A DNA stretch of 38,252 bases from an uncultured Pelagibacteraceae bacterium. GTDB taxonomy: Bacteria; Pseudomonadota; Alphaproteobacteria; Pelagibacterales; Pelagibacteraceae. The notes under the pieces are model-generated. The model was not told the DNA's origin. It saw only the letters and a list, made by a program, of their open reading frames with translations, and did not search any database. Shown here piece by piece: positions 1 to 38,252 of this stretch. Where the stretch lies: assembly GCA_902603665.1 (NCBI GenBank), contig CACKVV010000005.1, positions 1 to 38,252 on the forward strand, in the 5' to 3' direction. The stretch's first letter is position 1; each line of letters opens with the position of its first letter. The translations under genes were made by a program, and so were the position numbers.

Positions 1-527
1 TCTAACAAGAAATTTTTAATATTTTTTTTTTTATTTCTAAAATATGTCTTTACATAATAAGTATTGAAGTTTTTTGAAAAGGGTTCAGGCCCAAATTTTT
101 CAAATTTTTTTAATAGCTCTTTTTTAGAACTAATGAATAAAATATATCCAAATCTTCTAGGATCATTATAAACTAATTTTAAATCATTAAATCGAATTTC
201 TACATGATTGTGTTTTTTTGGTAAATGAGGGCTATGATAAAAGCTAGTGTTAGTAAATTTTTTCTTTGAATATGTGTTTAGTAGATGGATAGTACCAGAC
301 ATACCTAGGTGAATTACACAGTAAGAATTATCAGTAAAAAAAATTATTATATATTTCGAAAATCTTCCAATTTTTTTTATTTTTTTTCTCTTCAAATTAG
401 TTTCAAAATTTTTTGGGATTTTAAGACGTAAATTTCGGTTTTTTACCCTTACATCATTAATAATTTTTCCAGATATTTTTTTGTTTAATGATTTTCTTAC
501 AATTTCTACTTCTGGCAATTCTGGCAT
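1..527 (-). CDS. mutM: formamidopyrimidine-DNA glycosylase (partial, runs off left edge)
   Basis: Not in ORF track because it is open at the edge. Reverse complement from 527 translates as MPELPEVEIVRKSLNKKISGKIINDVRVKNRNLRLKIPKNFE...CVIHLGMSGTI; the MPELPEVE N-terminus is diagnostic of Fpg/MutM. Confidence 0.95.
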   Translation of the reverse strand, partial: MPELPEVEIVRKSLNKKISGKIINDVRVKNRNLRLKIPKNFETNLKRKKIKKIGRFSKYIIIFFTDNSYCVIHLGMSGTIHLLNTYSKKKFTNTSFYHSPHLPKKHNHVEIRFNDLKLVYNDPRRFGYILFISSKKELLKKFEKFGPEPFSKNFNTYYVKTYFRNKKKNIKNFLL

Positions 528-560
528 TAGATACTATATTAATCTTAAAATTATTTATTT

Positions 561-1265
561 ATGCAACAATATCTTCAAAATAAAAAGGGACTTGTCCAAG
601 GTGTATTTAATAAAGTTTTTGATAAATACGACCTCATGAATGATTTTATGTCCTTTGGTATTCACAGGATATGGAAAAATGATCTAATGTTTTGGATGAA
701 CCCTGGAACAAATAAAATCTTGTTGGATGTAGCTTGTGGAACTGGAGATCTTGCAAAATTATTTCATGATAAAACTAAAAATTTAAATAATGCAATTTGT
801 ATAGATCCCAATGAGGGAATGATAAATTTAGGTAAAAAGAAGCTAAGAAAATATAAAAATATTAAATGGATTATTGGTTCAGCAGAAAATTTACCATTAG
901 AAAATGAAACTTGTGATTATTATACAATTAGTTTTGGATTGAGAAACACTAAAAACTTAAACAAATCACTTTCAGAGGCGTATCGAGTTTTAAAGCCGGG
1001 AGGGCGGTTTTTGTGTTTAGAATTTTCAAAAATACAGAATTCAAACTTAGATTTTGCTTACAAAAATTACTCAAAGTTAATTCCATATTTAGGAAAATTT
1101 ATTGTTGGAGACAAAAAGCCTTATGAATATTTAGTAAAAAGTATTGAAAATTTTATTAACCAAGAAGAATTAATAGAATTACTTAAAAGTAATAATTTCC
1201 AAAATTGTAGTTATAGAAATTTATCTGGAGGAATTGTTGCAATACATTCAGGATGGAAATTATGA
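561..1265 (+). CDS. ubiE: ubiquinone/menaquinone biosynthesis C-methyltransferase
   Basis: VFNKVFDKYDLMNDFMSFGIHRIWK, DVACGTGDLA SAM motif, SFGLRN; UbiE/COQ5 family; next to ubiB. Confidence 0.96.
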   Translation: MQQYLQNKKGLVQGVFNKVFDKYDLMNDFMSFGIHRIWKNDLMFWMNPGTNKILLDVACGTGDLAKLFHDKTKNLNNAICIDPNEGMINLGKKKLRKYKNIKWIIGSAENLPLENETCDYYTISFGLRNTKNLNKSLSEAYRVLKPGGRFLCLEFSKIQNSNLDFAYKNYSKLIPYLGKFIVGDKKPYEYLVKSIENFINQEELIELLKSNNFQNCSYRNLSGGIVAIHSGWKL

Positions 1266-2830
1266 TTAAAAAATTGTTTACTCTTTTTAAACTTGGTCGA
1301 AAACTCGCAAAATCAGATGCGCTAAAAATTGCAACTAGATTTAATGAACCACCATTATTAGTAAAAGTTTTATTTGGTATTTTATCATTTTCTTTTTCGA
1401 ACAATAAAAAAGTTGATAGTTCATTAAATCAAGGTGAAAGATTATCCTCGTCGCTTCAATCTATGGGAACCACATTTATAAAATTAGGACAATTTTTAGC
1501 TACCAGGCCTGACATAATCGGTGATGAATTATCGAAAGAACTAGAAAATCTTCAGGATAGATTACCTCCATTTTCACAAGACAAAGCTAGAGAAATTATT
1601 AAAAAAGATTTAGGTGAGCAAAGCTTTAACTCAATAATAAATCTTAGTGAGCCAGTTGCAGCTGCTTCAATTGCACAAGTTCATAAAGCTCAAATTAATG
1701 ATGGCGGAACTATAAAAGATGTTGCAATTAAAATTTTAAGACCAGATATAAAAAAAATATTTAATGAAGAAATTGATGCATTAATGTTGTTTGCTTTCTT
1801 TGTAGAGTCATTCGTAAAAAAAACTAAAAGACTTAAGTTAGTTGAAGTTGTTTTTTTACTTAAAGAGATAACAAATCTTGAAATGGACCTAAGGTTTGAG
1901 GCAGCAGCTGCAAATGAATATGGAGAAAATACAAAGAACGATGAGGGTTTTTTAGTCCCTAAAATATATTGGAATTTTACTAGTGAAAATGTAATGACAC
2001 TTGATTGGGTAGATGGAGTTTCAATTAGAGAAACCGATGAACTTTTAAATAGAAATATTGATGCAAAAAAAATAGCATCAGACATAATTCAGCATTTTTT
2101 AAGGCATGCTGTAAGAGATGGTTTTTTTCATGCAGACATGCACCAAGGAAATGTTTTTATAAATAAAAGTGGTCAAATAGTTCCTATTGATTTTGGAATA
2201 ATGGGTAGGTTAGATAAATTAAGCCAAAGATTTTTAGCAGAAATTTTATACGGTTTTATCCAAAGAGATTATAAAAAAGTTGCAGAGGTTCATTTAGTTG
2301 CTGGACTTGTGCCTAAGGATGTACCAGTTGATGATCTTGCTCAAGCATTAAGATCAATAGGAGAACCTATATTTGGTCAATCTGTAAAAGATATTTCCGG
2401 AGGAAAATTACTTAAACAACTATTTGACGTGACAGAAAAATTTAATATGCAAACCCAACCTCAGCTTCTTATGTTACAAAAAACAATGGTAGTTGTTGAA
2501 GGAGTAGCAAGAAGACTTAACCCTGATACAAATATATGGGAAACATCCAAGCCTGTTCTTGAAAAATGGCTGAGAGAAACAAAGGATCCTATAAATTCAT
2601 TTAATGAAACACTTAAAAATTCTGCAGAAGTAATTAAGAGATTGCCTGAATTACCACAAATTATGGATAAAGCTAATCAGGCCTTAACATTTCTAGCAAG
2701 TGGACAAATTCCGCAGAACTCTAGCTCATTTAATGAGTTAAATGTAAAAAAATCAGAAATGTCTAGCTTCAGAAATCAGTCAATTATTGGTTTATTATTG
2801 CTTGTAATTGTTACTTTATTGGTATTTTAA
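1262..2830 (+). CDS. ubiB: ubiquinone biosynthesis kinase-like protein UbiB (ABC1/ADCK family)
   Basis: SSLQSMGTTFIKLGQFLATRPDIIG, AAASIAQVHKA, HADMHQGN, IDFGIMGRL. ORF track starts at 1253; the ATG at 1262 overlapping the ubiE stop (ATGA) looks more likely. Confidence 0.95.
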   Translation: MIKKLFTLFKLGRKLAKSDALKIATRFNEPPLLVKVLFGILSFSFSNNKKVDSSLNQGERLSSSLQSMGTTFIKLGQFLATRPDIIGDELSKELENLQDRLPPFSQDKAREIIKKDLGEQSFNSIINLSEPVAAASIAQVHKAQINDGGTIKDVAIKILRPDIKKIFNEEIDALMLFAFFVESFVKKTKRLKLVEVVFLLKEITNLEMDLRFEAAAANEYGENTKNDEGFLVPKIYWNFTSENVMTLDWVDGVSIRETDELLNRNIDAKKIASDIIQHFLRHAVRDGFFHADMHQGNVFINKSGQIVPIDFGIMGRLDKLSQRFLAEILYGFIQRDYKKVAEVHLVAGLVPKDVPVDDLAQALRSIGEPIFGQSVKDISGGKLLKQLFDVTEKFNMQTQPQLLMLQKTMVVVEGVARRLNPDTNIWETSKPVLEKWLRETKDPINSFNETLKNSAEVIKRLPELPQIMDKANQALTFLASGQIPQNSSSFNELNVKKSEMSSFRNQSIIGLLLLVIVTLLVF

Positions 2831-2838
2831 TCTCTCGC

Positions 2839-4038
2839 ATGAATATTTTGTCAAACAAAAAAATACTTGTCGTAATTTGTGGAGGTATTTCTGCTTATAA
2901 AAGTCTTGAATTGATTAGAGGCTTAAAAAAAAAACAGGTAGAAATAAAAACAATCATCACAAAAAGTGCCAAAGAATTCGTAACACCTTTATCTATAACA
3001 TCCCTTTCTCAAGGAAAGGTATATGAAGACTTATTTAGCTCTGAGAGTGAAAGCGAAATGGATCATATTTCATTATCAAGATGGGCAGATTTGATTATTG
3101 TAGTACCGGCAACAGCTAATACAATATCAAAATTGAGTAATGGATTAACAGATGATCTTGCATCCACTGTATTGTTAGCATCAAATAAAAAGATTTTTAT
3201 AGTACCAGCGATGAATGTGAGAATGTGGGATCACCCGTCAAATAAAAAAAATATTATTAAACTAAGGGAATATGGTTATAGTATAATAGGTCCAGAGATC
3301 GGAGATATGGCATGTGGAGAGTATGGTGAGGGAAAGATGACCGAGCCATCAAATATCCTTTTACATATTGAAAATTACTTATCTAGTCTACAAAAAAATA
3401 AAAAATACAAGGCTTTAGTCACGGCAGGACCTACTAGGGAATATTTGGATCCAGTTAGATATTTAACAAACAAATCAAGTGGAAAGCAAGGTTACGAAAT
3501 TGCAAAATCATTTAGAGATAATGGATTTGAAACAACACTAATATCAGGAACAAAAAACTTAAAACCTTTGGAAGATATAAAATTTATTGAAGTTGAAACT
3601 GCAGACGAAATGTTAAAAAAAACAATTGAAAACCTTCCAGTTGATGTTGCTGTTTTTTCAGCTGCTGTATGTGATTTTAAATTTAAAAAATATAATAAAG
3701 AAAAGATTAAAAAAAATGCTGAACTAGATATTAGCATGATCAAAAATACAGATATATTATCTTATGTTTCAAAACATAATTCACTTAGACCAAGACTTAC
3801 TGTAGGTTTTGCTGCTGAAACGGAAAATTTAGATCTAAATGCAAAAGATAAGCTAAGTAGTAAAAATTGTGATTGGATTATTGCTAATAATGTATCAGAT
3901 AATGAAATAGGATTTGATTCAGAATACAATGAAGTTAAAATTTTTTATAAAAATAATAAAAACGAAATACTACATAAGATGAATAAATCATTAATTGCAG
4001 AAAATATAGTTGAGAGAGTTATAAAAAGTCTTAATTAA
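2839..4038 (+). CDS. coaBC: bifunctional phosphopantothenoylcysteine decarboxylase/phosphopantothenate-cysteine ligase
   Basis: GGISAYKSLELIRGL, PAMNVRMWDHP, TAGPTREYLDPVRYLTNKSSGKQGYEIA, VGFAAET motifs. Confidence 0.96.
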   Translation: MNILSNKKILVVICGGISAYKSLELIRGLKKKQVEIKTIITKSAKEFVTPLSITSLSQGKVYEDLFSSESESEMDHISLSRWADLIIVVPATANTISKLSNGLTDDLASTVLLASNKKIFIVPAMNVRMWDHPSNKKNIIKLREYGYSIIGPEIGDMACGEYGEGKMTEPSNILLHIENYLSSLQKNKKYKALVTAGPTREYLDPVRYLTNKSSGKQGYEIAKSFRDNGFETTLISGTKNLKPLEDIKFIEVETADEMLKKTIENLPVDVAVFSAAVCDFKFKKYNKEKIKKNAELDISMIKNTDILSYVSKHNSLRPRLTVGFAAETENLDLNAKDKLSSKNCDWIIANNVSDNEIGFDSEYNEVKIFYKNNKNEILHKMNKSLIAENIVERVIKSLN

Positions 4039-4475
4039 TGGTCAAAATTAAGATAAAGAAGCTTGACCCTAAGGTCAAAATTCCACAATATAAAACTGAA
4101 GGATCATCAGGCATGGATCTAATGGCATTTGTAAAAGAGTCTTTTAAAATTAAGCCAAACAGTTCTGAATTAATACCAACTGGAATATCTATAGCTATTC
4201 CTCAAGATACAGAGATACAAATTAGACCTCGGTCAGGTTTGGCAGCAAAATCTCAGATAAGCGTACTCAATACACCCGGTACGATTGATAGTGACTATAG
4301 GGGAGAGTTAAAAGTTATATTATTTAATCATGGGGTGGATGATTTTATTGTTAATAATGGAGATAGAATAGCACAAATGATTTTAATGCCCGTTCTGAAA
4401 GCTTCTTTTGAGGAAGTAGATGAGCTACCCGATACAGTTAGAGGATCTGGTGGCTTTGGATCAACAGGTAAATGA
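4038..4475 (+). CDS. dut: dUTP diphosphatase
   Basis: SSGMDLMA, RPRSGLA, NTPGTIDSDYRGE, GDRIAQMI, RGSGGFGSTGK: all dUTPase motifs. Confidence 0.97.
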   Translation: MVKIKIKKLDPKVKIPQYKTEGSSGMDLMAFVKESFKIKPNSSELIPTGISIAIPQDTEIQIRPRSGLAAKSQISVLNTPGTIDSDYRGELKVILFNHGVDDFIVNNGDRIAQMILMPVLKASFEEVDELPDTVRGSGGFGSTGK

Positions 4476-5230
4476 AGAACTTATTAAGTAAAAGAACTCT
4501 AAACAAATATTCAAGGCAAATAATTCTAAAAGATGTTGGGATTATTGGACAAAAAAAAATTTTTAATTCAAAAATATTAGTGGTTGGCGCAGGTGGATTG
4601 GGTAGTCCAGTAATTGATTTATTAGTTAGAGCAGGTGTCGGTTTTTTAGGTGTCATTGAAGATGACAAAGTTGATTATAGCAATTTACATAGGCAAACTC
4701 TCTATGATTATAATGATGTGGGTAAGTACAAATCAGATGTAATAAAAAAAAAAATTAAATTAATTAACGATAAAATAAAATTAAAAACTTTTAAAGAAAG
4801 GGCTAATGATAAAAATTTAGGTAAAATTCTACCAAAATTCGATATAATTGTTGATGGAACAGACAACTTTCCAACTAAATTTTTACTAAATAAGTATTCA
4901 TTAAAATATAAAAAGAAATTAGTTATTGGAGCAATAAGTAAATTTGATGGACACATCTTTAGTTTTGATTTTTCACGAAAAAAAATTCCTTGTCTTAACT
5001 GTTTTTATCAAGGAATGCCTTCTGATGAAATATTAAATTGCGAGGCTGAAGGTATTTTAGGACCTACTGCAAATGTAATAGGAGCATTACAAGCAAACGA
5101 AGTTTTAAAATTAATCTTAGGACTGAATGGAATTATTAAAAATAATATTTTAATAGTTGATTTATTAAATCTTACATCCAGAAAAGTTTATTTTAAGAAG
5201 AGAAAGAATTGTCTGTGCAAAAAATTATAA
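4472..5230 (+). CDS. ThiF/MoeB/HesA-family E1-like adenylyltransferase
   Basis: NKYSRQIILKDVGIIGQKKIFNSKILVVGAGGLGSPV, DGTDNFPTKFLLN, GPTANVIGALQANEVLKLILG; ATGA overlap with dut. Confidence 0.88.
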   Translation: MKNLLSKRTLNKYSRQIILKDVGIIGQKKIFNSKILVVGAGGLGSPVIDLLVRAGVGFLGVIEDDKVDYSNLHRQTLYDYNDVGKYKSDVIKKKIKLINDKIKLKTFKERANDKNLGKILPKFDIIVDGTDNFPTKFLLNKYSLKYKKKLVIGAISKFDGHIFSFDFSRKKIPCLNCFYQGMPSDEILNCEAEGILGPTANVIGALQANEVLKLILGLNGIIKNNILIVDLLNLTSRKVYFKKRKNCLCKKL

Positions 5231-5664
5231 TTTTTGTTTTAACTTCTTTGATATTAATAACTCAACCAGTTAATGCAAAAGATGAATTTTTTCTTATGCT
5301 TAAGAATAAAAAAGTGAATGTGAGATATGGGCCAGGATTTGATTATCAAGTCAAATATATTTATAAAAAAATTCAACTTCCTTTAAAAGTTATTGATAAA
5401 AAAGAGAATTTTAGACGAATTATAGATCATAAAAATAATAATGGTTGGATACATGTTTCTCAACTAAGGAAAGCTAAGTCATTTATACCACTTGAAGATA
5501 AAATAATTTTCAAAAAACCGTCTAAATTTTCTAAACCTCTAGCCCAAATAAAAAAAGGTAGACTACTTTTAATAAAAAAATGTGAAACTCAGTGGTGTAA
5601 AATTCAAACCGGTGGATTTATTGGTTGGGTCAATGTTGAAAATGTTTGGGGATCAACTAATTAA
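5209..5664 (+). CDS. secreted SH3-domain (bacterial SH3) protein
   Basis: Signal peptide-like N-terminus (TTG start), VNVRYGPGFDYQVKYIYKK...NGWIHVSQLRKAK, GGFIGWVNVENVWG; SH3b-type repeats. Confidence 0.75.
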   Translation: MSVQKIIIFVLTSLILITQPVNAKDEFFLMLKNKKVNVRYGPGFDYQVKYIYKKIQLPLKVIDKKENFRRIIDHKNNNGWIHVSQLRKAKSFIPLEDKIIFKKPSKFSKPLAQIKKGRLLLIKKCETQWCKIQTGGFIGWVNVENVWGSTN

Positions 5665-6250
5665 AATCGCTGGACAGAGCTTTTATAGTGCTTTCTGAAA
5701 GCTTTGTTGAGTGTGAATACTCTTTATGATCTATTCCTAATTCGATGCTCACATTATTACCTTTAAATTTTGAAATTTGGTTTTGGTCAAATTCAAAATG
5801 TATAAATTGCACTGATGATGCTTTCCCCTCTGCAGACGTTCTATCTACATCTATTTCCGGTTTTCCATAAATTATGTCATTATCAATCTTAATAAATACA
5901 TTTTCTTCAACACCGCCTAATTTTCCAAGAAACGTAGCTCTAATTACTGGGTTATCAATTTCAAACATTAATGTTGAAACCAATTCTTTTCCATTTGGTA
6001 TCAAGGGATTATAAGCTGTTAACTCGTCATTAAGTTGTTCATCTCCACCTTTTTCTATATGTAGCATTTCTTGGACTTGAGCTAACATTGTTTCATAACA
6101 CTCAAAGTAAAAGGTTGCATAAGGACCAAGTGGAACTCTTCTATCTTTTTTGAATTCAACTAGCTCTTTTCTCATTTGACGTCTATTTTTTTCATATACA
6201 TCAGGGGCCAGTAAATCTGTTTTTTGAATAATTTTTTGGTTCTTAGGCAT
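5657..6250 (-). CDS. DUF3501 family protein
   Basis: RRQMRKELVEFKKDRRVPLGPYATFYFECYETMLAQVQEMLHIEKGG...ELTAYNPLIPNGKELVSTLMFEIDNP; recognised as DUF3501, typically beside rubrerythrin and Fe-S oxidoreductase. Confidence 0.82.
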   Translation of the reverse strand: MPKNQKIIQKTDLLAPDVYEKNRRQMRKELVEFKKDRRVPLGPYATFYFECYETMLAQVQEMLHIEKGGDEQLNDELTAYNPLIPNGKELVSTLMFEIDNPVIRATFLGKLGGVEENVFIKIDNDIIYGKPEIDVDRTSAEGKASSVQFIHFEFDQNQISKFKGNNVSIELGIDHKEYSHSTKLSESTIKALSSDFN

Positions 6251-6252
6251 TT

Positions 6253-7578
6253 TTATAATCTATAACTTTTTGCTACTAGTTCTATGGGGTGTAAGGCCTC
6301 ATCATTATTAATATTTGTATCCTGAGCAAGTTGTTTGATGTGTTTTCCTGCTAATGGACAATCTGATGCCATATATTTATTGTTTTTTCTTTTAACTGCA
6401 CTGACTGTATTTTTGGCTACTTTCACTGCAGTGTCATGAGTTTGTTTCATCACTCCAAAAGTTCCACCGTGTCCGGCACATCTTTCAACTAAATCGATTG
6501 TTACATTTGGAATTAATTTGAGCATATCTCTTGCCTTATTGCCCATATTCTGAGCTCTAGCATGGCATGCGTGATGTACGGTCACTCCACCATCTATTTC
6601 TTGCATTCCTTTTACTAATCCTTCTTTGTTAGCTATATCAACAATATATTCATCAATATCAAAAGTATTTTTTGATAATTTTTTTACATCTTCGTCATTT
6701 GGTAGGAGAAGTGGCCATTCAAATTTCAACATCAAACCACAGCTAGCAGTCAAAGTTATTACTTTATAACCTTTATCTATAAAACTGATAAGTTCTTTTG
6801 ATACTAATTTAGCTTGTTTAATTACCTTATCTGGGTCAGCTTGTTCAAGATATGGCATTCCACAACAACCAGCATAAGAATGTTCAACTTCAACATTGTT
6901 ATGATTTAAAACTTTTAGTGCAGCTTCACCTGTAGTTTTTTTATTAAAATTTACAAAACAAGTAGAATAAATCACAACTTTTCTGTTTGTTCCCCCTGCT
7001 AATTTCTTTTGCTTAAACTTTTTGAAATAATTTGAAAATGTTTCACTATTATACTTTGGTAAAATTGCTCTTTTATCAATTCCTGTTAAAAATTCTAAGA
7101 TTTTTCGAAAAAAAGTATTTTTAATGTTTGAAAACCAATTAATTATGCCACTAAACATAACTCCAATTTTTCCGTTACGGTCTATATTAGCTAATTGCCT
7201 TGTCGTACTAGAGATCTCACCATTTTTTCTTTGAAGCATTCTATATCGAAGCATTAAATGTGGAAAATCTAAATCAAATTCATGAGGAGGAACGTAAGGA
7301 CATTTAGTCATAAAGCACATGTCACACAAAGTACAAGCATCGACAACTGCTTTGAATTTATCGCTTGATAAAGATGATACCTCGCCATCCTCAGACTCAT
7401 CAATATAATCAAATAGTTTTGGAAAACTATCACATAAGTTAAAACATCTTCTACATCCATGACAAACATCAAAAACTCTTCTCATTTCCTGATCCAACTT
7501 TTGTGGGTCTAAGAAATCTGGATCTTTAAAATTTATCGGATGTCTTATTGGTGCTTGTGTACTACCTTCTTTGCTCAT
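6253..7578 (-). CDS. GlpC/heterodisulfide-reductase-like Fe-S protein (two 4Fe-4S motifs, CCG-type domains)
   Basis: CHGCRRCFNLC, CTLCDMCFMTKCP, STCFVNF...GCCGMPY, HHACHARAQ...ERCAGHGGTFG. Confidence 0.88.
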   Translation of the reverse strand: MSKEGSTQAPIRHPINFKDPDFLDPQKLDQEMRRVFDVCHGCRRCFNLCDSFPKLFDYIDESEDGEVSSLSSDKFKAVVDACTLCDMCFMTKCPYVPPHEFDLDFPHLMLRYRMLQRKNGEISSTTRQLANIDRNGKIGVMFSGIINWFSNIKNTFFRKILEFLTGIDKRAILPKYNSETFSNYFKKFKQKKLAGGTNRKVVIYSTCFVNFNKKTTGEAALKVLNHNNVEVEHSYAGCCGMPYLEQADPDKVIKQAKLVSKELISFIDKGYKVITLTASCGLMLKFEWPLLLPNDEDVKKLSKNTFDIDEYIVDIANKEGLVKGMQEIDGGVTVHHACHARAQNMGNKARDMLKLIPNVTIDLVERCAGHGGTFGVMKQTHDTAVKVAKNTVSAVKRKNNKYMASDCPLAGKHIKQLAQDTNINNDEALHPIELVAKSYRL

Positions 7579-7589
7579 TTTTCAGAAAG

Positions 7590-7628
7590 AATTTAATAAA
7601 TAAGAATAATATTATTATTTATTAAATT
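7590..7628 (-). repeat. perfect 14-bp inverted repeat, hairpin in rubrerythrin/Fe-S intercistronic region
   Basis: AATTTAATAAATAA (7590-7603) - 11 nt - TTATTTATTAAATT (7615-7628), exact reverse complements. Confidence 0.7.
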
Positions 7629-7640
7629 TATTGATTTGTT

Positions 7641-7668
7641 TTTAGTGGACATCTTAATGTCCACTAAA
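7641..7668 (-). terminator. perfect 12-bp hairpin immediately after rubrerythrin stop (partial terminator or mRNA-stabilising element)
   Basis: TTTAGTGGACAT - ctta - ATGTCCACTAAA; no long U-tract on the minus strand, so termination is uncertain. Confidence 0.6.
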
Positions 7669-7674
7669 TTAAAT

Positions 7675-8091
7675 TTAAGCGATACTTTCTAAAGTTTTTT
7701 GAAACTTACCTGCGTGGGATTTTTCAGCTTTTGCTAATGTCTCAAACCAGTCAGCTATTTCATCAAAACCCTCGTCTCTAGCTGTTTTTGCCATACCAGG
7801 ATACATATCTGTATACTCGTGTGTTTCACCTTCAATGGCAGACTCTAGATTTGCCTTTGTTTCACCGATTGGTTTGCCAGTTGCTGGATCTCCTACTTCT
7901 TCTAGATACTCAAGATGCCCGTGTGCATGACCAGTTTCACCTTCTGCTGTTGATCTAAATACTGCAGCTACATCGTTAAAACCTTCAACGTCTGCTTTTT
8001 GAGCGAAATATAAATATCTTCTATTAGCTTGGCTTTCTCCAGCGAAAGCAGCTTTTAAGTTTTCTTCTGTTTTACTTCCTTTTAATGACAT
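7675..8091 (-). CDS. rubrerythrin (ferritin-like di-iron domain only)
   Basis: [37 protein letters not shown]...[14 protein letters not shown]...; AAGGAGA ribosome-binding site upstream of 8091. The ORF-track start at 8124 would place the start inside the promoter/operator. Confidence 0.93.
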
Positions 8092-8113
8092 ATTTAGTCT
8101 CCTTTTTGAAAAA

Positions 8114-8141
8114 CATATAATCATTCTAAACTACATGTCAA
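8114..8141 (-). promoter_or_regulatory. sigma70-like promoter of rubrerythrin
   Basis: Minus strand TTGACA (8136-8141) - 16 bp - TATATG (8114-8119), followed by AGGAG and ATG at 8091. Confidence 0.65.
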
Positions 8142-8153
8142 CAGTTTAGAATG
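8122..8153. promoter_or_regulatory. perfect 11-bp inverted repeat operator (candidate Irr site) around the rubrerythrin -35
   Basis: CATTCTAAACT (8122-8132) - 10 nt - AGTTTAGAATG (8143-8153); contains TTCTAAA/TTTAGAA half-sites. Confidence 0.65.
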
Positions 8154-8199
8154 GTTTTAATATAATTTGTATAGTATTGTTATTATTGATTATTTTTTG

Positions 8200-8619
8200 C
8201 TACTGATTATCAGTATCAAGTTTTACTAAAACTTCTACAGATTTAATTTTTTTTCCAGGAATTGATTTTTTAATATTAATTGGACCCACATCAACTTCTT
8301 CTAAATCAATCAATTTTTTTTCTGATATATCATAAAAATGATGATGGTCTGTAACATTTGTATCAAAATAACTTTGATTTGAGTCTATTGGAATTTCTTT
8401 AAGGTAGCCTTTTTTTTCGAATGCGTGAATAGTATTATAAACAGTAGCTAAAGATATTTTTTCATTTGCCTCGGTTTCAATTATTTTAACAAGATCATTT
8501 ATTGTGAAATGGAACGTTGTCTCCTTATTAAATAAAACTTCGCAAATTTTTATTCTCTGCTTAGTTGGTCTCAAACCAGAGTTTCTTAATTTGTTGATAA
8601 ATTCAACTGTAGTGGTCAT
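8200..8619 (-). CDS. irr: Fur-family transcriptional regulator, iron response regulator Irr-like
   Basis: LRNSGLRPTKQRIKICEVLF, ISLATVYNTIHAFEKKGYLKEI, VTDHHHFYD (HHH motif); adjacent to fabA as in many alphaproteobacteria. Confidence 0.85.
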   Translation of the reverse strand: MTTTVEFINKLRNSGLRPTKQRIKICEVLFNKETTFHFTINDLVKIIETEANEKISLATVYNTIHAFEKKGYLKEIPIDSNQSYFDTNVTDHHHFYDISEKKLIDLEEVDVGPINIKKSIPGKKIKSVEVLVKLDTDNQ

Positions 8620-8625
8620 TTATAA

Positions 8626-8642
8626 TTTATAATAATTCTAAA
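8626..8642. promoter_or_regulatory. candidate Irr box in irr/fabA divergent intergenic region
   Basis: TTTATAA-TAA-TTCTAAA, one mismatch from a perfect TTTAGAA-N3-TTCTAAA palindrome; shares ATTCTAAACTA with the rubrerythrin operator. Confidence 0.55.
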
Positions 8643-8675
8643 CTATTTGTATATTATAATTAACTTAAATCAAGT

Positions 8676-9191
8676 ATGAAGATTACAAATATGAAAAAAA
8701 ACTCGTTTAATTACAATGAGTTGATTAGCTGTGCAAATGGCGAGCTATTTGGACCTGGTAATGCGAAATTACCATCTCCTCCAATGCTTATGTTTAATAG
8801 GATATCAGAAATTTATGAAAACAAAGGCTTTTTTAATAAAGGAGTAATTAAAGCAGAGCTTGATATTAAAGAGGATTTGTGGTTTTTTGACTGCCATTTT
8901 AGAGATGATCCGGTGATGCCTGGTTGTTTAGGCCTTGACGCTATGTGGCAGCTAGTTGGTTTTTATTTAGGATGGCTTGGAAACCCTGGTAGAGGAAGAG
9001 CGTTAGGGGTAAGTACCGTAAAATTTACTGGTGAAGTTCTAAAAAACGTTAAAATGGCAACATACGAAATAGATATGAAAAGAATTTTAATTAAAGGAGA
9101 AACGACTGTTGGACTAGCAAATGGTATTTTATGCGCAGATGGTAAAAAAATATATTCAGCAGAAAACTTAAAAGTAGGATTGTTCAAATAA
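8676..9191 (+). CDS. fabA: 3-hydroxydecanoyl-ACP dehydratase/isomerase
   Basis: [44 protein letters not shown]. Confidence 0.97.
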
Positions 9192-10402
9192 TGAGAAGAG
9201 TAGTTATTACAGGAATTGGTATTGTCTCTTGTTTAGGAAATAATCAAGATGAAGTTTATCAATCCTTATTAAATTCAAAATCAGGAATTTCATTTTCACA
9301 AGAATATAAAGAAAATAACCTTAGAAGTCACGTTCATGGAAAACCAAATATTAAACTTCAAGATCATGTAGATAGAAAAACAATCCGTTTTATGGGATCT
9401 GGCTCTGCATATAATTATATAGCAATGAAAGAAGCAATTACAGATTCTGGTCTTGAAGAAAAAGATGTAAGTAACTTCAAGACAGGAATTGTTATGGGAT
9501 CGGGAGGTCCATCAATTGAGAATGTTGTTTTGTCAGTTGATAAAACAAGAGCTAAAACTCCAAAATTAATGGGTCCATTTATTGTTCCAAGAACAATGGC
9601 AAGTACTGCGTCTGCAACTCTAGCTGTACCATTTAAAATAAAAGGCATGAATTACACAATGAGTTCAGCATGCGCCACTAGCGGACATTGTATTGGTCAT
9701 GCAAGTGAATTAATTCAAATGGGTAAACAAGATATTGTTTTTGCCGGAGGCAGTGAGGAATTGCATTGGGCTATGACAGCAATGTTTGATGCAATGACTG
9801 CTTTATCTTCAAAATATAATGATACCCCTGAAAAAGCATCTAGAGCGTATGACAAAACTAGAGATGGTTTTGTAATTGCTGGAGGAGGAGGTGTTTTAGT
9901 AATGGAAGAATATGAACACGCAAAAGCAAGAGGTGCAAAGATTTATGCTGAACTAACTGGATATGGTGCAAGTTCTGATGGATATGACATGGTTGCACCA
10001 TCTGGAGAAGGTGCTGTTAGATGTATGAAAATGGCTCTATCGACATCGAAAAATAAAATTAATTATATCAATACACACGGGACCTCAACTCCTGTTGGTG
10101 ATATTACTGAATTAAATGCAGTAGGCGATGCATTTGGTAACGATATTCCAAAAATAAGTTCTACAAAATCTTTATCTGGTCACCCGTTAGGTGCTGCTTC
10201 AGTTCATGAGGCAATTTATAGTTTAATCATGATGAAAAATAGTTTCATTACAGCATCTGCAAATATAAATGATTTAGATGAGGATGCCAAAAAATATCCA
10301 ATTGTTACCCAAACAGAAAAAAATGTGTCGCTTAACTCAGTAATGTCAAACAGTTTTGGATTTGGTGGAACTAATGCCACTTTAATATTTGAGAAGGTAT
10401 AA
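9191..10402 (+). CDS. fabB: beta-ketoacyl-ACP synthase I
   Basis: [69 protein letters not shown]. Confidence 0.97.
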
Positions 10403-10405
10403 TCC

Positions 10406-11191
10406 ATGAGTTTAATGAAAGGCAAAAAAGGACTGATAATGGGTGTTGCAAATGAGAGATCCATTGCTTGGGGTATTTCACAAAAACTATCTGAAGCTGG
10501 ATCCGAGCTTGCATTTACGTATCTAGGTGATGCTTTGAAAAAAAGGGTGATACCTTTAGCTGAAAAACTAAATTCTAATGTGACTTTTAGTTGTGATGTA
10601 GAGAAAAAAGAGGATGTAATTAAATTATTTGAAGATGTAAAATCTAATTGGGGTGAGATTGATTTTGTTGTTCATGCAATAGCATTTTCAGATAAATCTG
10701 AGCTTTCCGGTGAATATTTAAATACAACAAGAGAGAACTTTCAAAAAAGTATGCTTATATCATGCTTCTCATTTACAGAAGTTGCTAGAGAAGCATCAAA
10801 AATAATGAAGCCCAATGGAAGTATGATAACCCTAAGCTACGAAGCAAATAAAGCTATACCTAATTATAATGTTATGGGAGTATGTAAAGCAGCACTAGAG
10901 TCTAGTGTAAAATATTTAGCTAGAGATTTAGGATCTAAACAAATAAGAGTTAATGCAATTAGTGCAGGTCCTATTAAAACACTAGCCGCATCAGCTATTG
11001 GTGATGCAAAATTCTTATATAAATGGAACGAAGATCATTCATTTTTGAAGAGAAATGTAAATATTCACGATATTGGAAATTCTGCTCTATATTTATTAAG
11101 TGATCTTGCAAGTGGAGTTACTGGTGAAATTCACTATGTAGATGCTGGCTATAACAAATTAGGGATGCCAGATCCCAAAAATATCTCGTAA
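10406..11191 (+). CDS. fabI: enoyl-ACP reductase (NADH)
   Basis: KGLIMGVANERSIAWGISQKLSEAG, VHAIAFSDKSEL, PNYNVMGVCKAALE, RVNAISAGPIKTLAASAI. Confidence 0.96.
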   Translation: MSLMKGKKGLIMGVANERSIAWGISQKLSEAGSELAFTYLGDALKKRVIPLAEKLNSNVTFSCDVEKKEDVIKLFEDVKSNWGEIDFVVHAIAFSDKSELSGEYLNTTRENFQKSMLISCFSFTEVAREASKIMKPNGSMITLSYEANKAIPNYNVMGVCKAALESSVKYLARDLGSKQIRVNAISAGPIKTLAASAIGDAKFLYKWNEDHSFLKRNVNIHDIGNSALYLLSDLASGVTGEIHYVDAGYNKLGMPDPKNIS

Positions 11192-11226
11192 AATTCTTAT
11201 CTGTTTACCAAACTAATTGTTTTATC

Positions 11227-11913
11227 TCAACCAATATTAAAATTATAACCTGTAAATGGCAGTGTTTTTTGAAAAGCCTTATAAATAATTTTTTTGTCTT
11301 GATTTGATATATTAAAATCAATTTTTTCTCTGTAAGTATTATTGATTACCTTTGATAATTTCACACCCTTTAAATTTAAACTATTTAAAAGATCAGGCAA
11401 TTCTGTATTTAGTTTTTCAAATTTTATTATTTTATCAACAATAAGTTTTTTTTGGTGTGTATAAAATTTATAGTCTACAGGAAAACGTTCCTTCTTAATG
11501 AAATCTGACCAAGACATATTTTTTCTTTTATGGCTTGACGATAAAGAATTTTTTCTCATAAAATAATATGATAAACACTTATCTAGAGGTTCTCTCTCGA
11601 CACAAAATTTAAAATATTTTTTCCATATATCATCTCCAACTATGTTTTTAATTTTTATTGCATGATGATGGGTGGTAAATTCTTTTCTAAAAATTTTGCT
11701 CAAATATAGAAAATTATATTTTTTAAAGAATTTTGAAATATTATTTTCTAATATATAGTTTTTTCCCATATGATCATTTGCATTTGGTATTCCATCCAGC
11801 GGAGTTATTACATCATTGGGTCCTAAGAAACTTGAAAGGTTATATTCAATAGTTGATCCCGCTGTTTTTCTGGTTTTAATAAATATAAACTTATACTTAT
11901 GAGAAATAATCAT
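11227..11913 (-). CDS. sulfotransferase-family protein
   Basis: HKYKFIFIKTRKTAGSTIEYNLSSFLG (5'-PSB-loop-like), FKFCVEREPLDKCLSYYFMRKN. Start taken at internal Met 11911-11913, because the ORF-track start (12045) lies inside pnp. Confidence 0.7.
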   Translation of the reverse strand: MIISHKYKFIFIKTRKTAGSTIEYNLSSFLGPNDVITPLDGIPNANDHMGKNYILENNISKFFKKYNFLYLSKIFRKEFTTHHHAIKIKNIVGDDIWKKYFKFCVEREPLDKCLSYYFMRKNSLSSSHKRKNMSWSDFIKKERFPVDYKFYTHQKKLIVDKIIKFEKLNTELPDLLNSLNLKGVKLSKVINNTYREKIDFNISNQDKKIIYKAFQKTLPFTGYNFNIG

Positions 11914-11953
11914 AAACAAAAATTGACTTAATATCTGTGTTAATCGAGTAAAT

Positions 11954-14026
11954 TTAAATTGCTGCTTGTTTAATTGAAAGTTTAACTTTTCCTCTGTCAA
12001 ATCCAATGACTTTAACTTTAACCTGATCACCTTCTTTAACAACATCAGTTACTTTGGCTACTCTCCTATCAGCAAGTTCTGAAATATGAACAAGTCCATC
12101 TTGTTTGCCTAGGAAATTTACAAATGCACCAAATTCCATAATTTTCATAACTTTTCCATTATAAATTTTATTAAGTTCGGCTTTTGCAGTTAGATCTTTA
12201 ATCATTTGCATTGCTTTGTTTCTAGACTCTTCATCTGGTGCTGCAACAGTTACTTCACCCTCATCATTTATATCAACTTTTGCACCTGATACTTCAACGA
12301 TTTCTCTTATAGTTGCTCCACCTTTTCCAATGACAGTTGCAATATCTTTTTTATCTACAGATATTTTTTCCATTTTTGGAGTGTGTTTTCCAACATCATC
12401 TCTTGATTTAGAAAGTGCTTTATTCATCTCACCTAAGATGTGAATTCTTCCATCTTTAGCTTGTTTTAAAGCCTGCTCCATTATCTCAAAAGTTATACCA
12501 GTAATTTTGATATCCATTTGAAGAGAAGTAATTCCATCTTTTGTTCCAGCAACTTTAAAGTCCATATCACCTAAATGATCTTCATCTCCTAGAATGTCAG
12601 ATAAAACACTAAAATCATCCCCTTCTTTGATTAATCCCATTGCAATCCCAGCAACGGGTTCTTTTATAGGAACACCAGCATCCATTAATGCTAATGATGT
12701 TCCACAAACAGTTGCCATTGAAGAAGAACCATTAGACTCTGTAATCTCAGAAACTATTCTAAAAGTGTATGGGAAGCTTTCTTTTGATGGTAATGATGAA
12801 TTTATTGCTCTCCAAGCAAGTTTTCCATGTCCAATTTCTCTTCTTCCTGTTCCAATTCTTCCAGTTTCTCCAACTGAAAAAGGTGGAAAGTTGTAGTGAA
12901 GCATGAATCTTTCTTTTTGCAATCCTTCTAAACTTTCAATTTTTTGTTCATCATCAGATGTACCAAGAGTAGTAGTGACAATTGCTTGTGTTTCTCCTCT
13001 TGTAAATAATGCAGATCCATGAACTCTTGGAAGAATTCCCACTTCACACATTATTGGTCTAACATCTGCTAAACCTCTTTCATCAATACGATTTTTATTC
13101 TTCAAAATGTCAGTTCTAACAATTGTTTTTTCAAGATTTTTAAGCTGTGAGTTTACATCTAAGTCTGTATAATTTTCATTTTCTTCATACAGTTTTTTAG
13201 CTTTATCAGTTATTTCTGATATCATATTTGATCTTTCCTGCTTATCTCTAATTGAAAATGCCTTCGTAAGATCTGCTGTAAATTCATCTTCTAGTTTTTT
13301 CTTAACTTCAGAAAGATCCTTCTTCTCAACAACCCATTCCTCTTTTCTACATTCTTTTGCTAAATCCTCTATCATTTGAATAACTGGCACAAAGCCTTCG
13401 TGACCAAATTTTACAGCATTTAACATTTCTTCCTCTGTTAAACCATTTGCTTCTGACTCTACCATTAATACTGCATCTTTAGTTCCGGCCACAACCAAAT
13501 CTAATTTTGAATTTTTAAGTTCAATTTTTGATGGGTTTAAAACATATTTTCCATCTATAAAACCAACTCTAGATGCCCCAACAGGTCCTAAAAATGGCAT
13601 GCCTGAGATTGCTAGAGCTGCTGATGAAGCAATAATTGATAAAATATCTGCTTCATTTTCTTTGTCATAAGAAATTACAGTTGGAAGCACTTGTACTTCA
13701 TTTTTGAATTCATCTGGAAACAAAGGTCTGATCGGTCTGTCAATTAATCTTGAGATTAATGTTTCACTCTCAGTTGGCCTTGCTTCTCTTTTAAAATATC
13801 CACCAGGAATTTTTCCTGCTGCATAATATTTTTCTTGATAATTTACTGATAAAGGAAAGTAATCTACATCTGGATTTACTTTTTTTGCTCCAACAGCTGT
13901 CGCTAATACAACTGTTTCACCACATTGTGCAATAATTGCACCATCTGCTTGTCTTGCTATTTTTCCTGTTTCTAAACTTATCTTTTTTCCTGCTACTTCT
14001 ATTTCTTTCTTTACTACCTTAAACAT
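11954..14026 (-). CDS. pnp: polyribonucleotide nucleotidyltransferase
   Basis: [48 protein letters not shown] plus C-terminal KH ([12 protein letters not shown]) and S1 domains. Confidence 0.98.
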
Positions 14027-14037
14027 TGATTTCCTAC

Positions 14038-14289
14038 TTACTTCCTTAGATTTAGTTTTGATATTACTTCCTTATAAGACTCGATTTTATTTTTCTTTAA
14101 ATAGTCCAATAGTTTCTTCCTTCTATTAACAGCTCTTAATAAACCTACTGATGAGTGTTTATCTTTCTTAAACTGTTTAATATGTTTTGATAGGTTCTCA
14201 ATTTTATCTGTCAATTGAGCAACCTGAACTTCAGACGACCCCGTATCTTTTTCATGAATCGCTAGTTCTTTTGCTTTTTTTGCCATCAT
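14038..14289 (-). CDS. rpsO: 30S ribosomal protein S15
   Basis: [55 protein letters not shown]. Confidence 0.98.
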
Positions 14290-14296
14290 ATTATCC

Positions 14297-14659
14297 TTAT
14301 TTATTTGTTTGTTTTATTAAGTTTTCAATTTTTTCAGCATAATCAAATGAGTCATCTTTTACGAAATATAGCTTTGGTAAAAATTTCATAACTATTTTCT
14401 TAGAAAGTACTTTTCTAATTACAAATGAAAATTCCTTTAATTTTGCAACAATATCATCAGCTTCTTTACCGCCTAAAGGCATAACAAATATTTTTGCAGT
14501 TTTTAAATCTGGAGACATTCTAACTTCTGTAACTGTAATTTCTTTTGTTGATAAAGGTAGTTTCGCCTCATCTCTAAGAAACAACATGCCTAAAGCTTGT
14601 TTTATCATCTCGCCAACTCTTAACTGTCTTTGTGTTACTGGTTTACCTAAGCTAGTCAT
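14297..14659 (-). CDS. rbfA: 30S ribosome-binding factor A
   Basis: RQLRVGEMIKQALGMLF..ITVTEVRMSPDLKTAKIFVMPLGG; position between infB and rpsO. Confidence 0.94.
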   Translation of the reverse strand: MTSLGKPVTQRQLRVGEMIKQALGMLFLRDEAKLPLSTKEITVTEVRMSPDLKTAKIFVMPLGGKEADDIVAKLKEFSFVIRKVLSKKIVMKFLPKLYFVKDDSFDYAEKIENLIKQTNK

Positions 14660-16881
14660 TAAATTGTCCTCTCAGTTATTGTTGAATTATAAACCTCAAT
14701 GATATCTTTTTTTTGAAAGTCTCCAAAGTCTTTAAGGGTAATTCCACACTCTAGACCTGCAGAAACCTGTTTAGTTTGATTTTTTTCTCTAAATATTGAG
14801 CCGATTTTTCCATTAAATATAATTGCTCCATCTCTTATTACTCTTGCATTTGAGTCTTGTGTAATTTCACCATCAGTAACTTTAGTGCCTGCAACTTTTC
14901 CAACCTTTGATACTTTAAATATTTCCAATATTTCTGCAGTCCCTATTATTTTTTCATCAACCTCTGGGGTTAATAAACCTGACATCTTACTTTTAATAAA
15001 ATCTAATACCTCATAAATGATGTTGAAAGATGAGATAACAATTTTTTCTTGCTCAGCTCTTTTTTTTGCCTCTTTGCTTGGTTTGACATTAAATGCTATC
15101 AAAATTGCATTAGAAGCTTTTGCTAAAGATACGTCTGTTTCAGTTACCATTCCAATATCTGATAAGAGAATTTTAGGTTTAACTTCGTCATGTTTTATTT
15201 GATTAATTGCGTTTTTGATGGCCTCTGACGATCCATGAACATCGGATTTCACAATGATATTTAATTCCTCTGATGCAGCATCTTTAAATGCAGAGTCTTG
15301 TGTTACAAAAGTTAATGAATTTTTACCATCCTTAGACTCTTGAATTCTAGCATCACACAACAATTTTGCCTCTTTTTCATTTTCCAGGACTATAAAATCA
15401 TCTCCTGCTTTTGCCGCACCATTTATACCTAGAATTTCAACTGGTGTAGCTGGTTCTGCTTGTTCTATATTTTTTCCTTGGTCATTAATTATTGCTCTAA
15501 CCTTTCCCCATTTTAAACCACTAACGAAAAAATCGCCTTTTTTTAAAGTTCCAGCAGTAACGATAACGTTTGCGATAGGGCCTTTTCCAATATCAATTTT
15601 AGACTCTAAAACAATCCCTTTAGCCTCTGTTTCAAAGTCAGTTTTTAAATCTAAAAGCTCAGCTTGTAAAATTACACTATCGACTAACTTATCCAAATTC
15701 TGCTTTGTCTTAGTTGAAATCTCAACCATCAAAGTATCTCCTGATAAATCTTCAGCAATTAGTTCATATTCCAATAACTGATTCTTTATTTTTTGTGGGT
15801 CAGCTTCTGGCAAGTCACATTTGTTTATAGCAACAACAATTGGGACTTTTGCTGCTTTTGCATGTTTTATTGACTCTATTGTTTGAGGTTTCACCCCATC
15901 GTCTGCCGCTACAACAAGAATAACTAAATCAGTTAACTTTGATCCTCTTGCTCTCATTTCTGTAAAGGCTGCGTGGCCAGGTGTATCTATGAAAGTAATT
16001 TTATTGGATTGATGAACAATTTGATAGGCACCAATGTGTTGAGTAATACCACCAAACTCTCCAGATACCACATTTGCTTTTCTTAAAACATCTAGAACTG
16101 ACGTTTTTCCGTGATCCACATGTCCCATTACAGTAACAATTGGAGCTCTACTTTTTAAATTTTCAGCTTTAACTTCTTTTATTTTTTCAATTATTTCTTC
16201 TGCCTTTTCTTCTCTAATTGGATTATGTCCAAATTCTTTTACTAAATATTCAGCAGTATCAGAGTCAATTGTATGATTTATGGTTACCGTAACTCCCATA
16301 CCTAATAAATGTTTTATAATATTACTAGACTGTTCGGCCATTCTATTCGCAAGCTCTCGAATTGTTATAACTTCGGGTATTTTAACGTCCCTTTTAATTG
16401 GCTTTAAACTGTCTTTATCGTCTTCTTGATTTAAAAGTCTGTTCTCTTTCTGTTTTGCTCTTTTTAATGATGCTAAACTCCTTCCTTTTCCTGTAAAGTC
16501 CACATCACTAAGCGCTCTAGATACTGTTAATTTTAGTTCTCTTCTTTTTGACGTTCCTTTTCCACTTTTTGAATCTTTGCTGGGAGTTGTTTCTCCTTTT
16601 AATCTTCTCGTTGCTCTTTGTTCTGCAAGCTTCCTTCTTTCAAAGTCTGAGCTAGTAGATAAAATTGGTTTTGAAAAAGTATTATTTCTAGGCACAAAAG
16701 GTGTACTACCTTTGGGTCTCTGATTTGACGTATTTGGTCTAGAGTAGTTAGGTTTGGTCCCAATTCTAGGTTTTTTTTCAATAACAACAGTATTTTTTGA
16801 CTGTGATTTAGCTTGTTCTATGCTGTTTATAGTTTTTTTGGAATTTCCAGAAATTGATAACTTTAATTTTTTTTTTTCCAT
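14659..16881 (-). CDS. infB: translation initiation factor IF-2
   Basis: [68 protein letters not shown]. Confidence 0.98.
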
Positions 16882-16891
16882 CTTTCATCTC

Positions 16892-18445
16892 TCAATCTTT
16901 ATAAACTTTGTCACGAGCAGACATAATTAAACTATCTGCCTCTTGTTTTGATAAAGCAAAATCTTCTAAATACCCTTTGATTTTTACTTTCTCACCTTTA
17001 ACAACATCATAACCACCTGTAAGTTCGTCAGATGCTAAATCTGCAAAGTCAGTTAACGTTAAAATATTTTGTTCTCCTAATGTAACCAACATGCCTGGCG
17101 TTAAACCTTCATGACTAATAAGTTCGTTTTCAAGACCTAAATCTTTTACTCTTTTTGCAATCTCTTCTTGGTCTTTTTGATAAAACTCTTTTGCTCTTTC
17201 GATAAGTTCTTTTGCAGTATCTTCTTCGATACCCTCAATTTTTGTTAAGGCCTCAGGTTTACTATCCTTAATATCATCAATTGTTGAATAGCCTTCGGCT
17301 ACCAATAACTGACCTAATGTTTCATCTAATTCTAAATTTTTTACGAAATTATCAGTTTTTTCCTTAAATTCTATTTGCCTTCTCTCTGAGTCTTCTTGAT
17401 CAGTCATTATGTTAATCTCATAGTTCAGAAGTTTAGTAGCCAATCTAACATTTTGACCTCTTCTTCCTATTGCTTTACTCAAATTCTCTTCTGTAAGTAT
17501 CACGTCCAACTTCTTTGCATCGTTATCAACATTAACTCTTTGTACTTGAGCTGGTGATAATGCATTTGCTACGACTACTGCAGGGTCTTCTGACCAATTC
17601 ACAATATCAATTTTCTCACCTTGTAGTTCGTTAACAACTGCTTGAACTCTGCTACCTCTCATTCCAACGCAAGCACCAACAGGATCTAATGAAGTATCAA
17701 TTGCTTTAACACAGATTTTTGCCCTGCTTCCTGGATCTCTAGAGGATGATTTTATCTCAATTAGTCCATCATAAATCTCTGGAACTTCTTGGATAAATAA
17801 TTTTTCCATAAATTTAGGATGTGCTCTAGATAAAAATATCTGCTGTCCTCTAGGTTCTCTTCTGACATCTAAGCAGTAAGCTTTAATTCTGTCTCCGGCC
17901 TTTATATTCTCTCTTGGTATTAATTCATTTTTTTGAATAATTGCCTCTGTTCTACCGAGATCTACAATGATATTTCCAAATTCTAATCTTTTAACAATTC
18001 CACTTAATATTGAATCTTTTTTATCTATAAAATCATTAAATTGTCTTTCTCTCTCTGCCTCTCTCACATTGAAGCTTATCACTTGTTTTGCAGTTTGAGC
18101 TGCAATTCTTCCAAAATCAAATGATGGTAAAGGTTGTAGAACCTCGTCTCCAACTTTCTTATCTTTATTGTTTTCATTAAGTTTGATTGCATCATCTAAA
18201 CTAATCTCTAAATTTGAATTTTCTGGACTATCAACAATTTGTAGTTTTCTAAAAATTCCTATGTCACCGTTGTCACGATTTATCTCTACTTTTATCTCAT
18301 TTTCAGATCCAAACTTTGATTTTGCAGCCTTTGCAATACCATTTTCCATTGAGTCAATTATTAACTCTTTATCAATTGATTTTTCTAAAGCTACTGCTTC
18401 TGCAATTCTTAATAATTCGAGTTTATCTGCTCTTCTGTTAAGCAT
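16892..18445 (-). CDS. nusA: transcription termination/antitermination protein NusA
   Basis: S1/KH architecture: RDPGSRAKICVKAIDTSLDPVGACVGMRGSRVQAVVNELQGEKIDIVNWSEDP; C-terminal helix-hairpin-helix. Confidence 0.97.
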   Translation of the reverse strand: MLNRRADKLELLRIAEAVALEKSIDKELIIDSMENGIAKAAKSKFGSENEIKVEINRDNGDIGIFRKLQIVDSPENSNLEISLDDAIKLNENNKDKKVGDEVLQPLPSFDFGRIAAQTAKQVISFNVREAERERQFNDFIDKKDSILSGIVKRLEFGNIIVDLGRTEAIIQKNELIPRENIKAGDRIKAYCLDVRREPRGQQIFLSRAHPKFMEKLFIQEVPEIYDGLIEIKSSSRDPGSRAKICVKAIDTSLDPVGACVGMRGSRVQAVVNELQGEKIDIVNWSEDPAVVVANALSPAQVQRVNVDNDAKKLDVILTEENLSKAIGRRGQNVRLATKLLNYEINIMTDQEDSERRQIEFKEKTDNFVKNLELDETLGQLLVAEGYSTIDDIKDSKPEALTKIEGIEEDTAKELIERAKEFYQKDQEEIAKRVKDLGLENELISHEGLTPGMLVTLGEQNILTLTDFADLASDELTGGYDVVKGEKVKIKGYLEDFALSKQEADSLIMSARDKVYKD

Positions 18446-18458
18446 TTAAGTTTCCTCC

Positions 18459-18485
18459 AAAAAAAAATGGGCCGAGGCCCATTTT
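18459..18485 (-). terminator. intrinsic-terminator-like hairpin abutting the nusA RBS (metK terminator and/or nusA leader attenuator)
   Basis: Minus strand AAAATGGGC-CTCG-GCCCATTTT extended to T9, directly followed by GGAGG AAACTTAA ATG (nusA start). Confidence 0.75.
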
Positions 18486-18507
18486 GAAATTTCAATAATG
18501 TATGTGG

Positions 18508-18535
18508 AATATATTGGCTTTTTTTAAATATTCAA
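18508..18535 (-). promoter_or_regulatory. candidate promoter upstream of the hairpin for nusA operon
   Basis: Minus strand TTGAAT (18530-18535) - 16 bp - TATATT (18508-18513). Confidence 0.4.
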
Positions 18536-18541
18536 CTTTAT

Positions 18542-19711
18542 TTAACTACTGAATATGTTTGATTTATCAGTTTTTTCCCATGAAAATGATCCATTTGATT
18601 CTGGCTCTCGTCCAAAATGACCATATGCTGCTGTTTTTTGATAAATAGGTTTATTTAAACTCAACATTTCTCTAATTCCCCTAGGACTTAAGTCAAAATT
18701 TTCTCTAATTAATTTTTCAACATGTCTGTTTTGTTCTTCATCATTAGTAAAAAGATTTACATAAATAGAAAGTGGTTTGGAGACCCCAATAGCGTACGCC
18801 AGCTGTATCAAACATCTATCAGAAATTTTTGAAGCAACTATATTTTTTGCTAGATATCTAGAGGCATAAGCTGCTGATCTATCAACTTTTGTAGGATCTT
18901 TTCCTGAAAATGCTCCACCGCCATGAGGTGCAGCGCCGCCATAAGTATCAACTATAATTTTTCTTCCAGTCAATCCAGCATCTCCATCTGGTCCGCCAAT
19001 AACAAAATTTCCTGTTGGATTTACATAAATTTCATCTTCGCTAAGATCTGATAATAAGTTTTTAGGTATAGATTTTTCAATATAAGGTTTAACTAATTCT
19101 CTAACATCTGCTTGGTTTACATCTGCAGAATGTTGTGTTGATATTACTACTGATTTAACAGCTGCGGGTTTTCCTTCTTTATACTCTATTGTTATTTGAC
19201 TTTTTGAATCTGGCTCAATGTTTTTTAACTTTCCTGACTTTCTATCTTCAGCCATTAGTCTTAATATTTTATGTGAATAGTGAATAGGAGCTGGCATTAA
19301 AACGTCTGTTTCATCACATGCATAGCCGAACATGATACCTTGATCTCCGGCACCTTCGTCCTTATTTCCAGATGCATCAACACCCATTGCAATATCTGCA
19401 GATTGTGAATGTAAATGACTCTCAATTTTTGTAGCTTCTTTGTAAGAGAAACCATCTTGATCATATCCAATATCTTTAATGCAATCTCTTACTTTTGAAA
19501 TCAATTCATCTTTTTTGATTTCTGGACCTCTAACCTCACCTGCTAAAACAACTTTATTAGTTGTCGTTAGTGTTTCACACGCTACTCTAGATTGGGGATC
19601 GTTAGCTAAATAATTATCTACTACCATATCTGAAATTCTATCTGATACTTTATCTGGATGACCTTCCGATACAGATTCACTAGTAAAGAGGAAATTTTTA
19701 AGATTATTCAT
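18542..19711 (-). CDS. metK: S-adenosylmethionine synthetase
   Basis: [66 protein letters not shown]. Confidence 0.98.
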
Positions 19712-21251
19712 GATCCAATCTTCTAATAGATAATATTAAAAAAATATAGATAAAAATTAATATAAAATACATTTTATTTACATATTTAGAAAAAAGTGTA
19801 ACTTTATGCTTAATTTCGTTAGTATAAATCGAACCAGTTTCCTCTAAATCAATTAATGATTTAATTTTACCGTTTGGATTGATAATTGCGGAAATACCAT
19901 TGTTTGCTGATCTTATTAGGGTTTTACCTTGCTCAATAGATCTAAACTTTGAATGAGCATAATGTTGATACGGTCCTATTGAATTTCCAAACCAACCATC
20001 CTCGGAAATATTAATTATTAAATCATAATCTAAATTATTATTGAATGACCCTGTATAAATTATTTCATAACAAATTGTAGCTAATAGTTTTAAATTAATA
20101 TCTTCAATGTTTAAAATTGCTTTTTTATCTTTTCCTTTAGTATAAGATTGATAATTATTGGTTAAACTTTTAAGCCCTATCAAAGACAAAACATTCTCCA
20201 GAGGTAAAAACTCACCAAATGGAACTAATTTCCTCTTATCGTAATAATCGATTACATTTGTTTGATTATCAATAACTGCAATAGAGTTAAAATACTCAGT
20301 TTTACCGTTTAAATTCACCTTTCTATTTAAACCTAACAGAACAAAATGATCCTTATCAAAATTTTTACTAAAAATTTCTTTGTATGAATTAATTTTATTC
20401 ATGTTGGTTGAGGGTAAAACACCTTCTGGCCAGATAAAAATTGTTTTTTTTCCAAAATATCTTTTTGGATCACTTAGATTAACTAAATTTTGAATTATCG
20501 AATATTCATCAACATTCGACGAGTAAAATCTTTCTAAAGATACTTTAGTAGAAATAGTAACAATATATATATTATTTTTATCACTTTTTATACTCAGATT
20601 ATTTAAGCTGAAATATCCATAAATCAAATTAGATATGACTAAAATTCCAACAATAAAAATACAATAAATATTTTTTTTTGACTTTTGGATGAACCATATA
20701 GCTGGTATTGTAAACAAAGTGATACATAGCAGATTAAATCCATAAATTCCCACTAAAGAGTTGATTTGAATAAACTCTGTTTGATCAGAAAAACTATAAG
20801 CTATTAAGTTCCATGGGAACCCAGAAAGTACAATTCCACGAATATATTCAATAATACTTAAAACAAGTGAAAATATAAGAACTGAAGAAATAATTTTTTT
20901 TTGACTTAGAAAAAATTTTGTTATCAAGGTTGCAATACCAAAAAAGATTGAGATGAATGCTGGAATACAAATAATTGACATTGGTATTAAAAATTTAAAA
21001 TTATTATCAAATGTAAGAGAAATTGATATCCAATATAAACTGCAAATAAAATATCCAAACCCAAAAAACCATCCGTAAAGAAAAAAAATAAATTTGGATT
21101 TATTTAAATTTTTGGCTTCACCTAAAAATAAAAATAAAAATGTAAAAGATATAAAATTAATAAAAAAAAAATTATATGGAGGTAAGCTAAATGATGAAAC
21201 ACCACCAAGTAAAAATAAAATTAAAAAATTTAGTTTTTCAGATTTTGTCAA
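19704..21251 (-). CDS. lnt: apolipoprotein N-acyltransferase
   Basis: Multiple TM N-terminus, [82 protein letters not shown]. Confidence 0.95.
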
Positions 21252-21255
21252 AAGT

Positions 21256-21702
21256 TTAACTTATTGAGTTTAATATTTTATTTTCTTCTTTATTCATTAT
21301 TTTGAAATCTTTTATTTTTTTATGATCAAAACCTAGAAGATGCAAAAATCCATGGATAAAAGTCATTTCTAAAACAAAATTTTTTTTATTTGGAAAAATA
21401 TATTGATAACTGATAATTATATCTCCAAGATAAATTTCTTTTTTTTTTAATTCTTTTTTTAAATCTGTTTTTATAAACGAAGGAAATGACAATACATCTG
21501 TATGATTATTTTTTTTTCTGAATTTATAATTTAGTTTTTTAATATTTGTATTATTTGAGAGTAATAAAGTAAAATTTACTTTTTTATTAGAGTAAAAATA
21601 TTTTTTTGGAAATCGCCTTAAGATTTTGTCAAAAAATAATTGTGGTTTATTTAAACTCTTTTTCCATTTCTTATGATCAACAAGTACATTTACACTAATC
21701 AT
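21256..21702 (-). CDS. ybeY: endoribonuclease / rRNA maturation factor YbeY
   Basis: TDVLSFP, LGDIIIS, TFIHGFLHLLGFDHK (H3XH5XH zinc motif). Confidence 0.95.
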   Translation of the reverse strand: MISVNVLVDHKKWKKSLNKPQLFFDKILRRFPKKYFYSNKKVNFTLLLSNNTNIKKLNYKFRKKNNHTDVLSFPSFIKTDLKKELKKKEIYLGDIIISYQYIFPNKKNFVLEMTFIHGFLHLLGFDHKKIKDFKIMNKEENKILNSIS

Positions 21703-22705
21703 TATTTATATCAGAATAAGCCTTAACTATTTTAGATACTAAAGGGTGTCTGACAACATCCGAATGATCAAAATCTATAATTGATATTTCACTTAAATTA
21801 CCTAATATTTTTTTTGATCTATTCAAACCTGATAAATTTTTATTTGGAAGATCTATTTGAGATGGGTCTCCATTTATTACAATCTTTGAATTTTCTCCAA
21901 TTCTAGTTAAAAACATTTTTATTTGAGTATCAGTTGCGTTTTGAGCTTCATCCAAAATTGCAAATGAATTTTTTAGAGTTCTACCTCTCATAAAGGCTAA
22001 AGGTGCAATCTCTATATCTCCAATTTCTATTTTTTTTTGTATTTTTTCAAAATCTAAAAGATCATAAAGAGAGTCATACAATGGCCTTAGGTACGGATCT
22101 ACTTTTTCTCTCATGTCACCAGGCAAAAAACCTAGTCTTTCACCTGCTTCCACTGCAGGTCTTGATAAAATTATTCTCTCAATTTTCTTTTCTAAGAGCA
22201 TAGTAAGGCCAACAGCAACAGCTAAAAAGGTTTTACCTGTGCCAGCAGGTCCTGCTGAAATAACTATATCGCTCTCCCTTAACGCTCTAACATAGTTTTT
22301 TTGTTTTTCTGATCTAGGAATTACAGATTTTTTTGGTGTCTTAATAATATATTCAATATTTTTATTCGTATTGTTATTATTATTTTCCTCAATCATAAAT
22401 TTATTAACCGATGAAATTATATCTTTTTTTTCAATATTTCCATTTGTAACAAATTGATTAGTTAAAAACTGAATAGCATTTTTTACTAAATTATTTTTTT
22501 TTGGATCGCTTTTTATAAGAATTGAGTTTCCTCTTGAATAAATGCTGGTATTTGTTAACTTTTCTAACTCTTTTAAGTTGTTATTAAATTCTCCAACAAC
22601 ACCTAATAGCAGATCATTATCTTGGAAAACTATACTCAGCGAATTATTATCCGAATAAACAAATTTTAACTCTGTTTTAAAATTATTTTGTTTGAGATTT
22701 TTCAA
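21695..22705 (-). CDS. phoH: PhoH-like ATPase
   Basis: GPAGTGKTFLAVAVGLTMLLEKKIERIILSRPAVEAGERLGFLPGDMREKVDPYLRPLYD, FAILDEAQNAT. Confidence 0.95.
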   Translation of the reverse strand: MKNLKQNNFKTELKFVYSDNNSLSIVFQDNDLLLGVVGEFNNNLKELEKLTNTSIYSRGNSILIKSDPKKNNLVKNAIQFLTNQFVTNGNIEKKDIISSVNKFMIEENNNNNTNKNIEYIIKTPKKSVIPRSEKQKNYVRALRESDIVISAGPAGTGKTFLAVAVGLTMLLEKKIERIILSRPAVEAGERLGFLPGDMREKVDPYLRPLYDSLYDLLDFEKIQKKIEIGDIEIAPLAFMRGRTLKNSFAILDEAQNATDTQIKMFLTRIGENSKIVINGDPSQIDLPNKNLSGLNRSKKILGNLSEISIIDFDHSDVVRHPLVSKIVKAYSDINND

Positions 22706-22706
22706 A

Positions 22707-24038
22707 TTAAGCTGCTACCATTTTTTTATCTAATTTTCCAAATAAACTGTTCTGATTAGAGTTTTCTATTTTAACTTCTACCAACTTTCCTATAATGTCT
22801 TCTGATCCATCAAAGATAACTGAGGATAAATATTTATTTCTTCCAAAATATTTTTTTTGATTTTCTAACTTATTTTCAACTAGAACTTCAATAGATTGTT
22901 TTTCCATAGATTTATTAATTTGTATTTGATTATTGAATAATTTTTTTTGAATAATAATTAGTCTTTCTTTACAAATATCATTGTCAATTAACTTAGAATT
23001 TGAGGCTGTTGTGCCTGGTCTTGGGCTAAAAATAAAAGAGAAAGAATTTATAAAATTTATTTTATCTAGCAATTTAAGAGTATCATTGAAATCATTTTCA
23101 GTTTCACCAGGATAGCCAATAATAAAATCACTCGAGAATTTAATGTCATTATTAATATTTATTAATTTTTCATAAACTTTTAAATAGTCTTCAACTTTGT
23201 GCTTTCTATTCATCAAATGTAATATTTTATCTGAACCACTTTGAATTGGTAAATGCACAAATGGCATTAACTTTTTACTTAATGAATAACAATCTATTAG
23301 GTCATCGGTCATGTCTCTTGGATGGGATGTTGTATATCTTACTCTTATTAATTCAGAATACTGATCTAATTTTTTTATCAAATCAGAAATTCTGTACTCT
23401 TTGCCATTTTCAGAGTAAGAGTATGCATTTACATTCTGACCCAATAGAGTAATTTCTCTAACACCATTTTTAATCAGTTCCTCAGCTTCCTTAATTATTT
23501 GTTCAAAAGGCCTAGAATACTCAGGACCTCTGGTGTAAGGAACTACACAAAAATGGCAAAACTTATCACATCCCTCTTGGATTGTTAAGAAAGCTGAAAT
23601 TTTACTATTCTCGTTTTTAATATCATCGAAATAATTAAACTTTGTTACGGTATCAAATTCTGTTTCATCTATTTTTTTGTTTTTGGACTGATCTAAAATT
23701 AAATCATTAATTTTATGATAAGCCTGAGGGCCAATAACTATATCTATATAAGGTTCTCGTTTTAGCATTTCCTCATTCTCAGCTTGAGCAACGCACCCAG
23801 CAACTACTACAATTGGTTTTTTTTTTCCTTTAAAACTTTTTCTAACTCTACCTATTTCATGGTAGACCTTCTCTTTTGCTTTATCTCGAATATGGCAAGT
23901 GTTTAATATATAACAGTCAACATCGTTTTGATCTTCATTTTTAATGTATCCAATATTTTTAACAGTGTCATAGATTCGATTGGAGTCATATTCATTCATC
24001 TGACAACCAAAAGTTTTGATAAAAACTTTTTTTTGCAT
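22707..24038 (-). CDS. miaB: tRNA-2-methylthio-N6-dimethylallyladenosine synthase
   Basis: KTFGCQMNEYDS, IQEGCDKFCHFCVVPYTRGPEYSRP (radical SAM), LLGQNVNAY, HLPIQSGSDKIL. Confidence 0.97.
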   Translation of the reverse strand: MQKKVFIKTFGCQMNEYDSNRIYDTVKNIGYIKNEDQNDVDCYILNTCHIRDKAKEKVYHEIGRVRKSFKGKKKPIVVVAGCVAQAENEEMLKREPYIDIVIGPQAYHKINDLILDQSKNKKIDETEFDTVTKFNYFDDIKNENSKISAFLTIQEGCDKFCHFCVVPYTRGPEYSRPFEQIIKEAEELIKNGVREITLLGQNVNAYSYSENGKEYRISDLIKKLDQYSELIRVRYTTSHPRDMTDDLIDCYSLSKKLMPFVHLPIQSGSDKILHLMNRKHKVEDYLKVYEKLININNDIKFSSDFIIGYPGETENDFNDTLKLLDKINFINSFSFIFSPRPGTTASNSKLIDNDICKERLIIIQKKLFNNQIQINKSMEKQSIEVLVENKLENQKKYFGRNKYLSSVIFDGSEDIIGKLVEVKIENSNQNSLFGKLDKKMVAA

Positions 24039-24448
24039 TACTTATTTTTTTTGATACCGTAAAGTTCTAGTTTGTGATCAACTAATTCATAACCGTATTT
24101 TTCAGCTACTTTTTTTTGCAATTTCTCAATCTCATCATCAACAAATTCAATTATTTCACCTGTTTTGATGTCAATTAAATGATCATGGTGACTTTCACTA
24201 AGTTGTTCGTATCTTGCTTTTCCACCTTTGAAATCATGCTTAGCAACTATACCTGCCTCTTCAAATAATTTAACAGTTCTGTAGACTGTAGCTATACTAA
24301 TTTTTGAATCAATTTCTGAGACCCTGTTGTAGAGCTCATCTACATCTGGGTGATCTTGGGATTCACTCATAACTTTTGCAATTATGCGTCTTTGATCTGT
24401 TAATTTTACTCCTTTTGAAATACATTTTTGTTCTATTGTTTCAGACAT
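24038..24448 (-). CDS. fur: Fur-family metal regulator (Fur/Mur)
   Basis: KLTDQRRIIAKVM, DHPDVDELYNRVSEIDSKISIATVYRTVKLFEEAGI, SHHDHLI; between tsaB and miaB. Confidence 0.88.
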   Translation of the reverse strand: MSETIEQKCISKGVKLTDQRRIIAKVMSESQDHPDVDELYNRVSEIDSKISIATVYRTVKLFEEAGIVAKHDFKGGKARYEQLSESHHDHLIDIKTGEIIEFVDDEIEKLQKKVAEKYGYELVDHKLELYGIKKNK

Positions 24449-24455
24449 ACCTTAT

Positions 24456-24836
24456 TTAACTCGAATAAATCGGATTTATCAAATCTTTTGTTAGCTTATC
24501 TTCGTTATCTAATTCAATTAAATTTTTATAGTCATTTATGTTTTTTAAATCCATTGAAGAAAATCCTATTAATTCAATTTTATTGGCTATAGATAAAGCT
24601 TTAGCAATTGAAATTGAAGTTCTTAAACTTGAGAATTTTCCTGGCCCCCTATTAATATATATTTTTTTAATTTGATTTATATTTATATCTTTTTCACTCA
24701 AGAATTTATTTAATAGAGTCACTATTTTATCAAAATTTTCTCTACTGTTTGAATGCTCAGTGGTATAAGATTTACTATCTTTGATGATTGAAAAAAAAAT
24801 TTTATCACTTGCAGCATCAATTACTAAATTAGTCAT
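24456..24836 (-). CDS. tsaB: short TsaB-like t6A biosynthesis protein (126 aa)
   Basis: MTNLVIDAASDKIFFSIIKD..., INRGPGKFSSLRTSISIAKALS..., C-terminal PIYSS. Start taken at ATG 24834-24836 rather than the ORF-track start at 24980. Confidence 0.8.
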   Translation of the reverse strand: MTNLVIDAASDKIFFSIIKDSKSYTTEHSNSRENFDKIVTLLNKFLSEKDININQIKKIYINRGPGKFSSLRTSISIAKALSIANKIELIGFSSMDLKNINDYKNLIELDNEDKLTKDLINPIYSS

Positions 24837-25839
24837 AATCAATTTATTTTTATTGCAAACAAACCTATATGCAACCGAAAAGAAATACGAGAAAGATGAA
24901 AAAGGAATTTTATCCCTCATGTACCATAGATTTGAAGAAAATAAGTACCCATCAACTAATATTAAAATGGCCGTATTCAAAAAACATATGGAGATAATAA
25001 AAAATAATAATTTTGAGTTTTTTGATCCAAAAGATTTTGAGAAAGAGTTTTATAATGTGAAAGTTAATAAAAAAATTCTTATTACTATAGATGATGCCTT
25101 TTTATCTTTCTATAACAACGCTTGGCCTTTTCTGAAGGAAAATCAAATTCCTTTTATTTTGTTTACATCCACTGAAACTATAGGAAATAAAGGTTACATG
25201 ACCATGGATCAATTAAAGGAGGTTGAATCATATAGCTTTGCATATTTAGGAAACCACTCTCACTCTCATGAATACATGGTAGAATTTGATTTTGAGAAGT
25301 ACACAAAAGATATAAATAAATCTATTGATATTTTTAATTCCCAATTTAATTATAATCCAACTTTTTTTTCATATCCTTTTGGTGAATATAGTTTAGAACA
25401 AAAAAAATTTATTTCATCAAAATTTAAATTTGCATTTGGCCAACACTCGGGAGTCATCGATCTTAATAAAGATCCATATGAATTGCCAAGATTCCCAATT
25501 AATGAAAAGTACGGTGATATTAAAAGATTTCAGTTTTTAATAAATTTACTTCCACTTCAGTACGATAAATTTTCTCCAGAGGACAAACTGATTACAAAGA
25601 ACAACCCTCCAAAGATGACTGTAGAATTTTTTAAGGAGCAAAAAAATTTAGGACAAATAAATTGTTTTTCTGATGAAGGAGGTTCTTGGGATAATTCAAA
25701 CATAAATTTAAAAGGAAACAAACTTACGATTTCTTTTAGGGAAAAGTTTAATTTTAGAAGAGGAAGAATTAATTGTTCCTTGAACGATATAGATGGTTGG
25801 AGATGGTTAGGTAGCCAATTTTCAGTAGATTTAAATTAA
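24784..25839 (+). CDS. exported polysaccharide deacetylase-like protein
   Basis: Signal-peptide-like N-terminus; ILSLMYHRFEE, ILITIDDAFLSFYNNAWPFL, GNHSHSHEYM, FFSYPFGEYS (NodB-like motifs 1, 2, 3, partly degenerate). Confidence 0.78.
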   Translation: MIEKKILSLAASITKLVIINLFLLQTNLYATEKKYEKDEKGILSLMYHRFEENKYPSTNIKMAVFKKHMEIIKNNNFEFFDPKDFEKEFYNVKVNKKILITIDDAFLSFYNNAWPFLKENQIPFILFTSTETIGNKGYMTMDQLKEVESYSFAYLGNHSHSHEYMVEFDFEKYTKDINKSIDIFNSQFNYNPTFFSYPFGEYSLEQKKFISSKFKFAFGQHSGVIDLNKDPYELPRFPINEKYGDIKRFQFLINLLPLQYDKFSPEDKLITKNNPPKMTVEFFKEQKNLGQINCFSDEGGSWDNSNINLKGNKLTISFREKFNFRRGRINCSLNDIDGWRWLGSQFSVDLN

Positions 25840-26970
25840 GTTTTTCAATTTTCTTGTTGTTGGCAGAATTTTAACATCATCAAATTCGGTAAGAGAATTT
25901 TGCTCAATAATTTTTTTTAATATTTTTGTGTATTCAACGCCAGTTTCAGCATATTTATCCAGATAATTTACAAGTAGAAGGCTGTTTAATTTACCTTCGT
26001 TATCTCTTTGAATTGCTCTTTCACGTCTGAATTCTTTATATCCTGAATGTGTATTTAAATTTCTTTGATATGCCTTCACAGATGCCTTTAAGACTTTAAA
26101 CTTTGCAACCTTATGCTTTGAATCTCCGTCTGCCCCAGCTGGTTTAATGCCTTCTCCAGACCAAGTCCATTGTCCAAAAAGTGCATTTCCTTCTTGTGCA
26201 AATCTAGATGTTCCCCATCCAGTCTCTTTAGCTGCTTGAGCAATCGCTAATGAAACCGGTATTTCATCCATTCTTATTTTTAAAGTTGAAAAATCCTTAC
26301 TTTTGACACCATATTGCTTAAATTTTTTAAATAGCCACTCTTTTTCTGTTTTTGAATTATTATTTTTATTTAAAATAGCGAAAAGCTTTTTTCTATCTAA
26401 GCGAATTTTTGTATTCTCTTCAATTATCAAAGGAAGTACGATTTGTATAAATAAATTCTTTCTCTTTTTTGTACTTTCTATTTTTTTCATTTCTCTGGGC
26501 AAATGATCAATGGTATTTCCAATATTTACTAACTTTGTTTCCTTAACTTTTTGAAGATTGTACTTTGTGTCCACAAATAATTGCTCGATTGTAGATGCAC
26601 TTAGTCTGGAAGTATTTAAATTATTTTCTTCAGAATTAAATACGTCTATATCGTCAAATATGCTTTCCAAATTTGTTTCTTCATCAACGTTTTCTTTTTT
26701 TAATATTTCCTTATTATTAAGTGTTAAATCAAAATTTTTTTTTGATATATTCGACACTTCAATATTGGCTCTGAAGTTTTCACTCATAAAATTAGTCATC
26801 ACAGGTAAACCAAAGAAAATCAAAATAACCAAACCGCTTGCTAAAGAAAACTTAGATAAACTCTTGTAATCTTTTTTAAAGAAAGTTTTTTTATTTTTCT
26901 TTTTAAGGTTTTTTAATTTAAAAGAGTTTGGTTTTATGAAAATTAATTCATTTCTATTTTTTTTAGACAT
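25831..26970 (-). CDS. Bax-like glucosaminidase-domain protein
   Basis: N-terminal TM; VSLAIAQAAKETGWGTSRFAQEGNALFGQWTWSGEGIKP...YQRNLNTHSGYKEFRRER. Confidence 0.85.
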   Translation of the reverse strand: MSKKNRNELIFIKPNSFKLKNLKKKNKKTFFKKDYKSLSKFSLASGLVILIFFGLPVMTNFMSENFRANIEVSNISKKNFDLTLNNKEILKKENVDEETNLESIFDDIDVFNSEENNLNTSRLSASTIEQLFVDTKYNLQKVKETKLVNIGNTIDHLPREMKKIESTKKRKNLFIQIVLPLIIEENTKIRLDRKKLFAILNKNNNSKTEKEWLFKKFKQYGVKSKDFSTLKIRMDEIPVSLAIAQAAKETGWGTSRFAQEGNALFGQWTWSGEGIKPAGADGDSKHKVAKFKVLKASVKAYQRNLNTHSGYKEFRRERAIQRDNEGKLNSLLLVNYLDKYAETGVEYTKILKKIIEQNSLTEFDDVKILPTTRKLKNLI

Positions 26971-27009
26971 AAAGTAAGTATTTTAATTATATAAAAATAA
27001 TTTATTATT

Positions 27010-27552
27010 TTAAACTGCTAAAACTTCTTTAACTTCAGGAATATAATGTGTTAGTAAATTTTGAACTCCTTGCTTTAGCGTCATAGTTGAAGACGGACAA
27101 CCTGAACAACTTCCTTGTAATTCCACTTTGACTTTACCATCTATAAATTCTTTGAATTTTATATCTCCACCATCTTTTGCAACTGCAGGTCTAACTTTAG
27201 TCTCTAAAATATAGATTATTTTTTTCTCAATTTCATTTAAATTTTCATCAGACTCATTTTGACCTAATTTATCAATAATACACTTATTTCCCTCTGCATA
27301 ATACTCATTTATGTAAGATATAATTATATGCTGTATATCATCCCAATTATTTTCATCTATCTTGTTAACTGATAAAAAATCTTCACCTAAAAAAATACCG
27401 GTTACCCCATTTATTGACAGAATATTTCTCAGCAAAGTATTTTTTGTGTCATCTTTATTAACGATCTCGAAAGGTCCATTATTTGAAACTGGACGTCCTG
27501 GTATAAACTTTAATGAGTTAGGGTTAGGTGTTTTTTGAGTTTGTACAAACAT
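27010..27552 (-). CDS. NifU-like/Nfu Fe-S cluster scaffold
   Basis: QTQKTPNPNSLKFIPG (Nfu N-domain), VRPAVAKDGGDIKF, LQGSCSGCPSSTMTLKQGVQNLL. Confidence 0.95.
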   Translation of the reverse strand: MFVQTQKTPNPNSLKFIPGRPVSNNGPFEIVNKDDTKNTLLRNILSINGVTGIFLGEDFLSVNKIDENNWDDIQHIIISYINEYYAEGNKCIIDKLGQNESDENLNEIEKKIIYILETKVRPAVAKDGGDIKFKEFIDGKVKVELQGSCSGCPSSTMTLKQGVQNLLTHYIPEVKEVLAV

Positions 27553-27589
27553 TTCTTTAATATAAGAACTAAAAAAACATTTTAAATAG

Positions 27590-28591
27590 TTAAAAACCGA
27601 TTATTTTCTTCATTTCTCTAACTTTATTTTCAGCTATATCATTTGCTTTTTCTGCTCCAGCTAATAAAATTTTGTCCAGATAACTGGGATCATTTAATAA
27701 TTTATTTATTTCTTTTGCGATTGGAGAAATTTTATCAATTAATTGTTCGGAAAGATTTGTTTTAAACTCAGAGAAATTTTTACCACCAAACTCCTTTAAA
27801 GTAGTGTTAATACTTTGATTTTTTAAACTTGTATATATTCCAAGTAAATTTTCTGCCTCAGGTCTGTTTTCTAATTCTTCAACAATGTTAGGTATAGGAT
27901 GTGGATCTGTTTTTGCTTTTTTAATTTTATTAATTATTAAATCTTTACTATCTTTCAGATTTATTCTACTTAAATCTGACACGTCTGATTTACTCATTTT
28001 TTTTGTACCATCCTTTAAGCTCATAATTCTGGAAAATTGTTTTTGTATTAATGGTTCAGGAGGAACTAAGAAATCCTCAACATCATAATCGTTATTGAAT
28101 TTTTGAGCAATATCTCGACAAAGTTCTAAATGTTGCTTTTGATCATCACCAACTGGTACATGTGTTGCATCATACAACATAATATCTGCGGCCATAAGAA
28201 TTGGATAGATGTAGAGGCCTACGCTTGCTTTCTCCTTATCTTTTCCTGCTTTTTCCTTAAACTGTGTCATCCTCTTAAGCCAACCCATTCTGGCAATACA
28301 ACTCAACATCCAAGAACCCTCTGAGTGAGCGGGAACTAAAGATTGGTTGAACAAAATGCTTTTGTTTGGATTAAGTCCACTTGCAATGAATGTTGCAGCA
28401 GTTTCTCTGATATTATTTTTTAGTTCTTTTGGATCTTGTTTCAAAGTAATTGCATGCAAGTCAACAACACAATATATGCAATTATTATCCTCTTCATTCT
28501 GCAGTTCTACAAAATTTTTCATTGCACCTAAATAATTTCCTAAATGTAGATTTCCTGTTGGTTGGACTCCTGAAAAAATTTTTTTAGCCAT
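27590..28591 (-). CDS. trpS: tryptophanyl-tRNA synthetase
   Basis: [42 protein letters not shown]. Confidence 0.98.
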
Positions 28592-28595
28592 AAAG

Positions 28596-30125
28596 TTAAT
28601 ATTTTATTTTAATATCTGATAATTTGAAAGCTTTAGTGACGATGGATATTAAAATATACATTACAAACGTTATAATTACTAAAATAATAATGCATAAAAA
28701 TTTATAATTATTCTCATAAGTCAAATATTCGGAAAAGAACTTAATTAAATATATAAATATAATCAAAGTAATAAAATTAGAAAAAAGTATTTTCAACATT
28801 GAAAAATGGAAATTACTTGAAAATTTAAAATAACTTTTTTTAATGACTATAATCATCAAAATTATACCATTTAACCAAGAAGATATTGTTGTTGCAATTG
28901 GAATAATTATAAACCCAATTTCGTCAAAGAAAATAACACTAATAAAAATATTAATTGCTACTGATAACAAAGAAATTTTAAATGGAGTATTGGTGTCATT
29001 TCTAGCAAACAAAAAACTGGAGAATATCTTTATTAATGAAAATGCAGGTAAGCCAATAGAAAAATAAAATAACGCTCTAGCTGAATTTTTTACACTTTCA
29101 ATATCAAATGAACCGTATCCAAATAGTGAGGAAGTTATTTCCTCTGAAGCAAAAATCAAAGCAAATGACGCAGGTAAACTTAGAAATAAACTTAATTCTA
29201 AAGCCTTATTTTGTATTTCTGAAATTTTAAATTTATCTTCTGTTTGAACATATTTGCTTAAATTTGGAAGTATCACTGTACCTATTGCTATCCCTGCTAT
29301 TGCAAGATTTATCTGATAAATTCTATCTGCATAATATAAATAAGACACTGCACTTGCTTGAAATGAAGCAATAATAGTACCAACTAAGATATTTATTTGA
29401 GTTACTCCTGAAGCAAATACACTTGGCAAAAGTTTTTTAAAGAATAATTTTATATTATCATTTATTTTTATTTTTAAATTAAAATTAGGAAAATAAAATT
29501 TTCTTACGAAAAAAATAAGAAATATAAACTGTACTAATCCTGCAACAGATACTGTGTATGATAAATAGTAAACTAATGAGTCTCCAAACTTATTAGCGAA
29601 GATAAAACACAGAATTAATAAAATATTTAAAATAATTGGCGCGGCGGCTGCAGCTGCAAATTTGTTATGAGAGTTTAGAATCGCTGATAAAAAAGAAGCT
29701 AGCGAAATAAAAAGTAAAAAAGGAAAAGTAAGTCTTGTTAAATTTATAGCTAATTGCATTTTTTCTTTATCATCACTGAAACCAGGAGCTATAATTTTCA
29801 CAAATCCTGGCATGAAAATTTCAATTAGAATAGTAGTAACCAAAAGAAAGAAAACTAATAAATTAAAAACAGAATTAGCAAACTCTCTCGCTTTATCCTT
29901 GCCTTTGATTAATTCGCCAGAGTAAGATGGAACAAAAGCTGCATTAAATGTTCCTTCAGAAAATAACCTTCTAAAAGTGTTTGGAATCCTAAATGCTACA
30001 AAAAAAGCATCAGCTAATGGCCCAGAACCTAAATAGAGAGCGATAAAGAAATCTCTGACATAACCAAGTACTCTGCTTATCAAAACAAAAAAACTAAATG
30101 TGCCAGTTGACTTAATTATGTTCAT
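28596..30125 (-). CDS. murJ: lipid II flippase MurJ
   Basis: [61 protein letters not shown]; 14-TM-like hydrophobic profile. Confidence 0.96.
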
Positions 30126-30175
30126 AAATCATATTAGTCATAATTTAGATCTAATTGTATATTTAAATATCCAAA

Positions 30176-32464
30176 ATGAAAAAAGTTAAAATAGAACATT
30201 ATTCTGATAAAGAGGCTCTTGATTTTCATACCAATGAAAAATCAGGAAAAATTGAAATAAATTCATCCAAACCGATGACTACTAAAAGAGATTTGGCTCT
30301 CGCTTATTCTCCAGGTGTTGCTGCTCCAGTTAAAGCTATCGCAGAAAATCCTGATCTTGCATATGAATATACAACAAAAGGTAATTTAGTTGCTGTAATT
30401 AGTAATGGGTCTGCAATCCTTGGTCTTGGTAATTTAGGGGCTGTTGCATCTAAACCAGTAATGGAGGGAAAAGCAGTTTTATTTAAAAGATTTGCGGATA
30501 TTGACTCTATAGATTTAGAGATAGATTCAAACGATACGAACGAAATAATAAATTCAATTAAGAATTTTTCAAAAAGTTTTGGAGGTATTAACTTAGAGGA
30601 TATTGCTGCTCCAGACTGCTTCGTAATAGAAGAAAAACTAAAAGAAATTTTAGATATTCCTGTTTTTCATGATGACCAACATGGCACTGCAATTATTACA
30701 ACCGCAGCACTAATAAATGCAGTAGACATTGCTAAAAAAAGTTTGAAAAAAGTGAAAATTGTAATCAATGGGGCAGGTGCTGCAGCTATGGCTTGTGCTA
30801 ATTTATTTAAAAGCTCAGGTGTTCCTCAAAAAAATATTACTATGTTAGACAGAAAAGGAGTGATTTACAGGGGAAGAGATAATTTAAATCAATGGAAATC
30901 AGCTCATGCAGTTGAAACGAAAAATAGGACATTGTCTGACGCTATTGATGGTGCAGATGTTTTTTTAGGATTATCTGCAGCAGGCGCTCTCAAAAAAGAG
31001 ATGGTCAAAAAAATGGCAAAAAACCCAATAATTTTTGCATGCGCAAATCCAGATCCAGAAATTACACCAGAACAAGTTGAAGAAGTTAGAAATGATGCAA
31101 TTATTGCTACAGGTAGATCAGATTATCCCAACCAAGTAAATAACTTAATTGGTTTTCCATATATATTTAGAGGGGCACTGGATGTAAGAGCGAAAACAAT
31201 TAATGAGGAAATGAAAACTGCTGCAGCAGATGCTATTGCAAAACTTGCAAGAGAAATTGTTCCAGAGGAAGTGGCTGCTGCGATGGGAGGTGAGACACCT
31301 TCTTACGGTAATGAATACATCATTCCCTCTACATTTGATCCAAGGTTGATTAGCGTTATTCCAGTTGCAGTAGCAAAAGCTGCAATGTCAAGTGGAGTTG
31401 CTAGAAAGAATATTGAAAATTTTGATATATATTCTGAACAACTTAAACAAAGATTAGATCCATCAGTAACTATTATGCAAGGAATAAATTCAAAAATTAA
31501 AAAAAATAAAAAAAGAGTTGTATTTGCAGATGGGGAAGATGAAAATACACTTAAAGCTGCAATAGCTTTTAAAAATAGTAATCTTGGAACACCTATTATT
31601 GTTGCAAAAGAAAAAGTTGTCAAAGAAAGATTAAAAGAAATTGGATATGGAGAAAATTTTGATATCGAGATTGTGAATTCAACTAAAAAAGAAAAGAGAG
31701 AAAAATATGTAAACTTTTTATTTAAAAAATTGCAAAGAGAAGAAGGCTTATTAGAGAGAGATTGTGATCGAATGGTAAGAAACGACAGAGTTATATGGGG
31801 CTCTTGTATGGTGGCATGTGGAGATGCAGATGCAATGGTGACTGGAAATACACGAAGATATGCCCAGTCTCTTCAAAAGATTAAAAAAGTTGTTGAACCA
31901 AGGCCAGGTGAAATTATGTTTGGGTTAAATATGGTTGTTAATAAAGGTAAAACTGTATTTATTGGAGATACTAGCGTTCATGAATACCCAACATCTGAAC
32001 AACTGGCTGAGATAGCTATTTCGGCTGCGAGAGTAGTAAGACTTTTTGGGTTTGATCCTAGAGTTGCCTTTCTTTCTCATTCAACTTTTGGACAACCATT
32101 AACTAGCAGAACAAAACACATTAGGGATGCTGTTGAAATTTTAAAAAATAAAGAAGTTGATTTTAAATTTGATGGAGACATGCAACCAGATGTGGCATTA
32201 AATAATGAGTATGCAGATCTTTATCCTTTTTCAGAAATTGTTGGTAAAGCAAATATATTAATTATGCCAGGACAACATAGTGCAACTATTTCCCACAAAA
32301 TGATGAAGTCTTTAGGTGGTGCTAAGGTGATTGGTCCTTTATTAATTGGTTTGGGACAACCAATTGAAATTGCTCCACTGAGATCCTCTACTTCTGATAT
32401 ATTAAATTTAGCCTCTGTTGCAGCGTATTCTGCAGGAGTAATTAATTATAAAAAACCAAATTAA
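30176..32464 (+). CDS. maeB: NADP-dependent malic enzyme with phosphotransacetylase-like C-terminal domain
   Basis: LALAYSPGVAAPVKAI, FHDDQHGTAI, NGAGAAAMACANLF; C-terminal PTA domain KRVVFADGEDENTLKAA...MPGQHSATISHKMMKSLGG. Confidence 0.96.
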   Translation: MKKVKIEHYSDKEALDFHTNEKSGKIEINSSKPMTTKRDLALAYSPGVAAPVKAIAENPDLAYEYTTKGNLVAVISNGSAILGLGNLGAVASKPVMEGKAVLFKRFADIDSIDLEIDSNDTNEIINSIKNFSKSFGGINLEDIAAPDCFVIEEKLKEILDIPVFHDDQHGTAIITTAALINAVDIAKKSLKKVKIVINGAGAAAMACANLFKSSGVPQKNITMLDRKGVIYRGRDNLNQWKSAHAVETKNRTLSDAIDGADVFLGLSAAGALKKEMVKKMAKNPIIFACANPDPEITPEQVEEVRNDAIIATGRSDYPNQVNNLIGFPYIFRGALDVRAKTINEEMKTAAADAIAKLAREIVPEEVAAAMGGETPSYGNEYIIPSTFDPRLISVIPVAVAKAAMSSGVARKNIENFDIYSEQLKQRLDPSVTIMQGINSKIKKNKKRVVFADGEDENTLKAAIAFKNSNLGTPIIVAKEKVVKERLKEIGYGENFDIEIVNSTKKEKREKYVNFLFKKLQREEGLLERDCDRMVRNDRVIWGSCMVACGDADAMVTGNTRRYAQSLQKIKKVVEPRPGEIMFGLNMVVNKGKTVFIGDTSVHEYPTSEQLAEIAISAARVVRLFGFDPRVAFLSHSTFGQPLTSRTKHIRDAVEILKNKEVDFKFDGDMQPDVALNNEYADLYPFSEIVGKANILIMPGQHSATISHKMMKSLGGAKVIGPLLIGLGQPIEIAPLRSSTSDILNLASVAAYSAGVINYKKPN

Positions 32465-33054
32465 TTTTTAATTATTCTAAGATCTTCTACTAGTAATATA
32501 CTTGAAATTACATCTTCGACATCAAGAATTTGTTTTGCTTCATTAATAACTTCTGCTCTTTCTTCTTCACTTTCAGCAATACCATAAATATAAATTTTTT
32601 TTTTATAAGTATCTATATTGTAATTGGAAGACTTTATTTTTTTACTAGCGATTATAGCTGCACGTAACTGTGAAGTAATTAAGAGATCTTTTGCAGATTG
32701 TTGAAGGTTAAACTTCTCTTTTATCTTAAGATCGTTTTTAACCGATCTTGCACCTTTTATTTCCCAAGCCAACTTTGTTATTTTCAATTTTTCTTCAATT
32801 GTTTCGACTTTGCCAGTTATGAATATTCTTCCATCTATAACTTTTGGCTTAACAGCTAAAAAGTACTTTCCATCCATATTTATAATTTTAGCACTCAAAT
32901 TTTTTTGCATTATATTATCATCTATCTGAGTTCCTATAGTTCTTGGATCTGTTGCAATTGATACTCCAGTACCAAGAACTCCTGTTGATGAAGCACCTAC
33001 ACACCCATTTAAAATTATTAAAAATATAAAAAGGTAAAGTTTATTTTTTATCAT
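32461..33054 (-). CDS. BON-domain lipoprotein (YraP-like)
   Basis: Lipobox LILNGCVGASS; VIDGRIFITGKVETIEEKLKITKLAWEIKGARSVKNDLKI; second BON-like repeat with DTYKKKIYIYGIAESEEERAEVI. Confidence 0.85.
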   Translation of the reverse strand: MIKNKLYLFIFLIILNGCVGASSTGVLGTGVSIATDPRTIGTQIDDNIMQKNLSAKIINMDGKYFLAVKPKVIDGRIFITGKVETIEEKLKITKLAWEIKGARSVKNDLKIKEKFNLQQSAKDLLITSQLRAAIIASKKIKSSNYNIDTYKKKIYIYGIAESEEERAEVINEAKQILDVEDVISSILLVEDLRIIKN

Positions 33055-33901
33055 TTTTAATTTCTAAGCAGTAATTATATATAACTTTTTTTTGATAGTT
33101 TTTTTTACTACAAATTAATTTCACTATATTTTTAATTGATTTGGTTTTTAATAACTTTTTTACTTCTTTCTTATCTGATTCTTCTAATTCAATTAACTTT
33201 TTTTGGATATTTGTATTCTCAGAAATTATTACTGTTACTTCTCCTTTTTTCGATATGCTCAAATTATCTAATTTATCCGAAGTAATTCTTGTATACTCCT
33301 CATGAAACTTGGTAATTTCTCTACAGATTACTATATCTCTTTTTGGAAAATAAAGTTTTAAATCATTAATAATTTTGTAGAGTTTGTTTGGTGATATAAA
33401 AAATACAACTGTACATCCAAAACTTGATGCTTTTTGAAGATTTAATTTAAGGTCATTTTTTTTTTCAGGCAAAAAACCTAGGAATAAGTATCTATCTGAA
33501 AAACCACTTATAGAAATACCTGCACTAACTGACGATGCGCCAGGTATGGGAAAGATATCGATTGAATGCTCTATACATTCTTTAATAAGCATTTGACCTG
33601 GGTCTGAGATTGCTGGAGTTCCTGCGTCAGATATCAAACAGACAATTTTGTCTTGTTCTAGCTTTTCTATAATTTCTTTTATTTTTTCTCTCTCATTGAA
33701 TTTATGATAAGAAATTAGATGTTTTTTTATATTAAAATGATTTAACAATTTTTTTGAGACCCGTGTGTCTTCACACAAAATTAGATCACATTTTTTAAGT
33801 ACTTCTATAGCTCTTAAAGTAATATCCCCAAGATTTCCAATGGGTGTCGCAACACAATATAGCCCAGGTTTAAGTTTATTTAGAATTTCATAATGATGCA
33901 T
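33041..33901 (-). CDS. rsmI: 16S rRNA (cytidine1402-2'-O)-methyltransferase
   Basis: LYCVATPIGNLGDITLRAIEVLKKCDLILCEDTRVSKKLLNHF, SDAGTPAISDPG, CREITKFHEEY. Confidence 0.96.
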   Translation of the reverse strand: MHHYEILNKLKPGLYCVATPIGNLGDITLRAIEVLKKCDLILCEDTRVSKKLLNHFNIKKHLISYHKFNEREKIKEIIEKLEQDKIVCLISDAGTPAISDPGQMLIKECIEHSIDIFPIPGASSVSAGISISGFSDRYLFLGFLPEKKNDLKLNLQKASSFGCTVVFFISPNKLYKIINDLKLYFPKRDIVICREITKFHEEYTRITSDKLDNLSISKKGEVTVIISENTNIQKKLIELEESDKKEVKKLLKTKSIKNIVKLICSKKNYQKKVIYNYCLEIKNDKK

Positions 33902-33929
33902 AATTCAAAATTATATTATTAATAATTAA

Positions 33930-35081
33930 ATGAAAACTTTATTTAAAAAAATATTAATATTAATCTTTATATGCTTATTGCCTTCAAGCAAAATATTTGC
34001 AGAAAGCAAAATTAGAATTGGTCTTATAGTGCCCTTAAGTGGAGAATATTCAGCTATTGGAGACTCAATTATTAAATCAACAAGACTCGCACTTAACAAA
34101 ATTAATGATGAAAAATTTGAAATTGTGCCTGGGGATACAAAGGCTAATCCAATTGACGCATTAAAAGCATCTAAAAATCTTTATGATCGAGGTATTAAAA
34201 TTATTATAGGTCCAGTTTTTAATCAAAGTACAAAGTATCTTGATGAATTAAATGATGTAACTTTTATATCATTTACAAATAAAATTTATGGAAATCCTTC
34301 AAATGTAATAAGTGCAGGTGTTAACGCAATTTCACAATTTCAAACAATTGATAAATTTAGGAATTTAAATGAGATCCAAAGGACTATTATTTTGATCCCT
34401 AAAAGTGACTACCGAAAAGAAGTTGAACAGGCTATCAAAAAAACAAAACTAAAATTAAAAGATAAATATTTTTATGATATGGAGCCTACATTGCTTACTT
34501 CACAAATCGAAAAAGTTACAAGATACCCTGAAAGAAAACAGAATTTGCTTAATGAAATTGAAAGGATCGAAAACTCATCATTAATAAATAAACAAAAAAA
34601 ATTAGAGGAATTAAATAAAAAAGATACTCTAGGTGGGATAAACTTTGACTCAGTTATTATTGCTGATTTTGGTGAAAGTTTGAAGAGTGTGGCTACATCT
34701 CTTTTGTATACAGATGTTTCTTCAAAAAGGATTTCTTACATTACTTTAAATCAGTGGTTTGATAATTCACTTTTAAAAGAAAATTCACTTCAACCAATTT
34801 ATTTTCCATCAATTAATAAAGAAAATTTTGAATTATTTAAGGTTGAATATGACAATGCATATAAAAAAAAGGCAAATCAACTTTCTTTTTTAAGTTATGA
34901 CCTTGTAGGTTTAGTTTACTTTTTAATTTATAGTAACAATTTTGATCAAGATAAAAAAATATTTTATGAAAAAAATAAATTCAAAGGAAAAATAGGTATT
35001 TTTGAGATCGATAAGAACACAATCACACACCAATTAAATTTTTACAGTATAAATAATGGAAAATTTATAAAAATTTTCTAA
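33930..35081 (+). CDS. periplasmic binding-fold protein, LpoA-like penicillin-binding-protein activator
   Basis: Signal peptide; IRIGLIVPLSGEYSAIGDSIIKSTRLAL..., IIIGPVFNQSTKYL; divergent from rsmI as lpoA is in enterobacteria. Confidence 0.75.
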   Translation: MKTLFKKILILIFICLLPSSKIFAESKIRIGLIVPLSGEYSAIGDSIIKSTRLALNKINDEKFEIVPGDTKANPIDALKASKNLYDRGIKIIIGPVFNQSTKYLDELNDVTFISFTNKIYGNPSNVISAGVNAISQFQTIDKFRNLNEIQRTIILIPKSDYRKEVEQAIKKTKLKLKDKYFYDMEPTLLTSQIEKVTRYPERKQNLLNEIERIENSSLINKQKKLEELNKKDTLGGINFDSVIIADFGESLKSVATSLLYTDVSSKRISYITLNQWFDNSLLKENSLQPIYFPSINKENFELFKVEYDNAYKKKANQLSFLSYDLVGLVYFLIYSNNFDQDKKIFYEKNKFKGKIGIFEIDKNTITHQLNFYSINNGKFIKIF

Positions 35082-35667
35082 TTTTTTTAAAAGCTTTGTA
35101 TCTGTGATCAATTTTATATTTTTTTTTTGGATCCATCTCACCAAAAGTTTTTCTTTTTCCTTTAGGTATAAATATAGGATCATAACCGAAGCCTTTTAAA
35201 CCCCTCTGCTCATTAGATATATATCCCTCAATTTTGCCAACTGAAACAATAGGTTTCTTTTTAAGACCAAAAATTGTCAATGCACAAATAAACCTTGCTG
35301 AGATTTTTTCTTCTCTCCAATTTTTTTTCTTTTTATCTAAAGCTTTAAAAACTTTTTTAATTGCTAAATTAAAGTCTCCTTTTGGACCTCCCCATCTTGC
35401 TGAATAAATGCCTGGTTTTTTATTTAATAAGTCAATTTCAAGTCCAGAGTCGTCAGCTATGCAAACCATATTAGTTTTTAGTGAAAAATTTTTTGCTTTA
35501 ATTAGAGAATTTTCTTTAAACGACTTTCCATTTTCGACAGGGCTTTTTAATTTGAATTGACTAGGGGTTGAAATTTTATACTTTTTTGGGATCAAAACTC
35601 TTATTTCTTTGATTTTACCCTTATTATTAGACCCTATAACAATTTTTTCGATTTTTTTTTTAAGCAT
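35065..35667 (-). CDS. rdgB: XTP/dITP diphosphatase (RdgB/HAM1)
   Basis: IGSNNKGKIKEIRVLI, ADDSGLEID, PGIYSARWGGPKGD, KGFGYDPIFIPKGKRKTFGEM. Confidence 0.96.
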   Translation of the reverse strand: MLKKKIEKIVIGSNNKGKIKEIRVLIPKKYKISTPSQFKLKSPVENGKSFKENSLIKAKNFSLKTNMVCIADDSGLEIDLLNKKPGIYSARWGGPKGDFNLAIKKVFKALDKKKKNWREEKISARFICALTIFGLKKKPIVSVGKIEGYISNEQRGLKGFGYDPIFIPKGKRKTFGEMDPKKKYKIDHRYKAFKKIRKFL

Positions 35668-35695
35668 CTAGAAAAATTAGGTTTACTTACCATAT
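35668..35695 (+). promoter_or_regulatory. candidate heat-shock (sigma32-type) promoter for grpE
   Basis: CTAGAAA (35668-35674) - 15 bp - CCATAT (35690-35695), eight bases before the grpE ATG at 35704. Confidence 0.35.
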
Positions 35696-35703
35696 ACGTC
35701 TTA

Positions 35704-36345
35704 ATGGAAAAAGAAGAATCAATAGAAAATAATACAAAAGAAGATCAAACAGAATTTGAACACTCAAAATCAGAAAAGACTGAGGATATTAAAGACGTAG
35801 AGGAAAACACTGAGGAAAAATTAACTCCTGAAGAAGAATTAGTTAACATTAAAGATAAGCTCGCAAGAACTTTTGCTGAGATGGAAAACCAAAGAAGGAG
35901 GTATGAAAAAGAAAAAGAAGATGCTTTTGAATACGGTGGTTTTTCTTTTGCAAGAGAAGCGTTAAATCTATTAGATAATCTTGAAAGATCAAAGATTTCA
36001 TTAGAAAATGATGAAAATATTAAAAATACAGATACTTTAAAAAAAGTTCTTGAACATTTTGAAATTATTAACAAAGATTTGTTATCAATATTCAAGAAAA
36101 ATAATATAGAACCTATTAAGTCTATAAACGAAAAGCTAGATCCAAATCTTCATCAAGCAATGATGGAAATTGAAGATGAATCCAAAGAACCAGGAACGAT
36201 AGTTCAGGAAATTCAAAAAGGATTTATGATGAAAGATAGATTGTTAAGACCATCATTAGTTGGGGTAGCAAAAAGAAAGTCAGAAGAACAACCTAAAGAG
36301 GAACAAAAAAACCAAGAAAATCAAGCAGAAAAGGATAAAAATTAA
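35704..36345 (+). CDS. grpE: nucleotide exchange factor GrpE
   Basis: DKLARTFAEMENQRRRYEKEKEDAFEYGGFSFAREALNLLDNLERS...NLHQAMMEIED; followed by dnaK. Confidence 0.95.
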   Translation: MEKEESIENNTKEDQTEFEHSKSEKTEDIKDVEENTEEKLTPEEELVNIKDKLARTFAEMENQRRRYEKEKEDAFEYGGFSFAREALNLLDNLERSKISLENDENIKNTDTLKKVLEHFEIINKDLLSIFKKNNIEPIKSINEKLDPNLHQAMMEIEDESKEPGTIVQEIQKGFMMKDRLLRPSLVGVAKRKSEEQPKEEQKNQENQAEKDKN

Positions 36346-36403
36346 TCTTGATGGATGCTTGTAGTTGTAAAATTAACACTTATATGAAGCAGAGATAATA
36401 AAT

Positions 36404-38252
36404 ATGGGCAAAGTAATTGGAATTGACTTAGGAACAACTAATTCGTGTGTAGCTGTAATGGAAGGTACGCAGGCAAAAGTTTTAGAAAATGCAGAAGGTG
36501 CAAGAACAACCCCATCTGTTGTAGCGTTTACTGATGGAGATGAAAAATTAGTTGGACAGCCAGCAAAAAGACAAGCTGTAACAAATCCTGAAAATACTAT
36601 ATTTGCTGTCAAAAGATTAATTGGTAGAAATTTTGAGGATCCAACTGTTAAAAAAGATGTTGAAACAGCTCCATTTAAAATCGTTAATTCAGATAAAGGT
36701 GATGCTTGGATAGAAGCAAAAGGTACAAAATATTCACCATCTCAAATATCAGCTTTCACACTTCAAAAGATGAAAGAGACGGCAGAGAAATATTTAGGCC
36801 AAGAAGTAAAACAAGCAGTAATAACCGTTCCAGCTTATTTTAACGATGCACAAAGACAAGCCACAAAGGATGCAGGAAAAATAGCTGGTCTTGAAGTCTT
36901 AAGAATTATAAATGAACCAACTGCGGCGTCACTTGCATATGGTTTAGATAAAAAAACAAATAAAAAAATTGCAGTTTATGATTTAGGCGGTGGAACATTC
37001 GATGTTTCAATTCTAGAATTAGGTGATGGTGTCTTCGAAGTAAAATCTACTAATGGAGATACATTCTTAGGTGGTGAAGACTTTGATAACGCAATTGTTG
37101 ATTATCTACTTTCAGAGTTTAAAAAAGAAAATGGTATTGATTTAAAATCTGACAAGCTTGCCCTACAGAGACTTAAAGAAGCTGCTGAAAAAGCAAAAAT
37201 TGAATTATCATCTGCTGCGCAAACTGAAATAAATTTACCTTTTATAACAGCTGATAAAACAGGCCCAAAACACATAAATTTAAAAATGACTAGAGCAAAG
37301 TTAGAGGCTCTTGTCGAAGATTTAATTTCAAGAACAATACCACCTTGTCAAACTGCATTAAAAGACGCTGGTCTTTCAGCAAGCGAAATAGATGAAATTG
37401 TATTAGTTGGTGGCATGACAAGAATGCCAAAGGTAGTTGAGGAGGTTAAAAACTTTTTTGGAAAAGATCCGAATAAATCTGTGAACCCAGACGAGGTTGT
37501 TGCAATGGGTGCTGCTATTCAAGCAGGTGTATTACAAGGTGATGTTAAAGATGTATTATTGTTAGACGTAACTCCATTATCACTAGGAATTGAGACATTG
37601 GGTGGTGTATCAACAAAATTAATAGAAAAGAATACGACTATTCCAACAAAAAAAAGTCAAGTTTTCTCGACTGCAGAGGATAATCAGCCAGCAGTTTCTA
37701 TAAGAGTTTTGCAAGGTGAAAGAGAGATGGCAACAGACAATAAAGTCCTTGGAAATTTTGAGTTAGTTGGAATTGCACCAGCGCCTAGAGGAGTTCCTCA
37801 GATTGAAGTAACATTTGATATTGATGCTAATGGTATAGTTAACGTTTCAGCTAAGGATAAAGGAACTGGTAAAGAGCAAAAAATTCAAATTCAAGCTTCT
37901 GGCGGTTTAAGTGACGAGGAAATCAATCAAATGGTAAAAGACGCAGAGAGTAATAAGGAGGCCGATAAGAAGAAAAGAGAGGCTGTTGATGCAAGAAACC
38001 AAGCTGATACTTTATTACATTCAACAGAAAAAAACTTAAAAGAGCATGGAAGTAAGGTTTCTGAAGCTGATAAAAAGGCTATAGAAGATGCATCTGCAAA
38101 TTTGAGAAATGCACTTAAAGGAACTGATTTAGAAGAAATAAAAAAGAAAACTCAAGACCTAGTTCAAGCATCCATGAAACTTGGTGAGGCAATTTACAAA
38201 TCACAACAAGGTGCTAAGCCAGATGATGCTCCAAAAGATGACTCTAAAGGAG
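36404..38252 (+). CDS. dnaK: molecular chaperone DnaK (partial, runs off right edge)
   Basis: Translation from ATG 36404: [21 protein letters not shown]...; [39 protein letters not shown]. Absent from ORF track because it is open at the edge. Confidence 0.98.

Follow-up and report, generated by a model that had tools for sequence, protein, structure and literature searches.

The irr-rbr locus and the rbr promoter

The window analyzed here is a stretch of 38,252 nucleotides from a Pelagibacter-like SAR11 genome, assigned to the Pelagibacteraceae by its named relatives, in which irr and rbr are encoded in a row. The gene rbr (7675–8091, minus strand) encodes a short rubrerythrin of 138 amino acids (PF02915) with no rubredoxin domain; rubrerythrin is a peroxidase/ferroxidase-like protein. 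Downstream of rbr and on the same strand lie the genes for a CCG-domain protein (PF02754; 6253–7578) and a DUF3501 protein (5657–6250), which complete an rbr-CCG-DUF3501 cassette. Among 80 rbr loci from many bacteria, a CCG gene was found within 2 kb downstream of rbr in 78 and a DUF3501 gene in 71, indicating that the rbr promoter heads a conserved cassette. A terminator-like hairpin with 12-bp arms is located between rbr and the CCG-domain gene (7641–7668), and the cassette may therefore be only partly co-transcribed.

The neighboring gene irr (8200–8619, minus strand), from which fabA is divergent, encodes a regulator of the Fur superfamily (PF01475, E = 7.6e-20) that is closest to Irr models. 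Its product scored 128.4 bits against the NCBIfam model IrrA and 118.3 against Irr, with PerRB next at 58; since the two best scores fall under the curated equivalog cut-offs (150 and 170, respectively), the protein is called Irr-like here and not a confirmed equivalog; such cut-offs serve nomenclature and do not represent a biological property. The protein carries an HHH motif at residues 92–94, which is aligned in the Irr proteins of Pelagibacter and of the sister family, and HXH is the heme-binding motif in Irr. A second Fur-family protein in the window (24038–24448), for which the best-scoring model is Fur, has HHDH where Irr has HHH.

The earlier note placed the rbr promoter on the minus strand, with TTGACA as the -35 box and, 16 bp further, TATATG as the -10 box, and both elements were confirmed, at 8141–8136 and 8119–8114; both the -35 box (8136–8141) and the sequence ATTATAT at the -10 box (8114–8119) are conserved in relatives. 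The same note described a perfect inverted repeat of 11 bp wrapped around the -35 box, with half-site centers 21 bp apart. The repeat is indeed exact, as CATTCTAAACT-N10-AGTTTAGAATG at 8122–8153 with the -35 box in its spacer, and this sequence occurs a single time in the window's genome (58% complete); the remainder of the noted span of 8114–8153 is the weak outer arm of a candidate Irr box. Two such boxes were recognized by comparison with the Irr/ICE consensus, which we take to be TTTAGAATNATTCTAAA (17 bp), in a form refined from relatives. Candidate box A (8145–8161, minus strand) has a strong arm, ATTCTAAA, adjoining the -35 box and an outer arm that is weak (ATTAAAAC as read on the rbr strand), and its center at 8153 lies at about -46 from the predicted transcription start. 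Candidate box B (8114–8130, minus strand; center 8122) has its strong arm, TTTAGAAT, in the spacer between the -35 and -10 boxes, and its weak arm, ATTATATG, is shared with the -10 box. The two centers are 31 bp apart, or approximately three helical turns, and the reported repeat, a feature of neither strand in particular, is made up of the inner strong arms of A and B plus both box centers. Sites A and B each differ from TTTAGAATNATTCTAAA at 3 positions and the site in the irr promoter at 1; a search of the window with this consensus gave 12 matches against 3.3 expected. In a scan of the window with a weight matrix from the irr and A sites of the genus, site A scored 21.2, a value exceeded by one other match, and site B was weak by the same matrix (10.9).

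The number of palindromes expected by chance was estimated from repeat counts for the window and for 40 shuffled versions of it. Perfect repeats with arms of at least 10 bp and a loop of at most 30 occurred 7 times in the window compared to a mean of 5.0 in the shuffles, and with arms of at least 11 bp and loops up to 30 about 1.3 are expected per shuffled window; the bare palindrome therefore carries no weight as evidence and was rejected as a significant signal. The repeat nevertheless stands above chance because its strong arms, ATTCTAAA and TTTAGAAT, are conserved. The outermost C/G of the repeat, which are the centers of the two boxes, vary among relatives, as does the G of the AG beside the arm of site B, and the 11-bp perfection is thus partly accidental. 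As judged from the comparison with relatives, the palindrome most likely represents an incidental junction of two boxes and is not itself the binding unit. The longest rbr reading frame begins at an ATG inside the repeat (8122–8124); translation more likely starts at 8091, just after AAAGGAG.

Conservation and turnover of boxes A and B in SAR11

The upstream regions of 127 rbr loci of the genus and 17 of the sister family were aligned on the -35 box, and two independent 17-bp ICE-like boxes were recognized across these 144 loci. Site A, approximately ATTAWAAN-N-ATTCTAAACT-R-TTGAC, is kept in all 144; it frequently amounts to a complete ICE in the sister family, and in locus L050 it is an exact one (TTTAGAATGATTCTAAA). 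Site B, TTTAGAATNATTATAT, occupies the spacer, its right arm being the -10 box. With at most 1 mismatch, the strong arm of B was found in 33 rows of the genus, always 14 bp past the end of the strong arm of A, which sets the box centers 31 bp apart. On a tree built from Irr, FabA and Rbr, site B is spread over the genus and has been lost in several clades. In the clade next to that of the window, the spacer lacks B and a copy, TTTAGAATCATTATTAA, is present downstream of the -10 box, and the deep-branching locus L108 lacks site A and has only B, in a version whose weak arm is improved (TTTAGAATGATTATAAA). Because B is absent from large clades, it is not essential.

Changes were counted per column on the same tree, yielding 0.25 for the strong arm of A, 1.75 for the strong arm of B (a figure that is biased, as the rows were chosen for having B), and approximately 8–10 for neighboring free columns. 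In rows without B, the columns corresponding to its strong arm change 11 times each. Of the two half-sites, whose conservation the earlier note proposed to check in related genomes, that of A has a strong arm that is nearly invariant across SAR11, and that of B is kept in part of the genus. That note had read the repeat as two imperfect Irr boxes placed back-to-back (8114–8130 and 8145–8161), and this reading is favored here, since A and B have been lost, moved and kept independently, which indicates that each arm belongs to its own box. The same reading also fits loci L111 and L115, outside SAR11, where nearly complete ICE boxes occupy the equivalent place at 32-bp intervals. In loci L047–L051 of the sister family, a GATAAT-rich stretch (TTGATAATARTTATCA-like) that resembles a Fur box was observed upstream of site A, beside the ICE box.

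Candidate Irr boxes beyond the rbr promoter

A further candidate Irr box, TTTAGAATTATTATAAA, is located in the irr promoter (8626–8642, minus strand). In each of the 155 irr promoters of the genus that were checked, such a box lies within 4 mismatches of the genus motif, and in 148 within 2; in the genus this box is asymmetric and of the same type as the rbr box. irr is widespread in the genus, and its own promoter box is kept even where rbr is not adjacent. The matrices were then run over G012, a closed genome of the genus in which 5,000 bases read N. With the matrix from the irr and A sites of the genus, the irr promoter ranked first and rbr second genome-wide, a result that is partly circular; with a matrix from the irr sites alone, the rbr A site ranked 20th among approximately 2.7 million positions. 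Other high matches in this genome are mostly inside genes, and its site B is outside the top 40 matches of the first matrix. A consensus search of six genomes with at most 1 mismatch gave, apart from the irr promoters, matches near unrelated genes or within genes.

Outside SAR11, an ICE was scored upstream of rbr when it had at most 2 mismatches and lay within 250 bp, for which the chance level is approximately 0.0004 per region. By this measure an ICE was present at 12 of 21 loci that include an irr homolog, compared to 1 of 31 without (Fisher p = 1.5e-5). Exact or nearly exact boxes were found in rbr promoters of the sister family and of other alphaproteobacteria. Locus L115 has two near-perfect ICE boxes and L111 has three, 32 bp apart, and an irr homolog is encoded near rbr. 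In L111 they are found on a contig labelled Flavobacteriales, upstream of rbr (match at 1487); the label is possibly a binning error. The boxes in irr promoters, the matrix ranks, the difference between loci with and without irr, and the boxes of L111 and L115 point to Irr as the likely protein acting at these sites, as do the adjacent Irr-like gene and the HHH motif of its product.

Proposed control of rbr and its relation to known systems

Sequence comparison argues for a model, which we hold to be reasonably probable, in which the repeat is a double Irr operator and Irr binds both boxes and represses rbr. When heme or iron is scarce, heme-free Irr dimers would occupy both boxes on the same face of the DNA and cover the -35/-10 region, denying RNA polymerase access to the rubrerythrin cassette; once heme could be had, Irr would dissociate and rubrerythrin would be made. 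Irr would probably also limit its own gene through the predicted box at 8626–8642. The positions of B, over the -10 box, and of A, against the -35 box, make repression at low heme the favored reading. Heme-free Irr binds ICE boxes, and whether it represses or activates depends on their position (review, PMC7762939); at R. sphaeroides mbfA, a box at the transcription start was taken as a repressor position (PMC3413700). Expression data are mixed. In Ca. P. ubique under iron limitation, rbr rose 1.57-fold and irr had no specific response (PMC2864753); the rise counts against double-operator repression, as it is opposite to simple low-iron repression, but R. sphaeroides mbfA also rose approximately 1.5-fold despite being repressed by Irr (PMC3413700). 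In stationary-phase sulfur limitation, rbr mRNA decreased and Rbr protein increased (PMC5069961).

The main rival is a dual arrangement in which box A, upstream of the -35 box, activates rbr in low iron as other upstream ICE boxes do, and B, over the -10 box, represses it when Irr is abundant, so that lineages without B would be activated only. This is unlikely, though it deserves the most serious attention among the alternatives: A is upstream of the -35 box and kept throughout while B is optional, the positional rule for ICE boxes allows for activation (PMC7762939), and the rise of rbr in iron-limited P. ubique is in the expected direction (PMC2864753). However, A is so close to the -35 box that a Fur-type dimer would probably cover the latter, and the 1.57-fold change is small and has its counterexample in R. 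sphaeroides (PMC3413700). Somewhat less probable still is that A is a real Irr box and B a neutral remnant, or a chance half-site, beside an ordinary -10 box. The weak arm of B consists of nothing but -10 sequence, which rows lacking B have as well, and the repeated loss of B would fit; yet across 33 rows of a deep tree the strong arm never shifts its register and changes 1.75 times per column, compared to approximately 8–10 in free columns, a replacement site is found downstream in one clade, and B is the sole box in L108.

Two further explanations treat the repeat as a unit, and both are very improbable. A single palindromic operator of another regulator, centered on the -35 box, would account for the perfect arms and their 21-bp center spacing, but such palindromes are expected by chance, the arms are lost and moved separately, with A alone in rows without B and B alone in L108, and other lineages have nearly complete ICE boxes at the equivalent place. 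An RNA hairpin or terminator acting on transcripts that extend past the end of irr, encoded on the same strand, has the slightest probability of all: although the strand folds into a 12-bp stem and was flagged by a terminator scan, the fold reaches only z = -1.5 against shuffles, the A arm is almost invariant, the B arm is absent in many species, and predicted rbr transcripts begin downstream of the repeat. A search of the aligned relatives for stem changes that preserve base pairing found none, the changes in the B arm being uncompensated; a hairpin was rejected as the main constraint.

The double Irr operator favored above is built from known parts, as the Irr box and an Irr-controlled ferritin-like gene have both been described and the kind of switch is known. 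It resembles the ICE boxes of rhizobia and Rhodobacter in having a TTTAGAA...TTCTAAA-type motif near promoters of rubrerythrin-like genes or mbfA; however, the SAR11 boxes are asymmetric, with a strong and a weak arm, are doubled 31 bp apart, and in one case borrow an arm from the -10 box. Control by Irr of mbfA/blr7895, the rubrerythrin-like, membrane-bound ferritin of Bradyrhizobium and R. sphaeroides, is similar in that the target has a ferritin-like/rubrerythrin domain, whereas the candidate SAR11 target is a short rubrerythrin that heads an rbr-CCG-DUF3501 cassette next to irr. In tandem Fur-family operators, several dimers sit on phased sites over a promoter, a layout like that proposed for SAR11, but Irr reportedly binds in its heme-free state, whereas Fur does so together with Fe(II). 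What is apparently new, the 2006 reconstruction of alphaproteobacterial iron regulons aside, is the phased pair of boxes, the use of the -10 box for one arm, and the history of loss and relocation traced here.

SAR11 bacteria, which rank among the most abundant in the ocean, are often found in waters poor in iron. Tentatively, the SAR11 Irr regulon may have shrunk to essentially the irr and rbr promoters, with rbr under a phased double operator in which the -10 box serves as a half-site and the second operator has, depending on the clade, disappeared, moved or survived on its own. Ca. P. ubique encodes Fur and Irr, and Irr targets are not assigned in the accessible part of the source (PMC2864753). 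The proposal, if true, names the main SAR11 target of Irr and explains the control of rubrerythrin, and it offers over 100 natural variants of one operator from which to learn how repressor sites appear, move and vanish; the layout and evolution of this candidate operator can be traced unusually well across SAR11. Of 399 genomes sampled from the genus, only 123 had a match to rbr; among the most complete the figure was 19 of 57. The Rbr protein of the window is approximately 98.5% identical to that of the neighboring clade (L015-type loci) compared to approximately 68% for Irr, which could reflect strong constraint or recombination of rbr.
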